DNA of 64,000 bases from Spirochaetales bacterium Spiro_07 (lineage in GTDB: Bacteria > Spirochaetota > Spirochaetia > Treponematales > Treponemataceae), in assembly GCA_001603145.1 (NCBI GenBank), contig LVBI01000035.1, positions 40,961-104,960 on the forward strand, in the 5' to 3' direction. Below are positions 1 through 64,000 of the stretch, in pieces. Below the pieces are notes generated by a model. It saw only the letters and a list, made by a program, of their open reading frames with translations. It was not told the origin of the DNA and ran no database searches. Position 1 is the stretch's first letter. Every line of letters begins with the position of its first letter. A program made the translations under genes and the position numbers.

Positions 1-51
1 GGCAAATCTTTTTGGCTCAACTTTGAGACCGAAAGATTTGCCGTTTTTTTT
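1..51 (+). terminator. Rho-independent terminator of a gene upstream of the window
   Basis: Perfect 11-bp stem, GGCAAATCTTT with AAAGATTTGCC, around a loop that itself holds a CTCA/TGAG stem, followed directly by a run of eight T. It ends a plus-strand transcript that starts outside the window. Confidence 0.85.
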
Positions 52-192
52 GCTTTTTCCGCATTTATTTGTAAATTTAACGTAAAACAATGAAAATTTT
101 TCTCATTTTGGTACAGGATTTCTAATTTTTATTCAATTACATAGATGTGTGTCTTGTAACGCTAGTAACGTAAACCACAAAGGAGCAAATCT

Positions 193-597
193 ATGAAGAA
201 TCTTAACAGTATCATTCTCGAAGGCAATTGTGTCAGAGAACCGAATGTAACAATCACTGCAAAAGGAACTGCAATATGCACTTTCTCGATTGCAAGCCAC
301 AGGACTTACAAGATAGGCGAAACGTTCGAGCAGGAAGTTTCGTTTTTCGACATTGAAGCTTGGGGCAAGCTTGCGGAGTGCGTCTCTCATCAATGCAAGA
401 AAGGGCGCGGCGTGCGCGTTGTGGGCAGGCTGAAGCAAAACCGTTGGGAAGACGCTGACGGCAAGAAGAACTCGAAAATCCGCATTGTAGCCGAGCACAT
501 TGAGTTTAAGCCGGAAGCGAAGCCGCTTGAAACAGCTACGACGGTTAATGCAACGCCGCCGTCAATGCCCAAACAGGAAGAAATTGCGGTGTTTTAA
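193..597 (+). CDS. ssb: Single-stranded DNA-binding protein
   Basis: 134 aa. An OB-fold of about 108 residues (SFFDIEAWGKLAE, GRGVRVVGRLKQNRWED) is followed by a short linker and an acidic-hydrophobic tip, EEIAVF. This corresponds to the DDDIPF-type tip through which bacterial SSB recruits repair and replication partners. It coats single-stranded DNA in replication, recombination and repair. The start is fixed by an AGGAG 8 nt before the ATG. It is shorter than E. coli SSB because the linker is reduced. No partner gene such as rpsF or rpsR is adjacent; the next gene is convergent. A large structured terminator follows. Confidence 0.93.
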   Translation: MKNLNSIILEGNCVREPNVTITAKGTAICTFSIASHRTYKIGETFEQEVSFFDIEAWGKLAECVSHQCKKGRGVRVVGRLKQNRWEDADGKKNSKIRIVAEHIEFKPEAKPLETATTVNATPPSMPKQEEIAVF

Positions 598-608
598 TTA
601 GGCTTTTC

Positions 609-771
609 ACAGGTGCAGCTGCAAACAAACAAGCTGTTCAAAAGCTATGCAGAGATGCTTTTGGGCAAGTCGAAAAGAGTTGTTCAATCGTTTGTATAAT
701 CCATGTGTGCCTCCAGCCTTTTCAAGTTTGGTTCGCTTGAAAAGGCACGCGGCTGCACCTGTTCTTTTTTT
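609..771 (+). terminator. Large structured 3' UTR / elaborate terminator after ssb
   Basis: A 14-bp stem (609-622 with 749-762, one G-U pair) closes a 126-nt loop and is followed by TC and seven T (765-771). The loop holds two further hairpins: CAAAAGC/GCTTTTG at 639-645 and 657-663, and an 11-bp stem at 716-726 and 736-746. It probably terminates ssb. The size and internal order suggest it could also be a stable RNA. No open reading frame in it is convincing. Confidence 0.6.
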
Positions 772-783
772 GCGGAATACACC

Positions 784-833
784 AAAAAATAGTCATGCAC
801 GCCAAAACCGGTTTTGCAAACCGGCGGCTATGA
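784..833 (-). terminator. Terminator of the U32-family gene
   Basis: Read on the minus strand just after the stop of the U32 gene: a GTCAT/ATGAC outer stem, an inner CCGGTTT/AAACCGG hairpin (plus positions 808-824), then a T-rich run (AAAAAA on the plus strand at 784-789). Confidence 0.6.
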
Positions 834-839
834 CGTGTT

Positions 840-3089
840 TTAGCTGTGGCGCGGTCTGCTGGAATTGCGGCGGCCTTTACCGCTGCTGTTCTGGCGGCTT
901 GAGCTGTAATTTTTCTTGCCGCCTGCGCCCGACTTAGATGAGCCGTTGCGTCCGCGCTGATTCATTTGAGCTTGTGCATATTCAGTCATCTGGCGGCGTT
1001 CTTCGACTTTTTCTGGCGAATAAAAGCCTTCTTTCCAGTTGAAGCGCGAAATTTCAGACAGCGGCTTTGACGTATAAAAAGAAGCCATAATCTGCTTGAA
1101 ATCGCTCTTTTTTACGTCTGTCTTTGAAAGGTCAATCAAGAAATGCGTAAAGCCCATTTCCTTTATTGACTTATTCTTGTCAAGAATAGAGAAAGGCTGT
1201 TCGGGCAGAACAAAAGAACCGTCTTTTGTAGACAATGCCTTGAAAACGCCCTCTTCTCTATCCTTAAAATAGAGAAAATCATAAGATTCTGGCAGCTCAA
1301 AGCGCATTCTGAACAGAGCCGGATAAGCAAAAAGCGTAACCATAACCCTTTTGCGCTGGTCTGGCTCAAAAGTTGCTTCGATGTTGCGCTTTGAGTTTTC
1401 AAGCGGTGTTATAAGGCCGGTAATTCCTTGATTTTCAAGCCAAGAAACAGCCCATCTGTTAAAAGTATAAAGATAAGGGCCTGCAATCATAAAGACCTTG
1501 AGCGGCTTAAGCATTGCAATATGGCCGGGGTTGTTGACAACCCAGTTTGTAAAGCCTTCAGCAACAAGCTGTGTGACAGTCTCCGTAAGGCTGTCTTCAA
1601 TGTCCTGCGGCATATAAGGGTCTAAAGAAATGAAAACCTGCCGCTTTGAGAACGGAAGTTTTTCCTTTTTTTCAAGAAGCGATTCACGCGTAACGCTGTT
1701 CAATTCAAGAATAACGCGCACAGGCTGCTCGCATTGAACGACGAACAAATCTTTTACAGTTGAAACCTGAACATAAAGTCCTTCCGGCATCAAATCGAGG
1801 CTGTCTTTGGCGAGCGGCGTCAAATCAAGCACTGGCAGCTCTTGCGCCCCGGGCTGCGACCTGTAGCGGCTTATGTCGTTCGGCAGCACGCGCGGATAGC
1901 GCTTTGACATTGATTTTGTCTGAAGCAGATAAACTGAATCGCCTACGCCAAAACCGCGCGGAATTTCAACCCAGTTTTTTTCGCCGTCTTCATAGATTGA
2001 CTTAATCTTGTGGCTTTCGCGCACAGAGTCGTCTTTCTTGTGCAGACGGATTGAATCGCCGATGTCAGGGTCGTATGTGCCGCCCTTAATTACGGCGTAC
2101 CAACCGGCATCAGCCTTGTCATCTGAATCAGGCGAAAGCTTCTTTGCCTGAGTAATCTTTCCAAGATAAATTCCAGTGCCCGAAGCTTGTTTCGGGTTCA
2201 GTATATTTTCAGCTTGAGACGAAGTGTACCAGTACATCGTCTTTGTGCGTGCAAAATCTGTAGAAAGCATACGCTTTGCGGTTGCAAGCGCGCCTTTGCG
2301 GTCTTCTTGCCAATGATCAAGCATATATCTATAAGCCGAAACTACGCTGCCGACATATTCTGCGCTTTTCATGCGCCCTTCAATTTTGAATGAATCTACA
2401 CCGGCAGAAACTAAATCAGGCACACGCTCAATGAGCTGCAAATCATACGGCGAAAAATAAAAGCCCTGCTCCGTTCCGCCCGGCATGTCAGCTTCATATA
2501 AGCGGCGGCAAGCCTGTGTGCACATGCCGCGGTTTGCAGATTTTCCGCCGAGATAACTTGAAAAAAGGCACAAGCCGGACTCGCTTACACAGAGCGCGCC
2601 GTGCACGAACACTTCGATTTCAACGTTGGTGCGCTCTTTTATCTGCTTTATCTCGTCAAGGCCAAGCTCGCGTGCTAGAACTACACGCTTAAAACCGCTT
2701 TTGCTCATCGTGTTGGCGGCCTTTGCGCTTGCAATGTTCATCTGCGTTGAAGCATGAAGGCGCAAGTTCGGAAAGAACTGCTGAACCATTCTGACGATGC
2801 CGAAATCTTGAACAATCAAGCCGTCCGGCCCGATTTTATCAAGATAAGCAAGGAAGCGGTACATGCGTTCGGTTTCATATTCTTCAAGAACGGTGTTTAC
2901 AGTAACAAAGATTTTCTTGCCAAGCCTGTGAACAGAGTTTACGGCCGCCTCAAACTGATTCCATGCGAAATTTGTTGTGCGAAGACGCGCGTTGAAGCTT
3001 TTCAAGCCAAGATAGACTGCATCTGCGCCTTCGCCGATTGCAGCGTCAAGAGCTTCGATATTTCCAGCAGGAGCTAATAATTCTGCCAT
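840..3089 (-). CDS. Peptidase U32 family protein (probable RNA hydroxylation enzyme) with basic tail
   Basis: 749 aa. The N-terminal 250 residues are a classical U32 domain: MAELLAPAGN at the start, LHASTQMNI near 111-119, and four cysteines at C167, C174, C190 and C194 in a GLC...RGMCTQACRR context, then FKIEGRMKSAEY. U32 proteins were first called collagenases. Characterised members (RlhA, TrhP, UbiU/V) use these cysteines as an iron-sulfur cluster in prephenate- or oxygen-dependent hydroxylation of RNA or quinones, and an RNA target is the likelier role here by inference. The last 35-40 residues are rich in R, K, S and G, resembling an RNA-binding tail. AAGGA precedes the ATG. It is the last gene of the purEMN cluster, 97 bp after purN. 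A second U32 protein is encoded at 27275-29785. Confidence 0.85.
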   Translation of the reverse strand: MAELLAPAGNIEALDAAIGEGADAVYLGLKSFNARLRTTNFAWNQFEAAVNSVHRLGKKIFVTVNTVLEEYETERMYRFLAYLDKIGPDGLIVQDFGIVRMVQQFFPNLRLHASTQMNIASAKAANTMSKSGFKRVVLARELGLDEIKQIKERTNVEIEVFVHGALCVSESGLCLFSSYLGGKSANRGMCTQACRRLYEADMPGGTEQGFYFSPYDLQLIERVPDLVSAGVDSFKIEGRMKSAEYVGSVVSAYRYMLDHWQEDRKGALATAKRMLSTDFARTKTMYWYTSSQAENILNPKQASGTGIYLGKITQAKKLSPDSDDKADAGWYAVIKGGTYDPDIGDSIRLHKKDDSVRESHKIKSIYEDGEKNWVEIPRGFGVGDSVYLLQTKSMSKRYPRVLPNDISRYRSQPGAQELPVLDLTPLAKDSLDLMPEGLYVQVSTVKDLFVVQCEQPVRVILELNSVTRESLLEKKEKLPFSKRQVFISLDPYMPQDIEDSLTETVTQLVAEGFTNWVVNNPGHIAMLKPLKVFMIAGPYLYTFNRWAVSWLENQGITGLITPLENSKRNIEATFEPDQRKRVMVTLFAYPALFRMRFELPESYDFLYFKDREEGVFKALSTKDGSFVLPEQPFSILDKNKSIKEMGFTHFLIDLSKTDVKKSDFKQIMASFYTSKPLSEISRFNWKEGFYSPEKVEERRQMTEYAQAQMNQRGRNGSSKSGAGGKKNYSSSRQNSSGKGRRNSSRPRHS

Positions 3090-3119
3090 AGTTTTTCCTT
3101 GTGTTTTGTTAGGGAGAAC

Positions 3120-3150
3120 CTCTGAAAACTGAAGTTTTCAGCTTTCAGAG
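3120..3150. repeat. AAGTTTT-type palindromic hairpin between purN and the U32 gene
   Basis: CTGAAAAC-TGAA-GTTTTCAG is a perfect 8-bp stem (3122-3141) that can alternatively nest in a CTCTGAAA/TTTCAGAG stem (3120-3127 with 3143-3150). Related palindromes lie at 11502-11522, 34440-34463 and 53177-53202. Confidence 0.6.
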
Positions 3151-3185
3151 ACAACGTTGAAAATGCAGCAGATGCCGCCCTTATG

Positions 3186-3836
3186 TTATTTATCAGCAAG
3201 CCTTGCCGCAAGAAGCTTCAAGCCTTCAACCATCGCCTGATGCTCGTGCGGCGCAATGCGTGCGTACAATGTTTCCGGCGTGTCACCGGCTTCAACAGGC
3301 ACACGCTTCTGCAGCAGAATCGTGCCTGTGTCGCAGCCTGCATCAACAAGATGAATCGTAATGCCAGATTCTTTCTCGCCGGCGGCAAGCACCGCTTCAT
3401 GCACATGATGCCCGAACATGCCTACTCCGCCGAATTTTGGAAGAAGCGCCGGATGCAGGTTGATGATTCTGCCAGAATAGCTTTCCAAAATAGGCCCGCC
3501 AAGCACGGTCAAGAAACCGGCAAGCACAATCGCTTCTATTTCATGAGCCTTGCAAAGCTCAAAGACTTTCTCTGAAACGGCAAAGCGCTTCTCGTCGCGC
3601 GTTGCTTCTTTCGCTTTTTCGCCCAAAAGCAAAGACGGCGAAGCTATAAAAGCCGGAACGCCTGCTTTCTTGGCACGCTCAAGCGCAAACGCCTTTGCAG
3701 AGCTTGAAATTACAAGCGCGATATTGTACGGACATTCTTCGCCGCGGCTTTTCATTGCAAGCTCTTCGTCTATAAGAGCCTGAAGGTTTGTGCCGCCGCC
3801 AGAAACAAGCACCGCTGTCTTTAAAGGTTTGCCCAA
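3186..3836 (-). CDS. purN: Phosphoribosylglycinamide formyltransferase
   Basis: 216 aa from the chosen start. It transfers a formyl group from 10-formyl-tetrahydrofolate to glycinamide ribonucleotide, step 3 of de novo purine synthesis in the cytosol. Seen: phosphate loop SGGGTNLQALID, folate-pocket segment VLAGFLTVLGG, and the catalytic set N126 and H128 in INLHPALLP plus D169 in DAGCDTG. The frame is open to a GTG at 3845, but that codon has no Shine-Dalgarno, whereas AGGTG sits 6 nt before the TTG at 3836, so the TTG is preferred. It lies 19 bp after purM in the same operon. Confidence 0.93.
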   Translation of the reverse strand: MGKPLKTAVLVSGGGTNLQALIDEELAMKSRGEECPYNIALVISSSAKAFALERAKKAGVPAFIASPSLLLGEKAKEATRDEKRFAVSEKVFELCKAHEIEAIVLAGFLTVLGGPILESYSGRIINLHPALLPKFGGVGMFGHHVHEAVLAAGEKESGITIHLVDAGCDTGTILLQKRVPVEAGDTPETLYARIAPHEHQAMVEGLKLLAARLADK

Positions 3837-3855
3837 TTTAATCACCTACTCGAAT

Positions 3856-4929
3856 CTATTCAAAAATAACGGCATCAGCCTGTGTCTCAACTTTCTGACC
3901 GGCACGGGCAACGCGCCCGATTTTATAAGCCTTCATTGTTGAGTTAAGGCCGGCGTTTGAAGAAACTGTGAATTCTTCAAATGTCTTTATGATGTTGTCA
4001 GCTTTATCCGCTTCAACTGCAAGCACAAGACCGATGCCCATATTGAATGTGTTGAACATGCGCGAAGGGTCTGCACCGCGGCGCTCAAGCTCTGCAAAAA
4101 TCGGCGGGATTTCCCAGCTGCCCTTCTTGATTACAGAAACAAGCGTCTTATCCGCATACATGCGCGGAATATTTTCGTAGAAGCCGCCGCCTGTAATGTG
4201 AGCCATGCCATGAACGGCGTTCACACCGCCCTGGCCTCTGAATTTATCAAGAACAGCAAGAACAGGGCGCACATAAATGCGTGTCGGCTCAAGAAGCACT
4301 TCGCCGATTTTTCTGCCGTTGAAAGGTGTGTCAAAATCTGTAACAAGCTTTCTTACAAGCGAAAAGCCGTTTGAGTGCACACCTGTTGAAGAAAGCCCGA
4401 TAAGCACGTCACCTTCTTTTATTGCTTCACCTGTAATGATGTTCTGCTTGTCTACAATGCCCACGCCGAAACCGGCAATGTCGTACTTGCCTTTGTCGTA
4501 GAAGCCCGGCATTTCGGCTGTTTCGCCGCCAAGCAATGCGCAGTCTGAATCTACGCAGCCGTCTGCAACGCCTTTAACAAGGTCTGCCGCAATGGAAGAA
4601 TCAAGGCTGCCGCAAGCAATATAATCTAAGAAATAAAGTGGCTTTGCGCCTGTGCAGAGAATGTCGTTCACGCTCATAGCAACACAGTCAATTCCGACTG
4701 TATCATATTTTTTCATGGCAAATGCGATGTCAAGCTTTGTGCCTACACCGTCTGTACCGCTGACCATTACAGGCTCTTTCATGCCGCCCGGCACAGAAAA
4801 CATTCCGGCAAAGCTGCCCAAACCGTTGAGCACGCCCGGAATCTGCGTGCGCTTGGCGTGTGCCTTATATTTATCTACAGCGCGGTAGCCTTCTTCAATG
4901 TCTACGCCAGACTGTCTGTAATCAATCAT
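3856..4929 (-). CDS. purM: Phosphoribosylformylglycinamidine cyclo-ligase
   Basis: 357 aa, normal family length. ATP-dependent closure of FGAM to aminoimidazole ribonucleotide (AIR). Recognised from the N-terminal DYRQSGVDIEEGYRAV, the ATP/Mg segment VSGTDGVGTKLDIAF, SVNDILCTGAKPL, GGETAEMPGFY, GLSSTGVHSNGFS and ITGGGFYENIPRM. A GGGAGA precedes the ATG. It is the middle gene of purE-purM-purN, 33 bp after purE. Its product AIR is the substrate of PurE, so the two encoded enzymes act consecutively. Confidence 0.96.
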   Translation of the reverse strand: MIDYRQSGVDIEEGYRAVDKYKAHAKRTQIPGVLNGLGSFAGMFSVPGGMKEPVMVSGTDGVGTKLDIAFAMKKYDTVGIDCVAMSVNDILCTGAKPLYFLDYIACGSLDSSIAADLVKGVADGCVDSDCALLGGETAEMPGFYDKGKYDIAGFGVGIVDKQNIITGEAIKEGDVLIGLSSTGVHSNGFSLVRKLVTDFDTPFNGRKIGEVLLEPTRIYVRPVLAVLDKFRGQGGVNAVHGMAHITGGGFYENIPRMYADKTLVSVIKKGSWEIPPIFAELERRGADPSRMFNTFNMGIGLVLAVEADKADNIIKTFEEFTVSSNAGLNSTMKAYKIGRVARAGQKVETQADAVIFE

Positions 4930-4962
4930 AGTTTCTCCCTAATTCGAATTATATTCAGATTG

Positions 4963-5475
4963 TTAAAGCTCAACGCCCCTGCCGCCGTTTTCAGCAGATT
5001 CTTCAGCAAGCTTGCGACGGAAATCCACAAGCTTTTTCTTAAGTTCAGGATATTTTACGGCAAGGATTTCAAGAGCAAGATAAGCAGCGTTCGCGGCATT
5101 ATTTATGCCTACAGTTGCCACAGGAATCTGGCGCGGCATCTGCACAATCGAAAGCAGCGCGTCCATTCCGCCAAGACCGTTTGAAGCGCGGCCTTTCGCG
5201 TCAGCGCTCATGCATTCCAGAGGAATTCCGATTACGGGCAGAACAGTCATTGATGCAATTACACCCGGCAAGTGGGCCGCAAGTCCTGCACCGGCGATTA
5301 TGACTTCCGAGCCGCGCTCTTCAACAGCTTTTACTGTTTCGGCAAGAAGCTCACCTGAACGGTGGGCTGATAAAATAAAAGCTTCATATTCCACCCCGAA
5401 TTCTTTCAAGACAGAAGAAGCTTTTTTCATAGTTTCTGTATCTGATTTTGAACCAAAGAAGACAGCAACTTTCAT
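4963..5475 (-). CDS. purE: AIR carboxylase / N5-CAIR mutase (PurE)
   Basis: 170 aa. It carboxylates AIR to CAIR. Motifs: FFGSKSD at 6-12, SAHRSG with H38, AGLAAHLPGV, and QIPVATVGINNAANAA. Treponema denticola PurE has been reported as a class II enzyme that uses AIR and CO2 directly without PurK. No purK is present in this window, which agrees but does not prove it. The frame extends upstream to a GTG at 5517; the ATG at 5475 is preferred because GGGGTG precedes it at good spacing and family members begin at MKVAVFFGS. First gene of the operon, directly downstream of the purine riboswitch. Confidence 0.93.
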   Translation of the reverse strand: MKVAVFFGSKSDTETMKKASSVLKEFGVEYEAFILSAHRSGELLAETVKAVEERGSEVIIAGAGLAAHLPGVIASMTVLPVIGIPLECMSADAKGRASNGLGGMDALLSIVQMPRQIPVATVGINNAANAAYLALEILAVKYPELKKKLVDFRRKLAEESAENGGRGVEL

Positions 5476-5534
5476 GCAACACCCCATGAAGTTAAGAATA
5501 ATCGGCGGCTTTTGCACGAGCGCAAAAAAAGGTG

Positions 5535-5634
5535 CGACTCATAGTCTGACATAAGGGAGTCAGGTAGAAACTCTTATTCCCAGGCAGGAATGAGGAGAGA
5601 AGAAAACCTGCCAATAATAAGATTATATGAGCCG
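5535..5634 (-). promoter_or_regulatory. Purine (guanine-class) riboswitch controlling purEMN
   Basis: Read on the minus strand the full three-way junction is present. P1 is CGGCTCATA with TATGAGTCG. J1/2 is the canonical TATAATCT. J2/3 is GTTTCTACC (plus 5563-5571). P3 is CTGAC/GTCAG. J3/1 reads GACTATGAG, with C at the position that chooses the ligand (plus 5544), so guanine or hypoxanthine rather than adenine. P2 is CTTATT/AATAAG, but where a 7-nt L2 is expected there is ATT, then a GGCAGG/CCTGCC hairpin (5583-5612), then TGGG. The 3' GGG of that loop can still pair with CCC of L3. T7 follows P1 (5524-5530 as A7), and the 3' strand of P1 can instead pair with a downstream GCGCTC, so a termination or translation switch is plausible. 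Confidence 0.9.
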
Positions 5635-5644
5635 TCGATAACGG

Positions 5645-5673
5645 AATATATCACAAAAGAGCATAATAAGCAA
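5645..5673 (-). promoter_or_regulatory. Sigma70 promoter of the riboswitch-purEMN operon
   Basis: On the minus strand, -35 TTGCTT (5668-5673), a 17-bp spacer, and -10 TATATT (5645-5650). The predicted start lies just before the riboswitch P1 helix. Confidence 0.75.
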
Positions 5674-5723
5674 GTGGATTGCGGAAAATGTACGGAAGCT
5701 GCCGGATTTGCAGAGAAGCAGAA

Positions 5724-6431
5724 TTAGAAGAAGAACTGAATAAGCGACGCCAAAACAACCGGAATAAGCAAGTTGTCAAAGTCTTTCAACGGAAGCATCT
5801 CGACAAACATGCCGGCAAAACCGCAGACAAGACCAGCGGCCGCATTGCCTGTTACAAGGCTTGTCAGCAAAAAGATTACGCCGAAACAAGACAAGCTGCC
5901 GACAACAGATTTTCCGCCTGTAAACGGAATTTTCACGTTGCCGAACATTTTGCCAAAAAGACTTGCAACGCCGTCGCCTGCGGCAAGCCCGATTATGCCG
6001 ACAGTTGCAGCCGTTTCATTGAAGAAAAGCGCTGAAACAAGCACGCCGCAGCACAGCGTTACAGGGCCAAGCACGAAGCGGTTTTCGTCTCTTTTTCGGG
6101 CGGCGGCTTCAGTTATAGCTGAAAATATCGGAACGTTCTTGCCGTGCATGCGCAATATTTCTGAAACGATGTAGACTGCAAGAACAGCAAAAAGCCCGGC
6201 TATTGTCAGCCAATACAAATAATGAAGCATAAGCGGCACAAAGATTGTGCACAAATGAATTGATTTTCTGAAGATTTCCTTGCGGAGCAAAATAATGCGG
6301 CTTCTGATAAGAATACCGTGCCTGTACATCATGTGCTCTTTGCAGAGACCTGTCTCAACAGGATTAACTTCAGACAGAGAAGCCGACGCACCGGCAAAAA
6401 CATTTTTCATGTCAGAAGTTGTATGAACCAT
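5724..6431 (-). CDS. Polyprenol/phytol kinase-like membrane protein (COG0170 family)
   Basis: 235 aa with about six hydrophobic segments from residue 60 onward. The conserved block GDGVASLFGKMFG followed by FTGGKSVVGSLSCF matches the dolichol/phytol kinase and CDP-alcohol-type family (SEC59/VTE5/DGK1), which phosphorylates or cytidylylates lipid alcohols in the membrane. The substrate cannot be told from sequence. AGGAGA lies 8 nt before the ATG. A second in-frame Met is at residue 8. It ends 88 bp before the purine riboswitch, with the purE promoter in between, so it is likely a separate unit. Confidence 0.7.
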   Translation of the reverse strand: MVHTTSDMKNVFAGASASLSEVNPVETGLCKEHMMYRHGILIRSRIILLRKEIFRKSIHLCTIFVPLMLHYLYWLTIAGLFAVLAVYIVSEILRMHGKNVPIFSAITEAAARKRDENRFVLGPVTLCCGVLVSALFFNETAATVGIIGLAAGDGVASLFGKMFGNVKIPFTGGKSVVGSLSCFGVIFLLTSLVTGNAAAGLVCGFAGMFVEMLPLKDFDNLLIPVVLASLIQFFF

Positions 6432-6466
6432 AACAAGGTCTCCTGTACAAGCAAAACCAAAAATAT

Positions 6467-6506
6467 GGTCTGCACGTCAAAATGATTCAACATGCAGACC
6501 TTTTTT
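6467..6506 (-). terminator. Terminator of the TPR collar-like gene
   Basis: An 11-bp stem GGTCTGCATGT / ACGTGCAGACC with a 12-nt loop lies just after the minus-strand stop at 6511 and is followed on that strand by ATATTTTTGG. A T6 run on the other side makes it potentially bidirectional. Confidence 0.75.
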
Positions 6507-6510
6507 AGCC

Positions 6511-9500
6511 TTATCTTATGTTTTTCAGCGTCGGCTGAGTAAGCACCTTTTCGTCCTGCAATGTTCGCGGAATATCGAAGTAAAGCGCAGGCTCAAAAGG
6601 ACTTATCGGATAACGCAGATACTGCATGTTCTGTGCGGCAAGGTTGCTACCGTCAAGCCGAACCATCGTCTCCTGGTTTCGTGTAAGCGCATCCCAGGCA
6701 CGCATTGATTCAGCCATATAAACCATTGCAAGTGCGTTTTGGTTACTGTCGCCGGTGCGGAAAGCGAGCTTGCCGAGCGTTACACCGAAGTTGTTCGTTG
6801 CCTTCATGTAATTCTCTACAAGGTCTGCGTCTTCAGCCTGAACTTGCGGGAATAAAAGCCCCTTCTGAGCTTTTTCTTTTGCGAATTCATCAACAAAACG
6901 CTGATAATAGCCTTGCGCCGCAAAATTGTCGTCGCGCAAAGACAGCGTATTTGCCAAAGAAAGCAGCAGATGCAAGTCGGTGCCGTTCTCTTCAGATGAA
7001 GCGATGAACGAGGCAAGCGCATCAAGATAGTTCTTCTTGCCGTACTGAATGTAGCCAATCCTGTAGCGGATTGACGACGTATCGTTGTCATATTCAACAG
7101 CGTGAAGATAATTTCTCAAAGCGTTGTCGTTGTCGCCTGAGATGAAGTAATCAAGATCCGCCATATCTGCATACAAAAGACCGATTTCTTTTCCGGCGTC
7201 AAGACTGCTTGCATCCTTTTCGCTTTCAAAAAGCGAAATGCCCTTTACATAAAGCTCTTCTGACTTCAAATATTCCTGTTCGTCTGTGTAAAGCTCACCG
7301 AGCAGGCGGTATGTGTCAATGTTCTTGAGAATGCGGTCTTTCGTCTTGACTTTTGCCTTGTCAAATACACCGAGCGCATTTTCAAGCTGAACCTGTGCCT
7401 TTGAAACGTCTGCCGTATAAATGAAGTAGCGTGCGTAATTGTAATAAGCTTCTGGCACAGCAGGGTCTGCAACGATAGCGCGCTCAAGCAAAGCGCGGAC
7501 ATCTTCAATGTAAGAGCGCAAATATTCTTCTGCCGGCGTCAGCTCGCCATAGAGCTTATCAAGCAGATAAGAGCTAAGATCAAGAATATCCGGTGCGCTC
7601 AAAGCTTTTATCTTCTTCGGGCCGTTCTTCTTGTCTGGGTAGAAGTAGTTCTTCAACGGAAGAACTTCGCGCAAATTGTCTGTTCTGATGTAATAGCGCA
7701 GCATCTTTGCAAGATACTTGTCAGACTGACCGTACAAATCGAGCGCGGTTTCGTATTGAGCGCGCGCAAGCTCAAATTTGCTCGGGTCTTCGTTGCAAGC
7801 CCATTCAAGATAAATGTCGCCAAGCAAGAGCAAGCCGTCCGGGTCGTTGATAAACTTATCAAGAACGTCTCTTCTGACAATTTTTTCTGCTTCTGCGTAT
7901 TTATGCTCGTCATAAAGCTTCATTTCGGCATATTCAAGACCGCCAAGCTTGTCTTTCGGGAAGAAGAACAAAATATACTGATACATCTGGCTTGCGCGCT
8001 CATACTGTCGTTTTTCGCGGTAACCACGCGCATATTTGAAGAACCAGTTCTTCTTTTTCTTGAATTCAGTTGCCGCAATAAATTTCTCTTCTGAAAGCGG
8101 ATAATATTCGCCTTCAAGGAGCGTGTAGCCTTCTTTATAAAGCAATTCCGCGCGGACCGGGTCATATACAAAGGTCTTGCCGAGGAACAGCGTAGAAGCC
8201 GCAAGAATGAAAATAGCAAGGCAAGCCGCAACGAACGGAATAATTCTGTTTTTGAGCTGATATTCCGTAGACTGCTTGTAAGCTTCATACTGGGCAGCTG
8301 TGCGCTTTTCGTAATTGCGCGGAACATCGATTACCTTGTCTATCATCTTTCCGACATGGTTTGCAAGCTGACGTACAGGCGTCTTCTTGATGACCATGCG
8401 GGCAAGCTTTATATTTTCTTCTTCGTTGAACTGGTCTTCTACGAAAATCTTTTCGATTTCAACGCGGAGATTCAACGGATAGTAATTTAAGTTTTCTATA
8501 AATTTCTGATATTCAGCATCAGTAAACTGATTGTCTTCGACTTTCTCGTCAACAGCGGCGGCAGGCTTTTTCTTTGGCGGTGCAACAACTTCCGTTACGT
8601 CAGAGAAGCCCGGAATGCTGAAATCATCTGCGGCTGGTTCTTCTGCGTTTTCAGGCTCGGCAAAGCCTTCAATAGAGAAATCGTCTTTAGCGCCGTCATC
8701 GCCGCCTGCCGTTGCTTCATCAGCCGGTGCTGTGTCTTTTGCAGAATCTCCGCCGAAATCAGGCATGTCAAAATCAGCGCCGCCGCCTATGCCAACGCCC
8801 GGCGTTTCATCCAAGCCCTTGCCGGTATTGCTCTGGTCGTCAAGGTCAAAGTCCGGCAGATCTAGCGAGTCTGTCTCGGTTGGGAATTCAATTGATGATT
8901 TGGTTTCCGCTGCGGCAGGTTGTTCTGCGGCGGCCGGTTTTTCGTCAACAGAAAAATCCGTGCCGAAATCAGGCATCTCAAAATCGTCGGCCGATGAACC
9001 GCCGGTTGATGCAGCATCTGCATTTTCAGCTGCGCCGCCAGTTGAGTCGTCTTGAGGAGCAGAAAAATCGTCAAAGTCCGGTAAATCAAAATCAGTATCG
9101 TCTGCCGTTGTTTCAGCAGATGCGCTGTCTGCGGCAGGTTTCTCGTCAACAGAAAAATCTGTACCGAAATCAGGCATCTCAAAGTCGTCAGCAGAAGAAC
9201 CGCCGGCTGCAATGCCAGCATCAGCAGAAGCGTCTGAACCGTCGTCCATGCTGTCAAAAGACGGCATCTCAAAATCATCGGTTGAAGCATCTGTAGCGGC
9301 AGCTGTTTCAGCCGAACCAGAAGCAGGCGCATCAAAAGATTCAACAACAGGTTCTTCATTTACATCGGGCAAGTCGCCAAAATCGGGCAAATCAGAAGTT
9401 TCAGCGGCCGGAGCAGAAGTTGCTTGCGCGGCCGGTTCATCTGCTTGAGCAGATGTAGTTTCAGGTGCTGCAGCATTTGTATCAACAGAACCGTCAATGT

Positions 9501-9786
9501 TCGAATTCAAAAGTGCGTCAATATCTATATCGCCATCAGCAGTCGTAGGAACAGAAGAATCGCCTTCTTTTGCTTCAGCTGTTTCAGCAGATGCACCTTC
9601 AGCTGCGCCCTCTTCTTCCTTTACAGGCAGCCCATAGAGAAAATCTTCGGAGTCATCTGCCTCCGGAATATTTTCAGGGAAAGGCAATGTATGGAGAGTT
9701 TCTCCACGTTCAGCGCGAACAGTGGCTTCATTACCTAACGATTGCAGATTATTAACAAAATTCTTAAGCTGGTTTAATCCGGGCAT
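6511..9786 (-). CDS. Large TPR membrane protein, periplasmic flagellar collar protein-like (FlcA-like)
   Basis: 1091 aa. About 510 residues are predicted cytoplasmic, followed by one membrane segment (about 514-537, IIPFVAACLAIFILAAS) and about 550 residues of helical repeats typical of TPR. The first 400 residues are acidic and low-complexity, with nine copies of a DF-x-x-P-x-F-type motif (DDFEMPDFG, TDFDLPDFD, DDFSIPGFS). The block GGSSADDFEMPDFGTDFS occurs twice exactly. The start MPGLNQLKNFV and the one-TM-plus-TPR layout resemble spirochaetal flagellar collar proteins such as Borrelia BB0236. That identity is inference, and another TPR scaffold is possible. There is no Shine-Dalgarno; a -10 box sits 6 nt before the ATG. 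Confidence 0.6.
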   Translation of the reverse strand: MPGLNQLKNFVNNLQSLGNEATVRAERGETLHTLPFPENIPEADDSEDFLYGLPVKEEEGAAEGASAETAEAKEGDSSVPTTADGDIDIDALLNSNIDGSVDTNAAAPETTSAQADEPAAQATSAPAAETSDLPDFGDLPDVNEEPVVESFDAPASGSAETAAATDASTDDFEMPSFDSMDDGSDASADAGIAAGGSSADDFEMPDFGTDFSVDEKPAADSASAETTADDTDFDLPDFDDFSAPQDDSTGGAAENADAASTGGSSADDFEMPDFGTDFSVDEKPAAAEQPAAAETKSSIEFPTETDSLDLPDFDLDDQSNTGKGLDETPGVGIGGGADFDMPDFGGDSAKDTAPADEATAGGDDGAKDDFSIEGFAEPENAEEPAADDFSIPGFSDVTEVVAPPKKKPAAAVDEKVEDNQFTDAEYQKFIENLNYYPLNLRVEIEKIFVEDQFNEEENIKLARMVIKKTPVRQLANHVGKMIDKVIDVPRNYEKRTAAQYEAYKQSTEYQLKNRIIPFVAACLAIFILAASTLFLGKTFVYDPVRAELLYKEGYTLLEGEYYPLSEEKFIAATEFKKKKNWFFKYARGYREKRQYERASQMYQYILFFFPKDKLGGLEYAEMKLYDEHKYAEAEKIVRRDVLDKFINDPDGLLLLGDIYLEWACNEDPSKFELARAQYETALDLYGQSDKYLAKMLRYYIRTDNLREVLPLKNYFYPDKKNGPKKIKALSAPDILDLSSYLLDKLYGELTPAEEYLRSYIEDVRALLERAIVADPAVPEAYYNYARYFIYTADVSKAQVQLENALGVFDKAKVKTKDRILKNIDTYRLLGELYTDEQEYLKSEELYVKGISLFESEKDASSLDAGKEIGLLYADMADLDYFISGDNDNALRNYLHAVEYDNDTSSIRYRIGYIQYGKKNYLDALASFIASSEENGTDLHLLLSLANTLSLRDDNFAAQGYYQRFVDEFAKEKAQKGLLFPQVQAEDADLVENYMKATNNFGVTLGKLAFRTGDSNQNALAMVYMAESMRAWDALTRNQETMVRLDGSNLAAQNMQYLRYPISPFEPALYFDIPRTLQDEKVLTQPTLKNIR

Positions 9787-9792
9787 ACTCTG

Positions 9793-9821
9793 ATTCTATC
9801 CCTTAAAAAACGAAATAACAA
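9793..9821 (-). promoter_or_regulatory. Promoter giving a probable leaderless mRNA for the TPR gene
   Basis: Minus strand: TTGTTA (9816-9821), 17 bp, TAGAAT (9793-9798), 6 nt, then the ATG at 9786. The predicted start is the A of the ATG. Confidence 0.6.
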
Positions 9822-10010
9822 GACAAAACGCGGCTTTTGCAGTGCGCACCCTTGCCCAAAAGTACTTTTACTATTTCAAGCTTTCTAAAAACAGATTTTT
9901 GAAAGAATTATTAGATAACAGTACTTCTTCGTTTTATCATCGGTGAAAAATAACCATGTCTTAACCCTTATCTTATCACGGCGAAGCTTTTCTAAAAGAA
10001 TAAAAACGGC

Positions 10011-10016
10011 TATCAT
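10011..10016 (+). promoter_or_regulatory. -10 box 6 nt before the NFACT gene ATG
   Basis: TATCAT, then TGAAAC, then ATG at 10023. No Shine-Dalgarno is present. The -35 region (TTTTCT at 17-bp spacing) is weak. Confidence 0.4.
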
Positions 10017-10022
10017 TGAAAC

Positions 10023-11495
10023 ATGTCTTTAAATTGCAAAGAAATTGACGCCGTTCTCAACGAACTTGAGCTTGAGGGCAGCTTTATACAGCAGATTGTG
10101 CAGCCGACGTTTGACAGCATAGCATTTTATCTTTACGGTCAGGGCGAATCGCAGACATTGCTCGTCTGCCTTGCACCGGGCGCATGCCGCCTGCACACAA
10201 CTCAAAAGAAAATTCCACGCAACGAAAAGCCGCTGCGCTTTATGGAATTCTTGCGCTCAAAAATAAAAGGCTCAAGAATCAACAAAGCCGGGCAGCTTGC
10301 ACAGGAACGCATAATAAAATTCGAGCTTTCTCACGGCGAAGACTTGTTCAACATGTACATACGCCTGTGGAGCAACGCCGCGAACATCATCGTGACAAAC
10401 CCGCTTGAGACAAACGAAAAAGGCGAAGAGCGCATTCTCGACGTGTTTTTCAGACGCCCCAAGAAAAACGAAATAACTGACGGATTTTACAAGCCGGAAA
10501 CCAGGCAGACAGCTGAAAACGGCAAGACCTTTGAAGTGCGCAGCTTTGAAGAGCTTGAAAATTCGGCAAACCTTTCGTTCAACCAAAAAGTTGAACTCTG
10601 GTACACCGAACATGCAGACGCGCTTTCAAGGGCGTCGCTTCTTCAGCAGGCTGAAAAGCAGTACAATTCACGCTCAACACGTCTGCAAAGCGCAATCGAC
10701 AGGCTTGAAGCAAAACGCAAGTCTTTTCTCAATGCCGAACAATGGAAGCATCAGGGCGACTTGCTGCTGTCATACGGCTATCTTATAGAACAAGCCGCCC
10801 AAGAAGGCAGAAACTATATTGAATGTGAAGATTACGCGACAGGCTCGCCAATCAAGATTTTCATAGACCCCAAGAAAAAAGCGCAAGAAAACGCGCGGCT
10901 TTTCTACGACCGCTACAAAAAGGCAGTTTCTGGGCTTGAAGAGCTTGAATATGACATAAAAGCTTCAAAGTCTGAGCTTGCGAAATTGCGGGCGGATTAT
11001 GAACAGCTGCTCGCCGAAAAAGACCCACTCGTAATTCAGCAGAAGCTTCACAAGCAGAACACGCCGCGCCAAAAAATCGAGAAAAAGCACCCGGGCTTAG
11101 ATTTTACGATAAACGGCTGGCACATACTCGTCGGCAGAACCGCATCAGAAAACGACGAGCTGCTCAGGCATCATGTAAAGGGGCAAGACTGGTGGCTTCA
11201 CGCAAGAGACTGGCCGGGCGGCTATGTGTTTATCAAAAACCAGAAAGGCAAATCTGTTCCATTAGACACGCTTCTTGATGCGGGCAACCTTGCGCTTTTT
11301 TATTCAAAAGGGCGCAAGGCAGGCAAAGGCGACTTGTATTATACGCAGGTGAAATATTTGCGCCGTGCCAAGAATGCGCCGAAAGGCACTGTGCTTCCGT
11401 CTAACGAAAAAAATATTTCAGTAAGCTTAGACAAAGAAAGGCTCAAACGCATTGAAACGCAGCAAAAGGCAGAGGAAGGCACTTTGTTAATTTGA
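10023..11495 (+). CDS. NFACT family protein (RqcH/Rqc2 homologue)
   Basis: 490 aa. Order: NFACT-N domain (roughly 1-170), a long coiled coil (about 215-350 with a central globular break), then NFACT-R (GRTASENDELLRHHVKG, DWWLHARDWPGGYVFIKN, about 370-460). The family includes B. subtilis RqcH, which adds alanine tails to nascent chains on split 50S subunits for degradation. Older annotations call it fibronectin-binding protein. It is somewhat shorter than the usual 550-580 aa. Divergent from the TPR gene. It has no Shine-Dalgarno, and its -10 box lies 6 nt before the ATG. A hairpin terminator follows immediately. Confidence 0.85.
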   Translation: MSLNCKEIDAVLNELELEGSFIQQIVQPTFDSIAFYLYGQGESQTLLVCLAPGACRLHTTQKKIPRNEKPLRFMEFLRSKIKGSRINKAGQLAQERIIKFELSHGEDLFNMYIRLWSNAANIIVTNPLETNEKGEERILDVFFRRPKKNEITDGFYKPETRQTAENGKTFEVRSFEELENSANLSFNQKVELWYTEHADALSRASLLQQAEKQYNSRSTRLQSAIDRLEAKRKSFLNAEQWKHQGDLLLSYGYLIEQAAQEGRNYIECEDYATGSPIKIFIDPKKKAQENARLFYDRYKKAVSGLEELEYDIKASKSELAKLRADYEQLLAEKDPLVIQQKLHKQNTPRQKIEKKHPGLDFTINGWHILVGRTASENDELLRHHVKGQDWWLHARDWPGGYVFIKNQKGKSVPLDTLLDAGNLALFYSKGRKAGKGDLYYTQVKYLRRAKNAPKGTVLPSNEKNISVSLDKERLKRIETQQKAEEGTLLI

Positions 11496-11501
11496 AAATC
11501 C

Positions 11502-11530
11502 CTAAAAAATTTAAGTTTTTAGAAATTTTT
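11502..11530 (+). terminator. Terminator of the NFACT gene (AAGTTTTTAG hairpin)
   Basis: CTAAAAA (11502-11508) pairs with TTTTTAG (11516-11522), and a T7 run follows after AAA. The hairpin belongs to the same palindrome family as 3120-3150 and 53177-53202. Confidence 0.6.
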
Positions 11531-11563
11531 TTATAAAATTTTCAAAAAATTTCAAATTTTTTT

Positions 11564-11680
11564 GTAACCTTTTTATTGTCCGGTGTTTATCTTTGCGTAA
11601 TTGCAAGCAAGAAAGATTCATATTTTTGATTAAGCCCGCAACTGGTTTCAACTCCTTTATCCAGTTGCGGTTTTTTATTT
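11564..11680 (+). terminator. Strong intrinsic terminator upstream of rmlB, possibly ending a short RNA
   Basis: A 10-bp stem CCGCAACTGG/CCAGTTGCGG (11636-11645 with 11661-11670) is followed by TTTTTTATTTT. The NFACT gene already has a terminator 100 bp earlier, so this one either backs it up or ends a short RNA from about 11570-11635. No clear promoter or open frame was seen there. Confidence 0.65.
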
Positions 11681-11768
11681 TAAAGAGATGCTGCTTTCAG
11701 GCATCAAAACGGCGGCAGATAAAACTGAAACTGTTTAAAAAATTCACTTTATATGATAGGCTGATAGC

Positions 11769-12878
11769 ATGAAAAGATTACTGACAAATGTATTAGTTAC
11801 TGGTGGTGCCGGTTTTATCGGTGCGAATTTTATTCACTATATTCTTAACAAAACAGATTTTTCAGGACGCATAATCAACCTTGATGCGCTGACCTACGCA
11901 GGAAATCTTGAAAGCCTTAAAGACATTGATTCAAAATTCGGTGTGCAAGCGCTTGGCAAAGACAAGGCGAGATATATTTTTGAACATGCTGACATTACAG
12001 ATAAAGAAGCTGTCAGCCGCATCTTCAAAGAATATGAGATTGACACCGTTGTGCATTTTGCCGCAGAAAGCCATGTTGACCGCTGCATTTTGTGGCCAGA
12101 AGACTTTGTAAAGACAAACGTAATGGGCACGTTCATTCTTCTTGAAGCTGCGCACAACGCTTGGAAAAACACCGACGGCTCAATCAGACAAGACACGCTT
12201 TTCCATCACATAAGCACAGACGAAGTTTACGGTTCGCTCGGCGAAACAGGCTATTTTGAAGAAACAACGCCTTATGACCCGAGAAGCCCGTATTCTGCAA
12301 GCAAAGCTTCAAGCGACCATCTTGTAAGCGCATATTCACACACTTACGGTCTGCCCACAACATTGTCGAACTGCTCAAACAATTACGGGCCGTTCCAGTT
12401 CCCTGAAAAGCTCATTCCGCTGATGATTCTGAACATGATTGACGGCAAGCCGCTGCCCGTCTATGGCGACGGCAAAAATATCCGCGACTGGCTTTTCGTA
12501 GAAGACCACAACAGCGCGGTCTGGACAATAATGAACAAAGGCAAGACAGGCGAAAAATACAACATCGGCGGCGAGAACGAGTGGCAGAACATCAAGCTGA
12601 TTGAAAAGCTCATCGACATTGTTGCAGAAGAAGCGGGCAAAGATGCTGCCGAAATCAGAAAGACCATCAAATGGGTCAAAGACCGCCCCGGACACGACAG
12701 GCGTTACGCAATCAACTGCAACAAGCTTAAGTCTGAGCTTGGCTGGAAGCAGTCACACACTTTTGAAGAAGGGCTCCGCGCCACAGTCAAATGGTATCTT
12801 TCAAATGCAGACTGGATTGCACACGTTAAGAGCGGCGAATACTCCAAGTGGATAAAGGACAACTACGGAAACAGGTAA
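11769..12878 (+). CDS. rmlB: dTDP-glucose 4,6-dehydratase
   Basis: 369 aa. NAD-dependent extended SDR enzyme that makes dTDP-4-keto-6-deoxyglucose, the second step towards dTDP-rhamnose and other deoxysugars for surface polysaccharides. Seen: GGAGFIG (12-18), HFAAESHVDRC, the catalytic T150-D151-E152 and Y175-x-x-x-K179 (YSASK), SNNYGPFQFPEKLIPL, and GDGKNIRDWLFVEDH. No Shine-Dalgarno is strong here; TATGAT lies 11 nt before the ATG, so the leader would be very short. The rest of the rml set is not in the window. queD follows 4 bp later, an unusual pairing that suggests co-transcription rather than a shared pathway. Confidence 0.93.
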   Translation: MKRLLTNVLVTGGAGFIGANFIHYILNKTDFSGRIINLDALTYAGNLESLKDIDSKFGVQALGKDKARYIFEHADITDKEAVSRIFKEYEIDTVVHFAAESHVDRCILWPEDFVKTNVMGTFILLEAAHNAWKNTDGSIRQDTLFHHISTDEVYGSLGETGYFEETTPYDPRSPYSASKASSDHLVSAYSHTYGLPTTLSNCSNNYGPFQFPEKLIPLMILNMIDGKPLPVYGDGKNIRDWLFVEDHNSAVWTIMNKGKTGEKYNIGGENEWQNIKLIEKLIDIVAEEAGKDAAEIRKTIKWVKDRPGHDRRYAINCNKLKSELGWKQSHTFEEGLRATVKWYLSNADWIAHVKSGEYSKWIKDNYGNR

Positions 12879-12882
12879 AACT

Positions 12883-13260
12883 ATGTTCGAAGTTAGAGTA
12901 GAAACAGAATTTGCTGCGGCGCACTTTTTGCGCGACTTTCACGGAAAATGCGAAAACCTTCACGGCCACAACTACAAAGTTTATGCGCACGCACGCGGTA
13001 ATTCGCTCAACGAAGGTGGAATGTTAATCGACTTTGGCGAGCTGAAGGGCGCATTGCGCAAAGTCTGCGCCGTGCTTGACCACACGAACCTGAACGACCT
13101 TGTGGAGAACAACAGCTTTGTGTTTGACCAGAACCCAAGCGCAGAGCGCATAGCCAAATATATTTTTGACAAGCTGAAAGAGATGCTGCCTAGTGCGCCG
13201 CTTTATGCCGTCGATGTTTTTGAGACAGCAACAAGCCGCGCACGCTATATCGCCGACTAA
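12883..13260 (+). CDS. queD: 6-carboxy-tetrahydropterin synthase (QueD)
   Basis: 125 aa. It converts 7,8-dihydroneopterin triphosphate to 6-carboxytetrahydropterin on the way to preQ0 and queuosine in tRNA. The zinc ligands H14, H27 and H29 and the catalytic C23 ([10 protein letters not shown]) are present, with LDHTNLNDL and ETATSRARY at the end. The family also contains eukaryotic-type 6-pyruvoyl-tetrahydropterin synthases, but the length and cysteine position fit QueD. No queC, queE or queF gene is nearby. Its stop overlaps the convergent hisF stop by 4 bp. Confidence 0.9.
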
Positions 13261-14036
13261 TTGTCAGAAGTAAGGCGACGCACCGGAATGTTCATCGCAT
13301 CGAGGTCTTTTTTGATGCCCTCAATAGTATATTCGCCAGAATGAACCATTGACGCAATCAGCGCGGCATCAGCCTTGCCTTTTGTAAGCACGTCAGCAAG
13401 GTGCGCGGTTGTGCCGCCACCGCCAGAAGCAACTACGGGCACGCTTACAGCTTCAACAATCATGCGCGTAAGGTCAAGCTCATAGCCTGCCCTAGTTCCG
13501 TCCGCGTCCATCGAATTAAGCACAATCTCTCCCGCGCCAAGCTCAACAGCCTTAATTGCCCATTCGCGCGCATCAAGCTCAGTCTTTACGCGGCCGCCGT
13601 TAATGTACACGCGGTAGCCGCTCGGGCAAGTCGGGTCTTTCTTCGCGTCCATGCCGAGAACAATGCATTGATTGCCGAAAACGCGCGCACCTTCAGTAAT
13701 AAGCGAAGGATTCTTCACGGCCTGAGAATTCAAGCTGATTTTTTCAGCACCGGCAAGAATTGTCGAGCGTATGTCGTCCAGAGTGCCTATTCCGCCGCCG
13801 ACGCAAAACGGAATGAAAACCTGCGATGCCACGCGGTGAATCAAGTCTAAAATTGGGCCTCTGCCACGTGCAGAAGCGATAATATCGTAGAACACAAGTT
13901 CGTCTACGCCTTGTCTGTAATATTCAGCAGCCATTTCAACTGGGTCGCCAATATCAACATTGTTTAAGAATTTAACGCCTTTTGTCGTCCGTCCGTCTTT
14001 TACGTCAAGGCAGACAATGATTCGCTTTTTTAACAT
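13257..14036 (-). CDS. hisF: Imidazole glycerol phosphate synthase, cyclase subunit
   Basis: 259 aa TIM barrel. It uses ammonia from HisH to turn PRFAR into IGP and AICAR. The catalytic aspartates D11 (CLDVKDG) and D130 (GMDAKK) are at the canonical positions, with the phosphate loops CVGGGIG and ASGGGG. AAGGAGA lies 5 nt before the ATG, inside hisH. It overlaps hisH by 7 bp, consistent with the 1:1 HisH-HisF complex. No other his genes are in the window. Confidence 0.96.
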
Positions 14037-14671
14037 GAAAGGTCTCCTTCCGAGAGGCAGAAATTTTTCAGAAGCCTCAAGCCCGGCTCGCCTGATTTTT
14101 CAGGATGGAACTGGCAAGCAATAATTGATTCGTGCCTTATCACGGCGGGCACTTTTATTCCGTATTCGCAAAAAGCCCTTACAGCGTTCCAATGGGCAGG
14201 TTCGATTACATAAGAATGAACGAAATAAAAGGCCGTGCCTTCGTTTATGTTGTTGAAAACCGGGTCTTCCTTGCAGTGAACGTCGTTCCAGCCCATGTGC
14301 GGAATTTTCAAGCCGTCTGTAGGAATGCCTTCGCGTTCAAAGATATTCTTAAAATGAGTGATTTTGCCCGGAACAAGACCGAGGCAGTCGGTATCGCCTT
14401 CTTCTGAATGTTCAAAAATAATCTGCGAGCCGAGACAGATGCCCATTATGGGCGTCTTTGCCTGAGCCTGGTCTTTTAAGAAAGAGTCAAAGCCAGTCTG
14501 CTTAAGCTGAGACATTGCATAAGCAGCATCGCCTACGCCTGGAAAAATCAATCTGTCCGCACCTTTCAATTCTTCGGGCTTTTTGCCGAGCACATACGGA
14601 ATAGCCATAGAATCTAGCGCCATCTCAACGCTTCTGATGTTACCTGCATTGTAATCGATGATACCAATCAT
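14030..14671 (-). CDS. hisH: Imidazole glycerol phosphate synthase, glutaminase subunit
   Basis: 213 aa class I glutamine amidotransferase. It supplies ammonia to HisF. The triad is C79 (MGICLGSQ), H189 and E191 ([12 protein letters not shown]). IDYNAGN at 5-11 and FPGVGDA at 43-49 form the oxyanion-hole and glutamine-site region. Starts divergently from the small membrane gene at 14716. There is no clear Shine-Dalgarno; TATGGA lies 6 nt before the ATG but is a poor -10 match. Confidence 0.95.
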
Positions 14672-14703
14672 TGTGTGTCCATAAAGAAATTAGTAGTTTG
14701 TCC

Positions 14704-14709
14704 GATAAT
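14704..14709 (+). promoter_or_regulatory. -10 box 6 nt before the small membrane gene ATG
   Basis: GATAAT, then TATGAT, then ATG at 14716. There is no Shine-Dalgarno and no good -35 at 17 bp. Confidence 0.4.
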
Positions 14710-14715
14710 TATGAT

Positions 14716-14952
14716 ATGAATTTTTCCGAAGTTCAAGACGTTGTACAAGGTGTTTTCACCGATTTTCGTGTTATTTTATGTACGATCTGCATAATCGCAT
14801 ATCTTAATCTCATTGCCTATATTGTGAACTACCGCAAGAAGCCTAAGAAATTCAGCAAGAAAAAGCTGAAGGCTGTTCAAGCATCTGTCAAGAAAGAAGA
14901 ACAAGAAGCGGCAGCGGCTACAGAAGAACAAGCAACCGAAGCAGCTGAATAA
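14716..14952 (+). CDS. Small single-pass membrane protein, unknown function
   Basis: 78 aa. One transmembrane helix (about 20-38, ILCTICIIAYLNLIAYI), a basic stretch (YRKKPKKFSKKKLK) and an acidic/alanine tail, so probably N-out, C-in. The frame is open upstream to a TTG at 14671, but the ATG at 14716 is preferred because a GATAAT box sits 6 nt before it and the region between overlaps the hisH start. I recognise no family. A good terminator at 14978-15009 supports its being a real, monocistronic gene. Confidence 0.65.
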   Translation: MNFSEVQDVVQGVFTDFRVILCTICIIAYLNLIAYIVNYRKKPKKFSKKKLKAVQASVKKEEQEAAAATEEQATEAAE

Positions 14953-14977
14953 GCGGAAAAGACACATCTTTCTCGAA

Positions 14978-15009
14978 AAGCGGGCAATATCACCTTGTCC
15001 GCTTTTTTT
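14978..15009 (+). terminator. Terminator of the small membrane gene
   Basis: AAGCGGgCAA pairs with TTGtCCGCTT, followed by seven T. Confidence 0.8.
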
Positions 15010-15131
15010 GATTAACCTGATAAAATAATCTGTTTAAAAAAATAAGCCAGGCACTGCACTGCGGCTGCACCCGGCATAAAGTAGCTATAGCTGATATAGA
15101 AGCAGCACAGCACACCGCTTCCAAGAAAAAT

Positions 15132-16358
15132 CTACTGATTCAGAATCGTAATCTCTACACGGCGGTTTCTCGCTCTGCCCGCTTCTGTACGGTTTTCGGC
15201 GATAGGCTGCTCTGCACCGAAGCCCTTCGAGAAAATGTGGTACGCATCTTTTACGCCAAGCTCAATCAAATAAGACGCAACCGCTTCGGCACGCTCTTCT
15301 GAAAGCTGCTGTCTTGAAGCCGCAGTGCCAGCAAGCGCGGTATGGCCGGTTACAAGCAAGTCGTTGTCGGGGTAAAGCGCAAGAATTTTAGCGATTTTCT
15401 CAAGCTTGCGCTTTTCGCTTTCTTGCAAGACGGCAGAATCAGGCTTGAACTGAATGTTCTCAATGCTGATTGTGATACCCTTTTCAGTTGCAGTAACCTG
15501 CGTGTTGTCGATGCCCAAATCTTTAATCTGATTCTGCACCTCGTTTACGACAACTTCAGGCTTGATGCGCACAAGGTCAGCAACTTCTGCATGAGCCGTG
15601 CCTTCAAAAACAGCCGTATTTCCGCTGATTGTTTCAATTATGATGCGGAATTCTTCGTCATAAAATTCGATTGCGCCGTTTTCCGCATTCCAATAAATCG
15701 TCTGGTTGGAAAAGCCCAGCGTGTTGAAAGGATAATCTGAAAGCACGTCTACCGGTCTCTGGCGGTTTACAAAATTCATTGTGTATTTTGCAAGAATCTT
15801 GTGCAGCACTTTTCCGTTTATTGTTTCCGGGCCGGCATAAGTGTATTGAACATTGAAAGGCACTTTGAACGGCGTCTGCAAGTCAAAGCCACGGCGCAAG
15901 TCATGGGCTTCTTCTCCGGCTGCCGTCCAAGTGTCACCGGGCTGCAAATCTTTGTCAGGGAAAATCGGCACATCTCTTACGACAGGCATGAAATACTCGT
16001 TGCCGATTTCGTATTTGCCGAATTTGTCTCGCTTGAAAAGGCTGTGATATTCTTCGCCCCAAGTGAAAACCGGCCGGCCGGAACGGTCTGAAGAAGATTC
16101 AGAAGTCATGAACGTTGCGTCATGCTCAGCCTTGTCGCCGTCAACAGACGGAACTTTGACAGAAATTCGGTTTACAATTTCCGCATGATGGCTGAACAGA
16201 CCGTTAAAATAGACATCTTCATGAACAGATGAAAGAATCCTGTAGCTGTCTCCTTCATTGTATTTGAACGTAAAACGCTCTGCACTCAAAGATATAAAAG
16301 CAGATGCAAACAAAAACAGAAAAACACATTTTCTTAATCTCTTGATTTCATTCTTCAT
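15132..16358 (-). CDS. OmpA-family envelope protein
   Basis: 408 aa. Signal peptide (about 1-26, FLFLFASAFISLSA), a long beta-rich N-terminal region of no family I recognise, and a C-terminal OmpA-like peptidoglycan-binding domain: LLVTGHTALAGTAASRQQ, LSEERAEAVASYL, and GRARNRRVEITIL at the end. It probably tethers the outer envelope to peptidoglycan. AGGAGA precedes the ATG. The N-terminal part is not a typical 8-strand OmpA barrel sequence that I can confirm. Between this gene's stop and 15010 there are only weak inverted repeats. Confidence 0.8.
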   Translation of the reverse strand: MKNEIKRLRKCVFLFLFASAFISLSAERFTFKYNEGDSYRILSSVHEDVYFNGLFSHHAEIVNRISVKVPSVDGDKAEHDATFMTSESSSDRSGRPVFTWGEEYHSLFKRDKFGKYEIGNEYFMPVVRDVPIFPDKDLQPGDTWTAAGEEAHDLRRGFDLQTPFKVPFNVQYTYAGPETINGKVLHKILAKYTMNFVNRQRPVDVLSDYPFNTLGFSNQTIYWNAENGAIEFYDEEFRIIIETISGNTAVFEGTAHAEVADLVRIKPEVVVNEVQNQIKDLGIDNTQVTATEKGITISIENIQFKPDSAVLQESEKRKLEKIAKILALYPDNDLLVTGHTALAGTAASRQQLSEERAEAVASYLIELGVKDAYHIFSKGFGAEQPIAENRTEAGRARNRRVEITILNQ

Positions 16359-16451
16359 AAAATCTCCTATCGCATATTCAGCTGAAACATAAGCTCATAC
16401 AAGATTCTGTTTTTCGTTTATCGGCTGAAAAAACTGCCGTGTTAAGAAAGC

Positions 16452-16480
16452 TTGTATGTAATGCACAAAAACATTATTGT
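16452..16480 (+). promoter_or_regulatory. Promoter giving a probable leaderless mRNA for the PF10107 gene
   Basis: TTGTAT (16452-16457), 17 bp, TATTGT (16475-16480), 6 nt TGATTC, ATG at 16487. No Shine-Dalgarno. Confidence 0.6.
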
Positions 16481-16486
16481 TGATTC

Positions 16487-16972
16487 ATGAGCGTTGAATC
16501 TGCCATGAACACAGCATTAAACAATTTTAATATGCTTTTGGGTACAACAAAAATCGGTATTTTTTTTATAGGATTTGCACTGCTGCTCTTTTTGCTGATG
16601 ATTTTCATGCTCTGCTTTTATCTTGGCAAAAAAGCCGGAAATGCAGAAGCTCAAAGAGAGCAGCTCAAGCTTATAGAAGAAGCAAGGGCAGACGCTGTGC
16701 GGCGTTCGCGTTCTGTGCTGAACGGCCAGCTTGTCGAGCAGATTTCGCCGTTTCTGCCCGGTTTTCCGTGCAACCCAGCAGACTGCCGCTTTATCGGCAA
16801 GCCGATAGACTTTATAGCTTTTGCTGGGCTTGAAGAAAACGACAACGTTGACGAGATTCTTTTTATTGAAATAAAGACGAATAGCTCGCAGCTTTCGCCA
16901 AGAGAGCGCTCGCTGAAAGAAGCCGTAGAAAAGAAAAAGATACGCTGGATTGAATTCCGCGTAAAAAATTGA
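16487..16972 (+). CDS. Membrane-anchored protein of the Holliday-junction-resolvase-related endonuclease family (PF10107)
   Basis: 161 aa. One N-terminal membrane helix (about 22-47), a short coiled-coil region, then a C-terminal domain with the family pattern LVEQISPFLPGFPCNPAD, FIGKPIDFIAFAG, DEILFIEIKTNSSQLSPRE and KKKIRWIEFR. The D...E-x-K arrangement (IDFIAF, FIEIKT) matches the restriction-like nuclease fold. No activity has been established for this family that I know of. The membrane anchor is an odd location for a resolvase. The WYL regulator gene follows 34 bp downstream. Confidence 0.75.
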   Translation: MSVESAMNTALNNFNMLLGTTKIGIFFIGFALLLFLLMIFMLCFYLGKKAGNAEAQREQLKLIEEARADAVRRSRSVLNGQLVEQISPFLPGFPCNPADCRFIGKPIDFIAFAGLEENDNVDEILFIEIKTNSSQLSPRERSLKEAVEKKKIRWIEFRVKN

Positions 16973-17006
16973 ACTTGAACAAGCAAAACTAAAACAGAGG
17001 AAAACC

Positions 17007-17999
17007 ATGAGCGGGAAAAAACAAAGAGAAGACAAAGTAAGGAATTTAAGGCTGCTTAAGATAGACGAACTTATACGCGACGGCAAATGCCCGAACTCAA
17101 CTTTTTTGAAGAACTACTTTGAAGTTTCCCGCGCCACAATCGCGCGCGACATCGAATTCTTGCGCAGCCGCTACAACGCGCCCATAAAGACGAAAGAATC
17201 GGCGCAGGGCGGCTATTATTACGAAAATCCGGGCTTCTCAATCAGAACGATTATGCTCACCGAGGGCGAGCTTTTCACAATTTCGGCTGTGCTGCCGTTG
17301 CTCGAACAATACAAGAACACGCCGCTCGAAGAATCGATGAAGAACTTGTTCTCAAAAATTCTTGAGTTTCTGCCGCCGTCGCAAGTTTCGGTTGAAAGCG
17401 CGTTCATAAACAAAGACGTAAAATTCATACCAGACCCGCTGCCAAAAATAAACCAAGAAACGTTCTACAAAGTTTTTGACGCAACAAAGCAGCGGCGCAA
17501 CATTCAGTTTGAATACCGCTCGATAAAGCGGACGAACTTTGAAAAGCGCACAGCTTCGCCATACCGAATAATCTGTCAGAAAGGCTCGTGGTACATGTTC
17601 GGTTTCTGCCACAAAAACAACGAAATGCGCATATTCTCGCTTTCGAGAATGCAGAACATAGAGCTGCTAGACGGAACTTTTGAGATTCCAAAAGATTTTG
17701 ACATAAAGAAATACATCGACCCGAATTTCGGCATTTGGACTAATAAAGAAAAACCAGAAAAGATTGAGCTGCTCTTTTCGCGTGACGTGAACACGCTGAT
17801 TCTGGAGCGCACTTGGCACAAGAACCAGACTGCAAGGCAGCAGCCTGACGGATCGGTTTATCTTTCGTTTGAGACAAACCAGAGGCAGGAGATAATGCAT
17901 TGGATTCAGAGCTTCGGCAAGGAAGTGAAGGTTCTTGCGCCAGCAGACCTTGCCGCTGAGATAAAGGCGGAAGCACTGAAAGTTGCAGCCTTGTATTGA
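17007..17999 (+). CDS. HTH-WYL domain transcriptional regulator
   Basis: 330 aa. An N-terminal winged helix (about 12-60; FLKNYFEVSRATIARDIEFLR), then a WYL domain (about 145-250; SPYRIICQKGSWYMFGFC, MRIFSLSRMQ) and a WCX C-terminal part. WYL proteins are ligand-responsive regulators, often linked to DNA damage, defence or nucleotides. GAGGA precedes the ATG. Probably co-transcribed with the PF10107 gene. No operator can be assigned. It is convergent with the DUF4197 gene, with a hairpin between them. Confidence 0.85.
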   Translation: MSGKKQREDKVRNLRLLKIDELIRDGKCPNSTFLKNYFEVSRATIARDIEFLRSRYNAPIKTKESAQGGYYYENPGFSIRTIMLTEGELFTISAVLPLLEQYKNTPLEESMKNLFSKILEFLPPSQVSVESAFINKDVKFIPDPLPKINQETFYKVFDATKQRRNIQFEYRSIKRTNFEKRTASPYRIICQKGSWYMFGFCHKNNEMRIFSLSRMQNIELLDGTFEIPKDFDIKKYIDPNFGIWTNKEKPEKIELLFSRDVNTLILERTWHKNQTARQQPDGSVYLSFETNQRQEIMHWIQSFGKEVKVLAPADLAAEIKAEALKVAALY

Positions 18000-18019
18000 G
18001 CGCGCACCAAACGGCAAGG

Positions 18020-18064
18020 CTGATGCAAAGGCAGCGCAGCTTGCACCGCCCAGCTTTGCATCAG
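18020..18064. terminator. Bidirectional hairpin between convergent genes
   Basis: An 11-bp perfect stem CTGATGCAAAG/CTTTGCATCAG lies between the stops of the WYL gene and the DUF4197 gene. No long T-tract is present, so its efficiency is uncertain. Confidence 0.5.
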
Positions 18065-18073
18065 AATGCGGAT

Positions 18074-18955
18074 TTATTTTCTTGAGCCGAATACTTTTCT
18101 AATCATGTCAGAAGAATACTCAAGCGGATTGTCTCGGATTTCGGCTTCTTCATCTGCAATTTTCAAGAAAACTGCATCGAGCGCCTTTTCCGTAGCATAT
18201 TCTGCAAGGTCAATGTCAACTTCCTTGATTGCTTCTTTGCCGAAAATCGAAGAAACCTTATTCGCCGTGCCGCCAGCCTTGTTATATGTTGCAGTAAGCT
18301 TTTCCCAAGCTTCGTTTGCAGACATGCTGCCTACAAGCTTCTGGTCAAGAGCCGCCGCAATTTTTGGCTTATAAAGCGAAACAAGCTGGTCGTAAGTCTT
18401 TTTCTTGAGATATTCTGTTGCGGCATTGTCTTTGCCAGTAACGATTGCTACACCGTCGCCCACGGTCATGCCTGTAATTGCTTCTGCAAACACCGGAATA
18501 ATCTCGGCGGCGCAAGCTTCTGCCGTGCGGTTCAAGCGCAGAATCACGTTCTCAACGTTCTTCTTTCCGTTCGGCAGCTTTGATACAGTGGCTACAAGCT
18601 TTTCCGCATCTTTCGGCATATCAATGTAGTAAAGCGGATTCTTGTAATAAGCATCTTCTTTTGAAAGCTGCGCCGATGCAACCTTTGCACCTTCGTTGAG
18701 CGCGGCCTTCAACGCCTTTACGGCTTCGTCGTTAGAAAAGCCGTATCTGCTTGAAGTCTGCGAAACATCAGCAGCCGGTGCAGGTTTTGCCGTTGTTGAT
18801 GCTTTCGGTTTTGAAGCAGAAGTATCTTCTGATGATTCTGTTCCTAATTGTCTGTTAATCTCTTTGAGAGATGTGTCCTGAGCGCCTGTTGCAAACAAAG
18901 CAACGCTCATAATGCTGAAAAACAGCAATGCTGTGAACAATCTTAAATGTTTCAT
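18074..18955 (-). CDS. DUF4197 domain secreted protein
   Basis: 293 aa. Signal peptide (about 1-24), a Ser/Thr/Ala/Pro-rich linker (about 35-65), then a DUF4197 domain: ALKAALNEGAKVASAQLS, YYKNPLYYIDMP, LRLNRTAEACAAE, AITGMTVGDGVAIVTGKDNAATEYL. The function of this family is unknown. An in-frame TTG at 18961 is possible, but the ATG at 18955 has TATCAT 7 nt upstream and no Shine-Dalgarno, so a leaderless or near-leaderless mRNA is likely. Envelope-associated by inference from the signal peptide. Confidence 0.8.
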   Translation of the reverse strand: MKHLRLFTALLFFSIMSVALFATGAQDTSLKEINRQLGTESSEDTSASKPKASTTAKPAPAADVSQTSSRYGFSNDEAVKALKAALNEGAKVASAQLSKEDAYYKNPLYYIDMPKDAEKLVATVSKLPNGKKNVENVILRLNRTAEACAAEIIPVFAEAITGMTVGDGVAIVTGKDNAATEYLKKKTYDQLVSLYKPKIAAALDQKLVGSMSANEAWEKLTATYNKAGGTANKVSSIFGKEAIKEVDIDLAEYATEKALDAVFLKIADEEAEIRDNPLEYSSDMIRKVFGSRK

Positions 18956-19128
18956 ACTCAAAATGATAACCCATTTTCAGCATTAATGGAATCTCTAAAT
19001 CTATTTTTATGAAAAAGACATTCTATCAAGCCATAACAAAAAGCTTTATCTTTTTTGATTTATGTTTTATCTTTTAATTGCCGATTAATAAGATGTTTTC
19101 TATCAAATTTTTTAAAAGGCCGGAGTGC

Positions 19129-19860
19129 ATGAAAAAAAAGCTAAGTTTCTTTCTATTTTTGGCAATCTCACTCAGCATTTTTGCTGCTGAAAAGAAAATA
19201 GAACCCACGACAGCAAAAGATATTGCAGATTATGCACGGTCAAAGATTATTGACCAAATCGAACAGCCCTGCGCCCCTTATGTTCAGGACGGATACCTTA
19301 TTTTTACAGCAGACAAATCAGCAAGATTTGTAGGCATCGCTTTCGGTTACGAAAATTTCCGCATAATTCATCCGTTCCAGCGGCTTTCGCATTACGAAAC
19401 AGACGGAAAGCCTGTTGATTCTGTGCTTTTCTACATAACAACATACCCGAAAGACATGGACGAAGTTTCTTACAAACTGATTATAGACGGACTTTGGACG
19501 ACAGACCCGCTGAATTCAAGACGCACGTTTGACAAGCAGACTAATTCAATGCTTTCAATCGTGAACGTTGAGCGGCCAGAGCCAATAACAGAAAAAGCTG
19601 CTGACGGCAACGTGCGCTTCGTCTATTACGGCGAAAGCGGCCAGTCAATCAGGCTTGGCGGCACATTCAACAACTGGGATTCTTACATGTACGAAATGAC
19701 GGAAGTTTCGCCGGGCATTTACCAGATTGAGCTGCCGCTGCCGCCTGGAGTTTATTACTATAACTTCTACAACGGAATTAATGCCATGATTGATTTGAAG
19801 AATTCTGAAAGGGCATACACCGTTGACGGGCGCACAGCTTCGATAATTTACGTTGAATAA
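19129..19860 (+). CDS. Secreted protein with C-terminal CBM48 (glycogen-binding) domain
   Basis: 243 aa. Signal peptide (MKKKLSFFLFLAISLSIFAA), a middle region of unknown family (25-165), and a C-terminal early-set domain: SIRLGGTFNNWDSYMYEM, PGIYQIELPLPPGVYYYNF. This is the pattern of isoamylase-N/AMPK-beta glycogen-recognition domains. It may bind alpha-glucans at the envelope, or the fold may serve another purpose. The frame is open to an upstream start at 19078, but the signal peptide and AAAGG/GGAG upstream favour the ATG at 19129. Confidence 0.75.
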   Translation: MKKKLSFFLFLAISLSIFAAEKKIEPTTAKDIADYARSKIIDQIEQPCAPYVQDGYLIFTADKSARFVGIAFGYENFRIIHPFQRLSHYETDGKPVDSVLFYITTYPKDMDEVSYKLIIDGLWTTDPLNSRRTFDKQTNSMLSIVNVERPEPITEKAADGNVRFVYYGESGQSIRLGGTFNNWDSYMYEMTEVSPGIYQIELPLPPGVYYYNFYNGINAMIDLKNSERAYTVDGRTASIIYVE

Positions 19861-19904
19861 TTTTCCGGCTTAAGACCGGCTGAAACGGGCTGCCTGCTAA
19901 GAGC

Positions 19905-19931
19905 GTCATTCCGAACTAGTTTCAGTATGAC
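19905..19931. repeat. Short remnant of the GTCATTCC...ATGAC repeat family
   Basis: The 27-bp element begins GTCATTCCGAAC and ends TTTCAGTATGAC. It keeps the two ends of the 90-bp elements at 32650-32739 and 57640-57729 with the middle missing. It lies within a larger AAGACCG/CGGTCTT inverted repeat. Confidence 0.6.
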
Positions 19932-20045
19932 AATAATCAGGCGGTCTTTTCATTTTAAAAGAAACCAGACATTCAGACTAAATACAGCACCGTTTTCTGC
20001 CGAATTTATAAAGCGCAACAAACTGCAAATTATGGCGGTATTCAA

Positions 20046-21332
20046 TTGAAAAACACAAAAAAAATAGATTTGCCAAAAAACAAGATTCTTATATTGCTTT
20101 CGATTATTCTTGTTGTCTTTATCGGGCTTTTATCTGCATGCATTTTGATTCAGTCGCGCTATGCAGAGCCGACTATTGCAGACATAAACCCGGCCGCACA
20201 GACGGCGCAAGCTTCAAAAAACACTGAAACTGAACAAAAAGCCGAAAAGAAGGCCAAGAAAAGCCAGACGCGCATTTTGCGTTCCGAAAACGGCAAAATG
20301 GAAATAACGAATCCTTCTAGTTCTGCACCCGCAAAACAAGGCGCACCAGCAGCCGTTGCCCAAGATTCAGGCTCGCCGTCGATAGACGCTGTAACAGCCG
20401 AAGTTTTAGGTGCGGCACAGAAGCCTGTTCCGCTTACATCGATTCCTGCACCGGTGGCGCAAGGCGAACAGGCTCAAGCTTCTCAAGAAGCCGGAAGCGA
20501 CGGCGCACAAAATTTGGTTTCTCAAGATTCGGCTTCGGCCAATCTTTTGGACGCAGAATCAGGCAACATTGTCGCAAAAGCACAGACAGACGCAACGCCT
20601 GAAAGCACCGGCAAAAGCGGTGTAACGCCGGCTGGAGTTCCGTCTTATCAGTCGGCGGGCACGCTCATTTTCGTTTTTGATGATGCCGGTCACAACATGT
20701 CGCAGCTTCAGCCGTTTCTTGAGCTGCCCTTCCCTGTTACCATTGCGGTTCTTCCGGGGCTTGAATACTCATCACAGGCGGCGCAAAAAGCGAGAAGCAG
20801 CGGAAAAGAGGTGCTACTTCATCAGCCGATGCAGGCAAAAAACAGGTCGGTCAATCCGGGGCCTGGCGCAATTGAGCCGAACATGACGCCTGACGAAGTT
20901 TATGACCTTGTAAGGCAAAACCTTGCAGAAGTTGGACCTGTTTCGGGCATAAACAACCACGAAGGCTCTCTTATAACTGAAAATGAAAACCTTATGGGCG
21001 CAGTGATGGACGTTTGCCGCGCGGAACAGCTTTATTTTCTTGATTCGCGCACAACTTCGGCAAGCGTTGCAAAAAAGATTGCATCGCAGCGCGGCCTGCC
21101 CATTTGGGAAAGATCTGTGTTTCTTGACAACACCCAAAACCGCAAAGACATTGAAACTGCCGTAAGACTCGGCATGGAAATGGCATCTAAAAACGGTTCG
21201 GCGATAATGATTGGGCACATCTGGACAGGCATCTTGCCGGCAATTCTTGTTGATCTTTATCCCGAAATGATAATGCAAGGCTACACGATTTCGACAATCT
21301 CAAAATCCAGAAGCCACGTCACCGGCAACTAA
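20046..21332 (+). CDS. Divergent polysaccharide deacetylase family protein, membrane anchored
   Basis: 428 aa. An N-terminal membrane helix (about 12-36), a long Ala/Gln/Glu-rich linker (40-200), then a divergent polysaccharide deacetylase domain (PF04748-type): GTLIFVFDDAGHN, LPFPVTIAVLPG, EVLLHQPMQAKN, GINNHEGSLIT, LYFLDSRTT, AIMIGHIW. The catalytic D-D and H-containing loops are kept. Related proteins are thought to act on cell-wall or envelope glycans; the substrate is unknown. The start is TTG. No in-frame ATG lies upstream of the membrane helix. Weak GGCGG is the only Shine-Dalgarno candidate. Confidence 0.8.
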   Translation: MKNTKKIDLPKNKILILLSIILVVFIGLLSACILIQSRYAEPTIADINPAAQTAQASKNTETEQKAEKKAKKSQTRILRSENGKMEITNPSSSAPAKQGAPAAVAQDSGSPSIDAVTAEVLGAAQKPVPLTSIPAPVAQGEQAQASQEAGSDGAQNLVSQDSASANLLDAESGNIVAKAQTDATPESTGKSGVTPAGVPSYQSAGTLIFVFDDAGHNMSQLQPFLELPFPVTIAVLPGLEYSSQAAQKARSSGKEVLLHQPMQAKNRSVNPGPGAIEPNMTPDEVYDLVRQNLAEVGPVSGINNHEGSLITENENLMGAVMDVCRAEQLYFLDSRTTSASVAKKIASQRGLPIWERSVFLDNTQNRKDIETAVRLGMEMASKNGSAIMIGHIWTGILPAILVDLYPEMIMQGYTISTISKSRSHVTGN

Positions 21333-21357
21333 GCTGCTAAGAGCAGGTTGAACACGT

Positions 21358-21462
21358 TTTCTGCATATTTTTGCCGGTTATCTGCATATAAAATTGCGGA
21401 TTATATGCAGAAAGCTTGTGTTTATCTGCAGAAAAACACAAAGCCCGACTTTCGCCGGGCTT
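21358..21462 (+). terminator. Nested TCTGCATA inverted repeats and terminator-like hairpin after the deacetylase
   Basis: TTTCTGCATAT (21358-21368) can pair with ATATGCAGAAA (about 21404-21414), while a second copy, TCTGCATATA (21381-21390), can pair with TATATGCAGA (21402-21411), so the folds compete. A further hairpin AAGCCCG/CGGGCTT (21441-21462) closes the region, with no T-tract. Confidence 0.5.
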
Positions 21463-21598
21463 ATATGTTAATCAGAATTTCCTAGCGAACCATATAATAT
21501 GAACGGCGAATCAATTTATTAGATTCTTAGTCAAGCGACCAATATAATTTAAATGGCAAATATTCCAGTTTTGCTTCTGTAGCTGCTTTTTCCTTTTT

Positions 21599-22327
21599 TC
21601 AAGCCGGAAGAATTCTTTTTGCTTCAGCAACCTTATCAGGATCATAGTTTGGATTTCGTTCTGATACTTTAGGACGTTCATAGCCATATGTTTCATATCC
21701 ACCATAACCTACACCACTTGACGGGTTATATGATCCACCGAGATTCATTGTTGCACGAGGTCGATTATTGTAAGCAACAGCTTCTTCTGAAATTGGATTG
21801 GAACAGTTTTCCAAAACCCAATTGCACCATTCAATATTCTTCATACATTTCTCGTAATAACGTATATTTTCGCAGTAGACATCATAATCTTTTTTTGTAA
21901 TATCCAGATTATATGCATAAACAACAAACTCTTTTTGCTTACTGTTATATACGGCATAAAGAATTAGTCCGTCCTCAAACAGATTATTTGGGTACATTAT
22001 AGCTACACCCTTTTTATTCCACTTTTCATTTTTACCGAGAGCCTGCCTTATAAATTCTCCAGCTTCTGGATCAATTATTCCTTTATCTGGATTATCCGCA
22101 GCACTAGATTTTATCCAGTTAAAAAGCGAAACATTTAAATCTTTATAATAAGAGCTTTCTGCATTTTTCATGAAGAAATTAGTACCTTCAAAATCTGATT
22201 CAATCAGAGCCATTGATGAATAGATCATCTTTAAACCGTTATAAGTAGTTATTTTGGCAAGTGAAATTGCAAAAACTTGAGACAATGCCAGTACGACTAT
22301 AACAAAAATTGCAATTTTCTTTTTCAT
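21599..22327 (-). CDS. Secreted protein of unknown function, possibly truncated by an in-frame TGA
   Basis: 242 aa. Signal peptide (MKKKIAIFVIVVLALSQVFA), then a region with no recognised domain; repeated Tyr and Asn (YDVYCENIRYYEKC) and a Gly/Tyr-rich stretch (SGVGYGGYETYGYE) near the end. AAGGAGA precedes this ATG, so the upstream in-frame start at 22387 is not used. The TGA at 21599-21601 is followed in frame by 23 sense codons (beginning KKEKAATEAKLEYLPF) and TAA at 21527, which read like a natural protein end. A and T content is higher than in neighbouring genes, which suggests recent acquisition. Confidence 0.6.
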   Translation of the reverse strand: MKKKIAIFVIVVLALSQVFAISLAKITTYNGLKMIYSSMALIESDFEGTNFFMKNAESSYYKDLNVSLFNWIKSSAADNPDKGIIDPEAGEFIRQALGKNEKWNKKGVAIMYPNNLFEDGLILYAVYNSKQKEFVVYAYNLDITKKDYDVYCENIRYYEKCMKNIEWCNWVLENCSNPISEEAVAYNNRPRATMNLGGSYNPSSGVGYGGYETYGYERPKVSERNPNYDPDKVAEAKRILPA

Positions 22328-22424
22328 AAAAATCTCCTTCTCATAAATCCACCTACTTTGACTACGCAAAGCATTGGTTTTATTCAATCTTAATACGGCT
22401 ATTACGTACTGTCAATAAAGAATA

Positions 22425-22461
22425 TTTTTCAACACTTGTATTTTTCATAAGTGTTGAAAAA
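22425..22461. promoter_or_regulatory. 13-bp inverted repeat between divergent genes (candidate operator)
   Basis: TTTTTCAACACTT (22425-22437), an 11-nt spacer, then AAGTGTTGAAAAA (22449-22461). It sits between the secreted orphan and the XRE regulator, overlapping where their promoters must be. It could be an autoregulatory site of the XRE protein. Confidence 0.5.
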
Positions 22462-22480
22462 GGCTTAATTGGCGCAAACT

Positions 22481-22486
22481 TATACT
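22481..22486 (+). promoter_or_regulatory. -10 box 6 nt before the XRE gene ATG
   Basis: TATACT, then ATTAAA, then ATG at 22493. No Shine-Dalgarno precedes that ATG. The best -35-like hexamer (TTGAAA, 22454-22459) is 21 bp away. Confidence 0.45.
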
Positions 22487-22492
22487 ATTAAA

Positions 22493-22804
22493 ATGAATCC
22501 ACAAGAATTACGGGAAGATTTAAGTCAAAACCTCAAAAAATACAGAAAACAAAAAGGCTGGTCGCAGTTTAAGCTTGCCGAAAAAGCTGAAATTTCAGAG
22601 CAGACTATAAATTCCATTGAAGGCTTGAGGCTCTGGCCAAGCGATAAGACACTCTCAAAAATAGCAAGTGCCCTCGAAGTTGAAATGTACCAACTTTTCA
22701 TACCGCAAAAAATTGCCTTGCAGTCAGAATTGAAGCAAGCTGTTGTAAAGACAGTTGAAAGCCTTGTGCACGACACTTTGCAAGATTGGGCAAAAAAACC
22801 TTGA
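22493..22804 (+). CDS. XRE-family helix-turn-helix regulator
   Basis: 103 aa. HTH_3 domain at about 9-65: LSQNLKKYRKQKGWSQFKLAEKAE, ISEQTINSIEGLRLWPSDKTLSKIASALEV. The short C-terminal part is of unknown type. The ATG at 22493 is preferred on promoter spacing; an in-frame TTG at 22469 would add eight residues and has weak AAGGC upstream. Three direct repeats and an ATPase gene follow, and a 13-bp inverted repeat precedes, so it probably represses itself and/or the ATPase gene. It may be chromosomal or part of a mobile cassette. Confidence 0.8.
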   Translation: MNPQELREDLSQNLKKYRKQKGWSQFKLAEKAEISEQTINSIEGLRLWPSDKTLSKIASALEVEMYQLFIPQKIALQSELKQAVVKTVESLVHDTLQDWAKKP

Positions 22805-22810
22805 AAATCT

Positions 22811-22889
22811 GGAAAAATGTGATAAAAGCAACAAAAACAGCCGGAAAAATGTGATAAATCGGCTGAAAACAGCTGGAAAAATGTGATAA
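22811..22889. repeat. Three direct repeats at exact 32-bp spacing upstream of the ATPase gene
   Basis: GGAAAAATGTGATAA occurs at 22811-22825, 22843-22857 and 22875-22889, starting every 32 bp (about three helical turns). The third copy overlaps the -35 of the ATPase promoter. This is iteron-like operator architecture. Confidence 0.8.
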
Positions 22890-22902
22890 GCGGTTGTACA
22901 AT
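22874..22902 (+). promoter_or_regulatory. Promoter giving a probable leaderless mRNA for the ATPase
   Basis: TGGAAA (22874-22879), 17 bp, TACAAT (22897-22902), 6 nt CAAAAT, ATG at 22909. No Shine-Dalgarno. Confidence 0.55.
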
Positions 22903-22908
22903 CAAAAT

Positions 22909-24279
22909 ATGCTTAGACGGAAAATTGATGATTATCTGATTCAGTGGAAAAACAACCCCGACAGACTGCCACTCATAATAAAAGGGGCAAGGCAGATAGG
23001 CAAAACTTTTTCCATTGAAAATTTTGCAAGAAGCTATAAAAATTTTATAGAAATCAATTTTATTACAGAACCTCAATTCAAGACAATTTTTAAAAACGGA
23101 TATTCACCAGAGCAAATAACAAAAGAAATTACTCTCATAAAGCCCGAATGGCATTTTATTCCGCATGAAACGCTGATTCTTTTTGATGAAATACAAGCCT
23201 GCCCGGACTGCACGACAAGCCTTAAGTTTTTCAAAATTGACGGCAAATACGACGTAATTTGTTCCGGCTCTCTTCTTGGCATAAACTACAATGAAATAAC
23301 TTCCGTAAGTGTAGGCTACAAAACAGATTATGAAATGCATTCGCTTGATTTTGAGGAATTTTTGTGGGCAAAAGGCTATCAGCAGAATCAAATTGATGAA
23401 ATTCTGGAGCACATGAAAAACCTTGAACCGTTCAGCGAAACAGAATTTTCTGTATGGATGGAAAACTTTAAAGAATATATGACGCTCGGCGGGATGCCGA
23501 AAGTTGTCGATATGTTCATTTCACAGAAGAATTATTCCGGAACATTGCAAGAACAGCGGCAGATTCTTAATGCTTATGAAGAAGACATTACAAAATACGC
23601 AGTCGGGCTTGATAAAGCAAAAGTCAAGAATATCTATAATCATATTTCTGTTTTTCTGGCAAAAGAAAACAAGCGTTATCAGATTACAAAAGTTGCTGCC
23701 GGTGCAAGAAACCGCGAATATGTAGGCACAGTTGACTGGCTGAAAGATGCTGGAATAATAAATGTGTGCTACTGCCTTGAAAAGCCAGAACTTCCGCTTA
23801 AAGGCAACTACAAGCCTAATGATTATAAAATCTATTATCGCGACACTGGTCTTTTGATTGCGTCTCTTGATGAAGAAGCCCAAGAAGATTTGCGCCAGAA
23901 TAAGAATTTCAACACATATAAAGGCGCAATCTACGAAAATATCATTGCTGATATTCTTGTAAAGCAAGGCTATGCGCTTTTTTATTATAAAAACGAAAAA
24001 TCAACACTTGAAATGGATTTTTTTGTAAGAGATGCAAAAAGTCTCATTCCTGTTGAAGTAAAAGCCAATGACAATGCAACAATTTCGCTCCGCAATCTAA
24101 TTGAAAAAGAAAGCTATGAAGATATACGCTACGGAATAAAATTATGCAACAGAAATATTGGTTTTAATGGAAAATTTTTCACATTTCCGTATTTCTGCTC
24201 TTTCTTACTGAAACGATATTTAAAAGACTCTGCATCAAATCTGACAGCCGATGTACATAAACCCCAAAACATTGTATAA
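22909..24279 (+). CDS. AAA ATPase with DUF4143 domain
   Basis: 456 aa. An N-terminal AAA domain with Walker A GARQIGKT (about 28-35), Walker B ILFDEIQ and sensor CSGSLLG, then a DUF4143 C-terminal domain with IYENIIADIL, a nuclease-like E-x-D...VEVKA core (LEMDFFVRD, LIPVEVKAN). This family is abundant, often in accessory DNA, and functionally uncharacterised; some are predicted DNA-acting ATPases with a restriction-like domain. The frame starts earlier at TTG 22894, but the ATG at 22909 fits the -10 box spacing. AT-rich relative to tsaD that follows. Confidence 0.8.
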   Translation: MLRRKIDDYLIQWKNNPDRLPLIIKGARQIGKTFSIENFARSYKNFIEINFITEPQFKTIFKNGYSPEQITKEITLIKPEWHFIPHETLILFDEIQACPDCTTSLKFFKIDGKYDVICSGSLLGINYNEITSVSVGYKTDYEMHSLDFEEFLWAKGYQQNQIDEILEHMKNLEPFSETEFSVWMENFKEYMTLGGMPKVVDMFISQKNYSGTLQEQRQILNAYEEDITKYAVGLDKAKVKNIYNHISVFLAKENKRYQITKVAAGARNREYVGTVDWLKDAGIINVCYCLEKPELPLKGNYKPNDYKIYYRDTGLLIASLDEEAQEDLRQNKNFNTYKGAIYENIIADILVKQGYALFYYKNEKSTLEMDFFVRDAKSLIPVEVKANDNATISLRNLIEKESYEDIRYGIKLCNRNIGFNGKFFTFPYFCSFLLKRYLKDSASNLTADVHKPQNIV

Positions 24280-24301
24280 CAAAAAGACAGGACGGTGTAA
24301 T

Positions 24302-25327
24302 TTGAAAATCTTAGGTATTGAATCTTCTTGCGACGAAACAGCTTGCGCCATTGTTGAAGACGGCAGAAAAATTATAAGCAACGTAATCGCCACGCAAATT
24401 CCATTTCATCAGATTTATAACGGCGTTGTGCCAGAAATTGCAAGCCGCAAGCACGCAGAATGGATTATGCCTGTTGTCAAAGAGGCATTAAAAGAAGCAA
24501 GCCTTTCGCTTGACGACATTGACGCAATTGCTGCCACAAACCGCCCCGGCCTTATGGGCGCGCTGCTCGTCGGGCTGACTTTCGGCAAGACTTTGGCGTG
24601 GGCAACGCACAAACCGTTCATCGCCGTAAACCACATGCTCGGCCACATGTACGCCGCGCATCTTGCAAATGACATAAGTTACCCCTATTTGGGCCTTCTC
24701 GTTTCGGGCGGCCACAGCATAATCTGCCGCGTAAACGACTTTGACGACATAGAAGTGCTCGGCACGACAATCGACGACGCAGTGGGCGAAGCTTTTGACA
24801 AAGTTGCCAAGTTTTACGGTCTCGGCTATCCGGGCGGCGTAATAATCGACAAGCTTGCGCAGAACGGCGACAGCAACGCCGCAAAGTTTCCGCTGCCGCT
24901 GCTTAAGGGCGAAGACCACCGCTACGATGTTTCATATTCGGGCTTGAAAACCGCCGTAATAAATCAGCTTGACCAATTCTGGGTTGAAGGCTACCCAAAA
25001 ACGAACGAAAACATTGCGGCCGCCTTTCAAGAAACGGCCGTCAAGATTCTGCTTTCAAGGCTTTTTAAGGCTGTTGAAGACACCGGGCTTAAAACAGTTG
25101 TTGCAGGCGGCGGCGTTGCGGCAAATTCACGGCTGCGCTCAATGCTTGCGGAACACACCGAAATCAAGTGCGTTTTTCCGCCGCTAAAGCTCTGCACAGA
25201 CAACGGCGCGATGATTGCGGGCGTGGCTTACCATTATTTGCAGCGCGGCGAAACAAGCCCGTGGACAACAACCGCAAGCCCGCGCATTCCGGCTTTTAAG
25301 CGCGGCCTGCTCCGCCAGACAAAGTAG
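24302..25327 (+). CDS. tsaD: tRNA N6-adenosine threonylcarbamoyltransferase
   Basis: 341 aa. It transfers threonylcarbamoyl to A37 of ANN-decoding tRNAs (t6A). Start LKILGIESSCDETACA, metal-binding HMLGHMYAAH, ASRKHAEWI, VSGGHSIICRV, DDAVGEAFDKVAKFYGLGYPGG, and VAGGGVAANSRLR, all typical. TTG start at 24302 with GGACGGTG upstream; the frame is open further upstream to 24251, which overlaps the end of the ATPase gene and adds no family sequence. The partners tsaB, tsaC and tsaE are not in the window. Codon use shifts back to the GC-richer style of most of the window. Confidence 0.95.
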   Translation: MKILGIESSCDETACAIVEDGRKIISNVIATQIPFHQIYNGVVPEIASRKHAEWIMPVVKEALKEASLSLDDIDAIAATNRPGLMGALLVGLTFGKTLAWATHKPFIAVNHMLGHMYAAHLANDISYPYLGLLVSGGHSIICRVNDFDDIEVLGTTIDDAVGEAFDKVAKFYGLGYPGGVIIDKLAQNGDSNAAKFPLPLLKGEDHRYDVSYSGLKTAVINQLDQFWVEGYPKTNENIAAAFQETAVKILLSRLFKAVEDTGLKTVVAGGGVAANSRLRSMLAEHTEIKCVFPPLKLCTDNGAMIAGVAYHYLQRGETSPWTTTASPRIPAFKRGLLRQTK

Positions 25328-25350
25328 CGCGGATACGAATCAAAATAAGA

Positions 25351-25379
25351 TTGCAAAACTTTAATTGAAGGAATACAAT
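25351..25379 (+). promoter_or_regulatory. Promoter giving a probable leaderless apt mRNA
   Basis: TTGCAA (25351-25356), 17 bp, TACAAT (25374-25379), 6 nt AGACAC, ATG at 25386. The AAGGA upstream is 14 nt from the ATG and would lie outside the transcript. Confidence 0.65.
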
Positions 25380-25385
25380 AGACAC

Positions 25386-25919
25386 ATGAGTAACGATTTT
25401 TCACTTGACGAAGTAATACGCAAAGTGCCAGATTTTCCGAAACCTGGCATTCTTTTCTATGATATTACCGGAATTCTGGTAAATCCGAAAGCTTTTAAAT
25501 ACTGCATCGACATGATGGTTAAGCTCTACAAGGGGCTTGAGCTTGATGCGCTCGCCGCCGTTGAGTCGCGCGGCTTTATTTTTGCGGCACCGCTCGCAGA
25601 AAGGCTCGGCATTCCGCTGATTCTTGTGCGCAAAAAGGGCAAGCTGCCGGGCGACACATATTCTTGCAAATACGCGCTCGAATACGGTTTTGCAGAAATC
25701 GAAGTGCACAAGGCAGACGTTCAGCGCGGTCAGCGCGTTCTTGTAATCGACGATTTGATTGCCACAGGCGGCACGCTTAAAGCTACGCAGAACGTGCTTG
25801 AGCAGGGCGGCGCAAACGTAATCGGCTTTTTCGGCATTGTCGGCTTGCCTTTCTTGAACTATCAGAAAGTGCTTGACCCTGTGCCTGTAAAGACGCTGAT
25901 TGACTATAACGCTGAATAG
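25386..25919 (+). CDS. apt: Adenine phosphoribosyltransferase
   Basis: 177 aa. It makes AMP from adenine and PRPP (purine salvage). Family signature: VIRKVPDFPKPGILFYDIT, AAVESRGFIFAAPLAERLG, VRKKGKLPG, and the PRPP loop VLVIDDLIATGGTL. The upstream in-frame start at 25365 adds seven non-family residues and is rejected. It complements the riboswitch-controlled de novo operon elsewhere in the window. No terminator was seen before the next gene, whose own promoter is likely near 25947. Confidence 0.95.
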   Translation: MSNDFSLDEVIRKVPDFPKPGILFYDITGILVNPKAFKYCIDMMVKLYKGLELDALAAVESRGFIFAAPLAERLGIPLILVRKKGKLPGDTYSCKYALEYGFAEIEVHKADVQRGQRVLVIDDLIATGGTLKATQNVLEQGGANVIGFFGIVGLPFLNYQKVLDPVPVKTLIDYNAE

Positions 25920-25975
25920 ATTTCCTTTTCACGCCGATAATTGATGTACTATTGGTTTATCAAAGGAATATTAAA

Positions 25976-26611
25976 ATGAAGAAAATCTTGTCTTATATTT
26001 TGCTTGCAGCTGTTTCTTTCTGTGCAGTTGCAGAAATTGAAACATTCACATCTCATTACGAGCCGGTTACTTCGGCTGATGAATTTGACGTGACATACAT
26101 TATGTATGACTCTATGAAAATTTCAAAGCTGCGCCGTGCAGGCGGTGTGCCTGTAACTCAGGCTTTTATAATTGACAACGGCCTTTACGAAGAGCGTTTT
26201 ACGCTTTTTAAAGACACCGGCTCAAAAGACAACAGCCGCAAAATGGAATATGCAAAAGTCATTCAGGAATATGCTTCAAAAGTAAGCGGCAAAGATTTGA
26301 AATCTTCTGACTTTGTGGCTTTTAAGAATGAAGACGTTGACGAAGAATTCAGCGCAGATTTTGGGCACACATGCTTTGTAGTTGATCCGCCGTCTTCTTA
26401 CGCAAAAGGCTACAAGTACATGCTCATTGAGTTTTTCTGCAAAGAGAGCCAGGGCATTGTAATGCGCACAATCTTGACGGACGACGAAACAGTTTTTACT
26501 GAACCGGCTGACAACTTTATTTACGTCTATCATTCGTTCCGCTTCAGCGCGACAAAACCGCGCCTTTCAAGCAGCTCTAACGACGATGATGAAGACACGC
26601 TTTTCTGGTAA
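25976..26611 (+). CDS. Secreted protein of unknown function, tandem paralogue 1
   Basis: 211 aa. Signal peptide (MKKILSYILLAAVSFCAVA), no domain recognised. The middle (YASKVSGKDLKSSDFVAF, GYKYMLIEFFCKESQGIVMR) aligns by eye with the next gene product (CASLVSGRELTLADFSAI, GYSQMMLEFYGKQGTGIVMR), so the two are duplicates. AAGGA lies 8 nt before the ATG. The tail is Ser/Asp-rich (SSSSNDDDEDTLFW). Probably periplasmic or outer-envelope. Confidence 0.7.
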   Translation: MKKILSYILLAAVSFCAVAEIETFTSHYEPVTSADEFDVTYIMYDSMKISKLRRAGGVPVTQAFIIDNGLYEERFTLFKDTGSKDNSRKMEYAKVIQEYASKVSGKDLKSSDFVAFKNEDVDEEFSADFGHTCFVVDPPSSYAKGYKYMLIEFFCKESQGIVMRTILTDDETVFTEPADNFIYVYHSFRFSATKPRLSSSSNDDDEDTLFW

Positions 26612-27263
26612 TTTTGCCAGCAGCTTAAAGAGAATAACCGCAACATGCCTTTTGCTGTGCTTTGCCGCAGCATCTGGCTTCTCTGAAATCATCAGCTTCG
26701 GCACAAATTTCAGACACCTTCAGAACGGCCTTGAAACGATGAAGGTGTCTTTTCTCATACCAGACGCTTTTGAGTACATCGCCGTTCCGCAAAAAGGAAC
26801 GGAACTTTACATCAAATTCGCGCTGCGCCCAAAAGCAAAACCTTCAGAAATGAGCACAACACGCTCATTCAAAAGCACAAATTCACTTTCAGACGAGCAC
26901 ACCGAAGTGCGCCACTGCCTGTTTTTAGATAAAGGCACAACGGCGCAGAGCTTTGACCGCGAATTTATCGTCTTTATGCTGAACTGCGCGAGCCTTGTTT
27001 CGGGCAGAGAACTCACGCTTGCAGATTTTTCTGCCATTTCAAAGGCCGAAGTCAGCAAAACTTGCAAAGCAGACATCGGCTATATCTGCTATGTTGCAAA
27101 CCCACATTCAAGATTTGCATCGGGCTACAGCCAGATGATGCTAGAATTTTACGGAAAGCAGGGCACAGGCATCGTAATGCGCGCCACGGTTTCGAACACT
27201 TCAAAAGCTTTGACAAGCAGCACAGGCGCATTCATGAAGGCGCGCCGCACTTTTTCGTTTTAG
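26586..27263 (+). CDS. Secreted protein of unknown function, tandem paralogue 2
   Basis: 225 aa. Signal-like hydrophobic stretch at 16-31 (ITATCLLLCFAAASGF) after a basic start. Paralogous to the preceding protein over most of its length (see SGRELTLADFS, IGYICYVANPHSRFASGY). It overlaps the preceding gene by 26 bp and starts ATGATG without a Shine-Dalgarno, so translational coupling is likely. The next gene begins 11 bp later. Confidence 0.68.
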   Translation: MMKTRFSGNFASSLKRITATCLLLCFAAASGFSEIISFGTNFRHLQNGLETMKVSFLIPDAFEYIAVPQKGTELYIKFALRPKAKPSEMSTTRSFKSTNSLSDEHTEVRHCLFLDKGTTAQSFDREFIVFMLNCASLVSGRELTLADFSAISKAEVSKTCKADIGYICYVANPHSRFASGYSQMMLEFYGKQGTGIVMRATVSNTSKALTSSTGAFMKARRTFSF

Positions 27264-27274
27264 GCAGACAGCAG

Positions 27275-29785
27275 ATGAACCAAAAAATTGAATTATTATC
27301 TCCGGCCGGCGATTCAGACGCATTTAAAGCCGCAATTCTTGCCGGTGCAAATGCAATATATTTCGGGCTTGAAAAATTCAGCGCGCGCACAAGGGCAACA
27401 AACCTTACATTGAATCAGCTTGAAGAGCTTGCGCCGCTCGCAAAAAGCCGCTCGGTAAGGCTTTATCTTACGCTTAACACGCTTGTGCGCGACTGTGAAA
27501 TTGGCGACGCGCTTAGACTTGCAGAAACGGCACTTGAACACGGCGTTGACGCGATAATCGTGCAAGACTTTGGCTTGATGGCAGCTTTGCGCGCGCATTT
27601 TCCGCAAGCAGAGATTCATGCTTCAACGCAGATGACGACGCACAACATTGCGCAGCTTGATTTGCTTGCGCGCGCCGGTGTTTCACAAGTAAACCTTTCG
27701 CGCGAGCTTTCAATAGAACAAATCAAGCTTTTTTCTGAAAAGCTGAAAAATTACGGCATTGTGCCAGAAGTTTTTGTGCACGGCGCTTACTGCATTTCAT
27801 ATTCGGGGCAATGCTACTTGAGCGGCGCGCTTTACGGTCAGGCCGGCAACCGCGGTTCATGCGTTCAGCCATGCAGACGGCAGTTTTTTGCAGACAACGG
27901 CAAGCTTATTGCGCCATTCTCGCTGAAAGACAATTGCGCTTTCAGATTTGCAAAAGAATTGTGCAGCTTTGCACCTATCAGCCTTAAAATTGAAGGGCGC
28001 ATAAAAAGCGCCGAATACGTCTATTCTGTTACAAAAAGCTGGCGCGAACAGCTTGATCTTGTCGAAGCAGGCAAAGCTGCTTCAAAAGAATCAGAGCTGC
28101 TCGAAAAGTCTTTTAACCGCGGTTTTGCTGTAGATTATCTTGAAGGCTGCCCCACAAAAGATTTTTTCAACTTCGGCGAAAAAGACGCAACGATGCAAAA
28201 AGCCGGAACAGTGCAGTCGTTCAGCGCAGACAAGATGATGCTGAAAATTAACGGCGGAATGGGCAGCTCAAAAAGCGTCGGCGGCGCGGGCGGTGCTTCT
28301 GCCCTACTCGAACAAAACGACCGGCTTTTGATAAAAGCGAAAGACGGCCGCTTTGTCTGCAACGCAGAAGTTTGCAAAGCTTTTCAGTGCGGCGCAACTG
28401 ATATTTCAGAAGCGCAGATTAAGATTACCGGCAAGCTTAACGGCAGAATCGAAAAAGGGCAGATTGTCTACAAATCAAGCCCTGCAATTGAAGCGCAGAA
28501 CCTCAAGCAAAAGCTTGACGCGCTCAAGCCTTTAGCCGTTCCACTGTCTATTGAAGTTTCTGGCAAGCTGAACGAGCCGCTTGTCTGTAAATTTTCGGCA
28601 GACGGTGCTTTTGTTATAGAAAAGACCGACGCCGTGCTTGAAAAAGCATCGAAGCACGGTCTTGACGAAGAGACGTTACGCCAGAAACTTGGCAAACTTG
28701 GCGGCACAATTTTTGCACTTGAAAAGCTTGATTCGGCGAAACTTGAAGACGGTCTTTTTATTGCCTTGCCGGAACTTAACGAGCTAAGGCGGCGCGGCAC
28801 GCAGAAACTTGCTGAAATTTTGGCAAAAGCTAAAAAAGCAGCAGCTTGCAAGTTTGAGCCAAACGCAAACCAGATTGACTGGTCTGATTTGCAAGATTTT
28901 TCACACACCAAAGACAGCACAAACAGCGCAGCCACCGCAACACCGAAGCTTGCATTTTTTTGCAGCAGCATAAGCCAGGCGGCAAATCTGCTCAAAGCAG
29001 AAAAAACAGTTGTTCTTGAGCTGCCGCTTGTTATTTCAGATGAAACACAGCAGTTCTTAGCCGAAAACGAAAGCGTTATTCCGCATTTTCAGAGCATTCT
29101 CTTTGAAGAAGATTTTAACGCTGCCAAAGCTTGTCTTGAAAAGCTTGCAGCAACCAAAAGCGGGCACAAACGCCAAGTCTGGTGCGAGAACACAGGGCTT
29201 GCAGATTTTGCGCAAAAAGCCGGTTTCAGCGTAATTCTCGGCAGCTTCTGCAACGCCGCAAACAGCATGAGCATTCAGGCTTATGCAAAGCTCTTAGGCA
29301 TAGCCGCAATTGTTCCTTCTATAGAAATTTCATACGAAGCCATAAGCAGTTTGGAGATTCCGCAAAATGTAAAGCTTTTCTACCCGCTTTTTTCAGAAGA
29401 ACTTTTAATGCAGAGCAGACAATGCTTGCTGCGCAACCTTACTGGCTGCACAAAAGCGGCTTGCGACAGAACATGCATCGAGCAGTGTGAAAAACAGCTT
29501 ACGGTCAAAGGCGCAGCAGACGAAGCTTTCCGCGCGGTTAAGCGCAAAGGCTTTTATTCAGGGCTTTTCAGTGCAAAGCCTGTTTCAAACGCAAAAGCGT
29601 TCAGCCTTTTAAAAGATAAAATCGACACATGGATTGTCGACCTGCGCTTTCAAGATTCAGTTTCGGCAACGCACATAATAGCAGCCGCCGAAGATTTTGC
29701 CAATAAAAGCGCGGGCAGCCGTTTTTCTGAACCGTTCAGCGGCACAATCGAAAAGAAATTCTGGTTCGGCAAGGATTGCAACTGA
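27275..29785 (+). CDS. Peptidase U32 family protein, long form
   Basis: 836 aa. U32 domain with LHAS-equivalent IHASTQMTT (114-122) and four cysteines C173, C180, C196 and C200 (YSGQC, RGSCVQPCRRQFF), followed by LKIEGRIKSAEY. The C-terminal half resembles the long U32 proteins and carries a second cysteine group (CTKAACDRTCIEQCEK). By analogy with RlhA/TrhP this is an Fe-S-dependent hydroxylase of RNA rather than a protease. The frame is open 71 codons further upstream, but that part overlaps the preceding gene in another frame; the ATG at 27275 gives the family start. It shares TGATG with the next gene. Confidence 0.85.
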   Translation: MNQKIELLSPAGDSDAFKAAILAGANAIYFGLEKFSARTRATNLTLNQLEELAPLAKSRSVRLYLTLNTLVRDCEIGDALRLAETALEHGVDAIIVQDFGLMAALRAHFPQAEIHASTQMTTHNIAQLDLLARAGVSQVNLSRELSIEQIKLFSEKLKNYGIVPEVFVHGAYCISYSGQCYLSGALYGQAGNRGSCVQPCRRQFFADNGKLIAPFSLKDNCAFRFAKELCSFAPISLKIEGRIKSAEYVYSVTKSWREQLDLVEAGKAASKESELLEKSFNRGFAVDYLEGCPTKDFFNFGEKDATMQKAGTVQSFSADKMMLKINGGMGSSKSVGGAGGASALLEQNDRLLIKAKDGRFVCNAEVCKAFQCGATDISEAQIKITGKLNGRIEKGQIVYKSSPAIEAQNLKQKLDALKPLAVPLSIEVSGKLNEPLVCKFSADGAFVIEKTDAVLEKASKHGLDEETLRQKLGKLGGTIFALEKLDSAKLEDGLFIALPELNELRRRGTQKLAEILAKAKKAAACKFEPNANQIDWSDLQDFSHTKDSTNSAATATPKLAFFCSSISQAANLLKAEKTVVLELPLVISDETQQFLAENESVIPHFQSILFEEDFNAAKACLEKLAATKSGHKRQVWCENTGLADFAQKAGFSVILGSFCNAANSMSIQAYAKLLGIAAIVPSIEISYEAISSLEIPQNVKLFYPLFSEELLMQSRQCLLRNLTGCTKAACDRTCIEQCEKQLTVKGAADEAFRAVKRKGFYSGLFSAKPVSNAKAFSLLKDKIDTWIVDLRFQDSVSATHIIAAAEDFANKSAGSRFSEPFSGTIEKKFWFGKDCN

Positions 29786-31644
29786 TGAAGAAAGTGCTTT
29801 TTTGCGCGCTGAACGCCAGATATAACCACACCAACCTTGCGATAAGAAGCCTCTGCACATACGGCGCGAAGCAGCTTAAAGAGCGCGGCCTTGACGGCAA
29901 GCTTGAACTTCGCGTAAAAGAGCAGAGCATAAACCAAAGCGCAGAAGAAATAATCAGAAGCGTTGCGGTAGCTTTTGACGGCGCAGAGCCGGATTTACTG
30001 CTATTTTCTGTCTACATATGGAATTGCAGCCTTACTTACATCGTTGCCGAAGCAATAAAGCAGATTTTTCCAGAAATGATAATCGGCTTCGGCGGACCGG
30101 AAGTCTCTTATCAGAGCAGCGCAGTCTTTGAAAAGTGCGGTGCGCCGTCTTTCATCATCAAGGGCGAAGGCGAGAGGCCTGTCGCTGATATTCTGCTAAA
30201 ACTTGCGGAAACTGAAAGCGGCGGCTTCGTTGACGCGCTTTCTTCTGTTAAAGGGCTTTTCTTTAGAGGCGGCAGCTTTTCCGGCGATTTTCTGCCTGTG
30301 CCGCTCGAAGATATTCCGTTTGTTTATGCAAATGCGCCGTTTGAAGAGCGGGCAGACATTAAAGATTGCATCGTCTACTACGAATCTTCGCGCGGCTGCC
30401 CTTTCAACTGCGCATATTGTCTTTCTTCTATAGACAAGAAAGTGCGCACGTTGCCGCTTGAGCGCGTTCTTGCAGAAATTGCCTATTTTATGGCCGAAGG
30501 TTTCAGGCTGATAAAATTTGTTGACAGAACCTTTAACCTGAAGCCAAGCCACTATCTTAAAATCTGGCAATATATCATCGAAAACCACAACGGCAAAACA
30601 GCTTTTCACTTTGAAATTGAAGCGCGCAATTTGTGCGAAGAATCTTTTGAACTGCTGGCAAAAGCACCGGCTGGTACGATTCAGTTTGAAGTAGGCATTC
30701 AAAGCACGAACCCGGAAACGCTAAAAGCGGTGAATCGTTCTCCCGATGTTGAATCAATTGCCAGAAACATAAGGCGAATTCCAAAGAACATCCACGTGCA
30801 TCTTGATTTGATTGCAGGTCTGCCGCAAGAAAATCTGATTTCTTTCGGGCATTCTTATGATTATGTTGCCGCACTCAAAGGCGAGCAGTTGCAGCTCGGA
30901 TTTTTGAAGGTGCTTTCTGGCGCACCGATTGCAGAAACAACAAAAGAGCCGGGCTGGCAGTTCATGCACATTCCGCCGTATGAAGTGCTGCAAACGCCCG
31001 CCCTGCCCTACAGAGACATTCTGCTTTTGAAAGATGTTGAAACGCTTACCGACATTTTCTACAACAGCCCGGATTTCCGCTTTACAATCAGGTTCATAAC
31101 TGATACGGCTTCGCTTTTCTGCTTTTTCTTTGAATTTGCGCACTTTATCAACAAAAGCAAGGGCGGCGTTCAGCTTTTGCGAAAAACAGCAGACTGGTTT
31201 GCACTGCTTGCGGAATTCATTCCGCTTTATTTCAGCGTTTCGCACAAGATTTCGCCGCGCATTGCAGCCGAATTCGATGCAGCAGGCGCGGCTGAAACAA
31301 ACGCACGGACAGAAGAAGAGCTGCAGCTCACAGCATTATATGCGCTTGAATTCTTGCGCTTCGACTATATCCGCCGCGCAAAAACAAGCACATTTGCGCC
31401 CTGGTATGTAAGCCGCTACGACAAAAATGCCCACGCCGAAGCTCTGCACAAGCACACAAAAGTTATCAGCACGCGCATAAGCTACGCCTGCTCAGAATAT
31501 GAAGAATTCCTCATAAATCCTTTGAGCGACAGCGTTCCACCTGAACCTCAGCACACCAAGATTCTTTTTCTTTATGCAGGCAAAGAAAGGCACCAGTCTA
31601 AAAATTACACAACCGCAGAAAGTACAAGATTTATCATTCTTTAA
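29785..31644 (+). CDS. B12-binding-domain radical SAM protein (DUF4080)
   Basis: 619 aa. N-terminal cobalamin-binding-like Rossmann domain (about 1-140; LLLFSVYIWN, IIGFGGPEVSY), radical SAM core with C-x-x-x-C-x-x-C in RGCPFNCAYCLSS (about 206-217), then HLDLIAGLPQEN, and a long C-terminal DUF4080 region. It should generate a 5'-deoxyadenosyl radical; the substrate is unknown. The start ATG overlaps the U32 stop, so the two genes are translationally coupled and may act in one modification pathway (inference). Confidence 0.85.
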   Translation: MKKVLFCALNARYNHTNLAIRSLCTYGAKQLKERGLDGKLELRVKEQSINQSAEEIIRSVAVAFDGAEPDLLLFSVYIWNCSLTYIVAEAIKQIFPEMIIGFGGPEVSYQSSAVFEKCGAPSFIIKGEGERPVADILLKLAETESGGFVDALSSVKGLFFRGGSFSGDFLPVPLEDIPFVYANAPFEERADIKDCIVYYESSRGCPFNCAYCLSSIDKKVRTLPLERVLAEIAYFMAEGFRLIKFVDRTFNLKPSHYLKIWQYIIENHNGKTAFHFEIEARNLCEESFELLAKAPAGTIQFEVGIQSTNPETLKAVNRSPDVESIARNIRRIPKNIHVHLDLIAGLPQENLISFGHSYDYVAALKGEQLQLGFLKVLSGAPIAETTKEPGWQFMHIPPYEVLQTPALPYRDILLLKDVETLTDIFYNSPDFRFTIRFITDTASLFCFFFEFAHFINKSKGGVQLLRKTADWFALLAEFIPLYFSVSHKISPRIAAEFDAAGAAETNARTEEELQLTALYALEFLRFDYIRRAKTSTFAPWYVSRYDKNAHAEALHKHTKVISTRISYACSEYEEFLINPLSDSVPPEPQHTKILFLYAGKERHQSKNYTTAESTRFIIL

Positions 31645-31713
31645 ATTTGTCTTTTTTTCAAAGCTGATATAAACTATTTATAAAGCATTTGCAATGCTCA
31701 ACAGGAGAAATTA

Positions 31714-32646
31714 ATGAGATTAGTTACACGCTCTGACTTTGACGGCTTGGTCTGCGGTGCGCTTCTTAAAACATTAGGCATCATCGACACATGGACTTTT
31801 GTACACCCTAAAGATATACAGGACGGAAAATTTCCGATAGCACAAAACGACGTTCTGGCGAATGTTCCTTACATGCAGGGCTGCGGCATGTGGTTTGACC
31901 ACCACTCATCTGAATTCAGCCAGGCACATAAGGTTGAAATTCCAGGGCGCTGCGAGCTTGCACCATCTTGTGCGCGCGTAATCTACGAATATTACGGCGG
32001 CGACGAAAAACTGCCAAACTACAAAGAACTTGTTGCAGCCTGCGACAAGGTTGATTCAGGTCAGCTTACGGCAGACGAAATACACAACCCGAAAGGCGGC
32101 ATCTTGCTCGGCTTTATAATGGACCCTAGAACAGGCTTAGGCCGCTTTAGAGACTTTAAAGTTTCTAACCTTGCATTGATGGAAAAGCTTTTGAGCGAAT
32201 GTGCGGTCAAAACACCTGAAGAAATTCTTGAATTGCCGGACGTAAAAGAGCGCATCGAATGCTATAATGAGCAGACCGAACTTTTTGACAAAATGCTTAA
32301 AGAGCACACACGAACTGAAGGCAATGTAATCATCACAGACTTACGCAATGTTTCTACAATAAATGCCGGAAACCGCTTTTACATTTACAGCTTGTACCCT
32401 GAGCAGAATGTCTCAATGTGGATTGTAGACGGCAGAAACAAGCAGAATGTTTCAATCGCCATCGGTTACAGCGTCTTGAACAGAACTTGCAAGACAGACA
32501 TCGGCGCATTGTGCGCTTCTTATGGCGGCGGCGGTCATCATCAGGTTGGCACTTGCCAGATTGACTACAAAGATGCTGACAAGGTGATTGCCAAAATCAG
32601 CAAGAAGCTCAACACGCAGCGCAAGAAGAAGTTCCTCTTCTTTTAG
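31714..32646 (+). CDS. DHH/DHHA1 family phosphoesterase
   Basis: 310 aa. N-terminal DHH-type metal site (RSDFDGLVCGALLK, MWFDHHSSE) and C-terminal DHHA1 motif CASYGGGGHHQVG. Family members include exopolyphosphatase, nanoRNase NrnA and c-di-AMP phosphodiesterases; which activity applies cannot be settled from sequence. The C-terminus is short and basic (RKKKFLFF). Strong AGGAGA at the start. A repeat element and a bidirectional terminator follow. Confidence 0.8.
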   Translation: MRLVTRSDFDGLVCGALLKTLGIIDTWTFVHPKDIQDGKFPIAQNDVLANVPYMQGCGMWFDHHSSEFSQAHKVEIPGRCELAPSCARVIYEYYGGDEKLPNYKELVAACDKVDSGQLTADEIHNPKGGILLGFIMDPRTGLGRFRDFKVSNLALMEKLLSECAVKTPEEILELPDVKERIECYNEQTELFDKMLKEHTRTEGNVIITDLRNVSTINAGNRFYIYSLYPEQNVSMWIVDGRNKQNVSIAIGYSVLNRTCKTDIGALCASYGGGGHHQVGTCQIDYKDADKVIAKISKKLNTQRKKKFLFF

Positions 32647-32649
32647 AAT

Positions 32650-32739
32650 GTCATTCCGAACTTGTTTCGGAATCTCAGCACTATAGCTAGTGCAGATGCT
32701 GAGCTGAAAGCCGCTGAAGGCAAAAAAATTCAGCATGAC
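32650..32739. repeat. 90-bp dispersed repeat, copy 1
   Basis: It begins GTCATTCCGAAC and ends TTCAGCATGAC. The same ends, length and inner hairpins occur at 57640-57729. It lies between convergent genes, next to a terminator. Confidence 0.8.
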
Positions 32740-32762
32740 AGAACTTTTTAGCCAACAAACAA

Positions 32763-32793
32763 AAAAAAGCCGGTTCAAAAACCGGCTTTTTTT
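32763..32793. terminator. Bidirectional terminator between the DHH gene and rny
   Basis: A-run, AAGCCGGTT (32767-32775), CAAA loop, AACCGGCTT (32780-32788), T-run. It has a U-tract on both strands. Confidence 0.9.
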
Positions 32794-32803
32794 GGCGCTA
32801 ATC

Positions 32804-34336
32804 TTATCTAGCGTATTCGATAATTCGTGTTTCGCGAATCATTGTTATCTTTATGCGGCCCGGATAGCGCAAATCAGTTTCAATCTGCTTTGCGATTGAG
32901 CGCGCCAAATCTTTAACTTCAATGTCAGGAATCTTTTCGTTGTTTACAAGTACGCGCAATTCACGGCCAGCCTGAATTGCATAAGCTTTTTCAACACCGT
33001 TGAAGCCTTCCGCAATCTGCTCAAGGTTTTCAAGACGCTTAACATAATTGTCCATTGTTTCGCGTCTGGCACCCGGGCGGGCAGCCGAAATAGCGTCTGC
33101 AATCTGAACGATTACAGCCTCAATGCTCGTAGGCTCAATGTCGTTATGATGCGCACCAACTGCGTTTATAACGCGCGGGTCTTCGCCCATGCGGCGCACC
33201 AAATCCATGCCGACTTCTGCGTGGTTCTGGTCAGAATCAGTTTCTGCACCTTTGCCGATATCATGAAGCACGGCGGCACGTTTTGCAAGGTTCCTGTCCG
33301 CACCAACTTCGGCGGCAAGAATTCCTGCAATGGCTGCAACTTCCTTTGAATGCACAAGCACATTCTGACCGTAGCTCGTTCTGAAGTAAAGCCGGCCAAG
33401 AGCACGCACGCCGTCTTGGTTGATGTTGTTTATGCCAAGCTCAAAGAGAACACGCTCGCCCTCTTCGTAAATCTTCTGCTGAATTTCGCGCGTAACTTTC
33501 TGAACGACTTCTTCGATGCGTGCCGGATGAATGCGGCCGTCTGTGATAAGGCGTTCAAGCGAAGCTTTTGCAATTTCTTTTCTAACAGGGTCAAAGCATG
33601 AAATAACAACTGCTTCAGGCGTATCATCGATGATGATGTCAACGCCTGTCAAAGTTTCAAGTGTGCGTATGTTGCGGCCTTCACGGCCGATAATGCGGCC
33701 CTTCATCTCATCACTTGGAAGAGATACAGTCGCAACAGTAATGTCACCCGTAACTTCAGTTGCTATGCGCTGAATCGTAGCAACAAGAATGTCTCTTGCT
33801 TTTTTCTCAGCCGAAAGCTGCGCTTCTTGTTCAACTTTATTAAGAAGAACCTGCGCATCTCTTCTTGCATCATTTTCAAGGTCTTTGATAATCAAAGACT
33901 TTGCTTCTTCTGCCGTCAAGCCGGAAATCCGTTCAAGTTCCTGCCGGTACTTTTCCTCTTCGTTAGAAAGAGTCTCTTCCCGTGCAAAAATCGCTTTTTC
34001 GCGCTCTACGAACTCGCTTTCCTGCTTATCCAACGCAAATACACGCTTTTCCAGAGCTTCTTCTTTCTGAAGAATTCTGCGCTCCTGACGCTGCAACTCA
34101 CTGCGGCGTTCTCGGTTTTCCCGCTCCTGCTGATTGCGTTCCCGAATTAGTTGATCTTTCGCTTCTAATAAAATTTCTTTTTTTTGAGCTTCTGCTTCCT
34201 TTATAGCATCTTGCTTTACACGTTCTGCCCTTTGTTCAGACGCAGATAGTTGAAATCTGGCATACAGCCAGCGAATAATCCATCCAAGAATAACACCAGC
34301 CAGCAGGAGGACTAAACATATTATGGTTTCTTTCAT
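32804..34336 (-). CDS. rny: Ribonuclease Y
   Basis: 510 aa. Endoribonuclease that starts mRNA decay at the membrane. Order: one N-terminal membrane helix (about 5-24), a long Glu/Arg/Lys coiled coil (30-200), a KH domain (GRIIGREGRNIRTLE), an HD domain (HDIGKG, HHNDIEP) and a conserved C-terminal segment (RELRVLVNNEKIPD). Normal family length. The frame is open five codons upstream to a TTG, but GGAGG lies just before the ATG at 34336, so that is the start. Preceded on the minus strand by an AAGTTTT-type hairpin. Confidence 0.95.
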   Translation of the reverse strand: MKETIICLVLLLAGVILGWIIRWLYARFQLSASEQRAERVKQDAIKEAEAQKKEILLEAKDQLIRERNQQERENRERRSELQRQERRILQKEEALEKRVFALDKQESEFVEREKAIFAREETLSNEEEKYRQELERISGLTAEEAKSLIIKDLENDARRDAQVLLNKVEQEAQLSAEKKARDILVATIQRIATEVTGDITVATVSLPSDEMKGRIIGREGRNIRTLETLTGVDIIIDDTPEAVVISCFDPVRKEIAKASLERLITDGRIHPARIEEVVQKVTREIQQKIYEEGERVLFELGINNINQDGVRALGRLYFRTSYGQNVLVHSKEVAAIAGILAAEVGADRNLAKRAAVLHDIGKGAETDSDQNHAEVGMDLVRRMGEDPRVINAVGAHHNDIEPTSIEAVIVQIADAISAARPGARRETMDNYVKRLENLEQIAEGFNGVEKAYAIQAGRELRVLVNNEKIPDIEVKDLARSIAKQIETDLRYPGRIKITMIRETRIIEYAR

Positions 34337-34439
34337 GAACCATACCTCCAAACTAACTAATCAGCCTATAGGATAACATAAGGAATGAGCATTGTCAAAC
34401 AAATAGTCTACATATATATGAAGGTATTTTTACGGAAAG

Positions 34440-34463
34440 CTCTAAAAATTTCAGTTTTCAGAG
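34440..34463 (-). repeat. AAGTTTT-type hairpin between the HD-GYP gene and rny
   Basis: Minus strand: CTCTGAAAA pairs with TTTTTAGAG through a G-U pair that would be an A-C mismatch on the plus strand, suggesting the RNA form is from the minus strand. Confidence 0.5.
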
Positions 34464-34468
34464 AGAAC

Positions 34469-36694
34469 TTACATAGCTTCAATTTCTTCAATGAAATTTG
34501 AGCAAACAATTCTATAGTCAAAAACGAATTCATCATTTTCGTCCAGCGCCATGAATTTGTCTTTTATTGATTCGATTATGCTCTTGGAGTTTTTCGCGGA
34601 AGCACCTATTAACAGCACAAACCTTTTCGACGGCGCATAAACCGTGCTGATGTCTGCATTGCCCAAAAACGGCGAAACGGCGTTGCTGAGCAGCTCCGAA
34701 GCATACAAAGATTCATCAAAAGCAGCGCCTGTCTTGTTTTTTGCAGAAGCTGAAAAAATTACGGCGCACTGCTTTATGCCGCCAGCCAAGTTCATCTTCA
34801 TAAGATAAACAACCATGCGCAAGAATTCCGGGCGCGACGGCGGGTTCGCCTGCATGAAACGCTGAAACGTTATCAAGGTTGAGCAATCAAAATTGGCGTC
34901 AATCTCAAAACCGTCTTCTGTCAGCGGCTTAAGCTCGCCTGAATCAATGAGCCGCAAGAATGTGTTCAAAATAGCCGGATCAAACTGCGTTCCAGAGTTG
35001 CGCAAAAGCTCTTCGCGCACAGCTTCATCAGTCAGCCTGTCTCTGTAAACTCTGTTGCTCGTCATTACGTCATAAGTGTCTGCAACGCAAAGAATTCTCG
35101 CAATTTCTGGAATCTGCTCCGCTTTAAGCCCGTCAGGATAGCCTTTGCCGTCATATCGCTCGTGGTGAAACCTTACAGCATCGCCGAGACCGTCCAAGTT
35201 TTCTACATAATTCAAAAGCTGTGCGCCGATAACGGTGTGCTGGCGCATAAGCCTGTATTCATCTTCAGAAAGCTTGGCGTTCTTGTTGAGAATCATGTCA
35301 GTAATGCCGATTTTGCCGATGTCGTGCATCAAGCCCATAAAATAGATTTTATCAACATATTTTTTGTCTTTGCCCAACGCTTCGGCAAGCTTAGAAGCAT
35401 AAACTGCAACCCTGTAGCTGTGACCGCCGGTGTACTTGTCTTTTGCGTCGATAACGCCCGCAATAGTCTTGATTGTCTTGAGCGTTATCTCGTCTTTCTG
35501 TCTTACCTGATCTTGAAAGTTCTTTATAAAATCGTGAAGCCCCTGAATTATAGACATCAGCAGAAAGAACAAAAACGAAATGCTCAAGCATGTGCCCGGC
35601 GCGAACGGTCTTGTAAACGTAGTTTCAGACATTATCTCAACAAGCGCGGCCATTATAACAACAAGAAGCCCTGCTGCAGAAAAGCTGTATTCGTTTACAT
35701 TGCCCCGGAATGCTTCGATAATCGTCGTCACAAAAAGAATCAGCGTACCGGCAGAAATTCCTGCAATGATAAAATTCAAGCCGCTGAACATATCCGCTTT
35801 TTTCAGTGCAAACAAAGAAAGCAGCGTGATGCAAAGCACAACAAGATAAATGTTCACGGCATTGTAAAAAGCGGCATACCGCTTCTTCTGAATATTGTTC
35901 CAATAAGTAAAAACTGGAATAGCCATAAGGCACAGGAACACAAACACAAGCACGCCAGGCACGGACGGCATTCTGAAAAGCAACGGTCTAAGCCTGCTTT
36001 CACAAATTCCCCAGCCAGCCACATCAATCATGCCCAATGAAAGATAAATCAGGTTTGAATAATAATGAAGCTTTGCGCTGACGGCCAGACATGAAATCAG
36101 CATGAAAAGCCCCATCAAAAAGATTAGGACATTTATGATGAATGAAAAGCTGTTGTCTTCGATTTCGATAAACCACAGCGAAGACGAGCTGCCGATTTTA
36201 ACCTCGTTAAGGCGGCCAGCATATTGCGATGAGCAGTTCATCTCTATTCTGACAGTTTGCCCTGCATCAAGCGGGCTTAGCTCAACAAAAATGTTTGTGC
36301 TCGGCGGGTCAATCGCAAAATAATGCAGCTTATTCGCCTGATAGCTCTGGCGGAGAACGCCGCCTATATAGATTCGCATGTTCTGGCGTGAACTACGCGT
36401 CTTAAGGCAGTCATGGTCTGCAATGTTGTCGGGCAGCTTTCTTTTTAGAACGATTGTTTCATTAGGCTCAATATCAAGCTTTTGGGGCAAATCTATATAA
36501 GACGGCTCACCATTCCCCACCGTCATAAGCCAGTCGTCATTCAGGTTCTGAATGAAAAGATTTGATTTGTATGATTCATCATCCGGCCCATAGAATTCAC
36601 ACAACGCAAAGATAACGATGCATGCTGAGCACAGAAAAACAGAGATTAGCAGTAATACTCTCGAAAAAAGTTCATTTTTCAGCACATTTTTCAT
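34469..36694 (-). CDS. Membrane sensor with HD-GYP c-di-GMP phosphodiesterase domain
   Basis: 741 aa. An N-terminal helix, an extracytoplasmic domain (about 30-180), seven or eight membrane helices (about 185-395; 7TMR-DISM-like layout), then an HD-GYP domain (about 405-580): GVIDAKDKYTGGHSYRV, MHDIGKIGI, HTVIGA, and HHERYDGKGYPDGL with the GYP motif intact. It should hydrolyse c-di-GMP in response to an outside signal. The last 150 residues are unassigned and may be a degenerate GGDEF-like domain (RFVLLIGASAKN). TATAAT lies 8 nt before the ATG with no Shine-Dalgarno. Confidence 0.85.
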   Translation of the reverse strand: MKNVLKNELFSRVLLLISVFLCSACIVIFALCEFYGPDDESYKSNLFIQNLNDDWLMTVGNGEPSYIDLPQKLDIEPNETIVLKRKLPDNIADHDCLKTRSSRQNMRIYIGGVLRQSYQANKLHYFAIDPPSTNIFVELSPLDAGQTVRIEMNCSSQYAGRLNEVKIGSSSSLWFIEIEDNSFSFIINVLIFLMGLFMLISCLAVSAKLHYYSNLIYLSLGMIDVAGWGICESRLRPLLFRMPSVPGVLVFVFLCLMAIPVFTYWNNIQKKRYAAFYNAVNIYLVVLCITLLSLFALKKADMFSGLNFIIAGISAGTLILFVTTIIEAFRGNVNEYSFSAAGLLVVIMAALVEIMSETTFTRPFAPGTCLSISFLFFLLMSIIQGLHDFIKNFQDQVRQKDEITLKTIKTIAGVIDAKDKYTGGHSYRVAVYASKLAEALGKDKKYVDKIYFMGLMHDIGKIGITDMILNKNAKLSEDEYRLMRQHTVIGAQLLNYVENLDGLGDAVRFHHERYDGKGYPDGLKAEQIPEIARILCVADTYDVMTSNRVYRDRLTDEAVREELLRNSGTQFDPAILNTFLRLIDSGELKPLTEDGFEIDANFDCSTLITFQRFMQANPPSRPEFLRMVVYLMKMNLAGGIKQCAVIFSASAKNKTGAAFDESLYASELLSNAVSPFLGNADISTVYAPSKRFVLLIGASAKNSKSIIESIKDKFMALDENDEFVFDYRIVCSNFIEEIEAM

Positions 36695-36818
36695 TTGGTG
36701 TTATTATATATCGAAATGTTGTTTATTGACACTAATTTTAAGTTAAATTCTTATTAAATCAGTAAATTGTGGCACGAAATTAAATCTGAAAAAGTCTGAA
36801 AAAAGCGAATAAAGCAGT

Positions 36819-36834
36819 TGCGTCAGCAGACGCA
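36819..36834 (-). terminator. Hairpin directly after the permease stop
   Basis: TGCGTC/GACGCA with a 4-nt loop, one base from the stop codon on the minus strand, followed by a moderately T-rich stretch. Weak terminator candidate ending the efflux operon. Confidence 0.4.
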
Positions 36835-36835
36835 C

Positions 36836-38026
36836 CTATTCGCCAGAAAGAGCCTGAACCGGGTCAAGCTTTGCAGCCCTTGCCGCAGGCCACAGCCCGA
36901 AAATGATGCCGACAAGCATTGAAAAAACAAACGCAATCACACAAGCGTTAGCGTTCACGATGAACGAAGAGCCTTTCACATATTCGACGGCAAAGCTTAT
37001 AAGCACACCAGCAATTATGCCGATTGCGCCGCCAATCAATGTGATGCTTGCAGACTCAACCAGAAACTGCCGCTTTATGTCGGCGGGCGATGCGCCCAAA
37101 GCTTTGCGTATGCCGATTTCTTGCCGCCTTTCAGTTACTGTTACAATCATTATGTTCATAATGCCGATGCCGCCTACAAGAAGCGAAATTGCAGCAATGC
37201 CGGCGAGCATAACGCTTAGAGAATTTGTGATTTCGCTCATCTGGTCAATCATCGTCTGCATAGAAGACACATTGACTGAATACGACGAGCCTGTTTTGGC
37301 GGTGCAATATTCGGTTATAGCCGTAACAAGGTCTGGCGTTTTTTCTGATGAAACAGCCTGAACGATAACAGAAGCGGCCGCAGGATTCGGCGAAATCTTC
37401 TTGGCGTAAAATCCGCGCGGAACAAAAGCCGCACCGTTTTCCATGCCGGTACTCTGCTCCGCCAAAACGCCGCAAATTTCAAAGCCGAAAGACACATTGT
37501 TGCTCACAAGAATTATATGCTTTCCGGTTGCATCGCCTTTCGGAAAAAGCGATGTGGCTGTAGCATGATTCAGTATTATTTTCTGCATGCCTTCCTCATT
37601 ATCTGTTACATTGAAGAAAGAGCCGGACTCAAGCTGAAAATTATAAGCTTCAAGATAGCCTGTTTCTATTGCGGCGCAGTTTATGTTTGAGCTTGTATCG
37701 TCAACAGAAACTGTCGCGTTGACGCTGTTCTTGTACCAAATATGCTTGATGTTCGGCACAGCACCGAAAAGTTCGTCTCTGAAAGATTCATCAAAAACCA
37801 AAGAAGACGAACCGCCGCCGCGCCGCGACATAAAACCAGAACCGACGCTTATCATATCAAGCCCCGAAGTGCCGAACGTGTCTTGAATTTCTTGCGTAGA
37901 GCTTGCGCCCATGCTCGTAATTACGATTACAGACGCAACGCCGATGATTACGCCTAAAAGCGAGAGAAGCGTTCTTGTCTTGTTGCGCGCAAAATTCTGC
38001 AATGCAGAGATAAAATCTTCTATCAT
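36836..38026 (-). CDS. MacB-type ABC transporter permease (FtsX-like)
   Basis: 396 aa. One N-terminal membrane helix (SLLGVIIGVASVIVITSMG), a periplasmic MacB_PCD domain (about 45-260), and three C-terminal helices (FtsX domain; GGIGIMNIMIVTVTERRQEIGIRKALGA, in two parts here for length: GGIGIMNIMIV and RRQEIGIRKALGA). It is a mechanotransmission permease that works with the ATPase encoded directly upstream and a MacA adaptor. Its ATG overlaps the ATPase stop by 4 bp. The role is export of antibiotics, peptides or lipoproteins; the substrate is unknown. Confidence 0.92.
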   Translation of the reverse strand: MIEDFISALQNFARNKTRTLLSLLGVIIGVASVIVITSMGASSTQEIQDTFGTSGLDMISVGSGFMSRRGGGSSSLVFDESFRDELFGAVPNIKHIWYKNSVNATVSVDDTSSNINCAAIETGYLEAYNFQLESGSFFNVTDNEEGMQKIILNHATATSLFPKGDATGKHIILVSNNVSFGFEICGVLAEQSTGMENGAAFVPRGFYAKKISPNPAAASVIVQAVSSEKTPDLVTAITEYCTAKTGSSYSVNVSSMQTMIDQMSEITNSLSVMLAGIAAISLLVGGIGIMNIMIVTVTERRQEIGIRKALGASPADIKRQFLVESASITLIGGAIGIIAGVLISFAVEYVKGSSFIVNANACVIAFVFSMLVGIIFGLWPAARAAKLDPVQALSGE

Positions 38027-39015
38027 TTGATTGTTCCGTTAATATAGGCGTTGCGTGCTGCTGGTGGCAGCGTGGCCAAATCAGGCATCTGCTTTTGCGC
38101 GCGCTGTTGCACAACTTGTTGCTGCGGTTGCACGGCTTGTGCACTTGATTGAGCTGGTGCAACCGGCGGGCGCACTTGCACAACTGGCGGGCGCGGTTGC
38201 GCGGGCTGTCGCTGCGGTTGCCCAGGCGCGCGCCGTGGTTGAGCTTGAACAGCTTGCGCGCGTTGCGGTTGCGCCAAAATGCGCGGCTTTTCAGCTGAAT
38301 CTGGCGAATCACCGGTAAAAGGCACAGGCGTCTGTGTCACATCAGCTTTTATCTTGCCGTCAAAAATGTGAATGCAGCGTCTTATCGCCGCGCCGATTCT
38401 CGGGTCATGCGTAACTATTACGATTGTAGTGCCATCGGCGTTTATCTCGTTAAAAAGTGCCATAATCTGCTTGCCAGTTTCGCTGTCAAGCGCACCGGTT
38501 GGTTCATCTGCAAGAATGATTTTCGGACGAGTAACAAGCGCACGCGCTATTGCCACACGCTGCTTCTGGCCGCCCGATAATTCATGCGGACGGAAATTCA
38601 TCTTGCCGACAAGCGCAACCTTTTCGAGCGCGGCCTCTGCAAGCGGCAGACGCTCGCTTTTTTCGATTTTCTGGTATCTCAGCGGAAGCATCACGTTTTC
38701 TACGATTGTCAGCGACGGAATCAGATGATACTGCTGAAAGACAAAGCCGACAGTCTTGTTGCGCAGCACGGCAAGCTCTTTCTCGCTCATCTTTTCAGTC
38801 GGCCGGCCGTCAATCTCAACAATGCCGCTCGTCGGGCGGTCAAGACAGCCAATCATGTTCATGCATGTAGACTTGCCTGAGCCAGAAGGTCCCATTATCG
38901 CGACGAATTCGCCTTGCGTAATATTGAAGCTTATGCCGCGGAGCGCGTGTTCTTCAGTATCGCCCATCTTATAGACACGCGTCACGTCTTTCATCGAAAT
39001 TACAGTTGCGCCCAT
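38023..39015 (-). CDS. MacB-type ABC transporter ATPase with Pro/Gln-rich tail
   Basis: 330 aa. Walker A GPSGSGKST, Q-loop, signature LSGGQKQRVAIARAL, Walker B ILADEPTGALD and the H-loop VTHDPRI are all present in the first 225 residues. The remaining 95 or so are a low-complexity tail rich in Gln, Pro, Ala, Arg and Val (RAPGQPQRQPAQPRPPVVQV) ending PPAARNAYINGTIK, which is unusual for this subunit. The upstream in-frame extension to 39102 lies inside the adaptor gene; the ATG at 39015 begins 1 nt after that gene's TGA and is preceded by GGGA. Confidence 0.92.
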   Translation of the reverse strand: MGATVISMKDVTRVYKMGDTEEHALRGISFNITQGEFVAIMGPSGSGKSTCMNMIGCLDRPTSGIVEIDGRPTEKMSEKELAVLRNKTVGFVFQQYHLIPSLTIVENVMLPLRYQKIEKSERLPLAEAALEKVALVGKMNFRPHELSGGQKQRVAIARALVTRPKIILADEPTGALDSETGKQIMALFNEINADGTTIVIVTHDPRIGAAIRRCIHIFDGKIKADVTQTPVPFTGDSPDSAEKPRILAQPQRAQAVQAQPRRAPGQPQRQPAQPRPPVVQVRPPVAPAQSSAQAVQPQQQVVQQRAQKQMPDLATLPPAARNAYINGTIK

Positions 39016-39016
39016 A

Positions 39017-40087
39017 TCATTTTCCCAGCATTCTCGGCATGCCACCGCCCGGCATTGCACCGCCTTGCGGCCGTGCAGCACCTGCGCCCATCGGCATTGC
39101 ACCGCGGTTTCTGTTCCAGCCCGAAACAGGCGGCTCGCTCTGTGCGATTAAGGCTTCGCCGCCTTCAAGCCCACTCAAAACTTTCACATAGTCTTTGCCG
39201 TAATTCTTGACCGTAACAGCGCGGCGCTCGTTTGTCTTTGCAAGAACCACAAAAGCTGCGCCGTTGTCATAACCGATTGCATAGCGCGAAACAATCAGAT
39301 TTTCTTCTGGCGGGCTAATCTGAATTTTGCCGGTAAACGAAAAGTTAGGCAAAATCTCTTCGGGGAATTCGTCAATGCGGATTTTTGCCTTTACAACAGT
39401 TGCACCGCGCGAAGTAACTTCGCCGATTGCGGGCCAACCGACGACATAGCCTTTCACGGTCTTGTCTTTATAAGCTGAAAACGTAAAATCAACAGGCTGG
39501 CCGACGACAAGTTTTGAAACATCAGTTTCTGCAACTTCAACTTCTGCCGTAAGATAATCAATGTTGACAAGCGTGCCGACCGAGTCTTTGGCTTCAAGCG
39601 AATCTCCGACAGCCACATCAAGGGCGGCAATCACGCCATCAAAAGTTGCAGAAACCTTGCGGTCGCTCACTTTTCGCAAAAGCGCAAGCCGTTCAGTTTC
39701 CATCAGTTTAAGTTCCTTTGCCGCCCCGGAAATTCTTGTCGTCGCCATCGAAAAATCGTGCTTCGCAAGATTATAGACCTGATCTGTATCGTCAAGCTGA
39801 AGAATAACATCGTCTTTCTTAACTTTGTCGCCGGCCTTTACATAAACAGCCATTACAGTGCCAGAACTTAAAGCCTGAAGCGTCTGCTTCTGCGCGGCTT
39901 CAACAGTGCCGGAAATTTCGATTACATTTTCATAGATTTCCTTTGAGACAACGTAAATTGTCTTTTCGGTCTTTTTTTCAGCAAGGAATTTACGCGCGGC
40001 AAAAAGCCCGCCGCCGATAAGCCCCAAAATGAAGATTAATATGAAGAACACTTTGAAAAAGCTTCTTTTTTTACGTTTTCTTTCCAT
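39017..40087 (-). CDS. MacA/HlyD-type periplasmic adaptor protein
   Basis: 356 aa. N-terminal membrane anchor (FFKVFFILIFILGLIGGGLFAA), lipoyl/biotinyl-like halves (GTVMAVYVKAGDKVKKDDVI and a partner near VAVGDSLEAKD), a short helical hairpin, a beta-barrel domain and a Gly/Met/Pro-rich C-terminus (RGAMPMGAGAARPQ). It links the inner-membrane MacB pair to the outer-membrane channel. It lies between the TolC-like gene (31 bp upstream) and the ATPase gene. Confidence 0.9.
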   Translation of the reverse strand: MERKRKKRSFFKVFFILIFILGLIGGGLFAARKFLAEKKTEKTIYVVSKEIYENVIEISGTVEAAQKQTLQALSSGTVMAVYVKAGDKVKKDDVILQLDDTDQVYNLAKHDFSMATTRISGAAKELKLMETERLALLRKVSDRKVSATFDGVIAALDVAVGDSLEAKDSVGTLVNIDYLTAEVEVAETDVSKLVVGQPVDFTFSAYKDKTVKGYVVGWPAIGEVTSRGATVVKAKIRIDEFPEEILPNFSFTGKIQISPPEENLIVSRYAIGYDNGAAFVVLAKTNERRAVTVKNYGKDYVKVLSGLEGGEALIAQSEPPVSGWNRNRGAMPMGAGAARPQGGAMPGGGMPRMLGK

Positions 40088-40118
40088 AATATGCAGCCCT
40101 ACTCTTCAATTTAAGCGG

Positions 40119-41549
40119 TCAGTTCAATTCGTCATCATGATAGAACAACGCTTTTACGGTGTCATTATATATTATAAGCTCAATGTCGCTTATAATGCAT
40201 TTGACCTTGTACAAATCTCTGTTGTTTTTCGCCGAAAGATATTCGCTTCGCTTAATGTAGCCTTCCTGATACCATTTGAGCAAATCTTTTTCGAGCGCGT
40301 CATACATGTCATAGTTTTCTTTGTTCGTGCTGCGCTGCCAAAGCAAATCGTCAAGATTTTCGTCGCATTCGACGCAACTTTCTTCATAGGCTTCATAAGC
40401 GCTTGCAATCGCAATGCGTTCCTGCTCGTCAGCGATTGCGTCTTGCTTTTTTTCAAGCTTTGAGACGCGCCTTGTGTTCGGGCTAGCAGTGGCAGAAAGC
40501 GTAACAGCCGGCTTGGCTTTTTTGCTATTTACGGGCACGCTTACGCCTGTTGAAAGCTTCAAGCCGCTCAAATCAGCCGAAAGCCCTGCGTCTACAGAAT
40601 CTGAATCTGTGCGCGTATTCTTGAAAGTGTAGCCGCCGTTTGCAGAAAGGCCGAATTCGGGCGCGCTTCTAGACTGGCTGTTTATCTCATGCGCCCAAAC
40701 TGCATCTGCAATCGTTTTGTAAGATTCAACCGGGAAAGTCTTAATCTTTATTGGAGAAGCTGCAACATCAACAGCCGGAATGCAGTTCAAAGGCGTGGTT
40801 GTATCTTCAAGATTGGCGACACCGCATTTTTTGTAGAACACAGCTTTATTATGGATAAAAACACGAGTCGCGCTTGCAACGCTGCGCTCGTCGCTCTTCA
40901 CCTTCATTTCAATCAGCTTGTAAGTCGAAGATGAAGAAAGAAAGCCTTGCGCCTTTGTCTGCTCAAACTTTATCGTGTCGTCGTAAAGCGTGTTCTTCGC
41001 GCTGAAAATTGATTGCGCGTTTTCATACAAAAGCTTAAGCTCGCTGTAAAAAGCCTTTTCAACGGCAAGAGACCTCTGCTGAAATTTGCGCCTTGCATTC
41101 AAAAGCTCGTGGTTTGATTGCAGCAGCGTAACCTTGCGCTTTGTCTTTTCGGGCGAAACTATGTCGGCTGAAAGGTTGAGCGCGGTGTTGTGCATTGTCT
41201 TTTCAAGCGCGCTCAAGCTTATGTCTGAGCTCGCTGAAAACGAAAGGTTGTTTGCCTGCGGCAGAGTTGCTTTGACGCTGGGATTTACGCTATAGCTTAA
41301 TTTGTCGTTGACAGAAGAAAATGTCATTGTGCCTGTCGCAAGCGTAACCGAAAAGCCGTTGTTTATTTCAGTTATTTTTGAAGAGAGCGAAGCCTTCTGA
41401 ATATCAAGCGCAAGCTTCTTGAGTTCCGCATCATTTGAAAGATAACCGGAAAGCAAAGATGAAAGAGAATAGCTTGAATTTTCAGCAGCAAAGCCAAGCC
41501 GCACAGCACAGCAAAGCACTGCGGCAAGAGCTTTTGTTCTCAGCTTCAT
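40119..41549 (-). CDS. TolC-like outer-membrane efflux protein
   Basis: 476 aa. Signal peptide (MKLRTKALAAVLCCAVRLGFA) and a mainly alpha-helical protein with paired repeats (KLALDIQKASLSSKITE, NHELLNARRKFQQRSLAVEKAF) typical of outer-membrane efflux channels, though divergent. First gene of the TolC-MacA-MacB-permease operon. The frame extends 22 codons upstream, but the signal peptide sets the start at 41549. TACTAT lies 7 nt before this ATG with no Shine-Dalgarno, so the operon may start with a near-leaderless mRNA. Confidence 0.75.
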   Translation of the reverse strand: MKLRTKALAAVLCCAVRLGFAAENSSYSLSSLLSGYLSNDAELKKLALDIQKASLSSKITEINNGFSVTLATGTMTFSSVNDKLSYSVNPSVKATLPQANNLSFSASSDISLSALEKTMHNTALNLSADIVSPEKTKRKVTLLQSNHELLNARRKFQQRSLAVEKAFYSELKLLYENAQSIFSAKNTLYDDTIKFEQTKAQGFLSSSSTYKLIEMKVKSDERSVASATRVFIHNKAVFYKKCGVANLEDTTTPLNCIPAVDVAASPIKIKTFPVESYKTIADAVWAHEINSQSRSAPEFGLSANGGYTFKNTRTDSDSVDAGLSADLSGLKLSTGVSVPVNSKKAKPAVTLSATASPNTRRVSKLEKKQDAIADEQERIAIASAYEAYEESCVECDENLDDLLWQRSTNKENYDMYDALEKDLLKWYQEGYIKRSEYLSAKNNRDLYKVKCIISDIELIIYNDTVKALFYHDDELN

Positions 41550-41631
41550 AATGTAAATAGTATCATATACAGAGAAATACTGAAACTGCAAGACCACTAA
41601 TATTTTGTTATGCAAGCCTGCATAAAAACAC

Positions 41632-41660
41632 TAGCAAAACCGCCACAGTTGCGCTAATAT
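41632..41660 (+). promoter_or_regulatory. Promoter giving a probable leaderless murE mRNA
   Basis: TAGCAA (41632-41637), 17 bp, TAATAT (41655-41660), 6 nt CTTTTT, ATG at 41667. No Shine-Dalgarno. Confidence 0.6.
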
Positions 41661-41666
41661 CTTTTT

Positions 41667-43298
41667 ATGCAAAGATTGTTGTATCAGATACTTGAACCGG
41701 CTAAGATTGAATGTCCTGCAAATTGCAGTGAAATTCAGATTACAGGGCTGGCTTTTGATTCAAGAGAGGTGCGACCGGGCTTTTTGTTTTTTGCATTGCC
41801 CGGCATTCACACAAACGGCAACCGCTTTATTGAATCTGCACTGAAAAACGGCGCGAAAGCCGTAATCTACCAAGACGAGCTGCCGGAAAATCTTGAAAAA
41901 GACGCAGACGGAGTTGCTTTTCTGCTCGTAAAAGACAGCCGTTTTGTAATGGCAGCTGTTGCAGACGCGTTTTACGATTTTCCTTCAAAGAAGCTTGTCA
42001 TTTATGGCGTTACCGGCACAGAAGGCAAAAGCTCAACTGTTTCGTTTATCTGGCAACTTTTGCGCAAGGCTGGCAAAAAATGCGGCTTTATCTCTACTGT
42101 TGAATATTCGCTCGGCGGCGAGGCGATGCCGAACCCGGTGCATCAGACTACACCGGAAGCGCCGATTATCTGCGAAAAGCTTTACGAAATGATACAGAAC
42201 GGCTGCACTCATGCGGTTGTTGAGTCTTCTTCGCACGGGCTTTCTGAAAGAACGAACAGGCTCGGTGCGGTGCTTTTTGATGCGGCGGCTTTTATGAACG
42301 TTACGCACGAGCATCTTGAGTTTCACGGCACGCACGAGCAGTACAAATTTGATAAGGCAAATCTCTTTAGGGCGTTGGACAAGCATGACCACAAAAAGCT
42401 GCTTGCCGGAAAAGACGCGCCGGAACAGATTGCAGCAGCCGGAGCGGTAAATCTTGATGACAAAGCGGCCGGCTATTTTGCCGATGCCACAAAGCACAAA
42501 GTTTTCGGCTTTTCAATTAAAGAAGAACCTGACGTGCCGGCTCAAATCACAGATTATTTTGCCGCAAAAGACATAAAAGACACTGGCAGCGGCGTAACAT
42601 GCACAATAAAGCGTATGCACAAGGCCGGTGCTCAGGCTTTAGCAGAGACAGTCTATGAACAAAAGACAGAGCTTTCTGTGCCCGGCACTTTCAACATTTA
42701 CAATGCGCTTGCGGCCACAATCTTGATTTCTGCAACGTGCGGCATTGACGAGCGCAAAATCTTTGAATGGTGGAATTCGCTCAAGCCGGTAACAGGCAGA
42801 ATGAGCATAATCGACGAAGGGCAGCCGTTTGAAGTGCTGATTGACTATGCGCATACGCCGTCTTCGTTTGAGACAATCTTTGTGCCATTAGATAAGCGCG
42901 TTCACGGCTCAGGCAAGCGCATAATCACGCTTTTCGGTTCGGCCGGCGAGCGCGACACAAAGAAAAGGCCGGAACAAGGCCGCATCGCTTCAAAATATTC
43001 TGATATAATCATTTTGACTGATGAAGACCCGCGCAAAGAAGACGCAACCGCAATCTTAAAAGAAATTGCGGCAGGCTGCACAGGCAAAACCGAAAACAAG
43101 GATTTGTTTCTGATTAACAACAGACCGCAAGCAATACGCAAAGCATTCAGCCTTGCAAAAGACGGCGACCTTGTGCTGCTGCTCGGCAAAGGACACGAAA
43201 ATTCCATTATATATAACGAAACTGCAACGCCTTACAGCGAATTTGCAGAAGCAAAATCAGCATTGAAAGAAGCTGGCTACTCAAAACTGGAGGAATAA
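41667..43298 (+). CDS. murE: UDP-MurNAc-dipeptide:amino acid ligase (MurE)
   Basis: 543 aa, about 45 residues longer than E. coli MurE. It adds the third, dibasic residue to the peptidoglycan stem peptide. Seen: ITGLAFDSREVRPGFLFFAL, P-loop YGVTGTEGKSSTVSF, NVTHEHLEFHGT, VLIDYAHTPSS, and ITLFGSAGERD. The specificity loop reads TDEDPRKEDA where diaminopimelate enzymes have DNPR. Treponemal peptidoglycan is reported to contain L-ornithine, which would fit, but the link to this motif is inference. First gene of murE-ddl-murD. Confidence 0.93.
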   Translation: MQRLLYQILEPAKIECPANCSEIQITGLAFDSREVRPGFLFFALPGIHTNGNRFIESALKNGAKAVIYQDELPENLEKDADGVAFLLVKDSRFVMAAVADAFYDFPSKKLVIYGVTGTEGKSSTVSFIWQLLRKAGKKCGFISTVEYSLGGEAMPNPVHQTTPEAPIICEKLYEMIQNGCTHAVVESSSHGLSERTNRLGAVLFDAAAFMNVTHEHLEFHGTHEQYKFDKANLFRALDKHDHKKLLAGKDAPEQIAAAGAVNLDDKAAGYFADATKHKVFGFSIKEEPDVPAQITDYFAAKDIKDTGSGVTCTIKRMHKAGAQALAETVYEQKTELSVPGTFNIYNALAATILISATCGIDERKIFEWWNSLKPVTGRMSIIDEGQPFEVLIDYAHTPSSFETIFVPLDKRVHGSGKRIITLFGSAGERDTKKRPEQGRIASKYSDIIILTDEDPRKEDATAILKEIAAGCTGKTENKDLFLINNRPQAIRKAFSLAKDGDLVLLLGKGHENSIIYNETATPYSEFAEAKSALKEAGYSKLEE

Positions 43299-43301
43299 AT
43301 T

Positions 43302-44423
43302 ATGAACATTGCGATTCTTTATGGCGGCAAATCAAGCGAGCATGAAGTTTCTCTGCGCTCTGCCACCGCCGTTGTTCAGAACATAAACACCGAAAAGCAT
43401 AACGTGCTTCTAATCGGCATAACAAAAGAAGGCAGATGGTTCTTGCAGTCTTCCAATGAATTGAACAGGGTAAAAACAAACAAGAACGAAATGCTCTCGA
43501 TAAAAGAAAACGCGGACATGGTTGTTTCAATCATTCCGGGCGGCGGCACAGACGGAGGCTTGATTACGGTCGGCTCAAGTTTCGGTGCGAAAAATCTGCC
43601 GGTCGATGTAGTTTTTCCAGTTCTTCACGGCTCTTTCGGCGAAGACGGAACTATTCAAGGGCTTTTTGAGATAGCGAACATTCCGTATGTGGGCGGAGGC
43701 GTAATGGCGAGCGCAGTTTCAATGGACAAAGAAAAGACAAAGCAGATTTGGCTTCACGCAGGGCTGCCCGTTGTGCCGTTTGTTTGCATGCGCCGCTATG
43801 AATACCAGAACGAAGAAACGCTCGGCAGCATCATCAAAAACGTCGAGCGCGATTTCACATATCCAGTTTTTGTAAAGCCGTGCTGCGGCGGCAGTTCAGT
43901 TGGTGCGGCAAAAGCTGATGACAAGAAAACGCTTCTCAAAAACTTAAAAGAAGCCTTCCTCTGGGACGACAAAATCTTAATTGAGCCGTTCATAGACGCA
44001 CGCGAGATTGAATGTTCTGTAACAGGCAACACTGAGCTTACGGCATACACGCCGGGCGAAATTGTCTCTAGCCACGGCTTTTATGACTATGACGCAAAAT
44101 ACAACGACCCGAACGGCGCGCAGCTGCTTATTCCGGCTGATTTGGACGATGCGCAGTTCCGCACAGTACGCGAGCTTGCAAAAAAAGCTTATTGCGCGCT
44201 TGACCTTACAGGTCTTGCCCGTGTCGATTTTTTCCTTGATAAAAAGACTGAAAAGTTTTACTTAAACGAAGTAAACACGATTCCGGGCTTCACCTCGATA
44301 AGCATGTTCGCCAAAATGTGCGAAGCTTCTGGCTTGCACTACCCTGACCTTATCGAAAAGCTTCTGGCACTTGCAATTGAGCGGTCAAAGAGCCGCGCTT
44401 CACTTAAAACGAGCAGAACATGA
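43302..44423 (+). CDS. ddl: D-alanine--D-alanine ligase
   Basis: 373 aa. ATP-grasp ligase making D-Ala-D-Ala for the stem peptide. Seen: N-terminal AILYGGKSSEHEVSLRSA, HGSFGEDGTIQG, VKPCCGGSSVGAAKA, IEPFIDAREIECSV, and FYLNEVNTIPGFT. The HGSFGEDG and NEVNTIPGFT motifs contain the catalytic and Mg-binding residues. GGAGGA precedes the ATG. It lies 3 bp after murE and overlaps murD by 4 bp. Confidence 0.96.
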   Translation: MNIAILYGGKSSEHEVSLRSATAVVQNINTEKHNVLLIGITKEGRWFLQSSNELNRVKTNKNEMLSIKENADMVVSIIPGGGTDGGLITVGSSFGAKNLPVDVVFPVLHGSFGEDGTIQGLFEIANIPYVGGGVMASAVSMDKEKTKQIWLHAGLPVVPFVCMRRYEYQNEETLGSIIKNVERDFTYPVFVKPCCGGSSVGAAKADDKKTLLKNLKEAFLWDDKILIEPFIDAREIECSVTGNTELTAYTPGEIVSSHGFYDYDAKYNDPNGAQLLIPADLDDAQFRTVRELAKKAYCALDLTGLARVDFFLDKKTEKFYLNEVNTIPGFTSISMFAKMCEASGLHYPDLIEKLLALAIERSKSRASLKTSRT

Positions 44424-46027
44424 ATTTCGAGCATTTTTACAGCGCAGAATGTGCTTTCAAATCAATTGAAGACATAGCCGGGAAGCACGTAACAGTTATG
44501 GGCTTGGGCTTGAACGGCGGCGGCATTGCGTCTGCGCTGTTCTTTTCGTGGCACGGCGCATTCGTCACCATAACAGACATGAAGACCGAAGAAGAGCTTG
44601 CGCCTTCGGTTGAAGCGATAAAGGCTTCCGGTGCAGACATGAGCAGAATCCGCTTTGTTCTCGGCAAGCACGAGATAGAAGATTTTGCAAATGCCGACTG
44701 CGTAATCAAAAATCCGGGCGTAAAATTTGAGGGCAACAAGTTTCTTGCCGCCGCAAAGCATATCGAAACAGATTTATCAATTTTCTTGCGGTTCAGCCCC
44801 GCGCCAATTATTGCCGTAACAGGCAGCAAGGGCAAGTCTTCCACAGTCAGTGCAATTCATTTTGGCTTGCGCGAGGCCGGTTTCAACGCTTTTCTTGGCG
44901 GCAACATAACTGTCAGCCCGCTTACATTTTTTGAGCAGACCACAAAAGACACGCCGGTCGTGCTTGAGCTTTCAAGCTGGCAGCTTTCAGACTTGCGCGG
45001 GCGCGGCGTGCTCAAGCCGAAAATTTCAGTTTTGACGACGATTGTGCCTGATCACCAGAACTGGTATGGCGCAATGGAACCTTACGTTGCGGACAAAAAG
45101 CTCATCTATAAAGACCAGACCGAATCTGACGTGACAATTTGCAAGGCGAATGACGAATGGGGCGCGGTTTTTGCAGCCGAAACAAAAGCAAAGGTTGTGT
45201 TCTATGACACGGCTGTTTCTGGCGGCGCATCTTTGGCTAAACGCACAGGCGCTTGGCTTGAAAAAGACGGTTCGGGCTTTTTCTATGAGCCTGAAATCAG
45301 CGTGCCGCTTTTCAAATGCGCAAGAAATGCTGAAGCAACTGCAAATAACGGCTACGCATCAGATTTTTCAGCAGGCGCGCTCAAAGAAAACCAGGTGCTC
45401 TGCTCTAAGCTTAAAGTGCCGGGAATGCACATGAAAGAGAACATGCTCAAGGCCGCCGCCGTACTGCGTCTTATGGGCGTAAGCGCGGCAGAAACAGCTG
45501 AAATATTAAGCAAATATAGCGGCATAGAGCACAGGCTTGAATGCTTCTTTGAGTACAAATCGCCGAATGGCAGAGATTTTTCGTTCTATAACGATTCTGC
45601 TGCAACCGTGCCGGAAGCGGCGGCAGCGGCGTTAAGCTCTTTTGAAGAACCGGTAATCCTCATTTCAGGCGGCACAGACAAGAAATGCCCGTTTGAGCCG
45701 CTTGTGAACGCACTTGATAAAAGCATTCAAGACAATCATTTAAAGTCACTTTATCTACTTGAAGGCACGGCGACAGAAAAGCTTTTAGATGCAGTCAAAA
45801 GCGGGAAAGCCGAAAGCGCAGCAGCTCTTGCGTCTGTGCTTCGGCATGAACCATTCGGCAGCCTAGAAGAACTTTTGCGCGCGCTAAAAGCAGAGCTTGA
45901 CAGCTATTCAGACAAAGCAAGGCCGGTTGTGGTGTTCTCGCCGGGCGCAACGTCTTTCGGCATGTTCAAAAACGAATTCGACCGCGGCAACACGTTCAAG
46001 CAGCTCGTAAGGCAGATTTTCGGTTGA
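44420..46027 (+). CDS. murD: UDP-MurNAc-L-alanine:D-glutamate ligase (MurD)
   Basis: 535 aa, nearly 100 longer than E. coli MurD. It adds D-Glu to UDP-MurNAc-L-Ala. Seen: an N-terminal Rossmann motif (VTVMGLGLNGGGIASALF), P-loop AVTGSKGKSSTVSAI, LELSSWQLSDLRG, PDHQNWYGAMEPY, and FYNDSAATVPEA. The extra length is an N-terminal extension and an insertion around residues 245-330 (SGGASLAKRTGAW to KENQVLCSKL). ATGA overlap with ddl. No genes of the dcw cluster follow; the next genes are tiny and on the other strand. Confidence 0.92.
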   Translation: MNFEHFYSAECAFKSIEDIAGKHVTVMGLGLNGGGIASALFFSWHGAFVTITDMKTEEELAPSVEAIKASGADMSRIRFVLGKHEIEDFANADCVIKNPGVKFEGNKFLAAAKHIETDLSIFLRFSPAPIIAVTGSKGKSSTVSAIHFGLREAGFNAFLGGNITVSPLTFFEQTTKDTPVVLELSSWQLSDLRGRGVLKPKISVLTTIVPDHQNWYGAMEPYVADKKLIYKDQTESDVTICKANDEWGAVFAAETKAKVVFYDTAVSGGASLAKRTGAWLEKDGSGFFYEPEISVPLFKCARNAEATANNGYASDFSAGALKENQVLCSKLKVPGMHMKENMLKAAAVLRLMGVSAAETAEILSKYSGIEHRLECFFEYKSPNGRDFSFYNDSAATVPEAAAAALSSFEEPVILISGGTDKKCPFEPLVNALDKSIQDNHLKSLYLLEGTATEKLLDAVKSGKAESAAALASVLRHEPFGSLEELLRALKAELDSYSDKARPVVVFSPGATSFGMFKNEFDRGNTFKQLVRQIFG

Positions 46028-46058
46028 AAGCGCAGCAACAGCAAGTTCTGGCTATAGT

Positions 46059-46220
46059 TCAGTTTTTAGAATATCTTTCAAATCGCAAATCGGCTTTGCG
46101 GAGCAAATCGTTATAATCATCAGCCATTGAATCCCAGTCATGCGACATCTGCTCAACAAGCGCGCCAAAGAAAGCCCCGGCTAGCGTTATAGCTCCGCCG
46201 ATAAGAAATTTATTTATCAT
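46059..46220 (-). CDS. Tiny membrane protein B, unknown function
   Basis: 53 aa. Starts MINKFLIGGAITLAGAFFGA, a glycine-zipper-like membrane helix, then a polar amphipathic tail (EQMSHDWDSMADDYNDLL). Its ATG overlaps the stop of the preceding tiny gene (ATGA, 46217-46220), as in coupled operons. The helix resembles that of its neighbour (KILVYGTVALIGAFLGA), so they look like diverged duplicates. No family recognised. Converges on murD. Confidence 0.65.
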   Translation of the reverse strand: MINKFLIGGAITLAGAFFGALVEQMSHDWDSMADDYNDLLRKADLRFERYSKN

Positions 46221-46348
46221 AGCTTCTTCTCCGAATCTGATGTTTCTAAAGCTGCTTCCCCAAGCTCACGCCCTTTTTTATTGGCCATAGCTCCAAGAAA
46301 AGCCCCGATAAGTGCCACCGTTCCGTAAACAAGAATTTTTTTCACCAT
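46217..46348 (-). CDS. Tiny membrane protein A, unknown function
   Basis: 43 aa. MVKKILVYGTVALIGAFLGA forms a single helix with small residues (Gly/Ala) at intervals, followed by a basic then acidic tail (NKKGRELGEAALETSDSEKKL). A perfect AGGAGG lies 5 nt before the ATG, the strongest ribosome site in this part of the window, which is good evidence that it is translated. Coupled to the gene downstream. It might be a phage-holin-like, toxin-like or membrane-scaffold peptide; nothing decides between these. Confidence 0.7.
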   Translation of the reverse strand: MVKKILVYGTVALIGAFLGAMANKKGRELGEAALETSDSEKKL

Positions 46349-46553
46349 AAAGTCCTCCTGTATGTCTGATTAATGCAGATTATAAAGACATGGGTATGAC
46401 ATCTAATGACAGGGGGAAACAAAAATTTGCGAAAAAATCAGTATTTTGAATGAAAAAATTGAGGGAGCTCGCCCGACAATGACAAATTCTATTAAAAATT
46501 GCGATGAATTCTAAAATTCGACATTGAGCTTTTGCTTCTTTTTGTCATGCCTA

Positions 46554-46612
46554 ACTTGTTTCGGCATCTCTTTGACAGATAGAAGCAGACCTTGAAACAA
46601 GCTCAGGATGAC
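46554..46612. repeat. Diverged short member of the GTCAT...ATGAC repeat family
   Basis: It begins GTCATGCCTAACTTGTTTC and ends CTCAGGATGAC, with inner TTGTTTC/GAAACAA pairing. It lies next to the pair of hairpin repeats at 46621-46716. Confidence 0.55.
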
Positions 46613-46620
46613 GGCACTTT

Positions 46621-46716
46621 GGTTGGTTCGGCTCCGCTCACCAACCGGTGCTCGCCAATCATGCGCTCTGCCTTTTACATGCAGAGTTGTCGGTCATTGA
46701 GCGGAGTCGAAATGAC
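46621..46716. repeat. Inverted pair of conserved-loop hairpin repeats (REP/BIME-like), locus 1
   Basis: Hairpin 1: GGTTGGT, loop TCGGCTCCGCTC (46628-46639), ACCAACC. Hairpin 2: GTCATT, loop GAGCGGAGTCGA (46699-46710), AATGAC. The loops are near-perfect reverse complements of each other while the stems are unrelated. The open frame 46592-46774 is an artefact of these repeats. Confidence 0.75.
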
Positions 46717-46745
46717 TGGTTTTGCAATTTTCTGCACAAAGCGTA

Positions 46746-46775
46746 TTGACTTTAATTTTTGCATTTTGCTATAAT
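46746..46775 (+). promoter_or_regulatory. Sigma70 promoter of guaB
   Basis: TTGACT (46746-46751), 18 bp, perfect TATAAT (46770-46775). The predicted start near 46782 leaves a leader of about 120 nt. Confidence 0.8.
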
Positions 46776-46794
46776 CGGTCAATTATACATCAAA

Positions 46795-46867
46795 CTGAAA
46801 TCTAGGTTGTAAATGAAGAGCATTCTTCGATGATTTCAGACTAGCTTAAAATCTTCGAAGTTGCTCT
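46795..46867 (+). promoter_or_regulatory. Bistable structured leader of guaB
   Basis: Fold 1: CTGAAATC (46795-46802) with GATTTCAG (46832-46839). Fold 2: AGAGCA, CTTCGA and GATTT (46817-46836) with AAATC, TCGAAG and TGCTCT (46849-46867), about 17 bp with small internal loops. GATTT is used in both, so the folds exclude each other. The Shine-Dalgarno AAGGAG is at 46891-46896. There is no T-tract, so translation or RNA stability is the more likely level of control, if any. Confidence 0.5.
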
Positions 46868-46901
46868 ATTTCATATAGACGCGCGCTTGCAAGGAGATTT
46901 T

Positions 46902-48401
46902 ATGGCGTATTACTTTGAAGAACCTTCACACACTTTCGGCGAATACCTGCTCGTTCCAGGTTACACTTCAGCAGACTGCATTCCGCAGAATGTCAGCTTG
47001 AAAACCCCTGTAGTTAAATTCAAAAAAGGCGAAGAGCCTTCTCTTACAATGAACATTCCGCTTGTTTCGGCTGTAATGCAGTCTGTTTCAGATGACAAGC
47101 TTGCCATTGCTCTTGCCAAAGAGGGCGGCATTTCGTTCATTTACGGTTCACAGACAATTGAAGACCAGGCTGCAATGGTTGCCCGCGTAAAAGGTCACAA
47201 GGCCGGTTTCGTTACTTCAGACTCAAACGTAAGGCCGGATTCAACTTTGCAAGATGTAGTCAACCTTAAAGAAAAGACCGGCCACTCAACAGTTGCTGTA
47301 ACAGCAGACGGAACACCGAACGGCAAGCTTGAGGGCATCATCACAAGCCGCGACTTCAGAATCGGCTATGCAGACATGAACTCAAAAGTTTCTGAATACA
47401 TGACACCGTTCAGCGAGCTTATCACAGGCAAAGACGGCATTACGCTTTCTGAAGCAAACGAGCTTATCTGGAAGCACAAGCTCAACTCTTTGCCGATTAT
47501 CGACAGCGGCAAAAACTTGAAATACATGGTTTTCCGCAAGGATTATGCAAGCCACGAAGAGCATCCGCTTGAGCTTCTCGACAAGCAGCACCGCTACATT
47601 GTTGGCGCCGGCATAAACACACGCGACTATATGCAGAGAGTTCCGGCACTGCTTGAAGCTGGCGTTGACATAATGACGCTCGACTCAAGCGAAGGCTTTA
47701 CTGAATGGCAGCGCCGTGCTTTGCACGACATTCACGCTGAATGGCCAGACGCAAAAGTTGGTGCTGGCAACGTAGTTGACCGCGACGGCTTTATGTTCCT
47801 TGCCGAAGCCGGTGCAGACTTTGTAAAAATCGGTATCGGCGGCGGTTCAATCTGCATCACACGCGAACAGAAGGGCATCGGGCGCGGCCAGGCAACAGCT
47901 ACAATCGAAGTTGCAAAAGCACGCGACGAATATTTTGCAAAGACCGGCGTTTACATTCCGATTTGTTCAGACGGCGGCATCGTGCACGACTACCACATGA
48001 CGCTTGCGCTTGCAATGGGTGCAGATTTTGTAATGCTTGGCCGCTACTTTGCGCGCTTTGACGAAAGCCCGACGAACAAGCTTATCGTAAACGGCAACTA
48101 CGTCAAAGAATACTGGGGCGAAGGCTCTAACCGCGCGCGCAACTGGCAGCGCTACGACATGGGCGGCGCAAGCAAGTTGAGCTTTGAAGAGGGCGTAGAT
48201 TCTTACGTTCCTTACGCCGGCAGCCTGCACGACAACGTAACGCTGAGCATGAGCAAAATCAGGCATACAATGTGCAACTGCGGCGCCGTAACAATTCCTG
48301 AGCTTCAGCAAAAGGCAAAGCTTACGCTTGTTTCTCAGGCTTCAATCAACGAAGGCAGCGCGCACGACGTTATCGTAAAGACGACAAGCCTTCATTCATA
48401 A
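46902..48401 (+). CDS. guaB: IMP dehydrogenase
   Basis: 499 aa. NAD-dependent oxidation of IMP to XMP, the committed step to GMP. TIM barrel interrupted by a CBS pair (about 105-225; [25 protein letters not shown]). The active-site loop is [17 protein letters not shown] with C318 as nucleophile, which differs from the usual GPGSICTTR, and the flap region has [12 protein letters not shown]. This divergent class is seen in several anaerobes as I recall it. The start is the ATG after AAGGAG; the upstream TTG at 46887 is not needed. Confidence 0.92.
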
Positions 48402-48440
48402 GCTTTAATTTGTTGTATTGCATAAGAATATGCACAAAAG

Positions 48441-48478
48441 GCGGCTACTTGGTTTTAGAACCGGCAGCCGCTTTTTTT
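48441..48478 (+). terminator. Terminator of guaB
   Basis: GCGGCT (48441-48446) pairs with AGCCGC (48466-48471) with an inner GGTT/AACC, followed by seven T. Confidence 0.88.
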
Positions 48479-48519
48479 AATTTTCCGTTAAAGTTTTTGG
48501 AGTTTTTAGAAAAAAACAC

Positions 48520-48548
48520 ATGACAACTGAATAATACCGTGTTATAAT
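48520..48548 (+). promoter_or_regulatory. Promoter of the 71-aa gene
   Basis: ATGACA (48520-48525), 17 bp, TATAAT (48543-48548). Confidence 0.7.
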
Positions 48549-48572
48549 AAAACAACTGTGAGGGGAAATCGT

Positions 48573-48635
48573 ACAGATTTTACAATCTGTAATCCTAAAT
48601 ATCCATATCCGGCGTTGCTTGTTCTAATACCGGAT
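48573..48635 (+). promoter_or_regulatory. Structured leader of the 71-aa gene
   Basis: Two hairpins, ACAGATT/AATCTGT (48573-48590) and ATCCGG/CCGGAT (48607-48635), fill the leader of about 100 nt and end just before the TAGGAG ribosome site (48641-48646). Confidence 0.45.
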
Positions 48636-48652
48636 TCTTATAGGAGACTTAC

Positions 48653-48868
48653 ATGGCAATTGATATGAACCTTATTAATGAAGCATCAAAATTGCAGCAT
48701 AGCGTTGAAGAAGCAAAAGCAGCTGGCAAAGCTATTTCGACAATCGTTGTTTCAGATGCGTTTTTCAAATTCTGCGAATCAAACACTCCCGGTTGGGATA
48801 AGACACTTTATGGGCACGCCGTAAAGGTTGATGCAGGTTTGGGAAATACAGATTACCGTCTTGAATAG
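48653..48868 (+). CDS. Small soluble protein of unknown function
   Basis: 71 aa, no signal peptide or membrane segment. MAIDMNLINEASKLQHSVEEA is helical, followed by AISTIVVSDAFFKFCESNT and GWDKTLYGHAVKVDAG. A strong promoter, a structured leader, a good Shine-Dalgarno and a strong terminator make it a well-defined single-gene unit, so it is probably well expressed. I recognise no family. Confidence 0.75.
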   Translation: MAIDMNLINEASKLQHSVEEAKAAGKAISTIVVSDAFFKFCESNTPGWDKTLYGHAVKVDAGLGNTDYRLE

Positions 48869-48900
48869 ACGCTGTAATTTACCTTGAATTTGTAAACAAA

Positions 48901-48937
48901 AACAGCCGCTCCTGATTGGAAGCGGCTGTTTCTTTTT
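48901..48937 (+). terminator. Terminator of the 71-aa gene
   Basis: A perfect 10-bp stem AACAGCCGCT/AGCGGCTGTT followed by TCTTTTT. Confidence 0.9.
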
Positions 48938-48973
48938 ATGCGGGTCAGGCGGGCTTGACCGCTATCTTAAAAG

Positions 48974-50032
48974 CTAGTCACCGAAGCGGATTTTTTCCCA
49001 CAATGCTGAATACTTTGCAAGGTCTTCGGCTAAATCTTCTTTGATTTCGCAGTTTGCAAGCTCTTCAACAGTGTAATGTGCTTCTTTCTTCATGTACTGG
49101 GCGGCGGCAGGGTTTACGCCTGCAGGAAAGCCGAACTGATCGAGGAACTGCGCATAAACTTCAGGTCTATGGATAAAGTTGATGAATTCCATCGCCAAAT
49201 CTGGATGCTTGCTGTTCTTCAAGATGCACATCGAGTCAATGTACATTGGGCCGCCCTCTTCCGGAATGAAGAAGTCGATTTTGCTCCAATCGCTCTCCGG
49301 TACTTCACCGAAAACAGCTTCTGCATAACCCTGAACAACCCAGAAATTTCCGGCTGCAAATGATTTGCCGAAGCCTTCTGCATCAAATGTAACGAGGTTC
49401 GGCTTCCAAGACTTGTTGATAAGCTCAACAGCCTCTTCAAGCTGCGCATCGTCAGTTGTGTTTACAGAATAGCCCAGCGAAATAAGCGCGTCGCCGATAA
49501 CTTCGCGCATATCGTCAAGCATGCTCATGCGCTGGTCAAGCTTTTTGTCTGCAAAGATTGACCAGTTGCGGTTATAGTCTGAAACTTTTTCCTTGTTCAC
49601 GGCAATTCCAGCTGCGCCCATAAAGTAAGGCACGCTGTATTTCATCGTCGGGTCATAAGTCGCTTTTGAAAGCACAAGGTCGCTTATATTGCCTTTGTTC
49701 GTCAGCTTTGAATGGTCAATCTCTCGGAGCATTCCTTCTTTTATCATGATTGAAACATAGTCTTGAGAAGGAATGACAATATCATAGCCGCTCGCACCGG
49801 CCTTGAGCTTTGCATACATTTCTTCGTTTGAAGCGTAGCTGTCGACCTTAACTTTTACGCCGAATTCTTTCTCAAACTGCTTTATGACAGAATCAGGTGT
49901 GTAATAAGTCCAGTTGAACAGATAAAGCGTCTTTCCGTCATCTTTTGAACAACCAGAAAGCACAACAAGCAAAAAAACAGCGGCAATAGCAGCAAAAAAC
50001 TGCGGAACATTTGAAAATACACGTCTTTTCAT
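48974..50032 (-). CDS. potD: Spermidine/putrescine ABC transporter substrate-binding lipoprotein
   Basis: 352 aa. Lipoprotein signal with lipobox LSGC (Cys about 32), then a type II periplasmic binding fold: LYLFNWTYYTPDSVIKQFEKE, VKVDSYASNEEMYAKL, GYDIVIPSQDYVSIM, YSVPYFMGAAGIAVNK, FIPEEGGPMYIDSMCI. The N-W-x-Y motif and the acidic pocket residues fit polyamine binding. The upstream in-frame start at 50047 is passed over because GGAGGT lies before the ATG at 50032. Last gene of potABCD, 48 bp after potC. Confidence 0.93.
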   Translation of the reverse strand: MKRRVFSNVPQFFAAIAAVFLLVVLSGCSKDDGKTLYLFNWTYYTPDSVIKQFEKEFGVKVKVDSYASNEEMYAKLKAGASGYDIVIPSQDYVSIMIKEGMLREIDHSKLTNKGNISDLVLSKATYDPTMKYSVPYFMGAAGIAVNKEKVSDYNRNWSIFADKKLDQRMSMLDDMREVIGDALISLGYSVNTTDDAQLEEAVELINKSWKPNLVTFDAEGFGKSFAAGNFWVVQGYAEAVFGEVPESDWSKIDFFIPEEGGPMYIDSMCILKNSKHPDLAMEFINFIHRPEVYAQFLDQFGFPAGVNPAAAQYMKKEAHYTVEELANCEIKEDLAEDLAKYSALWEKIRFGD

Positions 50033-50080
50033 GGACGCAACCTCCATAGAAGTTTTTGAAAATATGCAAGCCGTTCCATA

Positions 50081-50962
50081 TCAATGAGAAGCGGCAATTG
50101 TCTTGAGAAAGTTCCTTAACAAATACGCAATGACCATCGTAACAAGAATCAGCACGAAAGAAAGCGCATTAATTACAGGCGAAACGCCGAAGCGAATCAT
50201 TGAATAAACATAAAGCGGCAGCGTGGTTGAGCCTGGGCCAGAAACGAAGAACGTAATTACAAAGTCTTCAAGCGACATCGTTACGGCCATCAAAAAGCCG
50301 GAAAAAATGCCTGGCATTATTGCCGGAATTATGACCTTGACCATCGTCTGCCTTTCAGTTGCGCCCAAATCGTGCGCCGCTTCTATAATTGAAAAATCGA
50401 ATTCGTCGAGACGCGCAAGCACCATCAAAAAGACGAACGGCAAGCAGAAAGTCGTATGCGCAATGAAAATCGTCGTCATGCCGAGCTTCATGCCGATGCC
50501 CGAAAAGAAAATCAACATTGAAACGCCGATAATCACTTCCGGCAGAACCATCGGAAGAAAGCTTATCGTCTGAATGTAGATTTTGCCACGGAATTTGTAC
50601 CAGTTGATTCCGATTGCGGCGAGAGTGCCTAAAACCGTGGCAAGCGCGGCAGAGCTCAGCGCAATTATAAAGCTGTTTTCAAGCGCAACCCAAAGCTCGC
50701 TCGAATCAAACAGCAGTTTTTCGTACCAGACGAGTGAAAAGCCTGTAATTTCAGAGCCTTTGCCCGGGTTGAACGAATAAACCGCAATTACCACAAGCGG
50801 CAAGAACAGAAAAATCATCGTAAACGCAAGAACAAGCCCAGAAAACGAGATTTTTCCTGCCGCCCTTTTCTGCATTGCTTTTTTTGCGTGGCGCGCTGGC
50901 TCTGTCAAAGGCTTTTTCTTGTTAAGGCGGGCTATAACCGCTTTATAAGGTGACTTAATCAT
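50081..50962 (-). CDS. potC: Spermidine/putrescine ABC transporter permease PotC
   Basis: 293 aa. Six membrane helices expected, with the inner-membrane EAA loop IIEAAHDLGATERQTMVKVIIPAIMPG (here given only as EAAHDLGATERQ). A basic N-terminal extension of about 35 residues precedes the first helix, longer than in E. coli PotC. Overlaps potB by 4 bp. Confidence 0.92.
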   Translation of the reverse strand: MIKSPYKAVIARLNKKKPLTEPARHAKKAMQKRAAGKISFSGLVLAFTMIFLFLPLVVIAVYSFNPGKGSEITGFSLVWYEKLLFDSSELWVALENSFIIALSSAALATVLGTLAAIGINWYKFRGKIYIQTISFLPMVLPEVIIGVSMLIFFSGIGMKLGMTTIFIAHTTFCLPFVFLMVLARLDEFDFSIIEAAHDLGATERQTMVKVIIPAIMPGIFSGFLMAVTMSLEDFVITFFVSGPGSTTLPLYVYSMIRFGVSPVINALSFVLILVTMVIAYLLRNFLKTIAASH

Positions 50963-51948
50963 CGGTTTGCGCCTCCTTCGGGCTTGGCCTTAAGAACTGC
51001 GTCTTTTTTAGACGAAGCCATCATCCACAAAACACCGGCCGTGCTGACAACAGTAATTACCATCGCAAATGCTGATGCAAGCGGCCAGTTGCGCGTCTTG
51101 TTCACCTGGTCAACGATTATATTGCCGATCATGTAAGAATCTTTGCCACCGACGAGCAACGGCACAGTATATGCACCAAAAATCGGAATGAACGTAAAAA
51201 TCAGCGCCGTAACAATGCCGCTTTTGATGTTGGGCAGCAAAACCTTGCAGATAGCCGTAAGCTTGCCTGCACCCAAATCTTGCGCCGCCTCAAGCAAAGA
51301 AAAATCGAATTTATCAATGGCGGTAAAGACCGGCAGAATTGCATAAGGCAAATACATATAGACCGAAACCAAGATTACGGCCTGCTGATTATACAAAAGC
51401 TTCAAGTAGCCTTCGGTCAAACCGAGCAGATGCAGCAGCTGGTTTATAAAGCCTTCGTTGCCCAGAATGCTCATCCAAGCAAAAATGCGGATAAGAGAAT
51501 TCGTCCAGAACGGGATTATGACCATGAAAAGGAAAATCGTCTGATGGCGACTTCTTGCCATTGCGTAGCCGCATGGCAGCGCAATCAGAATCGTAATAAG
51601 CGTTGAAATTGCTGAAATATAGAGCGTACGCAAGAACACCTTGAAATAGCTCAAATTCAGCATCTTGGCATAAGCGTCAAACGTGAATTTGTATTCGACG
51701 CCGCCATACAAGCCTTTCGTCAAAAAGCTGTAGAGCATTATTATAAGCAGCGGCACAACAAAAAACAGCGAAAACCATGCGCCCATCGGCCATGCGTATA
51801 AAGTGCCAACGCTTGTGCGTGAGCGAGAAGCAAAAACGACAGAGCCTTTCTTGCCCTTTGTTGCTTTTTCAGTTTTTGCGGCTGCTTGTTGCGGCTGGTT
51901 TTCAGCGCCCGGCTCTTCAGGCGGCTTTGCAGAAGAAATCTCGCTCAT
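50959..51948 (-). CDS. potB: Spermidine/putrescine ABC transporter permease PotB
   Basis: 329 aa. Six membrane helices (PMGAWFSLFFVVPLLIIMLY onward), EAA loop EAAQDLGAGKLTAI, and PYAILPVFTAIDKFDFSLL before it. A hydrophilic Pro/Lys-rich N-terminal extension of about 50 residues is unusual. It forms the translocation pore with PotC. Overlaps potA by 4 bp. Confidence 0.92.
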   Translation of the reverse strand: MSEISSAKPPEEPGAENQPQQAAAKTEKATKGKKGSVVFASRSRTSVGTLYAWPMGAWFSLFFVVPLLIIMLYSFLTKGLYGGVEYKFTFDAYAKMLNLSYFKVFLRTLYISAISTLITILIALPCGYAMARSRHQTIFLFMVIIPFWTNSLIRIFAWMSILGNEGFINQLLHLLGLTEGYLKLLYNQQAVILVSVYMYLPYAILPVFTAIDKFDFSLLEAAQDLGAGKLTAICKVLLPNIKSGIVTALIFTFIPIFGAYTVPLLVGGKDSYMIGNIIVDQVNKTRNWPLASAFAMVITVVSTAGVLWMMASSKKDAVLKAKPEGGANR

Positions 51949-53087
51949 TGGTCAATGTCCTCCACGATATAGCCGTCGTTGGCGCTCCAAGAAACATAAA
52001 CCTTGTCCTTCCATTCGATTTCGGGACCGTCGTCAAGATAGTTCGTATGCTGCTTAAAGACTTTTATCAAAGTGCCGTTTTCAAGGCGCACATAGAATTT
52101 AGACTGAAAGCCCGAATAAACAGGCTCTTCGACAACGCCCTGAAAAATGTTTATATCGTCGCGGTTCGTGTTTGGCTTGTCCAAAGTAATGCGGATTTTT
52201 TCCGGCCGCACGGTGAAGCACACCTTCTGACCGGGCTTTGTCTCTTCATAGTCTGTAACAAGCACAGGCGATTCAAATTCAGGAATATCAAGCTTGACCA
52301 TGTATTCATCAGGCTTGCCGTCTTGCATCTGCATCTTGGTGCAAGTGTCAACGCGCGTTGCAAACAAGTTTGTCTCTCCGATGAATTTTGCGACGAATTC
52401 AGTTGCAGGGCTTTCGTAAATCTCAAAAGGTGTGCCGACTTGAAGCACTTTGCCCTGATTCATTACGGCGATTCTGTCTGAAACAGAAAGAGCTTCTGAC
52501 TGGTCGTGCGTTACATAGATGAACGTAATTCCGATTTTGTCGTGGAGTGCGTCAAGGTCAACAAGCAAATTTGAGCGCAGCTTTGCGTCAAGCGCAGAAA
52601 GCGGCTCGTCAAGCAGAAGCACGCGCGGTTCGTTAATCAATGCGCGCGCAATCGCAACACGCTGACGCTGGCCGCCCGAAAGCTGGTTCGGCTTTTTGTT
52701 CATGTGCGCGTCAAGCTGAACCATGTGCAGATATTCGCAAACTTTATCGTCTATCACCTTTTTGTCTTCTTTTCTAAGGCGAAGCGGAAACGCAACGTTT
52801 TCATAGACAGAAAGGTGCGGGAAAAGCGCATAATTCTGAAAAACAGTGTTCGACTGGCGCTTGTTTGCGGCAAGCGGTATCACGTTCTGACCGTCAAAAA
52901 GCACCGTGCCTTCATCGGGAAACTCAAAGCCTGCGATAATGCGCAGAAGAGTGGTCTTGCCGCAGCCAGATGGGCCTAAAAGCGAAAAGAACTCACCCTG
53001 ATTAATAGTAAAATCAACATTTTCAAGCGCATGGAATGTTCCAAAACTTTTAGACACATGATTAATAGTTACTGTGCTGCCTTTCAA
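51945..53087 (-). CDS. potA: Spermidine/putrescine ABC transporter ATPase
   Basis: 380 aa. Walker A GPSGCGKTT, signature LSGGQRQRVAIARAL, Walker B VLLLDEPLSALDAKL, H-loop VTHDQSEAL, then the regulatory TOBE domain (FTVRPEKIRITLDKP). It energises polyamine import. TTG start at 53087 with GGAGGA 12 nt upstream, a rather long spacing. First gene of potABCD; a perfect 26-bp palindrome lies 90 bp upstream. Confidence 0.93.
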   Translation of the reverse strand: MKGSTVTINHVSKSFGTFHALENVDFTINQGEFFSLLGPSGCGKTTLLRIIAGFEFPDEGTVLFDGQNVIPLAANKRQSNTVFQNYALFPHLSVYENVAFPLRLRKEDKKVIDDKVCEYLHMVQLDAHMNKKPNQLSGGQRQRVAIARALINEPRVLLLDEPLSALDAKLRSNLLVDLDALHDKIGITFIYVTHDQSEALSVSDRIAVMNQGKVLQVGTPFEIYESPATEFVAKFIGETNLFATRVDTCTKMQMQDGKPDEYMVKLDIPEFESPVLVTDYEETKPGQKVCFTVRPEKIRITLDKPNTNRDDINIFQGVVEEPVYSGFQSKFYVRLENGTLIKVFKQHTNYLDDGPEIEWKDKVYVSWSANDGYIVEDIDQ

Positions 53088-53176
53088 TTTGCTTCGTGTT
53101 CCTCCGAAAATGCAAAAATTGAAGTTATAAAGTTAATTGATAATTGTGTCAAAAAGCTCGAATTGTCAATAGGAAA

Positions 53177-53202
53177 TTTCTAAAAACTTAAGTTTTTAGA
53201 AA
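53177..53202. repeat. Perfect 26-bp palindrome upstream of potA
   Basis: TTTCTAAAAACTT followed directly by its reverse complement. It is the strongest member of the AAGTTTT palindrome family in this window and could act as an operator, a pause hairpin or a terminator remnant. Confidence 0.65.
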
Positions 53203-53242
53203 CAATGCTGAAATATTGAAAACAAGCTGCAATCGAAAGGCG

Positions 53243-53270
53243 AAAAACGGGCTGCCAAACAGACAGCCCG
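53243..53270 (-). terminator. Terminator of the aldo/keto reductase gene
   Basis: Minus strand: CGGGCTG/CAGCCCG with a 9-nt loop, then TTTTT (AAAAA at 53243-53247). Confidence 0.85.
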
Positions 53271-53277
53271 ATTGCGT

Positions 53278-54426
53278 TCATTCAACTTTCAGCATTTTTC
53301 TCGCTTCTGCAAGCATTGCCGGAATCTTGATTTTCTGCGGACACAAAGATTCGCACTTATGGCATGTAACGCACTGCTCTGCGCCGTGTCCGTCTTTCTT
53401 AATCTTTGCGTAATTTGCCGAAACAGCTGGGCCGTCTTCAAGCGCGCCCGACATAGACATGCGGTTCCAGTCTGCAAACACGGCCGGAATATCTACATTT
53501 TTTGGGCAAGGCATGCAATAGCGGCAGCCTGTGCACGGCACTTTGATGCGCTGCTTGAACCATTCAGCCGCGCTTTCAATTGTTTTAAGCTCCGTCTCTG
53601 TCATTGAATCAGGCGAAACGGTTGCGGCGGTCACGCAGTTCATGCGCATCTGTTCAGGCGCCCCCATGCCGCTTAAAGTGCAAACGACATTCGGGTTCTG
53701 CAAGACATAGCCCAAGCCCCATTCGGCAGGCGCGCGCTTTTCTTTTGCGGCTTCGAATATATCGGCAATGCCTTTGGGCGGCTGCGCCAAAAGACCGCCG
53801 CGGAGCGGTTCCATTACGATAGTTCCTATGCCGCGGGCCGCAGCATATTCAATGTCTTTAGCCGTGCCCTGAATGTCGCCGTCAAGATAATTGTACTGCA
53901 CCTGGCAGAATTCAGCTGCCGGGTATTCGTCAACGATTTTCTGAAACACGTCGGGCGTATCATGAAACGAAAAGCCCGGATGCCTGATTTTGCCCGAAGC
54001 TTTAAGCTCGTTTATAAGGCTGAGCAGCCCAAGTTTCTTGACCTTTTCCCAATGGTCTTTTGACATTGCATGTAGCAAATAAAAATCAATATGGTCTGTC
54101 TGCAATTTTTCAAGCTGCTTGCTGAAAATCGATGCGGCTTTTTCCTTTGAGTCGATATCCCAAATCGGCAGCTTGTCTGCTATATAGATTTTGTCCCGCA
54201 CGCCAAGCTCTTTTACAATCTTTCCGAGCACAGTCTCAGAAGTTCCTCCATGATAAGGCCATGCAGTGTCAAAATAGTTCACGCCCTGCTCTAGCGCAAT
54301 GCAGACCAGCTCTTTCGTCTTTTCATAGTCAATCGAAGAATCGGGCTTTAACGGCAGGCGCATCAAGCCAAAACCGAGCGCCGAAATCTTTTCGTCCGGC
54401 ATTTTTGGGAAACTTCTGTAGAGCAT
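53278..54426 (-). CDS. Aldo/keto reductase with C-terminal 4Fe-4S ferredoxin domain
   Basis: 382 aa. AKR barrel (LGFGLMRLPLKP, NYFDTAWPYHGGTSETVLGK with the catalytic Tyr, HIDFYLLHAM, EPLRGGLLA) followed by two cysteine clusters, CTGCRYCMPCP and CVTCHKCESLCP, as in the Fe-S AKR family common in anaerobes. It probably reduces a carbonyl with electrons from ferredoxin or NADPH; the substrate is unknown. AAAGGAG precedes the ATG at 54426; the upstream 41-codon extension is rejected. Confidence 0.9.
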   Translation of the reverse strand: MLYRSFPKMPDEKISALGFGLMRLPLKPDSSIDYEKTKELVCIALEQGVNYFDTAWPYHGGTSETVLGKIVKELGVRDKIYIADKLPIWDIDSKEKAASIFSKQLEKLQTDHIDFYLLHAMSKDHWEKVKKLGLLSLINELKASGKIRHPGFSFHDTPDVFQKIVDEYPAAEFCQVQYNYLDGDIQGTAKDIEYAAARGIGTIVMEPLRGGLLAQPPKGIADIFEAAKEKRAPAEWGLGYVLQNPNVVCTLSGMGAPEQMRMNCVTAATVSPDSMTETELKTIESAAEWFKQRIKVPCTGCRYCMPCPKNVDIPAVFADWNRMSMSGALEDGPAVSANYAKIKKDGHGAEQCVTCHKCESLCPQKIKIPAMLAEARKMLKVE

Positions 54427-54657
54427 ATAGACTCCTTTTAAAGTGCCGCATTTCCGCAGCAAAGATTGGTTGTATATTATAAATGATATTCTAAACGGAG
54501 TTTTCAAAAAACACCAGCACTTTATTCTATTTACAAGAACGTTTTTCAAAACAGGCTCAAGCCGAAAAGCACAAACGGCACAAGAAAAGCACGCGCAAAA
54601 ACATTTGACCTAAGACAAAAAGTATGCAAAAATTACTATTATATCGGGGGAAAATCC

Positions 54658-54882
54658 ATGCTTGCTATGTTTTTTGGTATTCTGTTTGTCGCATTTACGG
54701 TGTTTGCCGCGCTTCCTGCTGGGCTTGGCTGGGGAGCGGAAATTATTTCCTTTTTAAAAGGCGGACTTCCTGTAGCGTCAGCCTTAATCGGGCTTGTGTC
54801 GTTCTTCATCGGCATTGCAGACCTAAAAGACAAAGCCGAAGCCCGAAAAGAAGAAGAATCAGCCAAAACCACCGACAACTAA
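54658..54882 (+). CDS. Small two-helix membrane protein, unknown function
   Basis: 74 aa. Two hydrophobic helices (about 2-28 and 36-53) and a charged tail (DLKDKAEARKEEESAKT), so both ends probably face the cytoplasm. GGGGGA precedes the ATG. No family recognised. The 230 bp upstream, between it and the divergent reductase gene, show a TATAAT on the minus strand near 54476 and nothing else I can support. Confidence 0.7.
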   Translation: MLAMFFGILFVAFTVFAALPAGLGWGAEIISFLKGGLPVASALIGLVSFFIGIADLKDKAEARKEEESAKTTDN

Positions 54883-54890
54883 TAAGAGTA

Positions 54891-54920
54891 TTGACATTAA
54901 GCCCTCAAAAATTCTATTAT
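54891..54920 (+). promoter_or_regulatory. Promoter of rplM-rpsI
   Basis: TTGACA (54891-54896), 18 bp, TATTAT (54915-54920). The leader of about 115 nt contains two hairpins, CGCTAT-GATA-ATAGCG (54940-54955) and GTGCTT/AAGCAC (54956-54983). Confidence 0.8.
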
Positions 54921-55042
54921 GAGTTTCCCGTAATATCTGCGCTATGATAATAGCGGTGCTTTTGGTTTGCTCACCTGAAGCACAGCAGCAGAATCAGATG
55001 CAAGATGAAGCTGCAAAAAGATTTTTTAGTTAAGGTACATAC

Positions 55043-55471
55043 ATGAAAACCATTTTTTTAAAAGAACAAGAAGCTGTTCGCAACTGGTATGTCATCGATG
55101 CTGCTAACAAGCCGCTCGGTCGTGTTGCTGCAAAAGCTGCTTCAGTGTTGCGCGGCAAAGACAAAGTTACTTACACACCACATCAGGAAATGGGTGATTT
55201 CGTAGTTATCATCAATGCTGACAAAGTTGCTGTTACAGGCACAAAAGCAAAGAACAAGATGTACTATCATCACACAGGCTACATCGGTGGAATGAAAGCT
55301 AACAATTTTGAAAAGACAATCGAACGTCATCCTGAAGCTCCGCTCATGGAAGCAATCAAAGGAATGATTCCTAATGGCCGTTTGGGACGCAGACTGCTTA
55401 CCAATGTAAAGATTTATGCAGGTGCAGAACATCCGCACGCAGCACAGAATCCACAGCCGCTCGAAGTTTAA
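55043..55471 (+). CDS. rplM: 50S ribosomal protein L13
   Basis: 142 aa. An early-assembling large-subunit protein. Family sequence throughout: NWYVIDAANKPLGRVAAKAA, LRGKDKVTYTPHQEMGDFVV, YYHHTGYIGGMK, EAIKGMIPNGRLGRRLLTNV, KIYAGAEHPHAAQNPQPLEV. AAGGTA precedes the ATG. Codon use is more A/T-ending than neighbours, as expected of a highly expressed gene. rpsI follows 16 bp later, the standard pairing. Confidence 0.98.
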   Translation: MKTIFLKEQEAVRNWYVIDAANKPLGRVAAKAASVLRGKDKVTYTPHQEMGDFVVIINADKVAVTGTKAKNKMYYHHTGYIGGMKANNFEKTIERHPEAPLMEAIKGMIPNGRLGRRLLTNVKIYAGAEHPHAAQNPQPLEV

Positions 55472-55487
55472 GGATTAGGAGATTATC

Positions 55488-55880
55488 GTGGTAAAAAATA
55501 TTGCTATTGGTACTGGAAGAAGAAAGACAGCAACTGCACGCGTTTTCGTTCGCGAAGGTTCTGGCAAAGTTGTTGTAAACGGCAAAGATTTGAACGCATA
55601 TTTCGCAACACCGTCTCAGGTTTTGGTTGTACGCCAGCCATTGATGGTAACATCAAGCGAAAACAAATATGATATTCTGATTAACGTAAAGGGCGGCGGT
55701 CTTGACGGACAGGCTGGTGCATGTCTTCACGGAATTTCTCGTGCATTGCTCCAGATTGACCAGTCAAATCACAATGCTCTCAAAGCAAACGGATATCTTA
55801 CACGTGACTCACGCATGGTTGAACGCAAGAAGTACGGCCGCCGTGGTGCACGCCGCAGATTCCAGTTCAGCAAGCGCTAA
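55488..55880 (+). CDS. rpsI: 30S ribosomal protein S9
   Basis: 130 aa. The C-terminal tail reaches the P-site tRNA. Family sequence: GTGRRKTATARVFVREGSGK, GGGLDGQAGACLHGISRAL, and the terminal RDSRMVERKKYGRRGARRRF with FSKR at the end. GTG start preceded by AGGAG. Confidence 0.98.
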   Translation: MVKNIAIGTGRRKTATARVFVREGSGKVVVNGKDLNAYFATPSQVLVVRQPLMVTSSENKYDILINVKGGGLDGQAGACLHGISRALLQIDQSNHNALKANGYLTRDSRMVERKKYGRRGARRRFQFSKR

Positions 55881-55901
55881 TCTTTGAAGGTTTCCGGCTT
55901 T

Positions 55902-56753
55902 ATGGGCAATGCTATTTATGCAGAAGAAGATTCTGCTGTTGAAAAAAATAGCACTGCCATGCTGATTTATTCAGTTACAAAGACTTCAGAAGATGTCTAC
56001 AAGCTTAGCACATCTCTGGGGTCTTTTTTTTTGCGCGCATTCTATCTTGCAGACCAAACTGAAGATGAAGAGCTGCCGCACACATCAACACACCTTATAA
56101 AAGCATCTGAACTTAACACAGCCCACACAAATTCAGCTGATGAAGCTGATGCTGACAGCCGCGCAATCGATATTGCCGAGACCGCAGGCCATGCAAGCAA
56201 AAAAAGCAGCGCAAACGAAAGCGCCTGCACAGCCCAAAGCTTTGCAATAGACTTTGACAGCATAACGCCCGACACACAGTTAAGCAGCGAAGCAAGCGAA
56301 AGAATAATCGAAGCGGCACTAGCCTATTCTGCTGAACACGCAGCCGTTTCTTATCTTGAGCGCGCAGAACACAGCGCAGAGCTTTTGCGGCGCAAGCTCA
56401 AGCAGAAAGGCCACTCTGATGTGGCAATTCAAAAAGCGTTGTCTTATGCTCAAAAGCGCAACTGGCTCTCTGATGAACGGTATGCCGGCGCGTTTTTGCG
56501 CAACAGGTCTATCAGAAAGGCTGAAGGCAAGACAAGGCTGCTATCGGAGCTTGCGGCAAGGGGCATAAGCAAAGAAATTGCGGCAAAAGCTGTTGAAGAA
56601 TTTTTTGCGCAAAAAAGCGAGGCATCTCTGCTGCAAAGGGCGGCAGAAAAACTAAAAAGGCAAGGCAAAACAAAAGAGCAGGCGCAGCAGTCACTTATCA
56701 GGCTTGGCTTTCCGTGGGGCAGCATAAAATCATACATCAAAGACAACTGGTAA
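55902..56753 (+). CDS. recX: Regulatory protein RecX
   Basis: 283 aa. RecX limits RecA filament growth. The C-terminal 150 residues contain the RecX three-helix repeats: AAVSYLERAEHSAELLRRKL, SDERYAGAFLRNRSIRKAEG, and GFPWGSIKSYIKDNW at the end. Residues about 70-125 are a Ser/Ala/Asp-rich stretch that splits the N-terminal part from the repeats and is not typical. ATG at 55902 with GAAGG upstream; a TTG at 55884 is also open. It follows rpsI by 21 bp, an unusual partner, and recA is not in the window. Confidence 0.82.
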   Translation: MGNAIYAEEDSAVEKNSTAMLIYSVTKTSEDVYKLSTSLGSFFLRAFYLADQTEDEELPHTSTHLIKASELNTAHTNSADEADADSRAIDIAETAGHASKKSSANESACTAQSFAIDFDSITPDTQLSSEASERIIEAALAYSAEHAAVSYLERAEHSAELLRRKLKQKGHSDVAIQKALSYAQKRNWLSDERYAGAFLRNRSIRKAEGKTRLLSELAARGISKEIAAKAVEEFFAQKSEASLLQRAAEKLKRQGKTKEQAQQSLIRLGFPWGSIKSYIKDNW

Positions 56754-56848
56754 GTTCCGCTATAAAAAAGTTGAGCAAATTAATTTTATTAACATAATAA
56801 ATATTTTTGAGATTTTTCGCACAGGGACTATATTTTTTGATTTTCTTA

Positions 56849-56988
56849 TGTTATAATGACTTTGTTTAATTGTGGTTTTATGTTATTCTATTAATAGTTA
56901 TAAAAGTATTTCTGCCGGATTTTTCAGCAGACAATGCCTGAAACGGTAGTTTCATTCCTTTAATTATCGAAGAGGATAGAAGGACAAA
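56849..56988 (+). promoter_or_regulatory. Extended -10 promoter and leader of the MerR/REC regulator
   Basis: TGTTATAAT at 56849-56857 is an extended -10. The leader of about 125 nt has a TGAAAC-GGTA-GTTTCA hairpin and the ribosome site AGAAGGA. Nothing else was seen in the 235-bp gap. Confidence 0.55.
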
Positions 56989-57600
56989 ATGGCAAAGGAT
57001 TTAAATAAAACAGTTGTTTATTCTGCTCTTGAGGTTGCAAATATCTGCGGAGTAGTAAACCAGACAGCAATCAACTGGATTAGAAACGGTCATTTGAAGG
57101 CTTTTTCAACGCCGGGCGGTCAATACCGCGTTTACCGCGATGACCTTGTGCTGTTCATGCAGAACAGAGGTATGCGCATCCCGGCGGAGCTTTCGACTGA
57201 AGTTGTCGGCGAAAAATCAAACAATTCTATTCTCGTTGTTGATGACGACAAAGGCTTGAACGCCGTACTGAAAAAATATCTCGAAAAAGTATTCCCTGAC
57301 TTTGTCATTCATCAGGCTTTTGACGGCTTTGAAGCTGGCGCGCAAATGGTTGAGCAACATCCTTTCTGCGTGCTTCTCGACCTTGACTTGCCGGGCTTGA
57401 ACGGCTTTGACTTGTGCGCTCGCCTCAAGCAAAAAGAAGAATTCAACAAGCCTTATGTGATTATCATAACAGGCTTGGAAGAGCCGGACCTTGAAAAGAA
57501 AGTGAAAGACCTCGGCGCAGACTTGTTCTTCCAAAAGCCGCTTCACTTAAAAGAAATAACTGACAGCATGAAGAGCTTCTTTGAATCTCTTTCTGACTGA
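56989..57600 (+). CDS. Excisionase/MerR-type DNA-binding domain fused to a response-regulator receiver
   Basis: 203 aa. An N-terminal helix-turn-helix of the excisionase/MerR kind (about 9-60; EVANICGVVNQTAINWIRNG, YRVYRDDLVLFM) is joined to a receiver domain (about 78-200) with acidic pocket VVDDDKG, phospho-acceptor D131 in LLDLDLPGLNGFD, and FFQKPL with the conserved Lys. The order (output first, receiver last) is the reverse of most response regulators. No kinase gene is adjacent. It probably controls transcription of genes elsewhere. Confidence 0.82.
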   Translation: MAKDLNKTVVYSALEVANICGVVNQTAINWIRNGHLKAFSTPGGQYRVYRDDLVLFMQNRGMRIPAELSTEVVGEKSNNSILVVDDDKGLNAVLKKYLEKVFPDFVIHQAFDGFEAGAQMVEQHPFCVLLDLDLPGLNGFDLCARLKQKEEFNKPYVIIITGLEEPDLEKKVKDLGADLFFQKPLHLKEITDSMKSFFESLSD

Positions 57601-57604
57601 CAAC

Positions 57605-57757
57605 AAAAAAAGGGCTGCCCCAAAAGTTTGTTGCGTAGCGTCATTCCGAACTTAGTTCGGAATCTATGCACTATATATAGCGTAGATGCTGAGCTGAAAG
57701 CCGCCGAAGGCTAATAAATTCAGCATGACAATATTTTTGGGTCAGCCCGTTTTTTTA
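57605..57757. terminator. Bidirectional terminator whose loop contains a 90-bp repeat
   Basis: GGGCTGCCCCAAAA (57612-57625) pairs, with one mismatch, with TTTTGGGTCAGCCC (57735-57748). An A-run precedes and a T-run follows, so it serves both the REC gene and galK. Confidence 0.75.
57640..57729. repeat. 90-bp dispersed repeat, copy 2
   Basis: Same ends (GTCATTCCGAAC, TTCAGCATGAC), same length and similar inner hairpins as 32650-32739. Confidence 0.8.
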
Positions 57758-57761
57758 TGCC

Positions 57762-59102
57762 TTACTGAATCTTATCTGTTAATTCGATTGAGCCTTGCGG
57801 CCTTATGGACATGACATAAACCGGCGATTTTTCTCCGCCGGAAAAGCCCAACGCATTTTGCATGAATTCCTTGTATTTGGCGGTCAGCTCTTCCGGCAGC
57901 AGCGCCATAATTACGCCGGCGAAACCGCCGCCATGCACCCTGCACACACCAGGTTTTGCAGATTTGCTGACAGCTTCATCTAGCGGGCAATTTTCTTCGA
58001 TAAACTGTTCCGTAAGAGCAAGTGCAACGCAAATTGACTGCTCCTTTGTTTCAGCAGGAACAGCCACATTTTGAAGCCACTTCCAAGACGAATTGCCAGA
58101 TTCTTTGACGAGGCGCAAAAACTCATTGAAACGCCCGCCTTTTAATGCTGCAATCTCTGCATCAACGCGGTTGTTTTCTGCAAAAAAGTGAAAAGCCCTC
58201 ATCACAGCCCTGTCGCCGCAAGCGGCGCGCACATTCTTTAAGTTTGCACGCAACTCTTCAAGAGAAACTTCTCGCAGAACAGACTTGCCGAAAAAGGCTG
58301 CAACAGACTTCATCTCAAGCGGAATTGACGAATATTCGGCGGACAAGTCTGCGTGCCCCTTGCCGGTGTTTGTAATGACAAGCGAATAATGCTCTTTTGA
58401 AAAGTCAAACTGAATTTTTTCGATTTTCGGCACGCGCGGGTCTGCAAAATCTATTGCGACAAGCCCGCCTGAAGCGCACGCCATTTGGTCGAGCAACCCC
58501 GAATTTTTGTACCAATAAGCGTTTTCGGCAAACTGCCCGATTGAAGCCATCTCGCTGACTGGAATTTTTCCGCCGTTATAAAGATTGTTCAATATCAGGC
58601 AAATTATCATCTCAAAAGATGCAGAAGAGCTGACACCTGCGGCAGCAATCACATTGCTTGTGAACAATGCGTTGAAGCCGCCAACCGCAAAGCCTTTGTC
58701 TTTAAAGCCTTGCACAATGCCTCTGATTAGCGCGATCGAGCCTTTCTCACCGGCGTGGGCAGCGGTATCTGCAACATCAATCGAAAAATCTTCGTTATAA
58801 GTCTTGTCTGAAACAGTAATTACACCGTTATCTGTTTTTGAAACCGCACCGATGCAGTCAAGCTGAATTGATGCGGCAAGAACCTTGCCAAGATTATGGT
58901 CTGTGTGGTTGCCGCTTATTTCGCTGCGCCCCGGCGAGCTGAAAATGCGCAAGTCAGATTCGCCGAAACGTTCTGCAAAATGCTTTATAAGCAGCGCGTA
59001 GCGTTCGGTCTGCTCTTTTAAAGAGTTTTCGCCGTAAAGTTCAGCGAACAAGTCTTGAACTTTACGACTTTCAATAAATTTAAAAGCTTCGGCAATTGTC
59101 AT
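57762..59102 (-). CDS. galK: Galactokinase
   Basis: 446 aa GHMP kinase. Seen: substrate motif SSPGRSEISGNHTDHNLGK, ATP loop SNVIAAAGVSSSASFE (the GLSSSA-type motif), and C-terminal VHGGGFAGVIMALLP. The sugar motif differs from the GRVNLIGEHTDY form of E. coli but matches a galactokinase-like branch found in anaerobes, so galactose is likely and another sugar is possible. No gal operon partners are near. The intergenic hairpin 59119-59157 precedes the ATG, which lacks a clear Shine-Dalgarno. Confidence 0.82.
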   Translation of the reverse strand: MTIAEAFKFIESRKVQDLFAELYGENSLKEQTERYALLIKHFAERFGESDLRIFSSPGRSEISGNHTDHNLGKVLAASIQLDCIGAVSKTDNGVITVSDKTYNEDFSIDVADTAAHAGEKGSIALIRGIVQGFKDKGFAVGGFNALFTSNVIAAAGVSSSASFEMIICLILNNLYNGGKIPVSEMASIGQFAENAYWYKNSGLLDQMACASGGLVAIDFADPRVPKIEKIQFDFSKEHYSLVITNTGKGHADLSAEYSSIPLEMKSVAAFFGKSVLREVSLEELRANLKNVRAACGDRAVMRAFHFFAENNRVDAEIAALKGGRFNEFLRLVKESGNSSWKWLQNVAVPAETKEQSICVALALTEQFIEENCPLDEAVSKSAKPGVCRVHGGGFAGVIMALLPEELTAKYKEFMQNALGFSGGEKSPVYVMSIRPQGSIELTDKIQ

Positions 59103-59118
59103 AGTCTTTTGCTACAGC

Positions 59119-59157
59119 TTGCCGTGCCACTTGCCTGTCAAGAAGCAGGCACGGCAA
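59119..59157 (-). terminator. Strong hairpin between sppA and galK
   Basis: A 10-bp stem TTGCCGTGCC/GGCACGGCAA with a 19-nt loop. No T-tract follows, so it may be an RNA-processing or attenuating hairpin rather than a terminator. Confidence 0.45.
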
Positions 59158-59175
59158 TAGTTCAATTTGCACAAA

Positions 59176-60450
59176 TTAGAATGCGCCGCCGTAAAAATAT
59201 GCCGGGCCTTTCGGACAGCTGTTGATTCTTTCAGTTATATCGTCAAGGAATGAATCAGCTTTCTGTCCTGAAATTTTGGTTGAAATGCTAGAGAAAAAAT
59301 CAGAGAAGGTTTTTTCGTAGACATACTCAACATATTCAAGCGCAATGCCCGAATCGTTGTAGAGTTCGCTTTTCATGTAATCAACGGCTTCATCGTAGCC
59401 GCAAATCTTATCGATAAGCTTTATCGAAAGCGCCTGCTGTGCCGTGTAAATGCGGCCGTCGGCAAGCTCGCGCACACGCTCAATCGGCAGGCTGCGCTCT
59501 TTGGCGACAATGCCTGTAAACTGGTCGTATGCCTCGTTGATGTAATCCTGAATGATTTGCCGCTGCTCTGCGGTTATCGGCTCGTTAATATTGAACATGT
59601 TCTTGTTCTTTCCGGCTGTAATCGAAGTTGATTCAATGCCATATTTTTCAAACAAGCCCGTAAGCGTATAGACCGGCCCCATAATAACGCCGATTGAGCC
59701 TGTGGTGCAGTTGCGGTTCGCCATGATATAGTCTGCAACACAGCCGATGTAATAGCCGCCAGAAGCAGCCATGTGCGAAAAATAAGCGTAGATAGGCCGT
59801 CCGGTAGTTTCTTTATATTCGCAGAGCTTAAGATAAAGCTCGTCCGCTTCATAGACTGAACCGCCAGGCGAATCAACATAAATGAAAAGACCCTTGTTGT
59901 TTTCGTCTTTCATCAGACTGCCAATCATGTCCAAAAGCCATTTCTGATTATAGGTTTCATTCTTTTCCTGAATAACACCTTTTATGTCGATTCTGGCAAT
60001 ATAATCATGGTTGTATTTCGGAAGTTTGTTCGCTTTTCCTTTGTTCTTTGTCGGAAAAGAAGAAATTGAAGTGCTGAATGACGAATCATTGAACACGTCT
60101 GACAAGTCTTTGTTCGGCAAAAAGATGCCGACAACGCTTGCAATTACCACAGCCCCGATTAAAAAGCAGAAAACCCAAAAGCCGCGAGATTTTTTCAGCT
60201 TTGATTTTGCGGCAGGCTTTGCTTCTTCTGTTGTGCTGCTATAAGACGAGCTTTGCGCAACAACTTCAAGCGGCTGCGCCTTGAAAATAGGCTCAAACTG
60301 AATAGGCTGCTCCGGCTCTTCAATTGCTTCAGCTTCTTCTGCCTGAACCGGCGTTTCAGACGGCACAATCTGCACAGATTCTTCTGAAGAAGACGGAATT
60401 ACAGCCTCTTCGTTCTTCTTCCCTTCTTCGTTCGGTGTTATATCACTCAT
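59176..60450 (-). CDS. sppA: Signal peptide peptidase SppA
   Basis: 424 aa. Membrane serine protease that degrades cleaved signal peptides. An N-terminal Pro/Glu-rich cytoplasmic stretch (1-85), one membrane helix (about 92-112), then the S49 domain: YVDSPGGSVYEADEL, nucleophile S230 in MAASGGYYIG, GSIGVIMG, and general base K281 in ITAGKNKN, 51 residues after the Ser as in the short SppA type. AGGAG precedes the ATG. Coupled to the DUF975 gene 19 bp upstream. Confidence 0.92.
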   Translation of the reverse strand: MSDITPNEEGKKNEEAVIPSSSEESVQIVPSETPVQAEEAEAIEEPEQPIQFEPIFKAQPLEVVAQSSSYSSTTEEAKPAAKSKLKKSRGFWVFCFLIGAVVIASVVGIFLPNKDLSDVFNDSSFSTSISSFPTKNKGKANKLPKYNHDYIARIDIKGVIQEKNETYNQKWLLDMIGSLMKDENNKGLFIYVDSPGGSVYEADELYLKLCEYKETTGRPIYAYFSHMAASGGYYIGCVADYIMANRNCTTGSIGVIMGPVYTLTGLFEKYGIESTSITAGKNKNMFNINEPITAEQRQIIQDYINEAYDQFTGIVAKERSLPIERVRELADGRIYTAQQALSIKLIDKICGYDEAVDYMKSELYNDSGIALEYVEYVYEKTFSDFFSSISTKISGQKADSFLDDITERINSCPKGPAYFYGGAF

Positions 60451-60469
60451 AAGATTCTCCTAAAATGCC

Positions 60470-61129
60470 TTATCTGCCTTCGTCAAAATCAGCCTGAGTA
60501 AGCGAACCTGTTCTCAAAGCTTCAGATTTAAGATACTGATAAATATTCGCAAAAGTAAGGTTCATATACGGCACAACCCAAATGAGAAGAATTCCGGCTG
60601 TAAGGCAAGACAGCAAAGCCCAGCCGATAAAGCTCAAAGCAGTCACGAACAAATCAGTCTTGTGACCTTTTGTCATTTCAATGCTCATGCGCATTGCCTT
60701 AGAAACTGAAATATCAGGATTTTCAGCAAGAATATAGAACATCTGAGAATATGCGATAGCCTTTATAATTCCAGGAATGATAAAGCAGAGCGTCCACAAG
60801 AAAACCCAGAGATACATCCACAAATATCCGAGAATGCCTTTAAGGTAATTGTTGAAACCGTCAATAAAGGTGCTGAACTCCGACTTTTTCCCAGGCTCAA
60901 GCTTGATATATTCAAGATAGAAATGAGCCGTAGCAATAGTAAAAACACCAGCCACAACGATATTCAAAATCAAAGCTACAATGCTCATTGTATAGTTGTC
61001 TTTATCAGCAAGACGATAAAGAAGTGCTGCAACAGCAAAATAAATAACAGTTATAATTGCCGCTGTCGGAAACCAAGTACCGCGGAGCTTTTCCTTTGCG
61101 GCACTTTTATAAGAAGTTCTGTCAAACAT
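60470..61129 (-). CDS. DUF975 integral membrane protein
   Basis: 219 aa, about five or six membrane helices (AIITVIYFAVAALLYRL, FIIPGIIKAIAYSQMFYILA). The start RTSYKSAAKEKLRG and the NPDISVSKAMRMSIEMTKGHK block are typical of DUF975. Function unknown. GGAGGA precedes the ATG. In one operon with sppA. Confidence 0.85.
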   Translation of the reverse strand: MFDRTSYKSAAKEKLRGTWFPTAAIITVIYFAVAALLYRLADKDNYTMSIVALILNIVVAGVFTIATAHFYLEYIKLEPGKKSEFSTFIDGFNNYLKGILGYLWMYLWVFLWTLCFIIPGIIKAIAYSQMFYILAENPDISVSKAMRMSIEMTKGHKTDLFVTALSFIGWALLSCLTAGILLIWVVPYMNLTFANIYQYLKSEALRTGSLTQADFDEGR

Positions 61130-61271
61130 AATTCCTCCAATTTGTTTTACATAATTACGTTATCATAAAGAATCTTTAACGTAAAGTTTAAAACCGAATT
61201 TTTATGACAAAACTGCGCAAAAATGTTAGTTCCAATTTTGACTTGCTTGAAAATTCTGCTTTTTGCGAAGT

Positions 61272-61357
61272 GCTCATTGAGCGGAGTCGAAATGAGCGTT
61301 TCCAATTTTCACTATAGAAAAACAATGCTTTGGTGGTTTCGACTACGCTCAACCACC
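61272..61357. repeat. Inverted pair of conserved-loop hairpin repeats (REP/BIME-like), locus 2
   Basis: Hairpin 1: GCTCATT, loop GAGCGGAGTCGA (61279-61290), AATGAGC. Hairpin 2: GGTGGTT, loop TCGACTACGCTC (61339-61350), AACCACC. Opposite orientations, as at locus 1. It occupies the 257-bp gap between the CYTH and DUF975 genes. Confidence 0.75.
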
Positions 61358-61386
61358 ATGCTTTTAAAAACTTGATATTCGAGCTG

Positions 61387-61947
61387 TTATTTTGCGGCGT
61401 TTAATTTGAGAAGCTCTGAATAATAGCGTTTTTCAACCGCGTCTTTTGAGATTCCGCACTTTTCAAGAATTTCGTAAAGCGAATCTTGCGCTTGCTTTAC
61501 GGTTTCTGCGCTTTCGTCTTGCTGCAGCGTTTCAATTTCGACAAAATTGCCGAGTGTTTCAACTTCAACAAGCTCAATGTGAAATTCGCCAAAATGAAAG
61601 CTTTTTGTCTTTTTATGCTTTTTCAGCGAAAGTTTAAAGCCGAGCCCTTCAAGCATCTGCAAAAACACGCCGCCGTCAGAAACTTCAAATTCAATTTCGC
61701 GGTTCACTTCAAGACCGTCGCTGCGGCGTTCTTTTTGCTTGAACGTAACCCAATTTTTTTCGGCTGGCGCTTTGCCTTCAACAAAAGACTTTTCGACTCT
61801 AAGCCTTACGCTTTTGTTCGGCGGCGACTTCTGCTTGTAATAAACGTCTGATTTATCAAAAAAGCCTTCGTATTCGGCAAACGCCGCGGTCAGCTTTTCT
61901 GTTGTGGCAGGGGTTTTGTCCCAAGCTTTTATTTCGATTTCGTACAT
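61387..61947 (-). CDS. CYTH domain protein (class IV adenylate cyclase-like)
   Basis: 186 aa. The N-terminal EIEIK signature (3-7), RLRVEKS, WVTFKQK and IELVEVETLGNFVEIE form the acidic/basic tunnel of the CYTH superfamily, which handles triphosphates (CyaB adenylate cyclase, thiamine triphosphatase). The YEIEIK start and the LGNFVEIE motif fit the CyaB branch, but activity is not settled by sequence. It overlaps the end of ilvB by 19 bp and starts after GGGGCG. Confidence 0.82.
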   Translation of the reverse strand: MYEIEIKAWDKTPATTEKLTAAFAEYEGFFDKSDVYYKQKSPPNKSVRLRVEKSFVEGKAPAEKNWVTFKQKERRSDGLEVNREIEFEVSDGGVFLQMLEGLGFKLSLKKHKKTKSFHFGEFHIELVEVETLGNFVEIETLQQDESAETVKQAQDSLYEILEKCGISKDAVEKRYYSELLKLNAAK

Positions 61948-63749
61948 TTGCGCCCCTTTTCCGGCTTTTCTTTTGTTTTGTCTCCAGCTGTAAACGGCAA
62001 GACATTGTATTTTTCAAGCGGAATATGCACAAAACGCGGGCCGCTGCCTGACAAGGCTTGCGCCATAATCTCGTCAAAACGGCTGAAATCTGCAAGTTCA
62101 AACGACTTTATGCCGAAAGCTTCCGCAACCGCCACAAAATCAACCTGCTTTGAGAAAAACACGCCCGAATAATTGGCGCTGTACAAAACTTCCTGCTGCT
62201 GCCTTACCATGCCGAGACAGCCGTTATCAAGCACAAAAACAGTAACGTTAAGATTCTGCTCGGCAAGCGTTGCAAGCTCCTGTATGTTCATCAAAATCGA
62301 ACCGTCGCCTGAAAAGCACAAGACGCGAGAATTTTTGCACTGCATTGCAGCACCGATTGCGGCCGGCAGCCCGAAACCCATTGTGCCGAGGCTGCCCGAA
62401 GTCAGGAACTGGCGCTCAAACCTGAACGGAAAGCACTGCGCCACGAACATCTGGTGCTGCCCTACGTCAGCCGTTACATAAGGACTTTTGCCGCCATTAA
62501 GCTTGCTGTAAAGCGCTTCTATGCGCGGCAAGAACTGCGCCGGGTGCGTTTCTTCTTTCGGGTATATGCCCTTCATGGCCTTTGCAAAGAGCGGAATGTT
62601 TTTCTGCCAGAATTCTTTGTTGCGCTCTATTGCGGGCTTGCACTCCGGCACGTCGATTTTCTTCAATAGAACAGCAAGGGCTTCGGCGGCATCGCACGGA
62701 ATGGCGACGCTGCTCTGATAGATTTTGTTAATCTCGGCGGCATCTATGTCAATGTGAATAATCTTGGCATCCGGGCAGAATTTTCCGGCAATACCAGTGG
62801 CGCGGTCGTCAAAGCGCACGCCGACAGCGATTATCAAATCAGATTCGTGCATCACCTTGTTTGCGGTGCAAGAACCGTGTAAGCCGACCATTCCGCAAAA
62901 AAGCGGCGTGCCATAAGGCTCGGCTGTCAGCCCCATCAGCGAAGTGCAGACAGGCACGCTGAACTTGCGCGAAAATTCCTGTATCAAAGCAGGCGCGCCT
63001 TTTGAGCAGACTGCGCCGCCGCCGCAAAAAAGCACTGCCCTGCCAGATTTGGCAAATAAATCAGATGCAACGGCACACAGCGATTCGAGCGTCTGCATTT
63101 TGTGCGCGTAAGGCGTATGAACATAGTGCGCGTTGCCGCATTTCGTCTTTGCCTGCTGAACGGACGAACCGCGTTTGTTCAAGTCTTCAAGAAAAGCCCA
63201 GCTAGAAAACGCACAGCGCTCTTCAAAAACATCGTGAGGCACGTCTATAAGCACAGGACCGGGGCGGCCGCTTTCTGCAATGTCAAAAGCTTCTGGCAAC
63301 ACGTCAAGCAATTCCTTTGCAGACTTTACCATAACGCTGTGCTTGCAAATCGGCATAGAAAGCCCGAATGTGTCTGTCTCTTGAAAGGCGTCCGTTCCGA
63401 TTGATGCGGAATCAACCTGCCCGGTTATTGCTATAAGCGGCACAGAATCTGAGCGCGCGTCTGCAACAGCCGTCAAAAGGTTCATCGCGCCAGGGCCGCT
63501 TGTTGCAAGGCACACAGCCGCTTTGCCTGTTATGCGCGCGCAACCTTGCGCCATAAATCCGCCCGCCTGCTCCTGCCGCACCAGAACATGCTGAATCTTG
63601 CTTTTTGCAAGCTCATCGTATAACGGCAGAATCATTCCACCCGGAATGCCGAACACAGTTTTTATGCCTTTGTTTTCGAGAATCTTTATAATTATTTGTG
63701 CACCTGTCGCAGTAATCAAGTCTGAACCTTTTATGCTGAATTTTTGCAT
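61929..63749 (-). CDS. ilvB: Acetolactate synthase large subunit
   Basis: 606 aa ThDP enzyme, first common step of valine, leucine and isoleucine synthesis. Catalytic E60 in VLVRQEQAGGFMAQG, QVDSASIGTDAFQETD, FAD-domain segment GVRFDDRATG, and the ThDP-Mg motif FSGDGSILMNIQEL to LDNGCLG. The QVxxxxIGTDAFQE motif points to the biosynthetic type rather than catabolic AlsS. No ilvN regulatory subunit follows. The frame is open 49 codons further upstream into the repeat-rich region, but the family start is MQKFSIKGSDLI. TTGACA (63791-63796) and TTTAAA (63769-63774) give a promoter with a short leader. Confidence 0.93.
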   Translation of the reverse strand: MQKFSIKGSDLITATGAQIIIKILENKGIKTVFGIPGGMILPLYDELAKSKIQHVLVRQEQAGGFMAQGCARITGKAAVCLATSGPGAMNLLTAVADARSDSVPLIAITGQVDSASIGTDAFQETDTFGLSMPICKHSVMVKSAKELLDVLPEAFDIAESGRPGPVLIDVPHDVFEERCAFSSWAFLEDLNKRGSSVQQAKTKCGNAHYVHTPYAHKMQTLESLCAVASDLFAKSGRAVLFCGGGAVCSKGAPALIQEFSRKFSVPVCTSLMGLTAEPYGTPLFCGMVGLHGSCTANKVMHESDLIIAVGVRFDDRATGIAGKFCPDAKIIHIDIDAAEINKIYQSSVAIPCDAAEALAVLLKKIDVPECKPAIERNKEFWQKNIPLFAKAMKGIYPKEETHPAQFLPRIEALYSKLNGGKSPYVTADVGQHQMFVAQCFPFRFERQFLTSGSLGTMGFGLPAAIGAAMQCKNSRVLCFSGDGSILMNIQELATLAEQNLNVTVFVLDNGCLGMVRQQQEVLYSANYSGVFFSKQVDFVAVAEAFGIKSFELADFSRFDEIMAQALSGSGPRFVHIPLEKYNVLPFTAGDKTKEKPEKGRKCTKSK

Positions 63750-63768
63750 GAAAATTGCTTTACAAAAC

Positions 63769-63796
63769 TTTAAACCGCAACAAGACTTTTTGTCAA
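63769..63796 (-). promoter_or_regulatory. Candidate ilvB promoter
   Basis: Minus strand: TTGACA (63791-63796), 16 bp, TTTAAA (63769-63774). The start would lie about 13-15 nt before the ATG. Confidence 0.5.
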
Positions 63797-63836
63797 CGCA
63801 AGAGCAGATGTTACACTTAATTTGACTTTCCAAAAG

Positions 63837-63922
63837 TTGTCGAGTATACTCTGTTATATAGTGCATATTTTGTCGAGTATAGTCGACAAAATTCAAGATT
63901 TATAGCAGAGTATAGTCGACAA
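63837..63922. promoter_or_regulatory. Symmetric three-site operator array between ilvB and a divergent gene
   Basis: Central palindrome TTGTCGAGTATAGTCGACAA (63870-63889). Flanking half-palindromes TTGTCGAGTATACTCTG (63837-63853) and CAGAGTATAGTCGACAA (63906-63922) are inverted copies of each other with one mismatch. Both outer ends lie exactly 42.5 bp from the centre. Confidence 0.75.
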
Positions 63923-63936
63923 TTAAGGAAAAGCTC

Positions 63937-64000
63937 ATGAACCATAATACGCTTAAAAATATAATTTTTGACCATCACGAAACCATCAAATCATTTGACA
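63937..64000 (+). CDS. Start of a gene cut by the window end, unknown product
   Basis: Only the first 21 codons are visible: MNHNTLKNIIFDHHETIKSF, then D. AAGGA precedes the ATG. The opening LKNIIFDHHE resembles the N-termini of some AAA/DUF4143-type ATPases (cf. the gene at 22909), but this is a guess. It is divergent from ilvB and sits directly downstream of the operator array, which probably controls it. Confidence 0.5.
   Translation, partial: MNHNTLKNIIFDHHETIKSFD

Follow-up and report, generated by a model that had tools for sequence, protein, structure and literature searches.

A guanine-type riboswitch with a hairpin inserted into its L2 kissing loop precedes purE in a family of spirochaetes

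The kissing of loops L2 and L3 is the textbook tertiary contact of purine riboswitches, in which L2 is nearly always short. Variable stem-loop insertions are known in riboswitches generally (PMC2258182), and the P3a stem of the TPP riboswitch and other optional peripheral stems are lineage-specific extra stem-loops that leave the core intact (PMC2258182). Ligand-changing variants of the guanine class, such as xanthine-II and 2'-dG, are known as well and alter the binding junction along with the ligand (PMC9295807). In cobalamin riboswitches, an L5-L13 kiss stabilises a hairpin at the ribosome site (PMC10653944; PMC2258182). Our literature search, mostly outside subscription journals, found no description of an L2 hairpin insertion in natural purine riboswitches, nor of a purE riboswitch of spirochaetes.

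The leader element analysed here is a structurally new variant of the guanine riboswitch. With the RF00167 guanine riboswitch it shares the three-way junction, the pocket nucleotides, the ligand-choosing C, the GG/CC kiss between L2 and L3 and a purine gene downstream; it differs in having a hairpin-bearing L2 of 24-80 nt, a third kissing pair that is always standard, and a P1 whose 5' strand is shared with a conserved downstream element. As with the TPP P3a-type stems, a lineage-specific stem-loop is added to an intact core, but here the stem sits within a tertiary-contact loop. The variants of PMC9295807 are likewise structural variants of the purine class, although theirs change the binding junction and the L2 insertion leaves it alone. 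The likeness to the cobalamin L5-L13 contact (PMC10653944) lies in a C-rich aptamer loop that may kiss the ribosome-site region, here suggested for one genus only (g9, below); aptamer and ligand are unrelated, an optional insertion carries the C-rich loop here, and for the window the pairing lacks support. A hairpin in a kissing loop that retains three covarying pairs is a natural experiment that bears on the requirements of this contact and on the points at which extra RNA can be attached to it.

The window is a 64,000-nt stretch of contig LVBI01000035.1 of Spirochaetales bacterium Spiro_07. A preliminary description of it had placed a guanine-type purine riboswitch before purE, purM and purN, and this identification holds. 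The RF00167 covariance model matches at 5650-5522 (-) with 46.3 bits against a cut-off of 37 (E 1.4e-4), the sole match in the genome assembly, and the three genes downstream match their TIGR models. P1 (CGGCTCATA/TATGAGTCG on the minus strand), P2 and P3 (CTGAC/GTCAG) are all present around conserved junction sequences, as judged by RF00167, covariation and folding; J2/3 reads GTTTCTAC, and the C of GACTA occupies the ligand-choosing place in the window as in all 23 leaders described below. L2 consists of ATT, the hairpin GGCAGG-18 nt-CCTGCC and TGGG, facing an L3 of TCCCTTAT, and takes up 35 nt in the RF00167 alignment where the model has 5. Folded alone, the 100 nt of the aptamer adopt exactly the P1-P2-(P2a)-P3 arrangement, with the hairpin in L2 just as it had been drawn, and none of 200 shuffled sequences is equally stable. 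The element is a purine riboswitch of guanine type, guanine being its predicted ligand. The four-way architecture proposed earlier is a loose description: the ligand-binding junction remains three-way, and the small additional junction that the insert creates lies within the kissing loop. Judged from the sequence, the transcript probably starts near 5640-5638, close to UAUCGACGG and a few bases past the TATAGT/TATATT box; a sigma-70 scan of the window leader found no full promoter. Just upstream of the riboswitch lies a 235-aa open reading frame (5724-6431, minus strand) with no NCBIfam match, apparently a membrane protein from its sequence. Coordinates are collected in Table 1.

Table 1. Features of the purE leader and the genes behind it (window coordinates).
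Feature	Position	Strand	Basis
Extended -10 promoter element TGA-TATATT, probable	5645..5650	-	Sequence; TATAGT at the same place in relatives; inference
5' tail and P1 5' strand UAUCGACGGCUC, common to P1 and alternative helix	5629..5640	-	Kept in 23 leaders
Guanine-type purine riboswitch aptamer, P1 to P1	5535..5634	-	RF00167 46.3 bits; fold z -4.26; covariation
P2 TCTTATT/AATAAGA (5622-5616 with 5578-5572), around extended L2	5572..5622	-	RF00167, covariation, fold
Inserted hairpin P2a GGCAGG (5612-5607)/CCTGCC (5588-5583), 18-nt pyrimidine-rich loop	5583..5612	-	Sequence, fold
CUCCUCA in insert loop, candidate anti-Shine-Dalgarno	5591..5597	-	Identical in 15/15 relatives, three genera
L2 3' part TGGG; GGG kisses L3 CCC	5579..5582	-	L2/L3 comparison over relatives
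L3 TCCCTTAT	5551..5558	-	L2/L3 comparison over relatives
C of GACTA, ligand-choosing position (C74, xpt numbering)	5544	-	Sequence; C in 23/23 leaders
U7 tract, 4 nt past P1	5524..5530	-	Sequence; U-rich tract after P1 in 15/15 CUCCUCA-group relatives
GCGCTCGTG, possible partner of freed P1 3' strand	5515..5523	-	Window, L003, L004; not L007
Distal GCCGCCGAT: partner of 5' tail, or (with preceding GUGCAAAA) of purE ribosome site	5501..5509	-	Conservation, constrained folds
purE Shine-Dalgarno GGGGTG; start codon ATG	5480..5485; 5475-5473	-	Sequence
purE	4963..5475	-	TIGR01162 175 bits, over cut-off
purM	3856..4929	-	TIGR00878 405 bits
purN	3186..3845	-	TIGR00639 168 bits

Searching 274 genomes from the window's family, probably the Treponemataceae, with RF00167 gave 16 matches, and a model (R1) based on those 16 plus one weak member recovered 23 leaders in four genera, together with one ordinary riboswitch before another gene. 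All 23 homologous leaders directly precede purE. They fall into the window's genus g1 (L003, L004, L007 and L005, which is the window), g5 (L006, L009 and L186-L189), g9 (L008, L018, L177, L178 and L185) and g4 (L010-L017). An L2 insertion recurs, with differing stems, in 22 of the 23, in all four genera of this one spirochaete family; the lone leader lacking it, L010, has a short L2 and the same GGG/CCC contact. L2 measures 24-80 nt in the insertion carriers against the usual 5-10, and 37 nt in the window, where it comes down to 7 only once the hairpin is subtracted; 110 of 149 ordinary purine riboswitches have an L2 of 7 nt. In the family search the carriers span 116-143 nt. Since RF00167 matches are shorter both elsewhere in the phylum (96-103 nt among the matches listed) and in a clostridial sample of 291 genomes (96-104 nt among about 150 listed), with the insertion absent from either set, we regard the insertion as a trait of the family within the range searched. 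A pattern scan of 84,980 genomes for L2 insertions produced at least 120 matches, and among those listed one was a true long-L2 case (L124, the genome of L004); the other listed matches were set aside, being either ordinary riboswitches preceded by a promoter-like TATAAT or sequences with no good long P2.

Where the riboswitch is missing, the purE leader is very short in several congeners; in L191, L193, L197, L198 and other relatives of this kind, purE is almost leaderless, with a -10-like box a few bases before the start codon, and the riboswitch and the long purE leader seem to be gained or lost as a unit. The purE leader of L196, from another genus, opens about 110 nt before the start with TATCGGACAGTTTGTATAATCTCACTGG, like the 5' part of the riboswitch, and lacks GTTTCTACC; it is possibly a decayed riboswitch.

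Comparison of 16 relatives supports the aptamer helices, with 95.8% of the cells of P1, P2 and P3 paired. Twelve of the 21 aptamer pairs vary on both sides, a count reached in none of 500 shuffles, and shifting the partners by one base as a control lowers the two-sided changes to 2. The kissing contact, which had been predicted to survive the insertion, is present throughout: in 23/23 leaders the 3' end of L2 is GG, at or close to P2, and the first bases of L3 are CC. A third pair, between the base before GG and the base after CC, is standard in all 23 as well. It is mostly G-C, and is replaced by C-G in L009, U-A in L186-L188, A-U in L018 and G-U in L189; with near-identical rows collapsed it is standard in 19/19 (p 0.0003 by shuffling). 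We assigned the kissing register manually; it is ambiguous in g4, and also in L177 and L178 with their stretches of four G and of more than three C. Ordinary purine riboswitches, unlike these leaders, have mostly U/G or A/G at the two places, and we conclude that the L2/L3 contact has been kept and lengthened to three pairs, with the insertion entering 5' of the kissing triplet. In the junction, L018, L185, L186, L187 and L189 carry GTCTCTACC in place of GTTTCTACC in J2/3, a U to C change recurring in two genera at what we take to be the flipped-out position of known structures.

Nearly all inserts fold as hairpins, flanked by a few L2 nucleotides on the 5' side and by NGG or NGGG on the 3' side, and single inserts are modestly more stable than their shuffled counterparts (10/500 shuffles for the window). 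Harmless stem-loops derived from long variable insertions are frequent in riboswitches (PMC2258182), and there is close to an even chance that the insert is one of these, a passive variable stem-loop that L2 tolerates and that has no task. Within one genus the insert is free to differ in both sequence and length (L2 24-34 nt), and L010, the one member that does without it, shows it to be dispensable in that relative. Such passivity accords poorly with g1, where the stems differ (GGCAGG/CCTGCC, GACAGG/CCTGTC, GGTAGG/CCTGCC) while the loop stays constant over four species. It accords poorly, too, with the motif CUCCUCA, which is similar to the ribosome's anti-Shine-Dalgarno and identical in the inserts of 15/15 leaders of g1, g5 and g9; g4 has none. 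In g9 this motif can pair with the purE Shine-Dalgarno, compensatory change included.

The alternative to a passive insert, which we advance tentatively and consider possible rather than probable, is that the L2 hairpin is an anti-Shine-Dalgarno arm whose CUCCUCA kisses the purE Shine-Dalgarno, making it a part of the expression platform housed inside a tertiary-contact loop. The seven loop/Shine-Dalgarno pairs of g9 read UUACUCC/GGAGUAA in L177, UUGCUCC/GGAGUAA with a G.U in L178 and UUGCUCC/GGAGCAA in L185, a compensatory A-U to G-C change by way of a G.U intermediate. Further pairings are found in L008 (UACUCCU/AGGAGUA) and, in another genus, in L006 (ACCUCC/GGAGGU). The mean pairing energy in g9 is -12.4 for own partners against -8.5 and -7.4 for swapped ones; in g1 it is -7.1 for own against -7.3 for swapped partners, and the window's CCUCAU/AUGGGG, six pairs with one G.U, does no better than the swapped combinations. 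Permuting loops and Shine-Dalgarno sequences across all genera gives p 0.006 (0.0096 for representatives), values confounded by genus structure; permuting them within genera gives a non-significant p 0.27, with the sequence segment slightly mis-cut and L018 left out. When several hundred sites in leader and early gene were scanned without bias, the Shine-Dalgarno was the best loop partner in 8/15 leaders and the second best in 3, including the window; in g5, other sites pair better in 4/6 members. Because g1 has no excess and other sites win in g5, the proposal is a good one for g9 and a suggestive one for L006 and L009; for the window it is unproven. CUCCUCA as displayed by the insert in the window's group is probably a docking site, and in the sister genus g9 the dock is likely the Shine-Dalgarno itself. 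If the insert loop does dock on the ribosome site, this would be a way for a simple aptamer to gain a further regulatory arm, in convergence with cobalamin riboswitches. A pairing of the insert loop with the P1 3' strand (CUCAU/AUGAG) is feasible in the window's genus and impossible in g9, and was dropped.

The main switch probably lies elsewhere than had been thought. The preliminary description had the P1 3' strand pairing with a downstream GCGCTC as a plausible switch next to the T7 tract. The pairing itself is available in the window, L003 and L004 and is lost in the congener L007 (CGCAATC). As the main switch it is not supported: GCGCTC is absent from L007, the T7 lies in a hairpin loop and not after the hairpin, and a scan found no intrinsic terminator in the window leader. 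This reading had also missed a family-wide distal element, CCGCCG (CCGUCG in most of g9), located 27-45 nt ahead of the start codon in 22/23 leaders. The 5' end of the RNA, UAUCGACGGYUC, has two mutually exclusive partners, the P1 3' strand or the distal CCG(C/U)CG. The core of this alternative helix, CG.CGG/CCG.CG, is retained in 23/23 leaders; at position 6, 17 leaders have A.C, five members of g9 have A-U and L014 has G-C, and position 10 is C-G or U-A, the change from C to U being matched in most leaders in both the P1 3' strand and the distal element. Taken leader by leader, the alternative helix frequently lies within the range of shuffled sequence, so the case for it rests on conservation. 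In three congeners, GCGCTC plausibly assists the alternative state.

We propose, with moderate confidence, that the riboswitch turns translation of purEMN off at high guanine. With guanine bound, P1 would keep the 5' strand, leaving the distal element and its neighbours available to help close the purE ribosome site by folding; when guanine is absent, the 5' tail would capture the distal element and the ribosome site would open. The inserted hairpin would meanwhile project out of the kissing loops. The aptamer, the L2 insertion, the three-pair kiss and the two-partner 5' strand come from sequence and covariation, and the purine synthesis genes downstream are in keeping with repression by guanine. 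In constrained folds of 20/23 leaders, the Shine-Dalgarno region is on average less occluded when the alternative helix forms than when P1 does. The exceptions are L008, L014 and the window itself (openness 0.46 with P1, 0.34 with the alternative helix), whose own fold counts against translational repression; L018 is almost level. With P1 imposed, the freed distal element, along with its neighbours, tends to fold over the ribosome site: the closing pairing is GUGCAAAAGCCGCC with GGGGUGUUGCAUG in g1 and GCCGCCGG with CCGGAGGU in L009, and around the start codon in g9 it is GGUAAUCU with AGGUUGCC. The unconstrained optimum of the window is the alternative state (-52.3 vs -48.9 kcal/mol), in which GCGCTC pairs with the freed P1 3' strand. 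As the folds omit pseudoknots and ligand energy, these results are a guide only.

Also counted against translational repression is a U-rich tract that starts 0-4 nt past P1 in 15/15 leaders of g1, g5 and g9 and hints at termination instead or as well. P1 of the aptamer would in that case be a terminator stem: guanine would lock P1 by the U-tract, the polymerase would release a short transcript, and the distal CCGCCG would merely secure the read-through RNA. Given the nearness of the U-tract, and the lengthening of P1 by C-G pairs flush with it in most members of g5 and g9, P1 may act in this way in these three genera. In the window's genus, however, 3-4 unpaired nucleotides separate P1 from the U-tract, 7/8 leaders of g4 lack such a tract, and a terminator scan that admits short loops only found none in the window leader. 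The distal element is transcribed after the U-tract, too late to compete for termination; we therefore prefer translation control family-wide and judge termination by P1 rather unlikely as the main account, though both may act. Expression platforms apparently vary from genus to genus. In the g4 leaders L010 and L012, separate terminator-like hairpins with U-tracts (GTGCCGTC..GACGGCAC and CGGGAA..TTCCCG) lie between P1 and the distal CCGCCG.

A ligand other than guanine, such as the xanthine, 2'-deoxyguanosine or 8-oxoguanine bound by known guanine-class variants (PMC9295807), is very improbable, given pocket nucleotides of guanine-riboswitch type in nearly all 23 leaders (GUUUCUACC with U51, GACUA with C74, UAUA) and the xanthine-II marks (J2/3 or J3/1 insertions, U51G) in 0/23.

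The congener L007 has three matches to the TD-1 RNA (RF03155; L007:2424-2542, 2581-2700, 802-926 (-)), one of them over the cut-off, no more than 2 kb from its purE riboswitch.
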